Shown in pieces: positions 1 through 64,000 of a DNA stretch of 64,000 nucleotides (position 1 is its first letter; every line of letters begins with the position of its first letter). Source of the stretch: Moniliella sp. 'wahieum' (lineage: Eukaryota > Basidiomycota > Moniliellomycetes > Moniliellales > Moniliellaceae). Location of the stretch: assembly GCA_003971905.1 (NCBI GenBank), contig RSEE01000112.1:25001-89000 (forward strand), written 5' to 3'. The position numbers and the translations under genes are program-made. The notes under the pieces were generated by a model. That model was not told where the DNA came from. It worked only from the letters and a program-made list of their open reading frames with translations, and ran no database searches.

Positions 1-211
1 ATTCGTGTTTTGGTGCAGGGTAGTAGTGCGCAACCAGAAGCTGCATCAGGCCGTTCTGCGATTACAATTCCCCCTATTCCATTGGACAGAGCGCTCCTGA
101 TTGCATCCCGATGCTTGTCTTGCTCGTGCACCAAACATCTGCATCCGTCGTTAGGGAAGTTGAGGTTCGTGTGGGAGTGGGCTTGAGGTTTATGGTGTAC
201 GTTGGATGAAC

Positions 212-3200
212 TCAGTGCGTTTCGAGATAGCGTTGGGCAGGGATGCTCCAGTCCCAATGAAACGCGTAGCCGGTATCGCCAATGTCTTCCAATGTGTAGT
301 ACCACCTCCACGTCGACCGGGATATGCTGGAGCATGTCGGGATCGGGACGATCGACACTGTCGTCCGTATTCGCGTCGGAGTCGTCACCGTAATAGTCTT
401 CGTACAGTTGCTGAAAGTGCCGTGCATGGTCCAAGAGGAAGGCTTTGAAGGACTGTAAGCACACCAGCACGCCCGCTGGCGTCAAGGCGCGTTGTGACCA
501 TGGGATCTGGTCCATGTGTTGCATGTGGGAAAAAGCAAAGGTTTCCTCATATCCATTGGCGAACCACCTTCGGCATCCCATTCCGGATGTTTCCAATAAA
601 GGGGCGGAAGGGTAAGGGTAAGGTGGTGCAGGTGATCTCCGGTGACGCGCATGGGTCCAATCCAGCACATTGACCAACAACACCCCCATACGGTTTTCGT
701 CGTCTTCTTTCGCCTCGAGTACCGAATACATACCTACGGCCACGGATGGCAGCTGAATCAGGGCTGTCGGGGGGCGGTGGGGATTCAGGAAAGGAGTAGG
801 AATGGCGATGCAACATGCTGGGATCATGGCGCGTCCATCTTGCAACCACAACGCCGCTGGTACAGGGTTTGGCGACCGAAGGGAGTTAGCTGAAGCGGGG
901 TATGGCAATCGAGGATGGCGAACCAGGCAGGCCGGCTGTGAACACGGCCAGTATAAAAGCATGTTTGTAGCCCTTGAGCACACACAGGTAGTGGTTCTCA
1001 TCAAGTTCAGTTCACGTGCGCCCTGATAAACTCGTCATCTTCTGCATCTTCGTCTTCCAATAGAGGCTGGCTGCAAAAGAAAACACGAGTGTCTCAGATT
1101 CGGGCAGGATGTCAACCGCTCGAACAGCCAGCCGAAACCCTGCTGGGGACCTTCGACCCTACCTTCCCAATTCCGTTGAACGCAGATTCCGCCCCTACCA
1201 AGACCAAAATAGAGACAAACAGACAAGAATAAACAGAGTTAGCCACTTATCGTCCCCTTTCCAGCCACCAACCAAGCACCATATCTCCCCCGTCCAAGGG
1301 AACCCAAAACAAGAAACACATACCTCCTTTGCCCGCCTCGGCCCCGGTGGCTGGCTCAGATCCACAGTGGGCTGCCAACTGAGCATTCGGCTGCGCTGGG
1401 AATCAGATGATATGGGACGGGTCGAGGAGCAAGTTCTTCAACGAGAACAAGATCCTGTCCGACTCGGCATCGTGGACAATCAAGTCATCCTCTCGTACCA
1501 TTCATCATCGATCCGAAGTGTAGGATCGTGCGCTTGGCCATCCCAAGCATAGTGAGGCATAAGCATGCGGGGCGAAACGTCCATCTCCGCCAGCGAGTCG
1601 ACGGTCTGGCCGGTGGTGATGTTGAACATGGAAAATTCGTGTTTGCAAGGCATCGCTTGATCATCTCCCAGAACACTTCAGGGATAGACGGAGGAGGGGC
1701 GCAATCAAATACAGTCTGCGTTAGAACTACTGCCACGAAAAACATACCAAAGGGTAGCCATCCCAATCCTCCCCATCCTACCCACAATCAGGCATATAAG
1801 CGCAATACGTACCAAGCAACCAAGTAGTCAACCCCAACCATGGAGAATCGATGTGCCATGCGCTCCTTCCGCCCAGGATGTCCAAGATGGTGGTCTTGAG
1901 AGTGGAAGAGGGAAGGACAGCATCATCGCAAGACTAGTCTGAGTTTGCACCATCCAGCGAAGCAGCGAAAACGTCCGAAGAGGGAGCAGCAGCAGTATCC
2001 TTCCTCCGCATGATCCGATTTAATTGCCGTGGCTGCAGCAAAATCAGATGTCACAGCAGCAATACCTGTGTCCCCTTCGAACCACGTTCCGATTCATTCC
2101 CATCCTCGTTGGCCTTATCACGCTGGACTTGCAAGTCCCAGGCTCCATGGGAACACAACAGCGTAGTGGCTACCGGTCTCGGGTTTGTCTGTCGAGAGAG
2201 GTCAGAACTGAGATCAGGAAAGAGGGGGATGAAGGGGAGGAATAGAAAGAGGCGGTATAGAAGCTGAAGGAAAAGGAGCCACAACCGCAGCCACAACCAG
2301 CACATACCTCGACGCCACAGACTCAGCAACTGTCCGTCATAACCATCGCCCTCCCAAAAACACCCAATCTTCCGGTGCGGTATAGGTGTACAACTTTTCC
2401 TGGTTCCACTTGTCCCAATATCCATGCGATTCCGCTGTCCAGTTTCGTCATCCTCCCGGATGCGGATATTGTTAAACGTAACAGCCGTACTTGTTCTGCG
2501 GTCGGAACCCGTATTCAGTGCGTTCACTCACCGGACCCCCTTGTTCGTCGAGTACGACGGGGCACAAGAGCGGGCGCAGAACAAACCTGTTCGTAGGGTC
2601 CGTGGCGTCGGTGGGTTCCGGGAGAATCCGAGAAGCAGAGGCAGACGGCGAAGGCAGAGGAATGGGGGTACCAGACAGGCTCCATCCAAATGGGGCCTGC
2701 AGGAGTTCGTTGGCAACGACCAACGCTTGCCATGTGCGCGTACAATGTCCAAGCCGCAGGCGTGCGTAGCGTCTTGGAGTGACAACGGGGCGAGGCGGGC
2801 AGACGCAGCAGCCTGTATGCGATGCGGCGCCAGAGAGTTTGATTTTCGTAGAGAGATGCATGTAGTCCTGTGAGTGGATTAGACGCGAAAGGGTCAGCAG
2901 CTCGTGGGGCAGGACAGCTGTTGGCAAGAAGAGAGAAGGGAGGCAGACAATCACACGAAACGTACGCTTGCATGTCGCCGCCAGACGGACCACATCACAC
3001 GGCTCCAGCAGCTCCGAGGCGGCCACTTGCCAGACGACATCGGTGGGCAGAAACTCAACTTCATCGAATCCGTAAGCGTTCCACGCGTGTTACAAGGCAG
3101 AGGGGTCGCAGGACACGGAGGAAGGCAAGCGAGTCTGAGGAACCGGGGCCTGGGGATAGATATGTGCATTATATTCCCCCTTGGTGGATGGGGCGGCGGA

Positions 3201-3379
3201 CTTGGGAGGGGCTTGGCGCAGCCTGAGCGCCTGGGCCTGAGACAGCAGAGGTTGCGGAGCTTTGCGCAGCAAGCATCATAGCCTAGTATTCTAGCCGTCC
3301 ACTGGAGGCGAGATGGTGTATGTAGGGGCAGGAGGTGGATGCCATGTCTTCAGCGATATTCAGCACTGCTTTTTGCCAT
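212..3379 (-). pseudogene. F-box protein, degenerate tandem copy A
   Basis: This is a diverged copy of the gene at 5132-8272, offset by about 4.9 kb. The F-box is readable near 3055-2966 (FLPTDVVWQVAASELLEP, then CDVVRLAATCKR), followed by a GTACGT intron. The C-terminus reads YTLEDIGDTGYAFHWDWS and stops at 212. It looks dead for several reasons. The start-site region aligned with copy B's ATG (3379) reaches a stop after nine codons (MAKSSAEYR). A TAA lies just upstream of the F-box where copy B has CAA. The region matching copy B's 7200-7320 contains several stops. Some differences are substitutions rather than indels, so assembly error alone does not explain them. An intact F-box protein would recruit targets to an SCF ubiquitin ligase. 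An alternative is an expressed gene with a shorter, differently spliced product. Confidence 0.65.
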
Positions 3380-5131
3380 TTTCACAGCCCATTGATACGC
3401 CAGTACAATCATGAGCTCGTCGTGCGAAGCACTTCATGCGGATGCGGAATTGACCGTTGGGCGTTGGGCCTTAGGCCTTAGGCCTTATGCCTTAGGCGTC
3501 TGGACGGGTGAGTGTGACGGAAGCAGGCACCTCGCAGCCTGCGCCCATCCATCACAGACATATCACTCGTCAACGTCTCAGATCCCACACCCGGCGGGGT
3601 GCAGGAGGCAGGCGGACATGCGGGGCGTGCGCGGGCTCAAGCGCTCAAGGCGCTCAAGCTTCAAGTACTAAGTACTAAGTACGAAGCAGCGTACTGCCGT
3701 GATGTTCGTACGAGTTCATACTACGTATACATCCCTGGTATGTCAGTACAGACGCTGCGGTTTTTGGTGTTTGGGGTTGGGGGTTGGGGGGCTGACGCGC
3801 TGACGGGCGGCGGCGGGTCAGCCTGACCTAGTCAGTGGCCAGCACTCAGTACTGAACTCAGTACTGAACTCGGTACTCAATGCCTTAGGCACTCACTGTA
3901 AGTAAGGCTACCGGCAGTACTCCAGGACTATCGGTTGGCATTTTTCTCACAGCGCTGAGAATCAGCTCTGATTTCTGTACCAGCCGATCACAGGGGTGTG
4001 TGCCACAATCAAATGGGAGTGATGGACACATGGGCCATGCGGCAGGGGGGGGCGCCTGGTCCAGCTCCGAGGCAGGAGGCAAGGCTGTGTCAGCACGATG
4101 AGGAGGCCAGCAGCCCACAATGAATAACTCGATTAACGAACCCTCTACTAGCGGGCGTGGGAGCGAGTAGTATCAGTACGCGGTCAATTTTCTCCGTCGC
4201 AATGACTCTTCCCGCGCTTCCCGGGCTGATTCTCTGTCAAAACATGCCAACCATGTCAACGTTCAGCATTCAATCATCACTATTTAACGACGATCGGAGG
4301 GACACTGGCACGCCCGCCCCGGTGACGCGCGTCACGAAAGATCGTGGCAAGATGCATCATTAGTTGTCCCTAATCCCTACGCTCCATATTCAGCAGTGAG
4401 AGGTTAATTTGTCCTGCCTGTCGTCCGACCCCTAGGGAGGATGGGAGGGGGAGATGGCTCATGCGAACTAGAAGTTGGGTACAGCTCTGCCAGAGTGCCG
4501 GTACTGCAGTGGTACCATGGAGAGGTGGGTGAAAGGAGGAAGGATGCTTGCCCGACTTCAGGAGGAATGCGGAATCTCGGATTATCGATAAAGAGAGAAC
4601 GTGAAGCGTTTGGAACTGTGGTGTGGTGAAGAGTCAAAGTGGCAGCAGTAGACCCAATGAATACAGACTTGTGGCACACTCACTCCCCAGCGCACTCATG
4701 TGTCACAAAAGGCAAAGGGAGAATGGAGCCGAGTGGAGAGGAAGGGAACCGAGAGTGGGAAAGTAAGGAAATAGGAGTGGGGAAAACCATCAGGAACGGG
4801 CAATCGAGAACAGCGAGAGAAAGGTGCACCTTAACGACATACCAGCGAACGATCACATCCTACTTAAGACTCAGCCGCTGGTCTGTCTAGCAGATCCATC
4901 GAGCATTACGCGCAGGCCCAGCCAAGGAATTTATCGTGGGGGGGGAGGATACCAACCTGCTATCCACTACGGAGACAAGCGTCCTCTCCCTCTCTGCGGC
5001 GAAGGCCATCCGGTTAGGGGAGACCACGATCGGGTCATCGCTGTACTTGGCATTGTTTCCTCAAGGGAACCGGGCAGCTCTGAGGATTGTGTTGGAGTGG
5101 GCGTGCAGTGTATAGTGTACGTCGGGTCGAC
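3380..5131. other. Intergenic spacer between the F-box copies
   Basis: No credible coding region. It holds short repeats: CTTAGG/AGGCCT units at 3468-3497, AAGTACT units at 3663-3682, and GTACTGAACTCA units at 3848-3878. Sequence close to copy A's 5' flank recurs at about 8280-8450 next to copy B, including the CTTGAAGCT runs. Confidence 0.6.
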
Positions 5132-8100
5132 TCAGTGCGTTGCGAGGTAGCGTTGGGCGGCGGTGCTCCAGTCCCAGTGGAATACGTAGCCGGCATCGCC
5201 AATGTGTTCCAATGTAAAGTACATGTTCCAACCCTGCCGCGCTTGTTCCCGGAGCGCTTCTCCATCCGGATGATCTTCCGAGTCGTCCGAGTCGTACGAA
5301 TAGTCCGGGTCGTAAGATTCGAACTCCTCCGTCTTGTCCCACGCGGAGCGAAGGAGGAATGTTTCATGGCCTGCAAGGAAACCAGCACGCCGTCGGGGTC
5401 AAGGCGCAGTGTTCCCATTGGATCTGGGCATCGTTGTGCATGCAGGAAAAAGGATAGACGCTCGGCTCAATCCACCGCTGGATCACATGGGGCTCCCCAT
5501 TGGGAAGGACATAAAATGGGCGAAAGGGCAAGGTGGTGCATGTGATTTCCTGGGGCTGCCGCGCATGGGTCCAATCCAGCACATTGACCAGCAATATCCC
5601 CATTTCGTTATTTCCCTTGCGCACATTTTTAAGCGGAGTAAATGGACCTACGCCCAGGCGCGGCGCCAAAGTGGGGCCGTGGGTGCAGGCGGGGAATGAG
5701 GGATGTCGTAGGCATGGAGATGCAATGCTTGGAATGACGGCGCGGCCATCTTGCATCCACGAGCGATGCGAGTACCACAAGTCGCTTGAGATGGAGGCGC
5801 CCAGCCGGTGGCGTGTGTGGCAATCGAGGATGGCAAGCCAGGCCGGGTGGCGGTGGACACGGCCAGTAAATGCATGCTTGTAACCCTTGAGCACACACAA
5901 GTATAGGCCGAAAGGAAAATTCAGTTTCACATGCTCTTTCATAAACTCGGCATCGTCGGCGTCTTCGTCTGCCAACAGGGCTGGACTGGAAAAACAAAAC
6001 ACGAGCGTTTCGGATTCAGGGTGGACTTCAAATCCAAACACATCCCTAACCGCAAAACGCCCGGAACTCGCGACCCTCACCTGCTCAACGCCGGTGAACG
6101 CACGATTCTTGCCCTACCAATAGAACAGCAAAGAGAGAAACGAAAAAGAGGAGGGTTAGTAACTTGTCGCCCTGCTTCAGCAACCAGTCCGGAACGCGAA
6201 ATACTTACAGGATTTGCCTTTTTCGGCCGAGGTGGCTGGCTCAAATCCACTGTGGGCTGCCAACTGAGCATTTGGCTGCGCTGGGGATCGAGATGATACT
6301 TGGACGGATCAATGAGGAATTCGTTCAGCGAGAACATAGTTTTACCTGACTCGGCGTCGTGGGCAACCAGGTGGTTGAATGATCGCTCCCACTTCATTGT
6401 AGGATCTGGCGTTATTTGCCGTTCCAATCAAAGTGGGAAAAGAGCATTCGGGGCGAAAGACCAAAGGCTCAAGGGAGTCAACCGCCTCGCCTGTCGTTAG
6501 ATTGAACATGGAAATGATTTGTTTGCCGGGAGGCACATTGGGGTCATCAACGGCCGGGCCACTTGGACGGGGGGGGTAGGCGAAGCAATGTACGTAACCA
6601 AGACAGATCGTGTTAGCCGCGCTAACAAGAGAGACAAAAGTGGGGCCACCACAATCATCCCCATCACCAGGCATTCGAGCACAAGACGTACCAAGCAACC
6701 AAGCGATCATTCCCTACCAGGGCGAATCGGATTCCCAACAACGTTAAATCCGTGTCGCGTATCCCCCCGGGAATGTCCAAGATGGTGGTCTTAAGCGTCG
6801 AAGAGGGAAAGACGGCGTCATCAGAAGACGTGGAGTCGTCGCAGCATCTGATGCAGCAGGTTCAATTGCAGTCGAAACAGCAAAATTATGCGTAACAGCA
6901 GTAACTGCTTCTTCTCCAGAGTGATCGTCGTTGGTGGTATCGCAGCTCTTCTTTTTGCGATCGTCCTTGACCTTATTGTGCTGAACTAGCAAGTCCCAGC
7001 CACCATGGTGCACAATAACAGATACGTGGGTATTGTTCCCAGGATCATCTGTCGCAAAAGGTCAGATAGGGGTTCAGTAAAGGCTGGCAGAAATAAAAGT
7101 AACAATGTGAAGAAGAGCGCCCAAACCAGCAACGTACCCCGAAGCCAAACGCTCAGAAACAGTCCCTCATAGACGACATCGCCCCATAAAGCCACCAACC
7201 CTCCGGTGCGTCATAGGTATACAACTTGGTCTCGTGCTCCTTGTCCCAATACACCATCTGATTGTCTTCCAACTCTATCAGATCACTGCAAAAGTTCAAC
7301 CCGCCATACTTGCTCTGCGGTTGGACATGCGTGTTGGTCCGTTCCTCCGCCGGACCCCATCCCGTTCGAGCACAAGAGGGTTGAGGAGCGGGTGCAGAAC
7401 AAAGGGGTTGGTAGGATTGGTGGTGTCCACCTCGGTAAGGGGTGGGAGAGCATCGCCTGTGGCTAGTGCCTCCTTGTCGGGGGGCCCCGTCATTGCAGGA
7501 GGGCGGGGAGGGATGTGCGGCGGGAGAAGGAGTGGGGCGAGGATGAGGAAGCGGTGTGCCGGACAAGCTCCATCCAAAGGGAGCTTGGAGGAGTTCGTTG
7601 GCAATGACCAACGCTTGCCATGGCGCGGCACAATGTCCAAGCCGCAGGCGTGGGTAGCGTCTTGGAGTGACAACGGGGGCGAGGCGGGCAGACGTAGCAG
7701 CCGGTAGGCGATGCGGCGCCAGAGCGTTTGGTTTTCGTACAGAGACGCACGTAGTCCTGTGAGTGGATTAGGCGCGAAAAGGTCAGCAGCCAGTGGGGCA
7801 GGACAGCTGCCGGCAAGAAGCGAGAAAAGGGAGGCAGACGCCCACACGACACGTACGCTTGCACGTCGCCGCCAAACGGACCACATCACACGGCTCCAGC
7901 AGCTCCGAGGCGGCCACTTGCCACACGACCTCGGTGGGAAGAAACTCTAACTTCATCGAATCCGTAAGCGTTCCACGCGTGTTGCAAGGCAGAGGGGTCG
8001 CAGGACACGGAGGAAGGCAAAGCGAGGAACCGGGGCCCGGGGATAGATTTGTGCATCATATTCCCCCTTGGGTGGTGGGCGGCGGACTTGGGAGAGGCTT

Positions 8101-8272
8101 GGCGCAGCCTGAGCGCCTGGGCCTGAGACAGCAAGGTTGCGGAACTTTGCACAGCTTGGCATAGCCAACTGGTTGACACATTTGACAGCCGGAGGAGATC
8201 CGAGATCTGAGTCTGAGATATGGAGGACACAGCAGGATTGGGCGCTGTGTAAGTGGCATGGGTTTTTGCCAT
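5132..8272 (-). CDS. F-box protein, tandem copy B (large, multi-exon)
   Basis: Likely substrate receptor of an SCF ubiquitin ligase. I read exons 8272-7857, 7756-7138, 7048-6692, 6561-6209 and 6113-5132. The F-box (FLPTEVVWQVAASELLEP) lies near 7946-7860 and continues across the first intron as KRLRASLYENQTLWRRIAYR. A long conserved exon (6080-5364, including LNFPFGLYLCVLKGYKHAF and NEMGILLVNVLDWTHA) and an acidic stretch precede the C-terminus YFTLEHIGDAGYVFHWDWS. Relative to copy A there is an extra T near 7948, just before the F-box, and further frame changes near 7620, 6430 and 5390, so the gene is either sequence-damaged or decaying. The region after the F-box matches no domain I recognise. 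One intron starts GTAAGT, unlike most introns in the window. The start is the first ATG (MAKTHATYTAPN). Confidence 0.6.
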
Positions 8273-9751
8273 TTTCTCCACACCATTTCACACCCCATTG
8301 ATAATGTACTGAGTACGAGTCATATAGTCATGCATCATGCTGCCCGTACCGAGTCCTGAGTGTGAATATAGGAGGTGGCGCGGGAAGTGTGAAGCTTGGC
8401 GCTTGAAGCTCTTGAAGCTAGCTCTTGAAGCTTGAAGCCTGAGGACTACGTACAGAGGAGATGGTGCAATGCCCGTGAGACATGCGGCATTAGGTCTGAG
8501 GCCTGCCTCGTCCTGCGATGCGCAGTGGACCGGTGACATCACAGCTCAGATGCTCCCGTTCGTGCATCCTGGGACGGAGCGAGTGACGGGGACCCAAGCA
8601 TGTTCCTAGGCAGCCTGCGGCGATGCATCGCATGCATGGCACACACCATACACCCTGCGCCGCGTCGCATGCCCCGCTGTCCCATTCGCACATGTCGCAC
8701 AGCCGACGGCGGGCAGAAGGCAGACCAGCCCGACGAAGATGCGATGCGGGGTATGCGAGGGTCCATGGCACACGTGTACTCAGGTGTAGAAGACCAGAGA
8801 GCCGGCAGTTGATGGTGTATTGGCTACAGGGGAGAGGCTAGGAGACTATTTGCTAGGTAATATACAGGCAGTTTGCTACGTATACCGGGCGTACCAGCCC
8901 AGACTTCGTGCCTCGTGGTTGTGGTAGTGTTGCGCAGTGGTTGTGGGGTGGGGGAAGCTCAGTCCCCAGGCTGAGCGCTGAGGGCCTGCTGCTCACATCG
9001 AAGTCGATCGGACGGACACCACACGATCGAGAGCACATATGTGCCACAGTGGCCCAGGTGGCCAGATCAGTACCGAACACGTTGAACTCAGTACTGCTAC
9101 GTGCCGGATCCGAGCCAGGATCCGAGCCACAGGCAGCCACAAGAGGGGACAGGGCTGTGTCAGCCAGCACATTGACGTGGCCAACAACAATCCCTCTGCC
9201 CGCGGTGTGACCGAGAGTTTGGCAGAATCCACGTGTGCCCACAACTGCGCTCCAGCGCCCAGGTGCGTGCTTGTCTTTTTTTCTTGCCTCTCGCCGTTCG
9301 GTCGCGAGGATGAATGGGTGCGGCAGGAACCTATCGACCGACGAGTGCCCGCCCCCTTGCCCCCAGAACGTTGGCCAGCTCTCGCCTTGCCTGCCTTGCC
9401 TGACTTGCTCGCACGCCGAGAGTGTACACCTATATGACAGACCCGAGAGGCCCCTGTGGTACGCTTCTTCGCCTCATCGATCATCCCGCGCGGTCCGGGG
9501 AGGAGGACGAACGGGGGGGGGGCTAGTTGTGCGCCCGGAAGTGGGGCACGACAGGGCACGACCCCCGAACAGTGGTTGAGCCCATTGGGTGTGTGCATCC
9601 ACGGCCGCCGCCCTGGTTCCGCATTCCGACCCCTCCCGAACCCACCCTGTTATTCTACCTGCCTACATATACCTACCTACCTACGTATCTGTCTCGTCCA
9701 ACGCCGGCAAGGATGCCCAGGGCTTGCCGCGCCCTAAGATACAGATCGTGC

Positions 9752-9848
9752 GGATGGGATGGGATGGGATGGGATGGGATGGGATGGGATGGGATGGGAT
9801 GGGATGGGAGGATGGGATGGGATGGGGTGGGATGGGATGAGATGGGAG
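9752..9848. repeat. (GGGAT)n pentanucleotide satellite
   Basis: About 19 near-perfect GGGAT units, with one GGGAG interruption and one GGGGT variant. It is not a canonical TTAGGG telomeric array. Confidence 0.95.
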
Positions 9849-11447
9849 GCGCCCAGAAATAGATGTGAAAGGAAGGTATAATTAACACTGTTGGTCGAGC
9901 CTTTTTTTCTACCCTCCCTCACGCTCAACGTTCAATAAACTCCGAAAACGGAAACTAGAAATGAAGCGGGAAGGTCATACATGAGCGCATGAGCCAACTC
10001 CAACTGCATTGCCTGAAACGCCAGAGGGAGAAGAAGCTGATGATTTCACGGTGGAAGCAAGTGGAATGCAACGACACACTGCACATCCCCGCTTGTCTTC
10101 CCCCGGATCGTCGGGACGAGATACGTGCGGTACTATCGATTCCACAACGAAGATGGTCATCAAGCTGATTGGGAACGGGACGATCCTTTCTGAAGTATAT
10201 TCTCCTTGAAGACGGTTAAATCTTGATCGAATCGATCGCCATGTCTACTACACTGTCTCCTTCGTAGCTATCGTGTGCTATCCTCCGCTGTGGACCCAAT
10301 GACGTGCACCAGAGGGTCCTCTGACCTATGCTATTACCGGCCCCCTGGTTTCCTACATACGCTATAGTACCAGTACATCGCATACACCGAAGAAGCCTGA
10401 GCAAGTACCTAATACCCAGCAGTGTACTTGCTGCGTGAATGAGCTGGCAGTGGGACCATCGGTGGAATCCATGCGTGGATGCGTTGGCAGTGGAACCATC
10501 CGTGGAGCCCTAGGCTTTGTGCGGACCTGGTTCCCGTGGGAACGGGAAAGGCGTACTATACAGAAGGGAAGCGCACTTCCCTTGTATGCTCTCTTGTAGA
10601 CATGCGGGCAGAGCCTGGGCTCTGAGGAGCTGGGAGAAGGGTGTTAGCTCCCCTCTCCGCCCCCTGTCCGACGCGACGGTCGAGGGGAGGGAGGAGGTCC
10701 AAGTTTCTCCGTGACACTTTGGCCTCCGGCCGGCATAGGGAAAAGAGGGATGGAGAGGGAGAGGGAGAGGAGGGAAACAGCTGCATTTTGGACCATGACC
10801 AATTGGCTCGCTCTACGTTCCTGATACCTGTGCTCAATCTGATCAGGGCTGGCACCGATGCTGAAACCGACACCGACACCGACGCCGACAGCCAAGAGGA
10901 TGCAGCCCACACCCACGCGAACGGGGGCGGGAGTGTTGGGCGCGTTCTGACAACAACGACCTGCACGCAACCAACAGAGGGAGTGCCGTACTACAACAGT
11001 AGTGCCAGTTACTAGCCAACGTGGCCGCTACAGAAGCTCTCTTTTAAGTTCTTCTTAGCTGGGTATCGCAACCCCCGCAGACCGGAATCGCCTTCACCAT
11101 CATTTGCATGTCTGCTCGGGTATCCCTACGGCACAACTACTTATAGACGCATGCCTCTGAATCGATCGATGCCTCTGTGGGAGACATGCTCAGTTCTCAA
11201 CAGACCGTGGTTTTATCAGCATGGGTTATCAATTGGTTATGGCATCATTCCCACCCCCATACACACGCACTTGACATCACCGTAATCGTCACCAGAAAGA
11301 AGCAGCATGGTCTACTCACCGACAAAACGCAACCCAACAGTGCTTGTGGACAAACCGCGCATCTAGACACCAACCTGATGGACCACAGAACAGAGAGGAG
11401 AGCAAAGCAGCCCGCAGTTGGGCGTGTCAGCGCACCAGGGAAAAAAG

Positions 11448-11477
11448 GGGGGGGGGGAGGGGGGGGGGGGGGGGGGG
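11448..11477. repeat. Poly-G tract
   Basis: Thirty bases of almost pure G, 23 bp beyond the stop codon of the minus-strand MOSC-reductase gene. Its length is likely to be unreliable in any assembly. Confidence 0.9.
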
Positions 11478-11499
11478 TAGACGGTAAACCGAATTTCTT

Positions 11500-13356
11500 T
11501 CATAGGTCGAGCACGATCTGTCCTACGCCCCTCGAAACGCACGAGAGCATGGAGGTTTTCTTTTCTTCGCCCCAGAGGGCCACGCCGCGATGCTCGACGC
11601 GGCCTCGGTACGGCACGACACAGGTCCCGCACGAGCCTGCCTCGCAGAACGACGGACATCGATCCCGGCTTCGCGCAACGTTTGGAGCAGCGAACAGCCG
11701 CTGGTACCTGCAGAGTCTGGTGCCGCTGGGCCAGGTAGGCAGTAAACGGATCGCCGCCCACGGGGTGGTAAAGACTCAAAGTGGACGTACTGGTCTGGGA
11801 TCTGCAGCTGCGCCGCCGTTTCCGATACGCCCTCCATCAAGCGAAGCGGGCCACATACGTACACGTGCGCTGCAGGTCAGGCAGTGGCAGTGGCAGTGGC
11901 AGTGTACTTGTACTCTGGTGCGCGGGGGAGGCGCGGCGCAGAATCTGCTTCAAATCCATCGGGCACCCTTGGGCTTTGGGGTAGAGGGTAAGATGCGGGT
12001 GAGCGGGCGGAAGCAAGTGGAGGAAGGGCACGTCGGACTCGGACCGAACGGCAAGGTGCAAATGAAACGGGAGCTGATTCTGCAAGCAATGTGGGCAGCC
12101 TGGATGAACGCCGTGATGCCAATCCCGCCCGCGACCATGATCCGCAGGGGGGCGGGGGCAGGAGAGGCGTCGGCGTCGGCGTCGGCGCTCGCACTGGTGG
12201 CCTCCAAGCCAAAGGGGAACGTGGTGGAAATCTCACCAACGGGCACAACGTCGCCTTGCTGCACTTGATGATGAAAGTAGCTGCTGCCGCCCCTCGACTG
12301 ATCATCCAGAGCCACACCCAGTTGGAATTCGTGCCGAGTACCCCGGACGATGGAGTAGACGCGCTCCAACTCACCGAGCTTGACCTTAACGCTGGATCCA
12401 GGGGGAAGTTGTTCCTGTTCCGGTTCCGGGCCCTGCTGCTCTGGCTGCTCGTTCCGCTGCTTATCTTGCTCTTGGGCTTGCGTTGACTGCTGCTGATTTG
12501 GCCCCTGCTCCCGCTCTTGCATCTCCCCCGGGGTGGAAGGGGCAGGTTCGTTGGCTCGAAGGACAAACGAAGTGATTCGGTCAGTTTCGACGTGCTTGCA
12601 CTGGACGCGGTAGGGGGTCCAGGAGGGCAAGGCCATATCTTGTCCGCCGTAGAGACGGCCTGCATATCTTCGGACGCGTGGCTGGCAAGACGGTTGGACA
12701 AGATGGTGCGTACCTCTTGTGCCAGGGGCGGGAGGTGGATCAAGGTGGTGAGCGCGTGGGTGTTGCGCAGGTCGGTGTACATGTAGTGCTGTACGGCAGC
12801 GATGGTCCATTGCGGGTAGGGGCGGTGAGGAGACGGATCGTGTCGCCTGGTTGGACGGGGCCCGGGCGGAGGACACGGTAGAACCAGCCGGTGCGGCGCT
12901 TGGTTTGTGCCTGGAGCGCCATGTCGCGCACGCCGAACCGGTGGTTCAGTTTGAAGCACGGTTGCCGCGGCTGGCTCACCTCCAGCTCGGCCTGGCCATG
13001 GCAAACCGATCGCCAATGCAACCGTGTGTTCGTCGTACTGCGCCGCACGAGGTTCTCTCCAAACCCGCGGGCACGAACAGCTGGTTCGCCGGCATCTCCT
13101 CTTTCCATGCCGCGTAGTGCGCGACGCAGTACTGCAGCACGGCCTTGTCCACCCCGCCGTGATCTTCGTACGCCTGCTCGTCGCCCTCCAAGCCGAGCGG
13201 GTGATCTGGACCGGGTCGGAGGGATGGCCTTGTGGATGGCCGAACGCAGCGGCAGACGGTTGAACTGCTGCACCTTGCCCGTCCGCACCTCCAGCACCTT
13301 GTCCTCCGGCGCATCGGTGCGGCCGCAGCAGGCGGAGAGGCAAGGGCAGCAGACAT
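11500..13356 (-). CDS. MOSC domain / flavin reductase / 2Fe-2S ferredoxin fusion protein
   Basis: Predicted oxidoreductase of about 615 residues, apparently intronless. The N-terminal half is a YiiM-type MOSC domain: GDEQAYEDHGGVDKAVLQYC, then VSQPRQPCFKLNHRFG, then a 3-alpha domain (WTIAAVQHYMYTDLRNTHAL). After a Gln/Glu-rich linker comes a ferredoxin-reductase-like module with a flavin-site RVYSI, GGSSYFHH, and a nucleotide-binding IMVAGGIGITAF. The C-terminus is a plant-type 2Fe-2S domain with CEAGSCGTC plus a later Cys (MLSCVSRG). MOSC domains handle sulfur or molybdenum-cofactor chemistry; the rest resembles phthalate-dioxygenase-reductase (VanB-type) electron-transfer proteins. The physiological substrate is unknown. 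Reading it needs about six frame changes, each preserving conserved residues. A 363-codon open frame on the other strand is a shadow. It lies downstream of the copper amine oxidase on the same strand. Confidence 0.85.
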
Positions 13357-14151
13357 GGTGGTGGGAGGAGGAACGGGGGGGGATGACCGGGTGGTAGGTC
13401 CGAAGTTGGTGGTTTATACCAGTTGGTTTCTTCCGATTTCGTGCTGGTTCATTTTTTTTACCCAGCCAAGCCAGCTTCGGAGATTGCGACGTGCCAGCCC
13501 CCAAACGGATCCAAGTCCGAGGATTACGATTGTGCGCGAGTTGATCATTTCAAACGCAGGTATCTGGGGCCATCGGGGGGTTGCTCCCTTCGTCGAAACC
13601 GTCCAGAAGAGCAGGACTTTGGCGACCAACACTGGCCCTTGCGTCTGTGGCCCTTGCATTACACTTGAGTCGCACACGCGACCCAGCTGCCCACCGGCGG
13701 CAGGATCGTCGATCAATATTCAATCTCAATTGCCCAAGCTGATTCGGAAGAGGAAAAGGGTGCGCGAACAATAAACCCGACCGAATCAACACAAACACGT
13801 TGAGAATCGCTCGCGTCCTCCCCGTCAGGCCTCAGGCGCCAGGACTATATACGCGTAACCCCTACTACCGAGCGGGATGGGACGCCGCACGTTGAGCATA
13901 TGAAGATGAATATTGAACGGCAAGAACAGCATAGTAGTGATTCCATGATCCAAGCAAACTGAGCAACCCCGAGCAAAAAAACACGCAAAAGGCGGGAGCA
14001 CATGAAGAGACAAAACGTTACGGCACGACTGGATCCCATTGAGAGTGAACTGAACCTGAACCCAGTCAGGCCGTACGGCGGAGCCAGCCAAGCCAAGCCA
14101 AGCCAAGCCAAGCCAAGTCGAGCCGAGCCGAGCCGCATCGCGCCGATTTTT
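13357..14151. other. Intergenic: promoter side of the MOSC-reductase, 3' side of amine oxidase
   Basis: No gene seen. An AGCCA satellite (14082-14136) directly follows the amine oxidase stop codon and would lie in its 3' UTR. An AGGCCTCAGGC motif occurs at 13827-13837. Confidence 0.5.
14082..14136. repeat. (AGCCA)n / (AGCCG)n satellite
   Basis: Seven AGCCA units followed by AGCCG units, about 16 bp beyond the amine oxidase stop codon. Confidence 0.85.
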
Positions 14152-16670
14152 TTAGAGCTTGGACTTGCAGCAGTCGGGCTGCGTGCCGGCCGAAGCGTTG
14201 GCGGGGATGGACTTTTCGTCGCTGGTCGGGCGCACGTCGAGGAGCGGATTCCTAGTGAAGAAGCCAGTGGGCCGGAGATCAAACATGACCTTGTCCGTGG
14301 GCATCACGGGCGCTACACACACACACAGTCAGTCAGTCACAGCCCCACAACAGGGAAACAATGCAAAAAACGAGGTTGGGTGGGGGATGCGGTGGAGAGG
14401 GGAGGGGGACGTACCATCTTCTGGCCTGGGGATGTGAGTCAGGCCGACCTGGGCAAAGATGACAATGTCGGTATTGCGAACATTGTCATTGCCGTCGCCG
14501 ACCCAGGCGGTGATCGAGTCGGGGGGCGTGTCGGTGGTTTGGAACATGTTTGCCGGCGGGGGTAGAGCTGGTTTTCATGGTAGGGGAGGGTGAACCAACT
14601 GTGCTTGGCAAAGGGTGCGCGACGGGCAACAATCGAGTCGGGAGCGGCCCACAACTTGACTTGTGCGCCAGGCGCGACAAAGCGGTAGGCGACCGGGTAG
14701 CCCGACGCGTGGTGCTTGTGGTTCTCATTGACGATCGACCAGTACCGTTCCGAATCGTGGTCCGCGTCGCGCACCGCGTCGCCGGACGTGGCGAGCAAAC
14801 GCCGTTTAATGTCAAACGCGTTGCCAGCCCAGTTCATCCGGCTGCCCGTCGGGTGCGGCGAACGCTCAATGTGCGTCTCTACCACACTGTTCTGCGGACC
14901 GTCGAGGTGCGGGTCGATGCGCACACTGTCCAGGCGCAAACGAAGGCGGTTAGTCAAACGGACTTAAAGGGAACCCATACCGCGCGGGACACGCATAGGG
15001 GAGAAGAAGAACAAGGGTTCGCAAGGGCCACGTACCTGAAAATGTGCTGGTGCAGCTGCGCCTGGATCTGGGGCATGACCTCGATCGCATACGTTGGCTT
15101 TTCGCCCGGGGCGAGCAGGTTGAGGTTGAGGATCCCGTCAGGCCCACCTCGCAACCAAGGGTGCCGTCCATGTGGAGACGCCAGCCGACCTGAGGAACAA
15201 AAAATAAAAAACGTTAGCACACGTCCAAACTAGGGTAAGGAGGGGAAGAAGAGGAAAGGAAGATGCCCGTAGGTAACGTACCCGGTACTCGTAGTTGGCC
15301 ACGTGTACACAGACGAGATTTCAAGGATGCGTTGGCGCACGGCGGCGCCCTGGCCGTCGGGGCGGAAGTCGGTGTGTTTCCAGCCGAGGCCGCCGTCGAG
15401 CTCGTGGATGCAGATGGCATTCTTGATGACCTGCGGGGTTCCGTCGTGGGCGACAATGAGGCCGTCCATGTACTCGATGCTGCCGAGGCAGTCGCAGCCC
15501 AAGTCGAGCGAGTTGGAGACAGTGCCAGGCCATACTCGCCCACGTCAAAGGCAAACTTCTTGTAGTGGGGAAAGTCGGGGTGGGCATAGGGCACCACCAT
15601 CTCGGCCATGCTCACGCGCCAAAAGAGCGGGCGCTCAGTCGGGTTGGCCTTGGACGCCCCGGGCGCCTCATCGTCCTTGTACGAGATGGCCGAGAGCACA
15701 ATGCCCTCGCGCGGGTGGAAGGCGACGTGCAACTTCCACTTTTGCCATTCCAGCACGTTGCCCGTGCGGGTAAACGACACGCCTTCCGGCTGGACGACCG
15801 AGAGCGGCTTGAGGTCCTTGCGGAACTCGATCGGGGTCTTGCCGTCGGGCGCGGTGGCGCGGTCCGGGTGCCAGTCCGAGTGCAGACGCGGCGGGGCAAA
15901 GCGGGGCCGGTTCTGGGACTCGGAAATGTCCCATTCGGGGCCGTCGGGGGGCGGTGGTGCCACGGGAGGTGATGGTGGGCCCGTCGATGCGGAAGGAGGG
16001 TAGTCAATGGAGATGACCTTGGCGTCATTGACATCAATCACGGCGAAAAAGTCCATGGGGTGCGAGTAGTGGTTGTCGTGGTAGTTGTCAAAGCGGGCAA
16101 ACATCAGGCCCTCCATCAGGCGGCGGCCGGGCCAGCGAATGTCGTAGCCAATGCACCAGCCGTCGGCAAACATTTCCTCGGGCTTGATGCCGACCTTGGC
16201 GGCCTCGGCACAGCAGCGGGCGTCGTTGCGGACAATCTCCTCGGCGGAGATGATCTCCTCGGGGGTGAGGGCGGGCTGGACATGCTGCGGCAGGAGACCT
16301 CGCTGGCGACCTCGGGGGCCGGGGCCGAGGGCGGGAGGGTGACGACGACCTCCCAGGCGCGGGACTCGTAGCGGTCGAGGACGATGACCTCGACCTGGCG
16401 CTTGATGGGCTCGGTGGCGGGGGTGAGGGCGCCGCCGGGGAAGCGGATGGCCTCGATGACGGCGTTCTTGGGGGGCTCCTTGAGGTAGGCGTTGGTGACC
16501 TTGACGCCGCGCTTGCCCTGGCTGGCGATGTGCTGGGCGGCGGTCTTGGCTGCGAGCTCGATCTCGATGGGGCTGGGCGGGTCGAGCGGGTGGAGGTGGT
16601 CCCAGGAGCGGTGGAGGTGGCCGCTGGACGCGGGGGCGGTGACGTGCTGGGCGGGCGAGGGGGGCGCCAT
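14152..16670 (-). CDS. Peroxisomal copper amine oxidase
   Basis: Oxidises primary amines to aldehydes with release of ammonia and H2O2 (EC 1.4.3.21 type). Four exons: 16670-15282, 15189-15036, 14925-14415 and 14312-14152; all three introns start GTACGT. Visible family marks, N to C: substrate-channel region FDVGEYGLG with the catalytic Asp; VANYEYR, whose Tyr becomes the TPQ cofactor; copper-ligand motif QLHQHIF; NSVVE; VNENHKHHASGYPVAY; and the C-terminal PVMPTDKVMF with FFTRNPLLDV. The protein ends CCKSKL, a canonical PTS1 signal, so peroxisomal matrix location is predicted, as for yeast amine oxidases. Length is about 735 residues, normal for the family. One-base frame changes occur near 16290 (between EVASEV and QPALTPEE), 15530 and 15310. 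The start MAPPSPAQHV lies 69 bp downstream of a TATA box. Confidence 0.93.
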
Positions 16671-16738
16671 GGTGGGGGTGGGGGTGGGGTAGAGGGAGGT
16701 GGGGGTGGCGGCCTAGAAGAAGCGGTGGGGGGGGGGGA

Positions 16739-16744
16739 TATATA
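16739..16744 (-). promoter_or_regulatory. TATA box of the amine oxidase gene
   Basis: TATATA (GTGTATATATCC on the minus strand), 69 bp upstream of the predicted start codon. It is flanked by a G-rich tract on the plus strand. Confidence 0.55.
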
Positions 16745-17071
16745 CACGCCCAATGCTCCGTCGGAGCAGACTGGCCAGGCTTCGGAAGGACACTTCTGGG
16801 GCGCTGCAGGCGCTGGCGAGAAGTTCGGCAGATAATCGATAACCCTCCACCCGATAGACGCCGAGGCACTCTGCCTCGTCTGGGGCAAACCCTGCCGCAA
16901 CCGACAGCGTGCCTGGCCAGCACCCGTTCGGTGCAACGCCGGCGGATGCAGCAGCGCGGAGCGCGCGGCTATGGCGGTGATCCATCACCCACCGCGCCCG
17001 CGTCTCAGCCACGCAGCGCGCAGCGCATGCACACAGGCCCCCCGCCCTGCGGCTGCGCGCTAGCCGCTGGC

Positions 17072-17079
17072 TGACGTCA
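17072..17079. promoter_or_regulatory. TGACGTCA (CRE/ATF-type palindrome)
   Basis: Perfect 8-bp CRE palindrome, about 400 bp upstream of the amine oxidase start. Perfect copies also occur at 20146 and 63582 in intergenic DNA. Confidence 0.45.
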
Positions 17080-18120
17080 GCTGCGGCAGCGCCCCCGCGC
17101 GGCGCCGAGCACCCGCCGTCGTCGGCCGCACGGCGCGCGTGTCCAGGCGCCGTGCCATGCCGCCGTGCTGCTGCCCAGAGTAAGCAGCGCTCGCCGCGCC
17201 CAACCCTACCCGCACCGCCGCACGCGCCCACGCAACCCTACCCGCACCGCTGGGCACTGCGCCTGCATCCATCCCCCTCCATCCATCAGCAGTTGGTGCC
17301 CCCCTCGACCATCGACCAGCCCCCCCATCGCTCACAACCTGATCGCGCAGATAGCTGCGCTTCTCCTTGGCGCCAGCGGCCCGTCTTCGGGCCAACTCTC
17401 CGCCACATCTCCGTCACCACTGCCCCCGGACCACGCGGTAGTCCCGCTCGGCACCAGTCCGTACTTGGTGACTGCGCACATGCTGGCACTCGCACCTGCA
17501 TCACTTTGTGAAACACCTTGCCGCTCGCACCGCATCAGTCGACTGTCCTTCCGTACTCGCACCAGAGGACCAAATGAATACATTGAAGCGAGTCCTCCCC
17601 TCCTCGTCGTTCTTCAGCACCCAGTGTCCTACTACGCTAGCCCCTCTGAGAGTAGCAGTCAGCGCTCTCGACGGAGCCAGAAAAACGGACCACCATCCTT
17701 ATACAGCAACCATGGCATAATGTGTGGTGACGTATGCCAATGCACCCAGTGCCATAGTACTAGTTTGGCTCATCTCGCTCCATTTCCAATTTCTTCGTCT
17801 CGAGCGTCTCGCTCCTGCCCTGTTCCTTCCACTTCGCACCATGATGTCCTCTGCTCGTGCTTCTTCCCCACGAACGATTGCTACGCCCATTTGGCCTACA
17901 CCCGATGTGAATGCCAGCACTGTGATGGATAGGCGCCGGGACGGTACATGATGGGTCCCACGACTACTCATGCAGTGACGTTAAGCATTGGGCTGACGGG
18001 GCTCGCGGTAATCGGTTAACGGGGACCGTACGAGACGCAGTGGGTCTGGTTAGCGACACGACCACGACGCTGGGATCGCCTGATCGTTTTGCTCAGCAGC
18101 CCACAGCACTGCGATTTGGA

Positions 18121-18205
18121 TCCAATCCAATCCAATCCAATCCAATCCAATCCAATCCAATCCAATCCAATCCAATCCAATCCAATCCAATCCAATCCAA
18201 TCTCT
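18121..18205. repeat. (TCCAA)n pentanucleotide satellite
   Basis: Seventeen perfect units in 85 bp, about 415 bp downstream of the Rxt3 gene's 3' end. Confidence 0.97.
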
Positions 18206-18620
18206 CCAGCTCGAACCCGTGCCAAAGGTGTAGTGTATTGTGGTGGGGACGCAGCCATGCAGGCGCGGCAGTCAGACGCTTACTGTTGTCCATGTGTATG
18301 TCCATTTCGGCCCTCCCCCTCCTCATCCCCCTCCCTATTCTCCATTATATCCCGACCCTCAATGTCCATACCGGTTTCCTGTTCATTCCCCGCCCCGCCC
18401 CATTCCGATCCAATTCCCATTCTCATTCCCATTCCCACTCCCATTGCCCGCCCCGATCCTATTCCCATTCCCAACCCCTCTCGCTCACTACGTTGGTTCG
18501 CCTCTTCCCTGGACCCCATTTCGGTCGTGGTGCTTGGTCGTGAGTCAAGGCGCCCTGGCGCCCCGACGCGCGTCGTGTCGCAGGACGGGAAATTGGCACG
18601 GACGAACAGCGAGCACGGCG

Positions 18621-20064
18621 CTAGGAAGGGTGCGCCTGCGCCGTGCGGTCCAGCACGCACGCCAGCCGAGCCACTTGCCGCAGCGTGACCGATCCGCCTG
18701 CGCGAAGATGGGAAAGCAGCTGCGCAGCCTCCAGCTCCCGCTCTGGCTGTCGGGAAACGGACTGACGCACGTCCACGCCCGTTGGCGAGCCGACAGCAGC
18801 AGTGAAGTTGGCGGTGCGGCAGCGCCAGTTCATGCTCGTGCCCAAGCTCATGGGCAAGTGCAAGCGGCGTTGGATCCTAGCTTTGCGAGCGTGCGATCCG
18901 CGTGCTGCGTACCCGGCCGGGCGGAGTGCGATAGCTTGCACCGCGAGCGAGACGCCGTCGTGTGTGTGTTGCCCCAGGAGCGCGACCTAAGCCCTGCCCG
19001 CACGAGCCATGGTACGCCACCAGACGCGGTAGCACCCGGACCGTCACACTCAGGTCGGGCGGCAGTCCCGCCGCCCCTGCAGCTACCCACCGTCCCCACC
19101 GTCCGCTCACCGTCGAGCGTGGGGGTGAGGGAAGTGTGCCGTGCGCGTGCGGGCGGCAGGCAGGCCGGCAAGCCAGGAGGCGGCGGTGGAGGCCGGTCCA
19201 GCCCGAGTGGATGCACATGGCGAGCACGTCCGAGTCGTCGGTGTACACGTCGGTCCCCCAGATACGGCATTTCTCGATCCCAGCCAGCGCGAGCCCGCGC
19301 GCCGACGGGGCGAGGATGTGAAGGCCCTGGTCCTGGTCCTGGTCCTGGTCCTGGTGCTTATGCCAGTGGTTGTGCTGGTGGTTGGGGTTGGGGTTGGGGT
19401 TGTGGAGGTGCGAGAGGGGGGTCGGGCGCAGCAGGCCGCCCGGGACGCGCACCTCGATCGTTGCACCTACATGCTTACGCAGGACGTCGCCGGGCAAGAG
19501 CGGGGATCGGTTTGGGTCGTAGCGCACCCAGCCCAGGTGCGCCGTCTGGCGATCGCGCGGCAGACAACGCACGCTCGCCCACACCGCGTCCGAACGAGCC
19601 AGGGGAGAGAGCAGGGCGCGGTCTTGCGTCGGCTGGGGGGGAGGGGACAAGGCGGGGAGGCGGCGGGGGTATAAGGGGCGTGGGGGGAAGAGGGGGCCAG
19701 GGGGGAGGGTATGCCGCTGGGCGGTTGCGGTTCCGTGGGGGAATGGATGTGGGTATGTGTCGGTTGGTCTGCAGGCGCATGGTGGTGGTGGTGATGATGA
19801 TGATGTGGTGGTGATGGTGGTGATGGTGGGGGTGAAAATGCGGATGCGAATGAGGATGAGAATGCGAATGAGGATGAGAATGCGGATGAGGATGAGGATG
19901 GAGGTGCGGGTGCGGGTGGGGTGCGGGGGAGATGGACGAGGCGGAGGTGGTGGTGGGGTGGTGGGTGGTGGGGGTGGTGGTGACAGTGCTGGAGGTGGGG
20001 GTGGTGGTGGCGGTGCTGGAGGTGGCGGTGGCGGTGTTGGAGGCGGCGGGGAGGGGGCGGGCAT
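18621..20064 (-). CDS. RXT3: Rxt3-family subunit of the Rpd3L-type histone deacetylase complex
   Basis: Predicted nuclear corepressor subunit. The diagnostic core is WGTDVYTDDSDVLAMCIHSG near 19270-19210, preceded by EVRVPGGLLRP and followed, in another frame, by DLSVTVRVLPRL. The C-terminal part (RNGLRSRSWGNTH, then SLAVQAI) needs two more frame changes. This order matches the Rxt3 domain as I know it (Pfam Rxt3). The N-terminus is extreme low complexity: Pro runs and His-containing tracts encoded by GGTGAT-like and GATGCGAATGAG-like repeats, plus a QDQDQDQDQ stretch within the domain. The start is uncertain: MPAPSPPPP at 20064, or upstream ATGs at 20093 and 20098. It is divergent from SRP68 with only about 135-170 bp between starts. 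Confidence 0.8.
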
Positions 20065-20145
20065 GGTGGGCAGTTGGGCAACTCAGAAAGCAACCCATAG
20101 CCGCTCCACTTTAATTTCCCCGCAGCCGCCCGTCGCGGCGCCTGC

Positions 20146-20153
20146 TGACGTCA
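20146..20153. promoter_or_regulatory. TGACGTCA palindrome in the RXT3/SRP68 bidirectional promoter
   Basis: A perfect CRE/ATF-type site midway between the divergent starts at 20064-20098 and 20234. Its position suggests it could influence both genes. Confidence 0.55.
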
Positions 20154-20233
20154 GCCCTGCCCCTTCTTCCCGCCACGTCGGCCGACCAATCCGGGCCCCC
20201 CCCCCACACCACCACCACACCGCCACTCCCACC

Positions 20234-22767
20234 ATGGACGTCGACTTCAGCACGCCGCCCGCGGCCGGCGTCGCGCTCGCCCCTCGGCGTGCTCGCCGTG
20301 CTGAGCGAGGCGCGCGCCGAGCACGGCCTCCGCGCCGCCGACTACACCCGCTACCGCCACTACTGCGCCAAGCGTGCGCACCGGCTACGGAGCTTGCGCA
20401 CCTGACCCATGCCGACGCTGCCCACCAGCCCAAGTCCAAGTCCAAGCCCGCCGCCGGCGTCGGCCTCGGCCTCGGCCGCCCGCGGGCGCAAGAAGCTGCC
20501 TGCGCGCCCGTCGCGCGCAGCAGTCTGTCGCCGCCTCCCACCTGGGCGGCAACACGTTTACGCGCGTGGCCCGTGTCGACGTCCGACCTGACCGACCACA
20601 CGCTGCTGCTGCTGTTCCTGTTTGAGGCGGAGCGGCACTGGGCGCATGCGCAGGCGCTCAAGGCGGAGCAGGCGCAGGGCCAACGGTCAGCGCCAAGCAG
20701 CTCGCTGCGCGCGCCAAGCGCGCAGTGCAGTGGGCCAAGTACCTGCAAGCTGCCGCCGCCGCGCTGGGCGAGACGGATGCGCTGGATGCGCGCTCGCAGC
20801 TCGAGGTGGGCGCGTACACCAACCTGATCCAGGCGTCGGCGTCGTTGGATGCGGAGCGGTACGCGGCGGCGTGGCCGAGTACGCGGTGGCGAGGAAGACG
20901 CTGAGCTTGCTCGCGGGCCATGCGCCGTCAGCCAAGGACGAAGCGTATGCGCATTCTTTCCTGGACCAAGCCGAGCCCGGCATGCGCTACGCCGCGTACC
21001 AGCTCGAGATCGACGAGGCGGACTTGGACGTGGTGGAAGCGGCGGTGGTGGATGACGCTACGCTGGACAAGCTCCTGCCGCACTACCACACCCTCGCCCA
21101 CCGCATCCAAGACGCCGGCGCCGACTCCCGTGGCCCGACCCAAGTCACCTTCCGCGCACACACCATCCCCATCCGCAACCCCGAGCTGGTCGTTGCGATC
21201 CAAACGTGGACCGGGAGCGCGAGGCGCTGGATGTGGCGCTGGCGCAGGAAAATGAGGACCAGCAAGCGGCCAAGTCCAAGGCCAAGTCCAAGGCCAAGTC
21301 TCAAACCGACGCCAACCGCCCTGCGCCGGTTGGCATCCAGCGCCACACGCACGCCGAACGCAATGCGCGTCGCAAGGCGGCGGGAGCGCACCGGTTCCGG
21401 GGCGGCGCGACGACGGCGCGTACGGCTGGATCCGTTTGACCGTGCGCTGGCCGCTGCCGGCGACGCAGAGACGCTCGCGTCGCAGTTGGTCCAGGACGAA
21501 AAGGCAGCGTTGGCGCGGTCGCAGTCGTCGCGCTATGCGGCGGCGACGGCGCCGCTGGCGCAGGCCCACGAGTACCTGGCGTTTGTGTTGGGCCTGCTGC
21601 GTGTGCAGCGCAACGCGCACCTGGCCGCGCGGGTGGAACACATGCGCATCTGCGCCAACGGCGTGCGGAAGCGCTGATGGGCCCCAAGCTGCGTCGCGCC
21701 CAGCTGGGCAAACGCATGAGGCCCGGAAAGAGCGGCAAGCGCAAGGCGCGTGCTGCGTCGGTGGTGCCGCACACGCGCCCGACCGCTCGTCGGACCAAGC
21801 GGGCCACCTCGAAGCGCGCCAAGAAACCCAAGCCCTTCCACCGCCGTCCGGCGCGGTCGGGCAACAAAAAGGTGCGGCAGACGCGCGGGGCGGAGCGCAT
21901 GGCGCGTCTGCGCGCCGTGGCGCAGGAGCGCGCCGTGCGTCGTCGGTCGCGTGCGCTGCCCGTGTGATCCGGTTGCAGGAGGGCATCGAGAGCTCCTTGG
22001 CGGCGCTCTCCAGTCTCGAGCTGGTCGAGGCCGACGCGGACCTGTCGTCGCTGCTGGACGCCAAGCTGTTCCTGTGCCGTGCCACGCTCACCGCCACTTG
22101 GCCGAGGCGTACGCCGCGTCCAGAGCCGAGCCCCAGGCGATCGTGCTGCTGGACTACTCGATGCGCTTTGTCAAGCAGGCCGGGGATGCCCTGGCGCTGG
22201 CCCAGGGCGTGGAGGAAGAAAATGCACTGCTGCCGCCCCGCGTCCACCCTTCCATTCTCGACGCGCGTCTCGCCCACTTGGAGCACACCAAACGCGCCTA
22301 CCAGCTCGCTTTGCTCCGGCACCGCACGGGAGAGGTGGAGCCGAGTTCGGTCACCGGCGCGCTCACCGACTCGCTTTCGGGCGAAGTGCTGCGCACGACA
22401 ACGGCGCGCTATGTGACGTTTGATCCCGTCCTCTCTCGCCGCTGCCAGTGAAGTTCCGGCTGATGTGCAAGCGCAAGCCGAGGCGGAAGCCGAGGCCGCA
22501 GCGGTGCAAGCGCAAGAGCAGAAGCAAACGTCCTCCGTGCCACTGCCTGGTGCCAAGCCCAAGACGAAGCCCGCCTTCCGGCCCCTCACGGTCTTCTGCG
22601 GTGGAGGAGGAGGAGCTGGAGGAAGAAGAGTTTGCCGAAGCGCCCGAGGCGGCCGATAGCAGCGATGAGTTTGCCGAAGCGCATGAGGGCCCCACGTCGC
22701 CGGTCGCGTCGCATGCTGCGGCCCAGCCGCAGAAGAAGGGCTGGTCAGCTCGCTCTGGGGGCGCTGA
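20234..22767 (+). CDS. SRP68: Signal recognition particle subunit SRP68
   Basis: Protein component of the SRP that, with SRP72, binds 7SL RNA and helps target secretory nascent chains to the ER. Visible parts: an N-terminal RNA-binding segment (VLAVLSEARAEHGLRAADYT, then RYRHYCAKRAHRLRS); DHTLLLLFLFEAERHWAHAQ; RAVQWAKYLQAAAAALGETD; a TPR-like middle (AYAHSFLDQAEPGMRYAAYQ, DEADLDVVEAAVVDDATLDK); and a C-terminal part (AIVLLDYSMRFVKQAGDALA, YVTFDPVLS), acidic Glu-rich stretch and SSLWGR end. Length of about 840 residues is longer than typical (about 600-630), because of Lys/Arg and Glu-rich insertions such as KSKAKSKAKS. No intron is needed, but at least eight frame changes are. The start MDVDFSTPPAAGV fits the divergent promoter. 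Confidence 0.87.
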
Positions 22768-24675
22768 GGCGCGGTCAGGACAGGAATGCAATCTCGTTTC
22801 CCTTTGGGCCTGTTTTCTTCTAAGGGATGTACTTGTAGCGAAGAAAAGGAAAGAATGGGGAAAGCGTCGGGTTCTTGGACGGCTGCATGCCGTTTGTCCC
22901 AAACGTAGAAATGAGGCGAGACAAACACGAGTACTCAGTCCATCGGCGCGTGCTCGAATGAGGCACCCGATTGGTGGTGCACTGCCAGTAGTTCCAGTGG
23001 CCTCCCTCTGAAGCCCCGCGCCCTATTTGTTTCCAAATCGGACGTAGCGCAACTGTGGGAACGGACTGGTATAAACGTTGTGGACATACGAATGTGCATG
23101 GCAGCAGTGAGCTAATCTGTTCCACAGAAAGACGCGTCCGTACTGAGAACCGTAGGTTCTCAGGCAGTGTTTGGTTCACTCATTTTACAGTTGCGGCGGT
23201 GGTGGAGTAGGTCGGAGTGCCAGAGTACCCGCCCGCATAACATGACGGCCAGGGGGAAGAACAGCAGAGAACACCAGATCTTGTGGGCGGGTTCTTCTGG
23301 AGTGGCCTCCAGTTAGGCACGCCTTTTCGCAATGCCGGCAGTTGTGGCTGCAGTGTGCTTCAATCTTCTCGGCTGTGGGCGTTCCCCGACGTCGACGTGT
23401 TTGCCTGGAGTCTTGCGTTGCACGATGTTGTGGTGTGCGTCCTTATTGTCGGAGTCCTGGTCCCATCCCCTCTGAAAAGACGGGATTATAGGTCTGCCTG
23501 TATGATGAGCGCCGGCCGTCGATAGGACGAAACCAATGCTTTCTCCCCTCCATGCAGCATGACAGGTCGTCCTCTCTTCGCTGAATGTCCCCGAAGGCCA
23601 AATGAAGCAGTCGACAACCCCAACCTTTCATTTCTCACTTCTCACTTCTCATGGAATCCCCGAGTCGATCGCCAGCCTCAACGTTCAACATGCCGGATCA
23701 GGATCGGCCCAATCCTCCGCATCCGACGGTTTCTTCGGTGCCCATCCTCACCAACTGATCTCGATCTCTTCCTGCAGTGTGCGAGGTCTGAGTCCACACT
23801 CCGACTCGCCCTCCCTCTCTCCCCTGACTGTGTCACCGAATGACTAAGCTCACTCCAATGTCCATTCTGCATCCTGTGTCTCTCACTCTTCCACTGTAGT
23901 TTCCTTTTGCTTCTGCTCTCTGCCCGATGCCTTCTATTTCCTACTCCCACTCGAACGATCTTGCCATTTCCCCTGTTTCTGACAGGACCTTCAATGGTCT
24001 CCCTCGTTTAGCCCCGACTGTTACACTTCCTGCCCCTCCGAAATCTACCATCGCCCTCCTTCGAGCACCCCCATCCTAGCCCCGCGCGGGTAGATCCTCT
24101 GCGCCCGACCCCACGCCCTGCCAACTAAAACGAACGCCTGTTGCCAGGCAGTCAGCCTAGCACCAATGCGAGTACCACTGAACGCAAAATAGATAATCGT
24201 ACATATCCAGGAGCCAAGGACCAGTCGCCAAAGGTGCACTAGGAAAACACGGCAACACAAACCACAGGAAGGGTGGCAGTAGTAGCTGGAAGCGAGTAAG
24301 CTGTGACAAGAGGGGGGAAACGGAGGGGAAAACGGAGGGGAAAAGGGGGGGAAGGGAAGGGGGGGGGAGGGAAGGCGGGGGAGGACGGAAGGAACGGGAC
24401 AGATCAAAAACTCAAACACGGTCGGTCGTCGCGTCGCCATTCGCGCGGTATCTACTTGCGTGTCCCTTGTCCTTGCCACACGTACTAGTGGGCAGGACGA
24501 AAGGGGGGTAGGGTGAAGGTGCTGGGGGGGGGGGGGGGGCATTGGAAGAGACGCCCAGACGCAGAGGAGCCAAATCCAAATCACCATCACCATCACCATC
24601 ACCATCACCATCACCATCGACATGGGAGATCAACATCTGCGGCCGCGACCCGAGCCGACGCGGAAAGATCAGGCC
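22768..24675. other. Convergent intergenic region (SRP68 and ARID gene 3' ends)
   Basis: No gene I can support across 1.9 kb. Open frames are short and compositionally biased. It contains poly-purine runs at 24310-24380, a G tract near 24523-24539, and an ATCACC satellite (24582-24618). Confidence 0.5.
24582..24618. repeat. (ATCACC)n hexanucleotide repeat
   Basis: About six ATCACC units in the 3' flank of the ARID-domain gene. Confidence 0.9.
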
Positions 24676-27600
24676 TCAGGGTAGGAGGGCCAAATGCTCG
24701 CCGTGGAGGACATGGTTCGTATCCCACCACGCGTCGCCGGGGGGTTTAGCGTGTCTGAGCGGGCCGGGCGGCGGGTCAAAGGGCGAGGCCTCACCTTCGT
24801 CTGACGAACTCAAGTCCAAGCCGGCAGCGAGAAAGTCGGTGGTGCTAGGGCGGGAGCCGGGGCGGGGCATGCCCGCCGCCGCTTCCAACGCCGTGTCGCA
24901 TGTACCGACACCGACTCGTCCCCGCCCGCCTCGGGCTCGAGATCAACCACATCCGCTTCAAACGTCAGGTAATTCATAATCTCAATCTCGCGCGCGGCCG
25001 CTGCGTCGGCAGCGGCGCGCGCGGCGGTCGGGTCGTCGGCCAAAGCGGGGGCCGAGGCGCTGCTGCCGCCACTGGGTCCGTTGGGGCCATTAGGACCGCT
25101 GGGACCGCTGGGACCGTTGGGGCCATGGGGGCCGTTGCCCCCCGCGTCCAGCTGGCCCACCAGCGTGCCGAGCGAAGTGGGCTCCCACGGCGCAGGCGGT
25201 TGGTCCTTGGTCTGGCCCAGGCTGGCCAGGGCAAAGGGGACCATGGCGGCTGGGTCCTTGGGGAGAGGATGAGGCGGCTGTCGCAGTGCCGCCTGTGCCG
25301 CCGCCACGTCCGGCACGCCCACGGACGCCTTGATGCCCGACAGGGTGGAGAGGAGGAAAAAGTGGGGGAGGGCGCGGCGGCGAGCGCCGGGCTGGGCATC
25401 GAGGAGACCGAGTGGGACGAAGCGTGGGCTCTGGCACCGCGTTTCCCGCTGCCGCGCCCACCGCGCATCCCGCCGCGCCCGCGCTTGCCACGCACCGGCA
25501 CTTCGTCCGGCGCCGACACTGGCGCGGCCGGAGGCAGCATCGACGGCCCCGGGGTCGAGGTCGAGGTCGAGGTGGATGGTGGCGTGGCGGCGGCCTGGTT
25601 GCGCCCGCGCTTCGACACGGGCTTGCCCGGCTCGGCCTCGAGCGAGGCGCGCTTGGCGGCCAGGGGGGCGTGCCCGTGCCATTGGCCGCCGCGCGGCTGT
25701 GCTGCCTGGGCGTGCGCCTTGGCCTGTGCCTGTGCCTGCTGTGCCTGTGCCTGCACTTGCGCTTGGGCCTGTGCTTGCGCTTGGGCGCGCGCCTGCGCCT
25801 GCGCACGGGCTTGCGCTTGGGCCTGCGCCTGCGCGGCCTGCGCCTGCGCGGCCGGCAGCTGCGCCGGAACAGCCGGTCCCGCGGGCGCGGGAGGCGCCGC
25901 GGCCGCGTTCGGCGGCTGCGACTGCGACGGCGGGAAGCCGAGCGCGGCGCCGACGCTGGCGGTGATGTGCTGGACGTGCTCGGGCGCCTTGGCGCGGACG
26001 ACCTGGATGATGCGGCGGAGCTGGAGCATGCGCGGCTCGAGGTCGGCGTAGCGGATGATAAAGATGCCCTGGGGCGCGAGGCGGATCTGTTCGCGCAAAA
26101 GCAGCAGGACCTGCGCCAGCTGCTTGCTCGCCTGCCCGCGCTGGTCCAGCGCCCACAGCAGCGGCTGCAGCGCGCGCGCTAGCATCGTCAGTGGCCGCAG
26201 CTGGCTCAGCGACGCCACCACCTGGATCTTTTCCGACTCGGGCATGTCCGAGATGGGCTGGAACGGACGCGCCTCCGCATCCCTGCGCCGCCTCTTCCAC
26301 CATCAGCGTTGCCCGACGTCCTTCCTCCACCATCTCGGGGTAATCGTCAGTGCCGACGGCGCACCCGGCGCCCCCGGCGCAGCCGTCCCGCCGGGTCCAG
26401 GCCTCGCTGCCCCTGGTGCCCCTGGTGCCCCCGGTGCCCCGGTGCTCCCGGCGCTCCGACGGTGCCAGGCGCGCCATTGAGCGCCAAACCGGGGGCGGGC
26501 ACAGGCTGGCGCATGGGCTGAGACGACTGGGACATGGACGGAGCAGGAGCAGGAGGCTGCGGCGCAAGTCCTTGCGCAAAGGGCAAAGACTGAGCCTGCG
26601 GGTGGGCCTGGCTGGGCGGCCGCTGCTGGTTTGGCGGGGGCTGGTGTTGCTGTTGCTGTTGCTGTTGCTGTTGCGGATGCTGTTGCGGTGGTGGCAGTTG
26701 TTGCTGCTGTTGTGGCGGTTGTGGTTGGTGTTGGTGTTGCCGTTGCTGCTGCTGCTGTTGTTGTTGTTGCTGTTGTTGTTGCGTTGTGTTGCTGTTGCTG
26801 TTGCTGTTGTTGCTGCTGCTGCTGCTGAGCCAAGGCAGTTTGCTGAGCGTTCCTCAGCAAGGCATTGAACTGCTCCGGCGTGATGCTCATCGAAGCCAGC
26901 TGCTGGGGCGTGATTTGCGACAAGTTGGCCAGCTGGGCAAACGGCTGCGAGGCCGGGGTTGGAGGCTGAGGCTGTGGCTGTGGTTGTGGCTGTACCTGAG
27001 CCGGAGCCGGAGCCTGGACAGACGGCGGAGCAGGAGCCGGCTCGGAGGCAGGCGGCGCGGCCGGGGAACTGATTCCGACCGTCGGCCCCACCTGGCCCAC
27101 CTGGCCGGCCTGGCTCGCGGCCTGCTGCTGCAGTCGCGCCGCCTGCAGCATCTGGTGCTTGCGCACGACCATCTTCCACGCCTCCTCGAACGGCTTGACG
27201 TACTGCGTGTAGAGCTGGAGCAGGCGGGTGCGACGTGGCGAGCGGCGGGCGGGACGGTAGGCGGGCCCGGCGGCGCGGGACGAGGTCCAAGGCCATCGCC
27301 ACGCTCGGCCACGCGTCCGCCGCACTCACCGCGTCCGAACCATTGTACCCGGCCACGGTCTGGTACAGACGGAACAAGTTGACTGGCACATTGTTCACGC
27401 GCGGATCCGCCGGCCACGCCGAGCCGCGCTTGGCCAGCAGCTCGGACGTGATGTGCTTGAGCGCTCCTCCGTCAGGCTTTGCCGGGTCGCCTGGAGCGCC
27501 GCGGCCATGATCTGCTGTTGCTGCGCCGCGGTGGCGCCGGCATGGAGGCGAGCATGCCCTGGGGCGGAGTTCCTGGCCCAGTGGGCCCTGCGTGGGCCCT

Positions 27601-28109
27601 GCGCTTGGGCCTTGCTTGCGCTTGCGCCTGAGCCTGAGCCTGCGCCTGGACCTGCGCTTGCGCTTGCGCCTGGCGAGCCAACGTGTGGTACTGCATCACC
27701 TGCGCACGCAACGTCGACAGTACATTCATCCGATCTGCGATCAGGCGCTCCATCTGGCCGCGCTCCTCATTGGTCTTGGCCTGGTTAAGCTGGTCGCGTT
27801 CGCGCGAGATTTGCTGGTTGAGCTCCATCATGCGCGCATACAGCATGTTGTACTGCTGCATCGCCACACGCCGCCGTATCCGTCATGGCCGGCGACCTGC
27901 CCGGTGCTTGCGACGGCGCAGGCTGCGGTTGCGCTTGCGGTGTCAGCTGCGCCGCGGCCGCGGCCGCCGCCGGCTGTGCCTGCGCCTGGGCGAACTGCGA
28001 GAGCATAGGAGAGGCCGTGGGTTGGGACGACTGGGCCTGAGCTTGCGCATGTGCCTGGGCTTGCGCCTGAGCTTGCGCTTGCGCTTGAGCGTGTTGGGCG
28101 GCTTGCGCT

Positions 28110-28141
<32 letters not shown>

Positions 28142-28720
28142 CGCTTGAGCCTGGGCTTGGGCTTGGGCTTGGGCCAGCGCCTGTGCCTGTGCCTGCGTTG
28201 CGCCTGCTGAGCATGCGGGCCAACGTCAGTGGGCGGCGGGAGAAAGACAAGCCAGAGACAGAAGGAGGAGACGTACCGCTCGCTGCAAGTTGGCGCTGTT
28301 GGAAAGCCAAGCGGCCAACGGCGTGCTGTTCTGGCCCAGAGGCAGCGCGGGCGTCGGCTGGCTCGGCGTGGCCTGCTGCTGGGTCGGGGTGCCGAGCTGG
28401 CTCGAGAGCGCAGCAAACGGATTGGAGCTCGGGTCGGACGGCGCGGCAGCCGCGGCGGTGGATTGTTGGGATTGGAATTGGCATTGGGATTCGCATTGGG
28501 ATTCGCATTGGCACTGGGATGGCCTGGGCCCGGGGCGGCGGCCGCGCCCGCGCGCTGCGCCAGGAAGGACATGTTGCTCGCGGCGAGGTTGGAGGCGAAC
28601 GACTGGCGCTGGCGCTGCGGCGTGGGCAGCTGGGCTGGGCCTGGGCCGGCGCGGGCTGCGGGGTGCGGTGCGCAGCGGGCGAGGGCGACTGGCCGGCGGT
28701 TACGGCCTGCGACGCGTGCA

Positions 28721-28752
<32 letters not shown>

Positions 28753-29342
28753 GCGGCAGCCGCCCAGGGCGAGCCCAGCATCTGCGCCGGATTGACCGTC
28801 GGCGTGGCATGCATCGCGCCTGCGCCCGGAGCAGAAGGCATGCTGGACGCCGTCGGCATCCGGGCATGCCCATCGTCGCAGCAGGCGTGCCGAGGCCAGG
28901 CGCAACGCAGCCTGCTGCTGCTGGCGCTGGCGCAGCTGCTGGAGAAGCAGCTGCTGCTGGTGGGGCGCAAGCTGGGTGCCGGGCGGGAGCCCCATCATGG
29001 CGGCAAACAGGGCGGGGTTGGGGAGTGTCTGCTGTTGCGGTTGCGGTTGTTGTTGTGGTTGTTGTTGCTGTTGCTGTTGTTGCTGTTGCAGTTGTTGTTG
29101 CGGTTGCTGCTGTTGCGCTTGCTGCGGCTGGAGCTGCGACGAAGGCATGCGGCCGAGAGACCCGACAGGACCGAGGCAAAGTCGGGCGGGACTGCGGCGG
29201 CCGAGGGCCACTGGCTCGAGGGCGGCTGGTACATGGGGTTGGGGGTGGGGGTGGCGTTGGGGGCGCCGGGGCCGGGGCCAGTGCCCGTGGCGGGGGCGGC
29301 AGGCGGGAAGAGGGAGAAGGGGTAGGCGGGCGGCTGGGCCAT
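24676..29342 (-). CDS. ARID-domain, Gln-rich SWI1-like chromatin-remodelling protein
   Basis: About 1,530 residues, probably the ARID subunit of SWI/SNF (Swi1-like), acting in nuclear transcription. An N-terminal half made of Gln, Ala-Gln and Pro runs (start [23 protein letters not shown] tracts near 29020-29120 and 28722-28752; AQAQ tracts near 28060-28170) is followed by a coiled-coil-like segment ([20 protein letters not shown]). The ARID domain lies about 27500-27180: [69 protein letters not shown]. The C-terminal part has conserved helices ([40 protein letters not shown]), more AQ repeats, a glycine-rich [10 protein letters not shown] repeat, and an acidic end stopping at 24676. One GTACGT intron spans 28276-28207. 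Several frame changes occur. Large plus-strand open frames over this gene are shadows. Assignment to Swi1 rather than another ARID protein is inference. Confidence 0.75.
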
Positions 29343-30128
29343 GGCGGCACAAGTGATCAGCGATCACACAGTCTACGGCAGCGCGCTCATGGGCTGGCGC
29401 AGGCGGGGGGCAGGAGGAGCAGCAGCCGGGCAGCCAGATGCGCGGTGGTGGTGGTGGTAGGAGTGGTGGGGTGGTGGGGGGGACGGCCGTGGCGGTGGTG
29501 GGAGCGCACTGGCGATGGCGACGGCAACACAGCTCAGCCGGTCGCAGGAAGAGACGGCGACGCGCCCAAAGGCCGACGAGATGGGAGCACTGACCGGTGA
29601 CCACCCCGTCACCCATCCCCCGTCCCCCGCCCCCCCGGCCCCTCACTCCGTGCCCACCCCCCCACAACGCCAGTGTCCCCCGCCGTGCACCTTACGTAAC
29701 AACGCCCTCAACCCTACCCGCCCGCCCGGCCACGCGCAGTGTGTGACGCGATGGCCTGCGCCCACACAGCACTGGGGTAGGGGAACTGCCCGCGCGAGGG
29801 CGCCTGGTGCTCCCGCGGGGGCGTGTGCCCAGTCACTTGAGCCTGAAGCTTGACGCGTGACGCGTGACCAGCGCGTCCCCCGCGCTACTCGAGCGGAACA
29901 GCGTGTCTGCGTTCCGCCCGGGTGGGCCTGTCGTTTAACGTTTAACGTTTAACGTTTGACGCTTACTCTCGCGCCCCACACAACGCTGTCTGCTGCCCCC
30001 CCCCACCTCCCCTCCACCTCCACCTCTCCGTCACTACGACGCACACCCCAACCACCAATGTACGAACATAAAAAAACAACAATACAGCCCCCTCTCTCGC
30101 CCGGCGGGACAGAGCCAGGCAAGCACCA
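29343..30128. other. Promoter region of ARID gene / 3' flank of bZIP gene
   Basis: No gene seen. It has three GTTTAAC units followed by GTTTGAC at 29933-29960, and ACGCGTGACGCG repeats near 29852-29868. Confidence 0.45.
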
Positions 30129-31580
30129 CTACTCGCAAACCCAGGGCCAATCGCGCAGGGCTACAGCGCGCCCTCGCTCGCGCCCACGGGCCGTCCAGCT
30201 CTGGTAAGTGGGGGTCGAGCGGCGGGTCAGCACACGCATCCGCACACGCGTCCGCATCCCACGCAGGCAGCCACGGCACCGACGCGTCCCACCGAGCGGC
30301 AACGGTAACGGTAACGGCAACGGCAGCGGCACCGACGCGTCCCAACCCACCGGCGAGCCAGCCAAGCTCTCGAGCGGCATCAGCCACGTGTCGATCCACG
30401 GCTGCGCGTCCGGTCCTGCGCAAGTCCAAGTGTGCTGCGACGAGGGCAGGGAGCCTCCAGCGTCCGTCGTGTTGGCCGGGCGTGGTTCCTGCTCCGCGGC
30501 CTCCGCGTCCAGCATGAGCGCGGCCAACGTCTCGGGCGGGAGAAGCACGTCGGCGGTCTCGGATGAGGCCGGACGGGAGTTGGGGCCAGAGTCGGGGCTA
30601 GCACCGGGGAGAACAACGACTCGAGATCAAGCGGCGTGGGCAAAGTGGTGGCTGAGCAGGACGGCGTCGTGGGCCGCAGCGGCACGGGCGTCGAGGGCGA
30701 GGGAAGAGCGCTCGCAGCGGGGGATCGCCTTCACTGCAGGAAGGCGAGCGCTCAATTCCGACGCCTCGGGCCCGGCCGAAGCGGCGCAGCGCAGGTCGCG
30801 GACAACCGTATCCTGGTCCGATGCCGATGCTGGTGCTGGTGCCGATTCCGATTCTGGTGCCGATGCGTCTGCTGGCGTCGCAGGTGGCGCGGGGGCCGTG
30901 CTGGACGCGGCTGACGAGCCGGGGCTGGCCCCACCACGGGCAAGACGTGCGTGTGGTGGGATTGGCGAGGGTAGATGTGGAGGAAAGAGGGGAGGCTGTG
31001 GGGCTGGTGCTGGTGGGCCTGGTGGAGACGAGGTGCTCGCCCTCGGGGAGCGGGAGCGGAGCGGGAGCGGGAACGGGAACGGGAACGGTCGGATCGAGGG
31101 TAACGGACCTGGCTGGTCGACGGCAGCGACATAGGCCGCTACCTGACGCAACGTGTGTCGTGCGTCGTCCGTAGCGTTCGCGCCGAGCAGCACGCCAATG
31201 GTGTGGAAACGAGTCTCGTAGTCCTGCAGCTTGTGCCACAGCTCGGCCTGGTCCTGCGACAGCTGCGCGTGCTGCCGCTCCAGCTGCGACACGTAGTTCT
31301 TCTTCTTGTCGCGGCTGGCCTGGGCCGACAGGCGGTTGCGCGCCTGCCGCCTCCAAGCGCGCCTTCCGGTCCGGCGTCAGCACCTTGGGCCGTTTGCTCC
31401 CCGCGGCAGCGTGGTCTGGGCGGGATCGTTGGGGACCAGAGGCGGGGTGGGCCGCTTGCGTGCCCGGCCGGCTTCAGGAGAGGCCGAAGCAGAGGGTGAG
31501 GAAGAAGCCGAGGCCGAGGCCGAGGTCGAGGCCGAAGCCAGCGCAGCAAGCCCGTCTGTGTCGGTGGCCACCGCGGACAT
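30129..31580 (-). CDS. bZIP transcription factor (Hac1/XBP1-like basic region)
   Basis: DNA-binding transcription factor. The N-terminus (MSAVATDTDGLAALASAS, from the ATG at 31580) is Ala/Ser-rich, then SKRPKVLTPDRKARLEAA, the basic region ARNRLSAQASRDKKKNYV, and a leucine-zipper-like helix (LERQHAQLSQDQAELWHKLQ). The N-x-x-S-A-Q-x-S-R-D-K-K-K pattern resembles XBP1/Hac1-type factors, which drive the unfolded protein response; this is a suggestion only. One extra base lies between LEAA and ARNR. Downstream sequence is low complexity: RSRSRSRS, then PAPAPAPA-type runs and an acidic or Trp-containing tail (QPWIDTWLMPLESLAG). Two open frames run past this point with stops at 30129 and 30034, and a third stops at 30161, so the 3' end is uncertain. 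Confidence 0.7.
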
Positions 31581-31849
31581 GGGGGTAGGAGTAGTGGCGG
31601 TGGCGGTGGCGGTGGCGGTGGCGAAAAAAAGAAAAGCGCGGGGAAAGAGAAAGGCGGTGACGTGGCACCTGTTTTCAGAGGGGGGCGGGGCGCAGCGCCA
31701 ACGTCCCCCCCCCAAGGCGCCACGGCCCACACAGCGCCCGTGCCTGGCTGCCGGGCCACGTGGCACCCAACCCTAGCCCCCTGCTTTCGAGGGGGGGAGC
31801 GACGGCGCCCGGGGCCTGACACTGCGCCTGTGCTGGGCGGCTGGCGCAG

Positions 31850-31873
31850 CGGGGGGGGGGGGGGGGGGGGGGG
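31850..31873. repeat. Poly-G tract
   Basis: About 24 consecutive G residues upstream of the bZIP gene. The length is unreliable. Confidence 0.9.
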
Positions 31874-32825
31874 CACTGCGCCTGCCGTGGGGAAGTGCGA
31901 GCTGCCCATCCAGCCGGGGCCGTCAGTGCCGCCAGGATAACCCAGTGGGCGACGATGGCCAGCGGAGGCCACCACTCGACGCGCCCGTTGCATGGGACAG
32001 AAGCCTGCGCGAGACGCTACGCTACCCATTCTCGAGGGGAGAGGAGGCAGGAGGCGAGAGAATGCGGAGCGCTGTGCACACTACATACTGTGGTTTTGGA
32101 GTGCTGGCGTTGGCGTTTGTGGCGCAGCGGCAGAGAAAACACGAGCCTGGCTGCGCAGATGGCAACATGGCAACGCGCAGGCCAGAAAGGCCAAAGAAGG
32201 ATCTGTCTAGGACGGTGGGAGTGTGGCATGCGATTCCTGCCATTGTAGATTCGTCGGGGTGGCGCTTCGGGGGCTTGGCAGAACGGTGGACCAAGGTGTG
32301 TGGAACCAGCCGATGGGTGGAATAGGTTAGTCTGGTCCACGTGATGGACAAGCGGATGCTGCCGAGGATAGGCGCGGGAGTGGTGAGGGGCGTATGAATG
32401 GAGGAGGCCAAGTGCGCACAACACGTGTCTTCGCGTCCATGTGGCGGGGGAGGCGGCGGACATGGGGCGCGAGCAGGGCCCGAGGTGTGGACAAGCAACG
32501 CATGGCGGGCAGGAGATACGTAGCGTCGGCCTGGATAATCGATGATGATGATGATGATGATGATAATCCTGCGCCTGATAGCAGGCGCTATAACAAAACA
32601 CTGCCCGGCTGCCCCCTGCCTGGGTGCTCGCAGCCGAGGCCCAGTGTGGGGCAGCGGCGCTGGGCACCGCACACTGGCGCCGTGGCCGCAGCCCCTACCG
32701 CATGGGCCAGCGTCCCATCCATCTGCCAGCCCAACCACAGCACTCTGCGCGTTGGTTATTATCCGACCGTCGCCATGGCCATTGGGAGTGTCACTAACAT
32801 TGTCATTGTCATTGCCATCGCCATC

Positions 32826-32873
32826 GCCACCACCACCACCACCACCACCACCACCACCACCACCACCACCACC
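32826..32873. repeat. (ACC)n trinucleotide repeat
   Basis: About 16 units ending 37 bp upstream of the ATG at 32910; probably promoter or 5' UTR. Confidence 0.9.
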
Positions 32874-32909
32874 ATCTCACTCACCCCACTACCCTCCTTC
32901 CCCCCCGCC

Positions 32910-34650
32910 ATGCCTGGCCACGCGCCCGCGTTCAGCCAAACCACCACCGCCTCCGCCCCGCCTTCACCCCCTCTGACGCCTTCTCCCTCCACAGCCTCAA
33001 GGCCGCCCGAAGAGCACAGCATGCGCATCCTCGAGCCCCATCTCGTCGTGCTCGACGCTGAGCCGCCCGCCTCGGGCACCGATCTCGAAAGCGACGATAA
33101 GACCCGCGCTCTGCCCTGCTCCAGCCATGCCGCCAGCCTGGCCGAGTCGGACCCGACGCGAACCGCCCAGTCTCAACTACGACTGGCGTGCCCGTCGTCT
33201 GTCCTTTGGCCTGAACAGTGCGTATGCCCCCCCCCCTCAGCCTCCTGCACCACCGTCCCGCTGCTGACACCCACCGTGCTGGCCCCCGCAGTCTTGGCCC
33301 TGGTCTTTTTCAATGCCATCTTGCCCAACATTATCTTCTACGTCCTTCTCTACCATGGGGATACGGACCACATTGCCCGTGGCGACAACAGCAGTACGCA
33401 TCCCTCTCCCCTCCTCGTTTCGATTTCTCTCTCTGGAACGGTTGGATAGACTGACTTGGGAGTTGCCTGTGCCTGACTTTCCTTCCTGCCACAGTTTTGT
33501 ATGGTGCAACGACCGCGACCCTCGGGACTTTGCAGTGCGTAACGTATCCGTCCCTTTCCGGGCCCGGTGGAATGGAACCCGAGCGACACGGTGTCGTCTA
33601 GTCTGCTGTGCTGTGCTGTGCTGTGCTTTGCTTTGCTTTGCTGTGCTGTGCTGTGCTTTGCTTTGCTTTGCTTTGCTTGCTTTGCTTTGCTTTGCTTTGC
33701 TTTGCTTTGCTTTGCTTTGCTTTGCTTGCTTTGCTGCTTGCTTTGCTTTGCTTTGCTTTGCTTTGCTTTGCTTTGCTTTGCTTTGCTTTGCTTTGCTTTG
33801 CTTTGCTTTGCTTTGCTTTGCTTGCTTTGCTTTGCTTTGCTTTGCTTTGCTTTTCCTTGTTTCGCTTTGCTTTGTTGGGTGTGCTGACCCCGCGCGTGTG
33901 CACGCAGGATCCCGCAATGGTTTTGGCGTTGGTGGGAGTGCTACCGGAAAAAACAGCGCGTTTCTCACCACGCGGCACGAAGCCAACGCGGGGTGGTGGA
34001 CGCGCTTGCGCCGGCGCGTACGACGCTCGTTTGAGTGCTGGGATATCTTCCAATGGGCCTTTCTCGGGGGCATCCTGGCCGGCGCAACGACCTTGCTCCT
34101 GGGCACTTGTTTGGATGGCAACTATGGCAACTGGCCTCTGATGGCATTGAGTCCACCGATCATTTTTGCCTTTATCGGGCTGGCGTTTGGCTTGTTCAAC
34201 TTCGCGTCCACTCTGGGCTGGCGATCGCCCGTGGCCATCTCGGGCCATGCGCGTCACGCTCCGCTCCTCCCTGGTTTGGCCTACATCTGGCCCGACTTGA
34301 CCGCAGTCGATGGTGGTGGTGGTATGCTGTTTCGCGAATCGTTCGCGCGTCGGTGGCACGCCAGCCCGCCGTTTCGCCATATGGTCACCGTGCTGTCCTG
34401 GGGCATTTCCGTGCCGCTGGTCCTGCTGCTCGGGCCCGAGGTCGCGTTGGTGGTGGTGATCAAGAACCAGGGGAAACACTTTGTTTCCATCCTGGCGCAT
34501 TCCTGGGCACCCGTATGGGCCTTGTTGCTCTTTGTCATACTGGCCCAGACCGGCTGGGCCTACGTCTATGTCCAAACCTCCTTCCGCCACGAACGCGCCT
34601 GGTGGCAGCGCCACCATGCGCACACCAGTGCCAGTGCCGAGATGCAGTAA
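32910..34650 (+). CDS. Multi-pass membrane protein of unknown function
   Basis: I do not recognise this family. Four exons: 32910-33217, 33292-33393, 33495-33534 and 33908-34650, with donors GTGCGT, GTACGC and GTGCGT. About 395 residues. The N-terminal 90 residues are Pro/Ser-rich and cytosolic-looking, ending NYDWRARRLSFGLN. Hydrophobic segments follow: LALVFFNAILPNIIFYVLLY (exon 2), WAFLGGILAGATTLLLGTC, LMALSPPIIFAFIGLAFGLF, LSWGISVPLVLLLGPEVALV and WALLLFVILAQTGWAYVYV. Between the first and second is a striking Trp-rich basic patch, IPQWFWRWWECYRKK, encoded across the third intron. One frame change sits near 33950 and another near 33155. The start is chosen as the ATG in CCGCCATGCC with the longest consistent frame. 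The third intron (373 bp) is mostly CTTTG satellite. Confidence 0.7.
33607..33870. repeat. (CTTTG)n satellite inside an intron
   Basis: About 265 bp of CTTTG/CTGTG pentamers with occasional CTTG interruptions. It lies wholly within intron 3 (33535-33907) of the membrane-protein gene and accounts for most of its length. Confidence 0.95.
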
Positions 34651-37600
34651 GCTCGACGATAGAGCACCGGGCTGAGGCCTGAGGCCTGAGGCCAGGACCC
34701 CGCGCCGGACCGGGCGTTGCTTGGCCGGCCCCCGATTCCCTTCCTTCTTCCGTACTTGTTTGGCGTGGTTGGGGGAGCTCTGTGATGCAGGTTTTTACTA
34801 GGCCTATAGGTGGGACTCGAGCTGCCGGCGGTATATAGCGGTAGGAGCACACCTAGCACCGTCTGGCACCAGTCGGGTAGTCGTCTCCTGCATCCTCCTG
34901 CCCCTCGCACCTCGCACCTCGCACCTCGCACCTTGCACGCTTTCCTGTTCTCATCTGCTCCTTGCTCTGCATTCTATGAGCCGGATCACGCGGCTCTTGG
35001 CCCCAACGCTCGATCAGAGCCAAGTGAGAAGCCCATCGCACATTTTTCCTTCCCCTTTATGATTGCCTTCAAGTTGCCCTTGTGTTTTGTTGCCTTCCCC
35101 CCCGCGCTCTCGGCTCGCGCGTTCCAATCCGCCTGCCGCGGGTGCGAGCGGACGCGAGGAATGACACGCGCCTGTGGGTAGGGTATAGGATCCCCAAGGT
35201 GCGTGTGTGGCCAGGAGGACTCAATGAGTTTATATGGCAGGTTACAGATCGGACGAGCCCGTGGGACCCAGCGCGGTCGAAGTCGGTATAGCGCCAGTAG
35301 GTTGGGCAGGTTGGGCAGGTTGGACAGGAGGTCTGTCATACAGTGGGTTAGAGGGATGAAAACGTAGTGCGACAAGCACAGCGGGAGACCACCACCCCGG
35401 GCAAAAAAGACAGAGAGGAGAGGGGAGAGCGGGGGGAAGGAGTTTGAGTGGGTACTTAGTATATATATAGCACCGTGAGTGCGATGTGGGGATGGGTTTG
35501 GGCCAAAAGGCAGAGCGGGTGGGGGGGGGCGGTCAAAGTCCACCTCAACAAGTGAAGTTCTTTTACGGATCCGTGCAATCGGCCGCTAAGAATTGCTCTG
35601 TTCGCCCCAGGGTACTACTTAGTGGAGGTGGTTGTCAAGAACGGCAAGGCTGGGTTGGGTTGAACGCATCGCATTGCGCAGTGGAGTGGGGCGCACGTAC
35701 CTCATCAGGACTCAGTACGCGGTACTCAGGAGGAAGTGTGGTCACAAGGCATAGCGACCTGCCCATACTAACCAGGCCAGGAAAACCCCAGGTCTCTCTA
35801 CCGGCCCCCTGGTGGAGCCTCTTGTATCGTACTAGTAGCTACCGGTTAAAGGCAAGCTCGAAACCGACGGAAAAGAATGTTTCCCATCCGAACCTTCAGA
35901 TCACAGCACGACTCGCAGAGCCTCTCTTTTGCAATACATATCCCATTGACTCACCAAGCCGTAGATACGAGGCACGGTTCCCAAAGCCTGATTCCCTCCA
36001 TTGACTTGCAAATCGACGGACCACGTAAGATTTTGTGTCTCACTGAATCTCAGTCCCGATCCCAGTACTTGCGCGCTGCTGTCCGACTCGATGGTGATGC
36101 CGCTCGCGCCCGCCTCAGGCCTCAGTACTCCGACTGGGGTTCAGTACTAATGAAGCACCGATGTGTTTCGCCGTCTGTTTTGGCATCTTTCGCCGTGCTC
36201 CCCAAATGAGGGTGGCCGGTGGGAGGGCGCACCGTACCTGACCCCAACCGCAACGATGGAACCGATCTGATCTGCTAGCGTTTCCATCAGGGGCTCGTAA
36301 GCTTGAAGAGTTGGCATCCCATCGCATTGAGATCAACGTATCGCTGATTACTACTACAATTAGTTGCTCTGGTGTTCATCCCCGCGCCCCTCGCAATACT
36401 GTGGACGGAGAAAAAAGCAGTAGAGGGACTCTATATGCGTAGTTGCTAGTGACGGTGCACGGATGGGTTGGTTCTCTCTCCTCCCCCGTAGGAGGCATTG
36501 TAATTTTGACTTGCTTGATCCGACAGAACGAGTCCGACAGAACGAGCAAGTTGAGAATGGATAGTAGCAATGGGTTAAGGTTAAAGAAGAGAAGCGGTCC
36601 GAGGTACGGTACGAATTATAGAAGATCGTGTGTATGAATGAATGCAGATCTTCTAGTTTGGAAGTCTGATGGAGGGCTCACGGCTGGTGCGGGAGGTAGT
36701 AAGTAGAGCAGGAAGAGCAAATGTGACAACAACTCCTCTTTCCAGATCGGATGTGGGGTCGACAAGGGACGGAGAAGGTAAGAGATGTTCTGGGAGGGCG
36801 AGTCGCCTGTGCCTCTTAAGTTCGTCTACGCGACGGTTGGAGAGTCCACTTGGTTGCCCATTGAATCTTGAGTGAGTGGAGACGTAGTGGGCCAGTCACT
36901 GGTAATGAGGTCGATGAGGCTCGTAGTATTCTGTTGCGTTGGGCATCGGGTGAGCAGCTCTTCTCTGGCACGTTGAACGCCACCACCATGCTCCGCCCAG
37001 CCAATCTCTCCGGCAAAAGGCGTCCAACGACCACACAAAACTTAGTACACGGCAGCCGGTTGTTGGAGAAACGTATATACCCGAGCACCCATCCATCGCC
37101 GACAACTACGCACATTCCATACAGCATTACAGGACCCAACGTGGCGTTCTGCGAACGGCCCCCCTTGCGGGGTCTTCAGTGCGCATCAGCCGTCCTAGGC
37201 TGCACCCCCCCGGCTGAGTTGCCCAATTGATATTGATATTGATATTGATATTTGATGGTCGATGGTGCAATAATGAGGCCTGAGGACTCGGAGCAACAGG
37301 TGCACCGCATCCTCTCCCGGCTCGGTGTGCCTACCGCCCAAAGCCGGGGCACGTTGCTGATTCACTAGCCATGCCACGCGCCATGCCCCACTGTACCACG
37401 CGCCACCAGCCCCTTGGCACACTGGCCCCACGCACACTCTGGGGTGGATCGAAGGGGACTGGCCCTGGGCAGCTGGATGGAGGAAAGCGAAGACAGGAGG
37501 TGGCAAAAGGCCACAATCATTGGGGAGAGGGCAGTCGTAGGCATTTGGGCTGCCCACGCGCCAGCCGAGAGCCAAGCAAGCCAAGCCAGCAAGCCAAGGC

Positions 37601-38237
37601 CCGCGAGGATGGAGGAGCGCAGGAGGGAAGTGCAGAAGGCTCCATAGCAAGTGTTTGCAAAGGGGCACGGAGCAAGCATCTCCCGCGTCTGCCGACGACG
37701 GGTACAGGTTGTACGCACTTGGTGTGTGACTGCGCCGCCGACGTCTAATGTTGCGTTACAGGGACGGTGGGCATCCTTGGCTTGACGCTGGTCGGCCCTG
37801 CTGAGCCCTGCTCCGCCGCCCCTGCCGCTGCGAGCACGCCACGCACAGGGGCAGTGTGCCGGCTGCACACTGGCCGGGTGCGGCTGCGGACCTGGTGCGT
37901 GTTTGGCCGTGGCGTGCGCTGGACTGCCCAGATGCTGGGCTGCCTGGCGTGCGTGTCTCGCATGGGGCAAGCCGGCGCAGGACACTGCTGGGCTGCCGGC
38001 GGCTGCTCGCACGCCGCGGGCCGCAAGGGGCGCGGCTGTACTGCCCCCGTGCGGTGTGTCTTATCTGCGCACTCGCCGCTGGTTTCAGCAGAGTCAGAGC
38101 ATTTTGGCCCGTGGCCAGGCGAGCGGACGTGTGCGTGTCTCCGTCTCCAGCACCCCCAGCACACGCCGCCTTAAACGTTAAACCCCCCCCCCCCCGCCCT
38201 CCCTTCTTCCGCCTCCATCCAATATCCACCCCCCGCC
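34651..38237. other. Gene-poor region
   Basis: About 3.6 kb without a supportable gene. Open frames are short. Short palindromic clusters recur: GAGGCCTGAGGCCTGAGGCC at 34675-34694, GTACTCAG near 35719-35726, CAGGCCTCAGTACT at 36116-36129, and GAGGCCTGAGG near 37275. An ATTGAT hexamer repeat lies at 37226-37251, and a C tract at 38186-38199 precedes the aminotransferase. Confidence 0.5.
37226..37251. repeat. (ATTGAT)n hexanucleotide repeat
   Basis: About four units of ATTGAT in intergenic DNA. Confidence 0.85.
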
Positions 38238-39544
38238 ATGGCCAGCGATCGCCTCAATGCCATCACCAACCACATCCGCCCCCCCGCGCCCGCCGAGCCC
38301 GTGGCGAGCTTCGATGCGTGGACCGACGTGCCCCAGGCGCCGCCCGATGCCATCTTCAAGCTGAGCGCCGGGTACGCGGCGGACAAGGCGCCGACCAAGG
38401 TCAACCTCGGTGTCGGTGCGTACCGCGACGACCAGGGCCGGCCCTATGTCTTGCCCAGTGTGCAGGCCGCGACACGCGCGTGGCTCGAGGACCCAGCGCT
38501 GAACCACGAGTATCTGCCGATCACGGGCTTGCCCGCGTTCACTGCCGCCGCGGCGCAGCTGGTGTTGGTCCGGCCAGTCCTGCCCTGGCCCAAGGCCGGG
38601 TGGCGACGGTGCAGACCATCTCGGGCACGGGCGCGAACCATCTGGGGGCGCTGTTCTTGTCCAAGTTCTACGCCTTCCCCAACGGCATCAAGCAGGTCTA
38701 CCTCTCCAACCCCACCTGGGCCAACCACAGGCCATCCTGGCCCAGGCCGGCATCCGGCCGATTGACTATGTCTATTACGACGCCAAGACGATTGGGTTGG
38801 ACGAGGTGGGTCTGCTGGCCACGCTGGAAGCTGCGCCGGACGGCAGCGTGTTTCTGTTGCATGCGTGTGCGCACAACCCGACCGGCGTTGACCCGACGCG
38901 AGCGCAGTGGACGACGATTGCCGATGTGTTTGCGCGCAAGCGCCACTTTGCATTTTTCGACAGTGCGTACCAAGGCTTTGCGTCGGGCGACCTGGATGCC
39001 GACGCATGGGCCGTGCGCCACTTTGTCCAGCGCGGCGACATTCCGCTGCTGGTGTGCCAGAGCTTTGCCAAGAACGCGGGGCTGTATGGCGAGCGGATTG
39101 GCGCGTTGCATGTCGTCTCGCCGGGCCACGCGGCGCAGGTCAAGTCGCAGCTCTCCACCCTCGTCCGCAGCGAGATCTCCAACCCGCCCGCATACGGCGC
39201 GCAGGTGGTGCAGCGTCTCCTGACCCAGCCCGAGCTGTTTGCGCAGTGGAAGAAGGACGTGGCGGGCATGTCGTACCGGATCCAAGATATGCGCAGCGTT
39301 GCGCGCCGCGCTCGAACGGCGGCGGACGCCCGCGCCGGCCGCGGCCGCCGACTGGTCGCACATCACCAAGCAGATTGGCATGTTTTGCTTTACGGGGCTG
39401 ACGCCGGGCCAGTGCCAGGCGCTGGTGGACCAGCACCACATTTACCTCACCGCCAACGGCCGCATCTCCATGGCCGGGCTCAACGGGTCGAATGTGGAGT
39501 ATGTGGCGCAGGCGTTTGACCAGGTGATTCGCACCATTGCCTAA
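38238..39544 (+). CDS. Aspartate aminotransferase (probably cytosolic)
   Basis: PLP enzyme interconverting aspartate plus 2-oxoglutarate with oxaloacetate plus glutamate (EC 2.6.1.1), linking amino-acid metabolism and the malate-aspartate shuttle. About 435 residues. Visible motifs: KVNLGVGAYRDDQGRPYVLP, YLPITGLPAF, TVQTISGTGANHLGALFLSK, HACAHNPTGVDPT, FFDSAYQGFASG, the PLP-lysine segment QSFAKNAGLYGERIG, then SWGMFCFTGL-type sequence (QIGMFCFTGLTPGQ) and YLTANGRISMAGLN. There is no mitochondrial-type presequence at MASDRLNAITNH, so cytosolic location is inferred. No intron. Frame changes near 38567 (GG where GGG is expected), 38728 (a C missing before AGGCC) and 39290 look like consensus errors, because the protein is otherwise fully conserved. 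It is followed by XPF on the same strand after about 380 bp. Confidence 0.93.
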
Positions 39545-39925
39545 TCCGCTCTCTGCCGGGTGTGCTCTCTCCGTTGCCCTGTACTCTTTCTTTCTGCGGA
39601 CATTCCCTCTGCTGCTGTTGGCGTTGTTGCCCCGTTAGTCTGCCGCTCTACTGCTCCCACATGCTATTTCTTGCCCGGAACGACCCCAGATGCATCCACT
39701 TCCATAGGCACTCGTAGCCACCCGTCCACCCGACAGGGACGACGGATGGAGCGCGCCGGGGGCGCAGCGAAGCAGACAAAGATCGGACGAGAAGTGGATG
39801 ATGACGGTGTACGCTGGGCAACCGCTGAGGAGCGCTTACCTAAGCTGCACTTTAAGCACCGGCTGGCCAGCCGCGCGGAGTGCTACTGAGTCTGACTGCT
39901 GCGACGACTTTAGCCTGCTCTCGCC
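39545..39925. other. Intergenic, aminotransferase 3' flank and XPF promoter
   Basis: 380 bp with no gene and no obvious TATA box or repeat. Confidence 0.5.
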
Positions 39926-42900
39926 ATGGCCGCCCAAGGCGCAGCGTCGGGCCTGAGCGAGTGGGAGAAGGCGGCGGCGGCGTGGGTGGAGATGGAGGCG
40001 GCGTCTTCGCCTTCGCCTTCGCCTTCGCCCTCGTCTCCTCCTGCCCCCGCATCGCCCTCGCCACCGCCCCCGTCATCGCCACCGCCACCTGCGCATTCCA
40101 GCCCGCAGCCCCTCCCGCAGCCCCTCCCGCCCCCCGCCGTGCCTCTCAACTCGCAGCCGCTCGTCGACCCGCAGGGGTGGAGCAAGCGATGCAGCAGGGC
40201 GGCAAGAACGCCGTGCTGCTGCCCTACCACCGGGCCATCATTGCCTCCCTCATCCCTGGCTCGGGCGACGAGGAGGAGGCGGTGGTGGCGGACGAAGATG
40301 AGGAGAATGCGCTGGTGGTCATGGCGCCCGGGCTGGGGCTACGACGGGTGGTGTCGACGATTTTACGCATTTACGATGCACCTTCGAATCTCGTGTTGCT
40401 GGTGGGTGCGAATGCGGAGGAGGAAGCGTCGATCGGGGAGGAACTCTTGACGCTTGGCGTTCGGCCAGGCGGGATGGAGATTGTGGACCAAGCCAAGGGC
40501 GAGAGCAAACGGCGCCAACTCTACCTCAACGGCGGCTTGGTCTCGGCCACGAGCCAGATCATTGTGTCGGACATTTTGCGCAAGGTGCTTCCGACCGAGC
40601 TGGTGACTGGCCTTGTTGTGCTCCATGCCGAACGCGTGAGCAAGGGCAGCACAGAAGCCTACATTATCCGTCTGTTTCGCGACGAGAACCAGGAAGGTTT
40701 TCTCAAAGCGTTTAGCGAGGCGCCTCAGGTCCTCGCTTCGCGCGGCCTCCAGCACGTGGCCAGTCTGCTCCGCGTCCGCCGTGTCGAGCTCTGGCCCCGG
40801 TTTCACAAGTTGGTCCAGCGCAGCCTGGCGGCCAAGCAGGCGGATGTGATTGAACTGTACCAAGACTTGTCGCCCCGAATGCTGCGCATCCAGACCGCGA
40901 TCCTCGAGTGCTTGGAGGCGACGGTCAACGAGCTGCGGCGGAGCAGTATGGGCGATGTCGATACGTTTACCGTGGACAATGCGCTGTTCAGTTCGTTTGA
41001 CAATGTGGCGCGCAAGCAGCTGAGCGGCGTATGGAACAAGGTCGGGCCCAAGACGAAGCAGCTGGTCGCCGACTTGGGCACGTTGCGCAACTTGCTCACC
41101 TACTTGCTCGAGTACGATGCGATCTATTACCTGATCTACCTCGAAAGCGTCATAACCGCCAACCAACCCAAGGGCCCCAGTTCGCGCCAAAACCAGTCGC
41201 CGTGGCTCTTGATGGATGCGGCGAACGTGATCATTGCCGAGGCGCGTGCGCGCGTGTTCGAAGGCCGGATCGAAACCAAGTCCAAACCGGCCTCCTCTAC
41301 GTCCTCAGCCTCGGGACAGACGCGCGCCACGCATCCTCTCCCTCCTCCTCCCGGCGAGTCCTGGCCATCCTGGGTCCCCGAGGGCATCAGCCCCACCCTA
41401 GAGGAGCAGCCCAAGTGGAAATTGTTGCAGGATGTGATGCGGGAGATTGAACAAGACATCCAGACTCAGGAGCCGGATCCTTGTACGTTGTTGTCCCTCT
41501 CTTTCCTCTCTTTCCTCTTTCTACTCCCTGTTCGCCTGTACTGTCCTGCTGCTCAGACTAACCTCGGCTGACGTGACGCGGGCCCCAGACGGATGGACAA
41601 ACAACACGATTTTGATCATGACAGCCTCGGTGCGGAGTACGTGGCAAGTACGCAGTTTGCTGTCGACGTTGCACCATCGGACGGGCTTGGTGCTCTACCC
41701 CGACGCTGAGGCCGAAGCGTGGGCCGCGCACAGCGAGGAGGAGGCCGAGGCCTACTCGGAGCAGCACCGGGCCGAATCATGATGTGGCGTCAGTTCAAGG
41801 AGTACCTATTGTGGAAATCTGATTTGGGGGCGCTGGGACGCGGCACGCGCCCGGCCGCGTTGGATAAGACCCACTTGCCCCCCGGTCCCTTGGCTGGCGG
41901 GACCAAGCCCGTGTCCGACGCGCTCAAACATAAGTACACCCCGCACAATGCGCCGCCTACCAAGCGCGACGTGTTCGTGGTGGCGGCTCGGCCGCTGCCG
42001 CGTCGGCATCTACCGATCCGGCTTCCCATGGCGAGATGGTAGCCAAAGAGGCGGACGAGTTGGCGGACTTGTACGTTGTTTTTTTTTCTCCATGTTAGAA
42101 GCGTTCTTGGGCACTGATTTGTTGTTTTTGTTTCGTCCCAGTTCCAAGCGGGCGATTGATCTGGTGAATGCCGACCAAGGCTCCGAGTCGGAGGAGGAGG
42201 AGGTGGCAACGACCGGCCCTGGCTTGGGCCTTTCGACCGAGACGCTGAACGACGATACGTTCAATGCGTACTTCGGTCTGCTCAGTATGGAGAATTTGGT
42301 AGTGATACGAACGTACAAGAAGGAGGACGATGACAAGGTGTTGCAAGAGATCAAGCCACGGTACATTATCCTCTTTGATCCCTCGTTGGCTTTATCCGGC
42401 AGATTGAAGTGTACCGCAAGATGCACCCGTCGTTGCAGGTGCGGCTGTACTTTATGCTGTACGCCGAGAGCTCGGAAGAACAGCGCTACCTCTCTTCGAT
42501 CCGCAAGGAGAAGGATGCGTTCGAACGGCTGATCAAGGACAAGGCGGGCATGGTCGTGCCCCTGCGTGCGGCAGGCGGTCGGGACGCCGAGCACGACAGC
42601 CAGTTGTTGCGGACGATCAGCACGCGTCTCGGTGGCCGGCTGACAGCGACCAGGGCGCCGCAGCGCGTGGTGGTGGACCGACGTGAGCTCCGCTCGGCAC
42701 TGCCTTCGATGCTGACCGAAGCAGGGATGGAGGTGGTGCCAGTCTGGTTGACCGTGGGGGACTATGTGTTGGCGCCGGACATTTGCGTCGAACGCAAGTC
42801 GCTCAGTGACCTGATTGGATCCTTTAGCGATGGCCGACTGTACACCCAAGTGGAGATCATGTCGATCCACTACAAGAACCCCGTGCTGCTGATCGAGTTT

Positions 42901-43425
42901 GATGAAGACCGGGAGTTTTCGCTGCAGGCGCTGCTCAACACGGGCGGCGGCGCGAAACCCATCACGGGCGCCGCGGCGAGCGAGCGGGCAGGCCCGAACG
43001 ATCTGGACGTGCAGGCGAAACTGGTACTGCTGACCATCACCTTCAAGCGTTTGCGCATCCTCTGGTCCGCGTCGCCCACGGCCACCGCACAAATCTTTCG
43101 CGAACTCAAGGAGAACCATGCTGAGCCCGACCCGACCCGGGTGGCCGCTGTCGGAGTGAGCGACCGCGATGGCAAGCCCGGTCCCAACGGGGAGGTGGAG
43201 CAGGTGGTGGAACAGGCGTTCAACAGACTTCCCCAGGTCCTGCTGCGTGCCATGCCCGGCATCTCGTACCACAATGCCGAGCATGTGATGAGGGAGGTGC
43301 GCAACGTCGCCGAGCTCTGCGACCTGAGCCTCGCAGAGATTCGCGAGTTGGTCGGCAACGACGCGGGCAAAGAGCTGTATCGATTCCTGCACCGCGATGC
43401 TCGCACCGAGGGCATGTGGGGGTAG
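39926..43425 (+). CDS. XPF: XPF/Rad1 structure-specific DNA repair endonuclease
   Basis: Catalytic subunit of the XPF-ERCC1 (Rad1-Rad10) nuclease that cuts 5' of lesions in nucleotide excision repair and acts in crosslink repair and recombination. Three exons, 39926-41482, 41589-42070 and 42141-43425, with GTACGT donors; about 1,105 residues. A Pro/Ser-rich N-terminus is followed by the degenerate SF2 helicase-like region (LLPYHRAIIASLIPGSG; ATSQIIVSDILRKVLPTEL; DLGTLRNLLTYLLEYDAI). The ERCC4 nuclease domain carries VVVDRRELRSALP and the catalytic GDYVLAPDICVERKSLSDL. The C-terminal (HhH)2 region, needed for ERCC1 binding and DNA, is LPQVLLRAMPGISYHNAEHV to LSLAEIRELVG. Frame changes occur near 40190, 41779, 41980 and 42395. 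The gene is convergent with the Lcl3-like gene, 245 bp apart. Confidence 0.95.
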
Positions 43426-43670
43426 CCCCCCCATCTACATCCCATGCGTCTGCGTCTGCGTCGGCGTCTTCGTCGGCGTCTTCGTCTGCTGCTTCCCTAC
43501 GAATCCGCCTTGCCAACTCCCTCGCCAACGGCTCCCCTGCGTGCGCACGTAGTCCCGTGGTGGGGGAAGCCAGGACCCCATAGCCGTACCATTGCCAAGG
43601 ACCCCAGTGTCCCACTTTGGATCCCGCTCCTGTTCCGACGACAGGGTGGGAATCGCACCCGAACCGAGTC

Positions 43671-44667
43671 TTACTCTTCCTCGCTCTGCCGCCTGCGGCG
43701 GCCCTTGGCTTTCGCCTTGCTTTCTGCGTGCGCGCTGGGGCTGGCACTGGGACTGTTTCCCTGCCCCTGTCCGGTGCGCTGTGCCCTTTTGAACTCGGCT
43801 GGGGTGACGACATGTGCTTGGGACCAGATGCCGAGTTTGTGCGCTTTGGCGTGTTCCTGCGCGGCGAGCAGACGCTCCTTGCCCGAACTGTCTTCGCCAG
43901 TGTAAATGTGATGGTAGGCTGCGTGGCCGTACTCGGCGCCGGACTGGGTGTAGACCGTAGCCAAGCCCTTCTGCACCATGGCGAGAGAGACATTGATAGG
44001 GCCTTGGACGTAGGGCGCGCGCCAGACGTACACGGTGCCCACTAAGCGGTTGTACTGGTCCACATGGCCTACATCGACGGTCACCCATTCGCCCAAGATG
44101 AGCTCCGTCAGCGCCTGCTTGGCTTCCGGGCCAAACGCTTGACCTGCCTTGCCAAAGTGCGCTAGCTCGGGCGCATCCGCTCCAGCTAGGCGCACACTGA
44201 TCGTCTCTTCCCCCAGCCGGAGCTTGCGCGACGGAACGGGGTGCATCTTGCGGCCCAGCACCCGCCCGCCCGGCTGGTGATACTACAACGCAGAGACCAA
44301 CACAGCGACACAGAGTCCATCGTGCGCGTCAGTGCTTGTCGTGCTTTCCGATCCGCACGTGGGTCTCCAGCGCGGGAGGGTGCATACAGCCATGTGCACG
44401 TCCCGCCCAGGCTGGGGAGGAGAGGGGAGGGGGGCGTACCAGGCGGAAACCATCGGCATCGCCGACCTTGACGACGGTGCCGGAGATGCGAGGGGTGGCT
44501 TTGAGCACGTCGTGGGTCAGTGCGGCATTGTTGGCGAAGCGGGTAGGATGAGTTGGGCAGCGGACGAGACGAGCGGCGAAAGGGACGAGTCGGGGGGGGC
44601 GGGGGCGAAGTGCCTGGCTTGGGATGCCGAGAGCGCTCGGCCGGGAGGGTGGGGCGCGAGGGAGCAT
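43671..44667 (-). CDS. LCL3: Lcl3-like thermonuclease (staphylococcal-nuclease fold)
   Basis: Predicted Ca-dependent nuclease of the SNase family; fungal Lcl3 proteins are usually mitochondrial or membrane-associated. Exons 44667-44440 and 44282-43671, intron donor GTACGC; about 279 residues. Exon 1 carries ISGTVVKVGDADGFRL and joins YHQPGGRVLGRKMHPVPS. Active-site equivalents are present: Arg and Glu in VRLAGADAPELAH and Arg in QYNRLVGTVYV. Family marks WRAPYVQGPINVSLAMVQKG, ATVYTQSGAEYG and HKLGIWS follow. The C-terminus is basic then acidic (KAKGRRRRQSEEE). Unlike typical Lcl3, no transmembrane helix is evident before the nuclease domain, so the true start may lie further upstream through a 12-bp satellite. 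No frame change is needed. Confidence 0.87.
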
Positions 44668-44675
44668 GCTAGGAT

Positions 44676-44790
44676 GATGGTGGGGATGGCGATGGGGATG
44701 GCGATGGGGATGGCGGTGGGGATGGCGGTGGGGATGGCGATGGGGATGGCGGTGGGGATGGCGGCGGGGATGGCGATGGAGATGGTGGTG
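44676..44790. repeat. GATGGGGATGGC 12-bp minisatellite
   Basis: About nine units of GATGGGGATGGC and variants immediately upstream of the Lcl3-like ATG. Read on the minus strand it would encode repeated His/Pro/Arg if translated. Confidence 0.9.
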
Positions 44791-45359
44791 TTGGTGATCC
44801 GGTGGGGGTGGTGTTGGTGTGATGTGATGTGATGATGTGGTCGGTGGCGCTGCGGGAGGGCGTTGCACCGATCGAGCTGGGCTGGCATAGCAAGGCGCCT
44901 ATACTGTGCAACCGGCCTGAGGCCAACTGGCGGTGCGTACCCTGTCGACGCCATGCGCACGCTTGCGACCCTACGCCGGTCCCTCCTGCATCTCCTCCAG
45001 GTAGACATCCCAGTGCTCCAAATCGGTCGCGGAGGACAAAGAAGGAAAGCGAGGCGGCAGGCTAGGCTACAACGTACAGACAAAACTAGTCCTTTCCTGG
45101 GCCGGCTGCAACCCCACGCGGTCATGCGAAATGCGACATGCGACATGCGACGTGGGACGTGGGACAGCGCCGGCGAGGCAAGGTCGATCAGCAGCGCACG
45201 CAGAGGCTAAGGTGCAAGACGGAGAATGCAGTTTTGGGATGATGACAAGTGGTGGGATGTACCCGGGCGGTGGGGGGTAAGATCTACGGCCGACCGCAGT
45301 AGTTCCAGGGTCCCAGGGTCCAAGGTCCAGGGTCCAGGTCCGACGGGGGGGGGGGCAGG
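44791..45359. other. Intergenic, Lcl3-like promoter and P1 3' flank
   Basis: No gene seen. It contains short tandem runs: GTGATGTGATGTGATG near 44819, GCGACATGCGACATGCGAC near 45132, and GGTCCAGGGTCCAGG near 45325. Confidence 0.45.
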
Positions 45360-45878
45360 TTAGTCAAACAGACCAAAGCCCATGTCGTCGTCCGACTCCT
45401 CCTCGACCTTCTCCTCCTTCTTCCTCCTTCTTCTCTTCGGCTGGGGCGTCACCGGCGGCCGCACCGGGCGCAGCGGCGGCGACTGGGCCGGCGCCGGCCG
45501 CGCCGACCGAGGTCAAGAGGTCGGTGATGTTTTGCCCGGCAAGCGCCTTGGCCAACAAGCTCGCCCAGATCGGTTCCAGGTCCACGTGCGCGGCCGAGGT
45601 GAGGTGCGTGTGGATCTTCTCCCCCTACGATGCATGTATGCAGGCAGGCGCAGTAGGAACCAATGGGTACGCAGGGTCAGCAGAGCGGTTGGACGTGGCG
45701 CACGCCAGGCCGGAGCAAGAAAGAGTCGCTGGGCCGCTGGGCCAGTCTACCGAGCCTACCCGTAGGGCACTCTCGAGAGCAAGCAAGCCAACGCGATAGG
45801 AACACGTACCGTGATCTCCACCGCCTCGTCCGCGAGAATGAGCGAGGCGTAGGTGGCAGCGAGCTCCGAGGTGGCCAT
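45360..45878 (-). CDS. RPP1: 60S acidic ribosomal protein P1 (stalk)
   Basis: Part of the P-stalk of the large subunit; P1/P2 dimers bind uL10 (P0) and recruit GTPase elongation factors. Exon 1 45878-45810 ([20 protein letters not shown]) and exon 2 45624-45360, with a 185-bp phase-0 GTACGT intron; about 110 residues, normal for the family. Exon 2 has [20 protein letters not shown] and [13 protein letters not shown], an Ala/Gly-rich hinge, a Lys/Glu stretch and the near-invariant tail [12 protein letters not shown] that contacts elongation factors. A one-base change in the Lys/Glu run near 45425 breaks the frame just before the tail and is probably a consensus error. AAACCCTA-like boxes lie about 95-115 bp upstream. 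Confidence 0.95.
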
Positions 45879-45970
45879 GGTGCGAGTGGGGTGGGTCGAG
45901 GCGGGGGGCTGGCGCTGCGTCGCGCCCAGGCCGCGGCTACACGTGCGGGCGCTGCGACGCCAGCAGCGCG

Positions 45971-45994
45971 AAACCCTAGGTCCTGCAACCCTAT
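45971..45994 (-). promoter_or_regulatory. Paired telobox-like elements upstream of RPP1
   Basis: AAACCCTAG at 45971 and AACCCTAT at 45987 on the plus strand, i.e. TAGGGTTT-type sites as read toward the P1 gene. Such sites are bound by Tbf1-like factors at ribosomal-protein promoters in some fungi; this is inference from sequence and position. Confidence 0.4.
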
Positions 45995-47764
45995 GCAGCT
46001 GCGGGAGAAACCAATGTAGCATTGGGGCGGTATGGAGGCTGATTTGCACGGCGTAATTAATTTGCGGATTGAGCGCATTCCCCCTTCCCCCCTTACTCCA
46101 CCATGCACATAGATGCAACAGGCGCGCGCACCAGTCCTACTGCCTACTGCTCCGGGGGGGGGAGGTCCTGAGCAAGGTGGACTGGCAAGGTACGGCTCCG
46201 TGGTTGGATTCGACTGACGTTGCTCGGTACGTCCCTACGGGACCTCGCTTGCCCATCTCATGTTGTCCCCGCGCGGGCACTTTGGCCTAGTAGAAACCCG
46301 TTATTACGGACGAGGCTCAACTGGGAAGAAGTGGGATGCGGGCCGGCTTACCCTCTCCTCCGATGCAAAGGAGCGAACGGTGGCACGGCCCAAAAGAGCC
46401 GGGGGAAACGATGGCACTATGCCAAGTCAATTTGCCGGGGGACGAGAAGAGGACCAAAGCAAAGGGGAATGTTGGATTGAGCTGCAGTTGAGGAGTACTG
46501 TGCACAGGGTTACCACTGGGGTACTGCAGCCTGGGGTGGGTGCGTTCACTATTCAACATTGAATCTTGGTGTGCCAGAGAAGGAGGGCAGATGGATGGCT
46601 TGAAGATTGGATTGCTGAGATGGTGTCAAGTGCTGATGTGGGCATGTGAGGCCACATGGGGAGGAAGATGATGGATGAGATGGGCTATGGCGCTAACGGG
46701 CGGGCATGCGACATGTGCCCATGGCTTCAAGTGAAAGGGGGGCTGGAAGGGAGGAGAGAGGGACTAGGCCTTAGGGTCTGTGAACGTTTTGCACGTTCAG
46801 GTGAACTATACCCTGTCTGTACGCGCGGTGCCTGGTACCTGATGTGTTGTTGGTTTGTTTGTAAGGGATGGACGTTTTCCATCAGGCGTTGCGGGAGGGA
46901 TCGCCTGAGAAGATAGGCCGTGGGCAGGGCTGGGTACTGGTACTGGACAGTGGCGTGGCAGTGCCAGCCTGTAAGTGGCGCAGTGGCGCAGAGGCGCAGG
47001 CGCGCGTGCGGGGGAAATGTTGCAAATGGATCGGGGGGTGGGCAGGCGTTGTACATTTCAGCCGGCGCAGCCCCCTCGTTTGGTGGGGCGGGGTATATCT
47101 GTGCCACTCTGGCCCCCCGGTTTTGGTCTCGGGCGTGGCCGATGGGCTTGCGAGTGAGTAGTAACTAGTAACGGGTAACCAGGATCCATCCCCGGCTGGC
47201 CGGCCACCGCCACCGGCGACCTGGCGCCCTCCGCCCGAGGGGGCGCACTCAGTGTGCTAACAAACCATGCGACGTGGACGGCGTGTGTTGGCACGTCACG
47301 TGCATCCGCCGGCAGCTGCGACTGACTGAGGACTGAGTTAGACATGCCCTGATTCGGCCAATCCCAAGTGTCTCTGCCGCACCGCCCCTCGCCAGGCGCT
47401 GGATCTGCAATCCCCTCCCCTCGCCCCGTCCACACCTCCACCACACACACACGCCGTGCCGATGGACAACATCCGCGTGGATCCATTCGAGAGAATCCTA
47501 CTTCTTCCCGTCCTCTCAGATGTGAGACTGGATGGCTGATGGCTGATGCATGATGGCTGATGCCCCCTCCTTCAGGAAGCCTCAGGCACACCGTCAAACG
47601 CCCTTTGTCTCATCCATCTTCCCCCCTCGCCCCGGCGGAGACACGCCGTAGACAGGCGTAGCCCTGGGGCCTCGATTCTTCCCCTCCCCTCCTTCCCCAT
47701 GCAGCAACGGCGTGTGCCACAAGCCGCTCTTCGTCTTCGTGCCTGTAAAGTAGCTCCTCGTTGC

Positions 47765-47770
47765 TATAAA
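47765..47770 (+). promoter_or_regulatory. TATA box of the RlpA-like gene
   Basis: TATAAA in GCTATAAAACC, 122 bp upstream of the start codon and followed by a TC-rich leader, as expected for a strongly expressed secreted-protein gene. Confidence 0.6.
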
Positions 47771-47891
47771 ACCTCCGACCGTCGGGGGCTTGGGCAATCC
47801 TCTCCCCCTCACCAACCCACCAGCAGTCCTCTTCGTCCTTCTCTTGGCGTCCTCTTCTTCTTTTGTTTTTCCTTTTCGCACCTTTTTCATC

Positions 47892-48380
47892 ATGTTCGCC
47901 TTCACCAAGATTGCGGCTGCCGCCACCGCCGTTCTTGCCCTCTCGGCCTCGGCCGCGCCCATTGCCAAGCCCGCTGCCGAGCTGGAGAAGCGCCACTTTG
48001 CGTACGTTTTGAGTTTCCTCCTTGGCGCTGTGTCACCCTGTCAATCGTGCTTGTTGGTCTTGGCATTCGTGCGCATATGTACTTACCCTCCCGTCTGGAC
48101 AGTGGCCAAGCCACCTTTTTCGAGGTTGGTCTCGGGCGTGCGGGTGGACCAACCAACAACACCGACTTGTTGTCGCCCTAACGCGCCGCAGTACAAAGAA
48201 GCCTGCGGCAAGGAAATTGCCATTCTCAACCAGCAAAAGGGCATCTGGCAATTCGCCACGATTGTCGACCTCTGCCTGCTGCGCCGAGGGCAGCTTGGAC
48301 ATGTCCCCCGCCTCTTCTCTGCTCTCGACGAGGGCGACATGGACCAGGGCGTCTTCCCCATCGGCTGGCACTTCCTCTAA
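47892..48380 (+). CDS. Small secreted RlpA-like double-psi beta-barrel protein
   Basis: Two exons, 47892-48001 and 48103-48380 (GTACGT donor), about 128 residues. MFAFTKIAAAATAVLALSAS is a clear signal peptide; a short propeptide ends with a Kex2-type KR before HFA. The mature domain begins GQATFFEVGLG and carries the barwin/expansin-like marks CGWTN, NTDLVVAL-type sequence, YKEACGKEIAILNQQ, ATIVDLC, CAEGSLDMSPALFSAL and GDMDQGVFPIGWHFL. Such proteins are abundant in Agaricomycetes and act extracellularly; some bind cell wall or serve as effectors, but the role here cannot be told. Four one-base frame changes cluster at 48134-48180 and two more at 48240-48310; they fit homopolymer errors, but decay is possible. 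Cys residues of the family are retained across frames. Confidence 0.8.
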   Translation: MFAFTKIAAAATAVLALSASAAPIAKPAAELEKRHFAYVLSFLLGAVSPCQSCLLVLAFVRICTYPPVWTVAKPPFSRLVSGVRVDQPTTPTCCRPNAPQYKEACGKEIAILNQQKGIWQFATIVDLCLLRRGQLGHVPRLFSALDEGDMDQGVFPIGWHFL

Positions 48381-50152
48381 GCGCCGTATTGCCATTTGGC
48401 GTGCGGCTCACTCCCTCTGCCTCTCCCTTTGCTTCTTCTGCCTCTTTCCTCTGCCACTTTCGTGTTCGTTGTCTCGATCTTCCTTGGGTTCCCCGGTTCT
48501 GGTTTTTTATGGGCTCTTCTTCCTCTCCCTCTTTTCTTCGTTTGGGTAGGGGACTACTCTTCCTTTTGGGCTCCCACCGTGCTCCCCTGTCGTGCTAGCC
48601 ACGCTCGACACTTTGGCTGCCCCCCCCCCCCCCTTCCCCCCACCCGCGTCACCGTCCATGGATTGGCACCAAAACATCACCTGCCCACCGCGCCGAAAAG
48701 TCGACCTTTTCCTCACGGTTCACACGGGCCACGGCGCTGCAATCGCCCCCCCCCCCCCTCCCCGGGCTGTACCTGTATCATACGCCACGCTCTGCTTGCT
48801 GGCACAAAAAAGTATCCGTTGCAGGATATTCGATCGAAGCGCAGTGTCTGTCGTAGTATACCTTGCCTCCACAGAGCGTACCTGGGCAATAAGGAAGGAT
48901 ACAGTTGAGATACAGGTCAGTTACGCCGTTTGTACGGTATTAGTAATTGAATAGTAGGCGAAGAGCGCTGAGGTGTAGAACTGCTGATCATGTATGTATG
49001 TGGCGGGACTACGCCCTACCCCCCTGGGCCCTGTATGACGGTCGTCATGCGCAACTGCTAGTAGGTGGCTGTCTCCGACAAGGGATGGTGCAGTGTGCTG
49101 CAGACGAGTGTACAGTAGCAAGAAAAAGGAACTCTCCCGTCCGCCGCCGCCATCGTCATCGTCGTTGCCTCTTCCTCCGCAAGAGCCCGTTTGCAAGCGC
49201 GGAGATGGTGTACAGGTGGGATCAGGACTTGTTCGTGCGGTTCGCCCGGGCCGGGGCGGGGGTGTGGTCGCCCACCTGAGCATTTCATGCCAGATGGCGC
49301 CCACGCAGCAGGTCGCACACAGTTGGGCGGCTGAAGGGTTAGTTGGGTGGCGGACTTATTTTTTCGGCTGTGGGTGAAGATTGAGCTTCAAGATTGAGCC
49401 AGCGAACATTGAGCCATTGAGCATGGCTGGTCTCAGCTAGTGCGACAGCTCCCGCTCCGGTTCACGCCCGTTTGGCTCGACGGACACAACGAGCTTCAGC
49501 CGCTGAGCAGCTGGTGCGCGTTAGGACGAATGGGGTGGAGGGTCGGACGATCTCTATGATCAAGGCATCGTCTCCATATCCCGACCTCGAGGGTCGAGGC
49601 TCGATCGTGCCCAACCAACAACCAAGAACAACGCTCTCCTAAACCCTGATCAGAACACCGCCCTTCGCTCCGCACCAAGCTCGGTTGAACGGGGCCCGCG
49701 GCACGCTAGCCACAGCAATACTGTGCCATTGCATAGTCGAATTCCAGGCGAAATGGACAGGACTGAAAGAGAGGGGAAAGAGGAGGAGGAAACGGAGGAG
49801 GAAAGAAGGAGAAGGAGGAGCGAGACCATAGCCTCGCTCGATCCGAGCCGAGCCAAGAACTGAAATGGGTCCCACGAGCCAAGAACCAAGAACCAAGATC
49901 CAAGAACCAACAATCAACAATCAAGAAGCGGGACAGCCCACCGCCCTCTTCTGGGCAAAAAAAAACCAAACCAAACCAAACGAAACCCAAAATCCAAAAC
50001 CCAACAGCCAAGTAGCATCACCAATCGAGCAACTCCCGCGACGCTCCCTGCCCGAGCCGCACTTACCGGTCACCCCCCGAGTTGGAGATTCAGTCAACCG
50101 GCTCTACACCCACATAGTCCTCGCTCCAATCGGAACGCGGCGACGGGCTCGG
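48381..50152. other. Gene-poor region
   Basis: No supportable gene. It contains C tracts near 48619-48631 and 48746-48757, and AAGAACCA-type repeats at 49876-49925. Confidence 0.45.
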
Positions 50153-51625
50153 GCCGCCTCACCGTTCAAGGCGGCCGACGCGGGGGCAGATGGGGGACTG
50201 GCGTAGACGCTGGACCGGACAGTGGACCGGACGCTGCCCCGGTCGCAGGGCCCGAAAGGCGCAGGGACCGCACTCGGCGCAGAGGGAGCGACCGGTCGCT
50301 TTCCACTTCCCAACCCGTTCGTTGCGTCCGTATCGTCCGAGCCATCCCGGGCAGGGGAAGACGCTGCTCCACCTTGCGCTCCGGTCCGTGCCCCCGTCCC
50401 TGTCCCGTACTCGTACTCGTATCGTCTCCGTACCTGTCCCCGCCAACCCCGAAATCAAAGACTCGACCAGTCCGAGCGCACGGGTGGCCTGTTCCCCCCC
50501 GCCCGACCGGGCCATGCCTTCCACCAAGGAGACCAGGTTGGCCGTCACGCCGAGCAGGGGCGTCGGGCCGGCGTCGGCGCGCAAGGTACCTCCGGAACGG
50601 GAACCTCAGGGACCGAAGACGTCTCGGCCGCATCCGACGGTACCGCTGCCCCGACCGTCTGGGTGCCGGCCGAGGCGGCGCTCGCGTCCTGGGACGTAGT
50701 CGTCTGGGTGGCCGGGTGTGAAGGCGCAACGGGAGGGTGGGGGGCGGGGTGGGCAGCGGCAGGTGCAGCGGCCATCGGAGCAGCGGCGGGCGCAGCCACG
50801 CTCCCCAGCCCGGACAGGTACAACGTAGGAAGCAGGTCCACCACCGCGCGCCACGGCGGCAATCAACGCGTTGGGCACGCGCCGGGTGCGTGCGGAGAGG
50901 GGGGCGAAGGGCAGGACAGAAGGCGGGGAGGGGACACAGGCTCGGTGCTGGGACAGGGTCAGTGATGGCAGGACGAGAGAGGAGCCAAAACGGAGGGAAA
51001 GGGCACGTACGGTGTCACTTCAACTGCGGGCACGGGAGCGGGCGCGGGCTCCTTTGCGGGCTCTTTGTAGGCGGCTTTGCGGGCACAAGAACGACCGTAA
51101 ACCCAGGCTCCAACGAGGATGCGTTGTCGGCCGAGTCGACAAGCGCCTCCTTCATGAGCAGTTCCCAGGACTCCTGGCTGGAAATGATCGGGGTTGCGGT
51201 GGGTATGGCGGCGTGTTTCAACCATACGTCCCAGCGGGATGTATCGATTTCCCACTGGCGCACGAGAGCGGCGCGGACCTTGGCCCAGGAAGCAAAGGTG
51301 ACCTCGTCGTCGTGCAGGTAGGCAAACGGGATGAAGGTTCCATGGGAGTGGATCCGAACTGGTCTAGCACCTCCTTGCTCACTGTTTATGTGCGCGCCAT
51401 CAGGGCCATCTTGGGCGGCATGCTGGCCAGATGTAGGCGACGGAGGACGTGACCTGCAAGATGGCCAGCGTGTCGTCGCCGTAGGCGCGGATGGGGGAGC
51501 GGCGGGCGGGGGGTGCGTCGCGCAGCAATCGGCTCAGCGCACTTCGATCGTCCTCGGGGCGTGGCCCAGCTGGAGCGGTAGGACGAGTCGGAGCCAGCGT
51601 CGGAGGCAGCGTCGGAGGCAGGCAT
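50153..51625 (-). CDS. Hypothetical protein, function unknown
   Basis: A probable gene I cannot assign. It starts MPASDAASDAGSDSSYRSSW at 51625. A coding-like segment follows in shifting frames: RSPIRAYGDDTLAILQ, then HSHGTFIPFAYLHDDEVTFA, VRQWEIDTSRWDVWLKHAAI and SWELLMKEALVDSADNA. A GTACGT donor near 51010 follows VEVTP. Downstream sequence is Ala/Pro/Thr-rich (LPTLYLSGLGSVAAPAAAPM), then LVSLVEGMARSGGGEQATRA. Exon boundaries and the 3' end are uncertain. Amphipathic content and codon use resemble neighbours rather than noise. It lies 370 bp downstream of the eEF1A-like gene on the same strand. Confidence 0.4.
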
Positions 51626-51995
51626 GGTGGTGGTGGTGTGACGGGGCGGGAGCAAGCGCACGATTGGTGCGTTATAACTGGCGACGCACAGACGTGTGAG
51701 AGGCGCGTGGCGGTAGGGGTGGCTCATCAAACGCTGGTTCCCACACCGCCGCCGTGGCGGGCATGCGATAGTGGCCGCGGGTGGGACGCTCCGCCCGGGC
51801 CCCCACACGCGCCCGGCGGCTCCGTCGCAGGCGCCTCACTCCCGATACGTCTACTCCATCCCAGCGTACTCGCTCTCTACGTCTACTCCATCCTGATGTC
51901 CGTCGTCGCTGCGCCGAGGAGCGCTCGCACCATCCACGCCGGCAGCAGGCGCAGCATGCAGCACGATGGGTCAATTGATTATCTGCATCCACGTC

Positions 51996-53615
51996 TCATC
52001 CTGTCCCGCCCTCGCCCGGGTCCACCGTCTCCACCGACTGGATCAACCCCGCCGCCACCGTCTGGTGCCCGTCATGCATCACGAACCGCCCAAGCGACGC
52101 GAACTCGGCCGCCCCTCTCGACGCATACGGGGTGCGTCGGCACAAGCTGGATCAGCGCCGCTTCGCCCGACTCGAGACACGGCGGGGCCAGCGCGATCGT
52201 CTGTCCCGTCTTGCGGTCGAGCTTGGCCAGGATGCGCGTGAGCGTGCAGCGGACCTGCGCCGTGTGGCAGCTGAGCAGCGCACTCGAGCCCCGTCCGAAC
52301 GTGGTGTGCGGCTGCAGAAGGAGGAGGTGGGCGTGGAAGCTACGTGCTTCCCTTGGCGGGTCGATGGCCGGGTTGCCAACGACCGAGCCCGCACGGATGG
52401 TGGTGAGGGTTGGGATTGGGATAGGTAGTTGCTTCTGCCGCGTATTCTTCTGGCCTGCCAGCTGACGCAGCATCACCTCCACATGGTCCCCGGGCAACCC
52501 TTCGGGAAGAAGGAAGGGTGGCGCGCCGCCGTGATCGCATCGACGTGCAAACGCCCATTTCCCGGGGCCCAGGTGACCACCATGCCCTGGCGGAGCACGC
52601 CTGTTTCCACGCGCCCGTGGATCCGGACTCCGCCTCCGCGCTTTTCCACTTGCGCCTCCTGTACCGGAAGACGGAGCGGCGGTCGGTCGGACGTCGAGGC
52701 GGGTCCATAGCATCCAACGCATCCACCAGTGTCCTCCCCGAACGGTACGCGACCGGCGTCTCGGTTTGCCATCCTTCGTACCACGCCATCCCGCTCCCAC
52801 CACCAACCCCCTTGTCCCCCACATTCTCCCCGTCGACGCAGAGAGCGGGACAAAGGCGATGGATTCGCGGCGGAAGCCAACGCGGGCAAACAAGCGTGCG
52901 AGCCGGTGGGTGATCTGCGCAAACCGAGCCTTGGGATCGCACCCGGGCGAGATGGCATCCATCTTGTCACCGCTACAATCACTTGCCGCACGCCCAAGAC
53001 GAAGATCCGAATCACCCGCTCGCCAATCGACCCGTCCTCGCGCTGTCGTGCTCGACTTGCTCGGGGCTGGCAGCAGCGGAAACGACAAGCATGGCACAGT
53101 CTGCTTGTGAGATCGCAGCACACGTGCTCCAATCCCGCCCTGCTCATCTTCTCGCGTGTCCAGCAGCGTCACATAGTACTTGGCTGTCTCGAGCGGGTAC
53201 AGCATCGCTTGGTTCGCCTCCGGTTCGTGGTCTGCCTGCCCTTGCTCGTCCTCCCGCTCGCGTCGCTTGTTCTGCTCAGTTACGTGCTCAGGTCCCTGCT
53301 CTTGCTCTGCCCTAAGCCGGTCAAGCAACCGGGCATAGGGCAAGGAGCTTGGATCCACATGGTCCGTCTCGTGGCGCACTGGGTCCCCCGTCGGCTGCTC
53401 CACCGCGCCAGACTGGTACCCAAGCTGCGCAATCACGCTCGATTTGCCCGCCGCCGCCGCCGGACCGAGAACGACAACGCTCGCGGCGAGCTGCCTCGCC
53501 CGAGACGGGTTGGGTTGGTGGGTAGCGCGTTAGCCTCGCCCGACTCGACAGGTGAGGTGGGTAACGATCCACTCGGTCTCACAGGCGGGGGGGGACGTAC
53601 CTTGTACACCACCAT
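51996..53615 (-). CDS. Divergent eEF1A-like translational GTPase paralog
   Basis: About 500 residues with the three-domain EF1A architecture. A 15-nt first exon (MVVYK, 53615-53601) and a 110-bp GTACGT intron precede exon 2 (53490-51996). The P-loop is GPAAAAGKSS (G1 kept). LPYARLLDRLRAEQEQG aligns with the helix before switch I, but RGIT is absent and about 22 charged residues are inserted (starting EHVTEQNKRREREDEQG). After PLETAKYYVTLLD the DxPGH of G3 is replaced by DTREDEQ. G4 reads TKMD after a frame change near 52965 (LGVRQVIVAVT), and G5-like FVPLSASTGENVG follows. Domains II and III are recognisable: HGRVETGVLRQGMVVTWAPG, LLSCHTAQVRC, LDRKTGQTIALAP and LGRFVMHDGHQTVAAGLIQS. Loss of G2/G3 argues against ordinary EF1A activity. 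Alternatives are a regulatory pseudo-GTPase or a decaying duplicate. Confidence 0.8.
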
Positions 53616-54290
53616 CTGGGGCAAGGGAGGGATGGTGGTGGGTGCGATGAAGCAGATGGATGGCGGATGTGCTCTTACTACCTCCTTGAATCGTTAGTGA
53701 GTGCTTGGGAAGATGGCACCGACGCACCGACGCACCGACGAATGTTAATGACTGCGATGACTGCAATGACGTCGATGACGTGTCGATGACGTGTCGATGA
53801 CGATGATCATCGCTCCCTCACTAGACTGGCCTCAGGCCGGCCTCAGGCCTCACTAGTAAAGCGATTAACGCGAGACGACCGTGACCATCTATGACCCTCC
53901 TCGGACATGGCCGACTACGGAGTGTACTCAGATACTCATCCTGGCTTCTAACACTCAAGGCTTGATGATAGAGGAAAAGTACTCCTTGCAAGACCAAAGC
54001 CAGCGATGCGCGCTGGCCCTCAGTCACGTGCATTGTGGGAGGGGAGATGTGGCCACGTGACCGGCGCCATGCCCGACGCGTGTGATGCCGCTAGAGGCAC
54101 ACGGTGGGTGATCACCGCAGGGTGCGTATTGCAATTTCAGTCGCCCAGCGCGACGCGGCCAGCACTAGGGTTGGTAGGCGCCACGGCGCCAGTGTGGGGA
54201 CGCGGCGTCTTTATTTGCGGGCATCACGCGTCTCCTCCTCCTTCTGCCTCCTCCTCCTCCATCGGATGTGTGCGGGCGTGTCTGCTGCCA
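53616..54290. promoter_or_regulatory. Bidirectional promoter, eEF1A-like and cyclin genes
   Basis: 675 bp between divergent starts. It contains tandem TGACGT half-sites at 53767, 53776 and 53787 with a fourth TGACG at 53798, an AGGCCGGCCTCAGGCCT cluster near 53833-53849, and a TC-rich leader before the cyclin ATG. Confidence 0.5.
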
Positions 54291-56232
54291 ATGGTACGTC
54301 CACCCCCGTCGCCGCCACCCCCACGCTCACCCCCGCCGTGCTCGCCGCAGCCCACGACGCGTTCCGCCGCCGCGCCCGCGCCCTCCCACCCCAACGCCAG
54401 CGCGTGGCCCGCAGCCTCGCGCCCAAGCATCCCAACCACCTCCCGCCGGCCCCGGCCCCCGCCGCCGCCAAACCCCCCCGGCCCGTCGCAGGCCGGCCGG
54501 TACGTTCAGCGCGGGCCCCGCCAGCCGCCGCGTCTTCTCACCATGCCACCACCACCACCTCCTTCCCGTCCCATCCCACTCTCGCCTCCACTGTCCCCCC
54601 CGATGCGCGTCCCGCTCGTGCACACGGCACCAAGCGCCGCGCGCCGTCGACCCACCCGCCTCCACCGCCCCACCGCGGCACAAGAAGGCAAGAAACGCAA
54701 GCGGACGCGCGTCCGTGCTGCGGATTGCCCTAACGATAGTGATCGTGCTGCGGATTGCCCTGGCAATAGTGATACCATTGCCTTTCCGCTGTCCCGCAAT
54801 GCAACCCGGCGGATCAAGCGCGCCTTAAGCCGCGTCGTCTCGACGATGAAGGATGGGTGGACTTGGACGCGCAGGATGGGTATGACCCGTTGATGGTGGC
54901 CGAATATGTCAATGACGTTTTCGAGCACATGAGATCGCTCGAGGTACGTACGTTGGTCTCCGTTGTGTGTTTTTCTGCGGGGTGGTTGGGTTGGGTTGGC
55001 CTGGGAGCAGGCAGGCGTGCTGACGTTCGTGTGTGATCATGGAAATCGAATCAGGCCAAGACGATACCCAATCCAAAGTACATTGATCTCCAAGACGACA
55101 TTACGTGGGAAGAACGGGGCGTGCTGATCGACTGGCTCATCAACATCCACAACCGCTTTCACCTCATTCCCGAAACCCTCTTTTGGCGGTCAACCTGATT
55201 GACCGATTGTTGTCGATTCGTTTCGTTTCGCTGTCCAAGTTGCAGTTGGTCGGCATCACCGCCCTCTTTATCGCGGCCAAGTACGAGGAGGTGATGGTAC
55301 CGTCGATCACCAACTTTGTGTACGTGTGCAAGGATACCGTGACGGAACGCGAACTGTTGGAGGCAGAACGGTACCTGTTGCGCTCCTTGTGCTTTGACCT
55401 GTCCTACCCGAACCCCATGAACTTTCTCCGTCGCATCTCCAAAGCGGACGACTACGATATCCAAACGCGTACTCTGGCCAAGTACCTGATTGAGATCAGC
55501 ACGGTCGACTACCGGTTCATCGGGCACCCTCCGTCCGTCATTGCCGCCGCTGCGCTCTTCCTTGCGCGCGAGGTGCTGCAGCGCGGGCCGTGGGGGCCCA
55601 CCTTGGTCCACTACTCGGGCTACACAAGAGAGGAACTGTTAACAACAGCCGAGTTGATGGTGGACTATACGTTGCGTCCCCCTCCCCACCCTTACCTCCA
55701 CCGCAAGTACGCCAGCAAAAAATTTATGAAGGCCTCTACCTACATCCAAACCTGGGTCGCGCGCTACTGGCCCAAGACTGCCAGCCGCTTTGCCCGACGC
55801 GGCCAAGGCCGCCAACGCTGTGCCTCGGCTTCCGCCGCGGACGACGCCCCCCCCGTCCCAGCCACCTACGATACCTCCGGTCGGTGGGTCCCCGAAACCC
55901 CCCCAGTCGACTTGTTTGCCCACTTTGGTATCCTCACCCGACCTTGCACCCAAGATCTCTGGACCATCTTTGGCATTTTCCGCGCATTCTGCCAAGAACT
56001 CCAAACGCAAGCCGACGCTCACGCCCAAGCCCAAGCCCAAGCAGAAGCCCAAGCCCAAACTCAATCCCAACCCCAAACTCAATCCCAAGCGCACCTCTCC
56101 TCCTGCATCCCCACTCGCCTCCTTGCCCCCCGCTGCGCCGCCTCTCTCGCCCCGCCCACAGCGAGCGAGACCAGCGGCACTGCCCCCCCCGCAGCCTGCG
56201 CAGACGGGCGATCGCATGCCCAGCTGGGCTAG
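54291..56232 (+). CDS. B-type mitotic cyclin
   Basis: Regulatory partner of Cdk1 controlling mitotic entry. Proposed exons: the ATG alone (54291-54293), 54351-54943, and 55055-56232, all introns with GTACGT donors. The N-terminal region (MPTTRSAAAPAPSHPNASAW) is Pro/Arg-rich with a 30-bp in-frame tandem repeat (54715-54774); I see no clear RxxL destruction box. The cyclin box is highly conserved: YDPLMVAEYVNDVFEHMRSL, VLIDWLINIHNRFHLIPETL, LQLVGITALFIAAKYEEVMV, YPNPMNFLRRISKADDYDIQ, VDYRFIGHPPSVIAAAALFL and LVHYSGYTREELL. A T is missing at about 55181 (LF|LAVNLIDRL). After KYASKKFMKASTYIQTWVAR the frame stays open for about 160 residues, including an AQAQAQAEAQAQ run, longer than usual cyclin B tails. 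An alternative start is the upstream ATG at 54266 without the first intron. Confidence 0.9.
54715..54774 (+). repeat. 30-bp tandem duplication inside the cyclin gene
   Basis: Two 30-bp units beginning GTGCTGCGGATTGCCC. The period is a multiple of three, so the reading frame is kept. Confidence 0.85.
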
Positions 56233-56933
56233 ATCGCATCCCCGAGCTCACACGCTGTACGAACAGGAACAGGGCCAGAATGGTCACTTTGTTTTCCATC
56301 GGTCTTCGAAGCATTGCATCCCCCCCTCCGCACCCCCCCTGCATTCTGTTTATGCCCCCCCCTGTCGTTGCCGGCCTGGCTATTCTGTCCCTCGCCCACA
56401 CTCGCCACGCAGCTGCCCACCCTGGTTCGCCGTTCGCCGGGCACAGTTCGCCGTTCGTCGCCAATGCCATATTCTTCCTTCCCTTTCCTTCCCTTCCCTT
56501 TCTCCGTGAGACCTCCATTCAATATTCCATCATTACACGTTCCTCTTCCTTCCTTGCCCGCCGCGGCACCGCGCACCGCGCACGGGGGGGTCCGTTCGGA
56601 CAGAGGCAGTCAGAGTGGTAGCGTGCTAGCGTGCTTAAGGACCTTGGAAACTTGGAACTTGGAACTTGGAACTTGGAACTTGGAACTTGGAACTTGGAAC
56701 TTGGAACTTGGAACTGGGGCCGGCATGTCGCTGATGCGTCACACGCGCTATCTTCTTCCTTGGCATACTTGGCCGCTCCCTTGCACCATGTCCTCGCCCT
56801 TGCCCTTGTTCTTGTCCTCGCCACCCTCGTTTGCCTCCCCAACTCAAATTGATGGGCTGGAAGGGCGGGTGTCTACCGTACCGCGGTTCACGTTACCGCG
56901 TTACGCCTGCTCCCTCGTCTCTCAGATCTCATC
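56233..56933. other. Convergent intergenic region, cyclin and CSN5
   Basis: No gene. It contains the GGAACTT satellite and runs of CTTCCCTTTCC near 56478-56502. Confidence 0.5.
56650..56716. repeat. (GGAACTT)n heptanucleotide satellite
   Basis: About nine perfect heptamer units between the 3' ends of the cyclin and CSN5 genes. Confidence 0.95.
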
Positions 56934-58556
56934 CTACATCTTGGAGCTCCACAGGTCCCACGTCACATGCCACACGTCCTTCAACTGATCATAACTCATA
57001 GACTCATCGATCCTATTCGCTGCTCGGAGCGTGGCCCCGATATGTTCGGCAGATCGGACAGCACGTGCGTATTCAGAGCTCAGAGCGACGGGAACTGCAT
57101 GCCTGCTCGACCTTGGTTGAACACCTGGTCCTTCACCACTTGGGCCAGCAGACCATAGTGCGCGTCTCCCACCACCTTGCGCGCCTCCCCCGCCACTTGC
57201 TGCAGCCCAGGCTCGTCCCGGTGCTGCCGGAGCGCCGTGAGCAGCGTGTGGATCTGCTCTTGCGTCTTGGCTTGCGATGCGGACGGAAACGGGGTCTGGG
57301 TCTGGGAAGGCGATTGGGATTGCGAGGGCTGGGATTGGGATTGGGATGGGATTGAGATTGGGATTGGGATTGGGACTGGGACTGGGACTGGGACTGGGAT
57401 TGGGACTGGGACTGGGATGGGAGGGCGGCAGCTGCACTGTGGGTTCCGTTGGTGGCTCTTGGGTGGCTTCGGCACCGCCTCCCGCGCCCGCGGCCGTGGC
57501 AGTGGCAGGGGCCGGGCGGGAGGCGACCGGGTCGGTACGGGGAGTGGTGTTGGTCGTCGGTTGCTCCGCTGGGGTCGGTTCGGTCGTTCCCGGGGGCAGG
57601 AGTCGCCATTGTGCAGCTGCGACGTCGGATGCGGCCTCGGTGCGGGCCGAGGAGGAAGCAAGGAGGGACATGTCACCTTCCTTGAACCGAGCCGCTGACG
57701 CGGCAGCTTGCTGGGCCAAACTTTCTGGACGCCGTCCAAGCGGCGGCGAGGTGGGCGAGTTGGCCAACATAAAACGGGGCATTGTTGACCAGGGGGGAAT
57801 CAGCCAAGGTGGCGACCCAGTACTTGTGCCACAGCCGCGCGAGCACATGCGCATCCGTCGAGGTTTTGAACACCTCGATTGGCAGTGCATAGTATCGATC
57901 GGCATGGACGCCAAAGTCGGCTTGCTTGGCGGAGGGGATGAACTGGTACGCGCGCGGTTCGGCCTTCTTGCTGTTTTCGGGCAAGGTACGGAACGCTCCG
58001 ATTTCCACCTTGCCCGCGGCCATGGTGCGTTTGGGATCGACGACGATGGCCAGCCAGGGCTCGTTGTACGTCTGGTTCAGCGCTTGGGTCGCCACGTCAA
58101 TCCCCGAGAGCCAACAGCCGTACCCCGGGGGGAGTGGTACCAGCCCATGACGTTCTCCCCGCGCTGGACCTGGTGCGACGTCTCGGTAAACTGGACCATG
58201 TACTCGTACGCCTCGGCATGCGCATTCACCCGCGTCTCGGTGCCTTCGACCGGGAGCGCAAACACATCCATCACATACAACGTCCGCGTCGCCTCGTCCA
58301 CCTTGCCCTGCAGCAGGCCCATCCCTCCAGCTCGCCGCCCGACTTGGCATGCATCGCCATCTGATCAGCGCCACCACCGACACGCGCACGCGCACAAACC
58401 ACTCGCCGTCCGCCTGCCACGGCCGCGCGGCACTGAGCCGTTGCTGCGCCGCGGCGTCGTACACCAGCACCAGGTCCTCGGGCGGAGCGTGAGCACGTTG
58501 TTGCTGATTTCGAACGCGGCCTGCGCCAGCACGGACGGGTCGGGCGCACTGGACAT
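56934..58556 (-). CDS. CSN5: COP9 signalosome subunit 5 (CSN5/Jab1), deneddylase
   Basis: Zinc metalloprotease subunit that removes Nedd8 from cullins, controlling SCF-type ligases. It starts [20 protein letters not shown]. The MPN+ domain reads [85 protein letters not shown] and [20 protein letters not shown], then [20 protein letters not shown] and [16 protein letters not shown]. The HSHP of the JAMM motif (HxH...D) is lost only through a one-base gap at about 58128, between C runs; restoring an A would give the canonical motif, so the enzyme is probably active. About 540 residues, longer than the usual 330-370: a Pro/Thr-rich, repeat-encoded insertion ([14 protein letters not shown]) precedes the C-terminal helix region ([20 protein letters not shown]). 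Confidence 0.93.
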
Positions 58557-59212
58557 GGGGAGAGCGGGCAGCGACGGTGGTGGTGGTGGTGGTGGTGGGG
58601 TGGTGGTGTGGGGCGAGAGGGCGCCCCGGCCAGACCGACACCGAGCGGCGCACGGGCGGCTGTGTGCTGAGGTAAGCACCCGGGGGGGGGGGGGTGGTTT
58701 ATGGGGTTTAGCCAGTTGAGAACCCACCCTTGGCTGGCTCCAGCAGATGTACGCACACCGCCTGCCTCTCTCTTCGGTCCCTCGCCGCGCCCCTCTGCCC
58801 TCGTGTCGCTACGTCCGCGTGTGAGCCTGTGCTGTACAAATGGACAATGCACTCGTGCTGGGCGGTCGGCAGGGCTCATCCTCCCCCGTGCCGTGCCCCG
58901 CTCGTAGATACGAAAAAAAAAGGTATGGTGTACATGCCAACGCCTGCTCCCGCTCGCCCGCAGCCTTGCAAGCAAAGCGACGAGGGTGCGTCCACCGGTG
59001 CGGCCCTCACAGGAACCCTTGGTGCAACGATCACGGTGCAAGCTCCCTCTAATCAGTGCACAGTATACTCCGTACTCAGTCCACCCAGTCCCTGTCGACT
59101 CTGGTCCCGGTCAGCTGCCACTGGCCCTGTCCCTGTCCCATGGCGCAGCTCAGTGATCCGCGGTTCAGGGCGCGGGCCGAGACTCAGGGCTGCGATCAAG
59201 ATTCAATCCAAA
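58557..59212. other. CSN5 promoter region and 3' flank of the RING gene
   Basis: No gene. A GGT repeat at 58573-58601 lies just upstream of the CSN5 start, and a 15-base G tract at 58681-58695 further up. Confidence 0.5.
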
Positions 59213-60559
59213 TCATCTTGGCATCGGCATGCCAATCCGACCGACGCTCGGGTCCGCGCTGTGCGTCCGGGCCCGGCTCGGTCCATGCCGGGGGGAGCAG
59301 GCGCAGACGCACTGGGTGCGGGCGAAGCAGAAGCAGCTCTCGGAGCTGCGGCAGGCGCATCGTGGCATCATGTGCGTCGTGGCGTCGTGTGCGTCGGACC
59401 AGAAGGACTCAAACAGGGAGCGCAACCGTGGGCCCAACGGAGGCGGCTGCGACGAGGGCAGTTGCGCACGGCAAACCGGACACGTATTGTGCATCTTGAG
59501 CCAGGGCACGAGGCAGGTGGCATGGAAAAGGTGTTGGCAGGGTAACAGCATCGCCTGGTCCGTCGGGATGGTCGGGTCAAACCCTTCTTCGGGGGCCGTG
59601 GCCGTGGGGTGGCAGAGGGTGCCGAGCCCGGCGCTTCTTCGCCGCGTGCGCGCAGGGGCAGAAGAAGAAGCCTCCGGCGGCGGGAGAAACTCGTCGGTAC
59701 AAATGGGGCATTCGGTCGGGTTCTTAGTTGGCCAACTGGGCCTTGTCGCCAGTACTAAACCGGGGCAAGGCAGCGATCGCTTCTTGCGACGCAGGTGGTT
59801 CGCCCCCGCCCTGGCCACGTAACAGCTCTCAAACGATTGGGGCAAGACCAAGTCACGAAAGGGCATCATCCACTCCATCATGTGCGCCATCGGGTCTCCC
59901 GCGCCGGCGGCGGTGCGTCCCCGTCCCGCCGGCCCGGCCGCCAGGCGCAGTGAACCGATACGGACCCTGCCCTCGTCCGTCTTGCAAGTCTTCCATGAAG
60001 TCGACAGGCTGCGGAAAATCGAGTAGGGGCGTCCTCGGCCGCACCAGCACGATCCCTAGCATCCGAAGGCGTCGGCGTCTCGGGCGACGGGGCGTTGGAC
60101 GCGGCGGGCGGGGTCGGCAGGCCCGTGGACTCGCCATTCAGACCCATCAGACCTGCCATGGGCTCGAATGTCCATTGGCGGCCCGAACGAGATTCGTTGT
60201 CCCGACGGGGACGGGCGAGGCGGGGAAAAGGCAGCGGAGGAAGAGGCGGAGGCAGGGGCGGGGGGCAGGCCAAACGGACCGACCCACTCCATGGTGAGGG
60301 CCGAGCTGGAGGCGGCCAGGGGCGGCGGAGGGGTCGGTGGTGCGAGGGCACGGAGGAAGGTGGGGAAGATGGAGTCGGACGGGGAAGGGGGTCGATGGGG
60401 GGGGGGGGCATAGGGGGGCTGACGAGCTCGACAAAGTCGCTGCCGCATGGGGACAGGTGGGGCCCTGGGGCTGCTGGACGAGGTTGGAGGTGTGCTGGCA
60501 TGGTGGCACCACCCGGCCTGCGGAGGCGGGGTGGGGGGGGTGGGGGTGGAGGCGGACAT
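59213..60559 (-). CDS. RING-H2 finger protein, probable E3 ubiquitin ligase
   Basis: About 448 residues. The N-terminal half is Pro/Ser-rich and low complexity ([17 protein letters not shown]; a [17 protein letters not shown]-like stretch). A conserved-looking middle reads [20 protein letters not shown] then [20 protein letters not shown]. The RING-H2 domain at about 59710-59450 has ECPICTDEF, a Ser/Pro loop, then [20 protein letters not shown] and [11 protein letters not shown]: Cys-Cys, Cys-His, His-Cys, Cys-Cys order. The C-terminus is Cys-rich. No transmembrane segment is evident, so cytosolic or nuclear action is likely; the substrate is unknown. Frame changes occur near 60160, 60060 and 59890. 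It is divergent from the Mpv17-like gene, sharing a promoter with seven CACGTG boxes. Confidence 0.8.
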
Positions 60560-60944
60560 GGCGGGGGGAATGGTGATGGTGGTGGTGGTGGTGATGGGGG
60601 ATGGCGGTTGGTGGTGGTGGTGTGGAGGGGCAGGGGCAAAGCGGCCAATGGGTTTCGATTGGGTTCGGGGCTGCTGAGCCAAGGCCGAGGCGGCTATCAA
60701 TGCTCAATCCACCGTCCCTCAGCCACGCCACTGCAACTTTCACAACCCACGTGACCGCACACGTGATCCCACACGTGCCACCGCACACGTGATCCCACAC
60801 GTGCACCCGCACACGTGACTGTGCACGTGACACCCCCACTGGCCCAAGCAGCTGCTCGCGCGAGCGACTGGGAGCGACGGGCGCGGTGGTTACCGCCGCG
60901 CAGAGCAGCCGCCCCAGCATCGCCACAACTTCGCCCACGCCATA
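60560..60944. promoter_or_regulatory. Bidirectional promoter, RING-H2 and Mpv17-like genes
   Basis: 385 bp between divergent start codons, dominated by the CACGTG array described separately. Confidence 0.6.
60748..60829. promoter_or_regulatory. Array of seven CACGTG E-boxes
   Basis: Perfect CACGTG palindromes start at 60748, 60760, 60772, 60786, 60798, 60812 and 60824, spaced 12, 12, 14, 12, 14 and 12 bp, i.e. a little over one helical turn. The core unit is CACACGTGATCC or similar. CACGTG is the site of bHLH factors of the Cbf1/Pho4/USF class. Confidence 0.85.
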
Positions 60945-61595
60945 ATGGACCTTCTCTCGCGCCTGCTCGCCGCAGCCACCGCCACGTCAGCACGCCGCAT
61001 CGCCACCACCGGTGCGCTCTATGCCCTGAGCGACGTCCTTTCCCAGTCCATCGCCCCCCCCACCACCACCGCCACCGTCACCACCACCACCGCCACCCCC
61101 GCGCGCTGGGACGCCGCCCGCACCCTCCGCCTCGCGCTCTATGGCGCCGCCGTCTTTGCGCCCCTGCAGGACGTCTGGCTCGGCACCGTCATTGAGCGCG
61201 TCCCCTGGGGCACCGCGGCCAAGGTCGCGCTGGACCAGCTGACCATGTCGCCGTTCGGCCTGCTTCTCTTCCTCGTGTACACTGCCTGGCTCCAGCCCTT
61301 GCCTGTGGTGCGTGGTGCGCCTCGCGTGCGCTTCCGCGCATGGCGCCCCGACGCGCTCCGCACCCGCACCCACGCCGCCAAACGCAAGATCCACCTCGAC
61401 TTTTGGCCGACGCTCAAGCGATCGTGGGCGGTGTGGGTGCCGGTGCAGGTGATCACGATGCGTCTCGTGCCGCCCCATGCGCGTCTGCTGTTCTGCACCT
61501 TGGTCGGGGTGGTGTGGAACTGCTTTTTGTGTCTGGTCGCTGTGCGCCAGACCAAGCAGGAGCAGGCCGACGTGCTGCCCTTAACGCGCATCTGA
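60945..61595 (+). CDS. Mpv17/PMP22/Sym1-family inner-organelle membrane protein
   Basis: 216 residues in a single open frame, with no frame change. Proteins of this family (yeast Sym1, human MPV17) are four-helix channels of the mitochondrial inner membrane or peroxisome, needed for metabolite balance under stress. The N-terminus MDLLSRLLAAATATSARRIA resembles a mitochondrial presequence. Family marks: ALYALSDVLSQSI, LRLALYGAAVFAPLQDVWLG, ALDQLTMSPFGLLLFLVYTA, FWPTLKRSWAVWVPVQVITM, RLVPPHARLLFCTLVGVVWN and CFLCLVAVRQTK. Usual length is 175-220. A Thr-rich insertion (TTTATVTTTTATP) follows the first helix. It starts at the ATG in CCATAATGGACC. Confidence 0.88.
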   Translation: MDLLSRLLAAATATSARRIATTGALYALSDVLSQSIAPPTTTATVTTTTATPARWDAARTLRLALYGAAVFAPLQDVWLGTVIERVPWGTAAKVALDQLTMSPFGLLLFLVYTAWLQPLPVVRGAPRVRFRAWRPDALRTRTHAAKRKIHLDFWPTLKRSWAVWVPVQVITMRLVPPHARLLFCTLVGVVWNCFLCLVAVRQTKQEQADVLPLTRI

Positions 61596-62578
61596 CGTCC
61601 AAGGCAGTAAGTCGCTGCACGCATGTCTCCGCTGTTGGCCACCGTCGCCCTGCGCCTCGCCGGCCGCCTGGGAGAAAACACTGTCCACCCTCGATCCCCC
61701 TCGCACCCGTCTCCTGTCCCCCTTCGTTCTCTTAGCCTGCATGCGCTCCTTGATTGATCCCAACCGCGCTTTCTCCTTCTCCTCCCGCCACGACACGCAC
61801 CGCCATCCGCTTCCCTCTGAACGCTGCCTCTGCCCACCTGATCCACCTCCGCATTCAGCCTCCCCCGGGGTAGACCCACAGTCCGCACGTCTGTCAATAA
61901 CCGTTCCGGCAGCGGCCTGGATAGCATGGCGTCCATTCGCTCCTCAGCTCTCGGTCCTCAGTTCCTGTCCCGCTGTGACCCTTTTGGGCTCGCTCTGCTC
62001 CCTTGCCTGAGTCGGGGGGGGGGATCGATCGAGGGGTGATGCCGCTTCCTCAGGTAAGAATGTCCCGGCACGTCGGTACGTCGGTGTAGCTGTGTTCCCC
62101 TCCGCCCCGCTTAGTCTGGGTTGGGTCTGCGGGATGGCCGTGCCAGCCTGGGGCGCTGTGTGCGGCTCATCGCGTTCGGATTGCTGCGATTGTCCTAGGC
62201 AGAGTTTGTACCATGTGTTTTTTATGATGCCCACCCAAGGATGGGGCAGAAGCAAACGCAGGCACCAGCACCGCGTTCTTATCGAGCTCGTCGTGCTGTC
62301 TGCGTTCACTGGGGTGGAAACGCACGGTGAGGGGGCACCCTCTGATGAAGCAGAAGTGCAATCCTTATCCTTGTTGACGAGACGGGCGTTGGAAACGCTC
62401 CGCGTCCTCCCCGCCATGGAATGGCGCATCTCCTTTCCTACCCATTTGCCTGACCATAGCGTCGCGCACAAGGCCAGTGGGCATTGTGCTGTGCCCCGCG
62501 GGACAGACACGATGGCCGGGACTACATAGCCGTCGATCATCCATCCCATCCCCTCCGGTCCCGCCGACCTCCCCCCCC
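61596..62578. other. Convergent intergenic region
   Basis: Just under 1 kb between the 3' ends of the Mpv17-like and dioxygenase genes. Open frames here (e.g. minus strand 62870-61944) look like read-through or shadows; no motif is recognised. Confidence 0.45.
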
Positions 62579-63493
62579 TCACCCGAACGTAACGTCCGAC
62601 CGGAGCACCCACTTGACTCCGGCCGTAGGTGGGCGCGCTTCGTGCAGCATGCATGCCTGTCCCCACACACGGTGCCCCACCCCACCGCCGCCGCCGCCGG
62701 CACGCCACCCAGGTCAGCAACCAACCGATACCGATTCGTTTGTGTCTCCCTTGGCAGTCGCAGCCGCTCGGAAGGGAGGGGGGGGGGGGGACGTACATCG
62801 CCATGGCGGTGGAGCAGTGCGGCGCCTCGTTCGAGCGGCATGACAATTTCCTTATCGGGTCGCTTGGCATGGTCCTGGTAAAACACCGTCTCGCCGCCTA
62901 CCACGCCATCTTGTGCGCCCGTCAGGTAAATGAGCAGTGTCCATTCTCTTTTTGCCCGTGATGGTATCCACCACACTACCATCGTAGTGCGCGCCAAACG
63001 CCTGGCCGGGCAGGTAACGGTACACACGAATGTTGGAGTTGAGACCGGTGGCGTGCAAGCCTTTGATCTTTCCTTCGCTGCCCACCCAGGTACGGCAGGC
63101 AGGCGCGAGCAACTGCCACAAGGTATGGGCAAACTGCACGTCCTCAATCGACCAGCGCTCGTTGCTACGACTCGCTTCGCCTCGTCGCGCCGGCGGCGGG
63201 GAGGAGGAAGGGTGGGCATCGCACGCCTGGATCAGCGCATGGCACTCTTGCCGAGTGAAAAAGTTGTGCACCACCCCCAGTTGGTCTGCTAGGCGCCAGT
63301 CGATCGAGCTGGGGTCCAACCCGGGCTGCGGCGCCAAGCGCGGCCACACCATGCGGGCCCCCGACCGGGACCCAGCACGTGGGCCGCCCGCCTTGCTCGG
63401 CGCTTGCGACGGTGCAGACTTGGATTTGGCTTTGGCTTTGGATTTGGGGTTGGAGGTGGTGGTGGCGGCGGGCGTGGACTTGGACTTGGCCAT
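62579..63493 (-). CDS. Prolyl-4-hydroxylase-like 2-oxoglutarate/Fe(II) dioxygenase
   Basis: Exons 63493-62797 and 62656-62579, with a 140-bp GTACGT intron; about 257 residues. A basic N-terminus (NPKSKAKAKSKSAPS) may direct nuclear or nucleolar location. The P4Hc domain has WRLADQLGVVHNFFTRQECH, SNIRVYRYLPGQAFGAHYDG with the metal-binding HxD, REWTLLIYLTG, GGETVFY, and, joined across the intron, CMLHEARPPTAGVKWVLRSD, giving the distal His and the 2-oxoglutarate-binding Lys. A one- or two-base gap lies near 62950 (KKR|EWTLL). Substrate is unknown; no signal peptide is seen, so an intracellular target rather than collagen-like secreted protein is likely. A TGACGTCA lies about 90 bp upstream of the start. 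Confidence 0.88.
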
Positions 63494-64000
63494 GCTGCTC
63501 GCCGTGGGGAAGGCAGGTGGGTGGGGGGACGCGGCGGTGGTGGAACAGAGGTGGGAGAGTGCGGCTGCCCTCGCCGTGCCGTGACGTCAGCGGCTGCCCC
63601 TTCGGGTGGCGGCGGCACAGCGGAGCAAGAATGAAAGCCAGCAGTTCGAGACGCCCAACCGACCATTTCCACCCGCTGCGCACCAAGAAAGAAGCAAGAG
63701 GGGACGGAGAGACAAGAGCGGGGGGCGCTTCGTTCTTCGTTCTTCGTACTTCGTGCGCACACCCGCTCGCAGGAGCATCTCTTATGTGTGCAGAACTGCC
63801 GGTGAGCCCCACCAGCCATGGAGAACAGGTCATCTCGCTGCCTGCCCCCGCCCCTTTCCAGCAGCACAGCAACCATCACGAAACCCCCAGCGTCCATCAA
63901 AAGCAATATGTACGACGAGCGGATAAGACCCGCGGGTGGACCATATCCATACGAGGCCTGGGGCTAGGTCTGAAAGGCCTCAAACCATCAACGAACTCTC
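63494..64000. other. Promoter side of the dioxygenase gene and window end
   Basis: No gene seen. A TTCGTTCTTCGTTCTTCG repeat lies at 63728-63752. An AGGCCT motif recurs near 63976. Confidence 0.45.
63582..63589. promoter_or_regulatory. TGACGTCA upstream of the dioxygenase gene
   Basis: Perfect CRE/ATF palindrome 89 bp upstream of the start codon at 63493. Confidence 0.5.

Follow-up and report, generated by a model that had tools for sequence, protein, structure and literature searches.

An eEF1A-derived gene with replaced switch motifs in Moniliella sp. 'wahieum'

The gene at positions 51996 to 53615 of the window (the whole 64,000-nucleotide stretch of DNA analysed here) derives from an eEF1A gene, as is shown by sequence similarity and a common intron site. 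We consider it rather probable that it is a divergent eEF1A duplicate which codes for protein under relaxed purifying selection and became a pseudo-GTPase. The initial annotation had proposed an eEF1A paralog with lost switch motifs that may bind nucleotide without normal hydrolysis. This is the best-supported reading given 13 copies of real eEF1A in the same genome, replacement of the switches in both genomic copies of the paralog and a dN/dS of 0.40 between these copies; nucleotide binding is predicted from motifs. eEF1A is highly conserved, and a selected duplicate devoid of switches would separate the side roles of eEF1A from the GTPase cycle. If selected, such a gene would constitute a natural test of which eEF1A surfaces the side roles need.

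Gene layout and descent from eEF1A

The limits proposed in the initial annotation are exact for a gene on the minus strand, with ATG and TGA at its ends; that annotation had named neither the strand nor the intron. The features of the gene in the window, with reference where needed to a second copy on contig C102, are as follows.

53615-51996, minus strand: eEF1A-like paralog gene (ATG 53615-53613, TGA 51998-51996)
53601..53615, minus strand: exon 1, MVVYK, 15 nt, read from the sequence; its end site is that of MGKEK in the real eEF1A genes
53491..53600, minus strand: intron 1, 110 nt, predicted from the sequence (GTACGT donor, CTAAC at 53533-53529, CAG acceptor)
51996..53490, minus strand: exon 2 (G domain, domain II, domain III and stop), assigned by homology, with one-base frame breaks in the assembly
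53437..53466, minus strand: P-loop (G1) GPAAAAGKSS, one Ala more than GPAAAGKSS of the C102 copy
53203..53292, minus strand: charge-rich stretch PEHV...NQAM, 30 codons, at the place of switch I ITIDIA of eEF1A
53140..53160, minus strand: DTREDEQ at the DAPGHRD site (G3, switch II) by alignment; same DNA in the window and C102 copies
52956..52970, minus strand: G4 site, with a one-base difference from the C102 copy, which reads VVNKMD
52805..52833, minus strand: cluster of G-runs with the frame break common to both copies, directly after the G5-like SAST
52430..52700, minus strand: domain II-like region, approximate limits from alignments of the C102 copy; GRVETG, GMVVT and LPEGLPGD retained, MHHE region altered
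52010..52410, minus strand: domain III-like region (limits approximate); the short end after it does not have the Lys-rich tail of eEF1A

Intron 1 of the paralog matches intron 1 of the genome's own eEF1A genes in both site and phase. The layout of the latter (ATGGGTAAGGAAAAG, an intron GT...CAG and CTTCACGT) was found in 12 of the 13 eEF1A copies, with introns of 68-98 nt as calculated from distances; for the copy on C110, exon 2 and its CAG were located and a scripted scan found no ATGGG start upstream. In the C102 copy of the paralog the first exon reads ATG GTG TAA, that is, a stop.

Domains II and III had been described as EF1A-like from the letters of the window, and the comparison with known structures bears this out: the domain II-III piece of the C102 copy matches yeast eEF1A (1F60) with 173 bits (E 7.6e-50), compared with 72 bits for HBS1 and 53 for eRF3, and the G-domain piece scores 96, 56 and 45 bits in the same order. 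The long frame of the window copy (469 aa) has 15 PDB matches, 13 to EF1A (best E 1.4e-27) and two to HBS1. Pfam profiles found PF00009, PF22594 (93.8 bits) and PF03143 (58 bits) in the C102 copy, in which PF03144 (domain II) was not detected at E 0.01; in the window PF03143 scores 43.5 bits across one TGA. The two pieces, scanned apart, reach 91.5 (G domain) and 162.8 bits (domains II-III) with TIGR00483, far below its cut-off of 540.1 bits, and the genome's own eEF1A on C23 reaches 746.6. Identity to the genome's own eEF1A is 38% for the G-domain piece and 45% for the II-III piece. Similarity is best to eEF1A over HBS1, eRF3 and EF-Tu, and the intron 1 site is common to both. An identity as HBS1, eRF3 or Ski7 was rejected, as the bit scores favour eEF1A.

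Catalytic motifs and the second copy

A DNA search of the genome itself (69.5 Mb, 223 contigs) gave just two loci for the paralog, one in the window and one at C102:116404-118042 (93% identity). With the G-domain piece of C102 as protein query, the close matches were again the window and C102 only, the others being eEF1A or remoter relatives (33-45%). Among viral contigs, nine stretches fitted the patterns in one scan and none was a relative. The flanks are collinear as well: window 47.3-64 kb aligns with C102 in four main pieces of 88.7-94.3% identity, the two loci lying in opposite orientations. To judge by this collinearity, the two segments are homeologous or allelic.

Both switches are replaced in both copies. 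In the window 30 codons stand in place of about six at switch I, a net gain of 24, and 13 of the 30 residues are D, E, K or R; the C102 insert that replaces ITIDIA has 31 residues, 12 of them D, E, K or R. The claimed loss of RGIT through a charged insertion therefore holds, with a net gain near to the roughly 22 residues that had been estimated. DTREDEQ stands for DAPGHRD in both copies, as had been read from the window, and the normal switch II DAPGHRDFIKNM is spelled in none of the three frames of C102 at that place. The string REDEQG is present in both replaced switch regions (window 53292-53203 and 53160-53140) of both copies, possibly as a short internal duplication.

Other motif readings of the initial annotation have to be corrected. 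The P-loop had been called intact, but GPAAAAGKSS of the window has five residues between G and GK; the C102 copy, with one GCG triplet fewer, has four (GPAAAGKSS), which is the canonical spacing. TKMD, given for G4, is found in no frame: because of its one-base difference from C102, which reads VVNKMDA, the window gives VTRWMP or GDKMD. GxxxxGK and NKxD are accordingly present in C102 and absent as read in the window. The frame had been described as continuous from the P-loop through TREDEQ, and over that stretch it is open in the window; it breaks soon after; in C102 it is uninterrupted from GPAAAGKSS through NKMD to SAST.

Taken with the C102 readings, the paralog retains G1, NKMD, a G5-like SAS and the Asp of DxxG. 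The residues aligned with EMHHE of eEF1A are A-L-P-P-F in one alignment and T-A-A-L-P in another, the Glu and the two His being lost in both, and alignment of the C102 copy shows that the Lys-rich C-terminal tail of eEF1A is absent. Judged by sequence only, the protein is without catalytic motifs, as a pseudo-GTPase would be.

Frame breaks, assembly and the eEF1A family

Neither copy of the paralog has an intact frame as assembled. Between the window and C102 the gene shows seven one-base gaps (one in exon 1, six in exon 2), and one further break, just after SAST, is common to both. Counting exon 1, the gene has five multi-base gaps, every one of a length divisible by three and at least one in a GCG repeat; across the collinear 47.3-63.8 kb, the gene included, such lengths are found in 39 of 125 multi-base gaps. 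That same interval has 195 one-base gaps, 877 substitutions and 14567 identities (15.4 kb aligned), and window 47331-63813 shows about 12.6 one-base gaps per kb against C102.

The true eEF1A of the same genome, which the initial annotation had proposed as the comparison to be made, occurs in 13 copies (C14, C19, C8, C15, C88, C23, C127, C156, C39, C110, C91, C11 and C44). They were searched in three frames for seven motifs, six from the G domain or domain II and the seventh from domain III: RGITIDIA, VNKMD and SGWN were each found in 13 of 13, GHVDSGKST, DAPGHRDF and EMHHE each in 12, and the domain III motif in 11. The sole copy missing DAPGHRDF has a 2-base indel just before the motif, and a missed motif is taken as an assembly error where an indel lies in or beside its site. 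C23 is the only copy with an uninterrupted exon 2, and it lacks a codon present in the 12 others; relative to it, each of these 12 carries at least one non-triplet indel. Manual counting over about 16.4 kb gave 54 one-base indels. Of these, 51 are losses (1 to 12 per copy), and several copies share the site of some of them (C-runs at positions 683-689, 1144 and 1229 in C23 numbering).

Against C23, with gapped codons dropped, the same 12 copies have 0-2 nonsynonymous substitutions and 9-54 synonymous ones over 437-452 codons (dS 0.030-0.195; dN/dS 0.00-0.01). On these counts eEF1A forms a large family under strict conservation, in a genome that is duplicated or polyploid. Its indels appear to be mostly assembly errors, since copies with only 0-2 nonsynonymous differences are hardly decaying. 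The frame breaks of the paralog carry little weight because the eEF1A copies show the same indel background, and those in the window probably stem for the most part from errors of assembly. The assembly resembles one of little-polished long reads, and frame-based findings in the window need a second copy; single motif letters and frame breaks are unreliable here when read from one copy.

The shared break falls in the longest run identical between the window and C102 (121 nt, L010 2235-2355), a position with P 0.033 under uniform placement, examined after the fact. A programmed slip on the G-run at this point was considered and is not claimed, the run and its P value being too weak a support. 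Three GT-AG spans of fitting length (44, 29 and 14 nt) cross the break between the flanking well-aligned stretches; a second intron is unlikely, as the spans are shorter than the eEF1A introns and neither a GTACGT or GTGAGT donor nor a CTAAC was seen.

Elsewhere in the window, the next gene (MPASDA..., about 51625 to 51010, minus strand) has several one-base gaps relative to C102 and a TAA at 51388-51386 where C102 has GAA, a substitution, and the C102 version seems to change frame once; this gene may be decaying in the window copy. Six ORFs of the window were scanned, with a cyclin ORF (PF02984/PF00134) at 55105-56232 (plus strand), a RING-finger ORF at 59213-59890 (minus strand) and no Pfam match in the other four. 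Window 55058-55737 has 76% relatives on C4 and C57, and a short repeat lies at about 56001-56098 (47 of 59 among the matches listed, by manual count).

Selection and rival explanations

An estimate of dN/dS and of the conservation of insert and motif loss had also been proposed, for orthologs from related species. Within the genome, the two copies each carry both features, and a comparison of them in frames derived from eEF1A, with gapped codons dropped, counts 34 synonymous and 40 nonsynonymous changes over 487 codons (dS 0.095, dN 0.038, dN/dS 0.40, bootstrap 0.23-0.67). Shifted frames of the same sequences give 1.37 and 1.13 (10 and 8 stop-bearing codons skipped), and none of 1000 neutral simulations was as low as 0.40 (null mean 1.03; 485 codons, different alignment). 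The intron diverges at 11 of 106 aligned bases (0.104), near dS. By these measures purifying selection, far laxer than that on eEF1A, acted on the protein during at least some of the period after the copies separated. By codon position the substitutions number 20, 20 and 34, a milder skew than dN/dS suggests. The neighbouring cyclin ORF, read with provisional exon limits, has a dN/dS of 0.45 (364 codons, one stop skipped).

The ratio of 0.40 is an average since the copies split and is compatible with recent loss in one or both, which gives some room to a decaying duplicate, selected while the copies diverged and recently turned pseudogene, its breaks being real. This we regard as possible but doubtful. 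The break common to both copies, the stop in the first exon of C102, the six one-base differences in exon 2, the damage to the neighbouring gene in the window and a ratio relaxed relative to that of eEF1A are all what decay would leave. However, one-base losses of 1 to 12 per copy, some at recurrent sites, in the eEF1A genes leave the breaks little weight, and dN/dS is below 1 both before (0.35) and after (0.45) the shared break.

That the motif losses are themselves assembly artefacts in an ordinary eEF1A gene is barely credible and was rejected. Indels are indeed many in this assembly, but the insert and DTREDEQ recur in two copies that were assembled separately and are 93% identical, no other frame of C102 spells the motif there, and elsewhere the protein shares only 38-45% identity with eEF1A of the same genome. 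Highly unlikely too, though less so, is a working GTPase with other catalytic residues, as considered possible for Ski7, in which the charge-rich insert would substitute for switch I. C102 retains G1 and G4 as well as the Asp of DxxG, and the available part of one report describes a GTP-bound Ski7 in which Ser replaces the catalytic His, and leaves hydrolysis open (PMC4509514). But by the same partial account the switch framework is preserved in Ski7, the main difference being at the His (PMC4509514), whereas the paralog has also lost the DxxG glycine and the region of the switch I Thr.

For the preferred reading, a switchless duplicate under relaxed selection, a mode of action may be proposed from the motifs. 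G1 holds the phosphates, G4 and G5 the base, and G2 and G3 the gamma phosphate, according to the accessible portion of PMC4509514. The paralog could hold a guanine nucleotide through G1, NKMD and the G5-like SAS, and would neither sense nor hydrolyse the gamma phosphate because it is without the switch I Thr, the DxxG glycine and the catalytic His. The Glu and His-His of eEF1A EMHHE sit at the tRNA 3' end, to judge from work on EF-Tu. With these residues and the Lys-rich tail lost, the paralog should not deliver aminoacyl-tRNA. Most likely it would be a static binding protein on the eEF1A shape, for instance one engaging eEF1A partners or another moonlighting target. More specifically, and only tentatively, it may be a nucleotide-holding protein fixed in one state, both switches replaced by charge-rich stretches; it would then engage the partners of eEF1A with no GTPase cycle and would parallel Ski7, but from eEF1A itself.

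Among the literature matches listed, as far as their accessible text goes, no such eEF1A paralog is described. HBS1 and eRF3 belong to the same superfamily, but on both pieces they score well below eEF1A. EFL is likewise a divergent eEF1A paralogue, which appears to do the job of eEF1A and to be almost mutually exclusive with it (PMC4342817, available part); unlike EFL, the present paralog occurs in a genome with 13 eEF1A copies, so that eEF1A is not replaced, and both of its switches are lost. Yeast Ski7, derived from Hbs1, is similar in outline as an EF1-family duplicate with a non-canonical catalytic centre, but retains the switch conformation (PMC4509514, available part). The paralog scores closer to eEF1A than to Hbs1; the N-terminal region of Ski7 binds the exosome (PMC4933942, available part), and such a region was not seen in the paralog. 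Compared with eEF1A itself (the genome's own 13 copies and yeast 1F60), the paralog differs in its replaced switches I and II, in the loss of the EMHHE region and Lys-rich tail and in an 18-residue insert before domain III, and it shares the three-domain alignment, the site of intron 1, G1-, G4- and G5-like parts and the motifs GRVETG, CHTA and QTVA.
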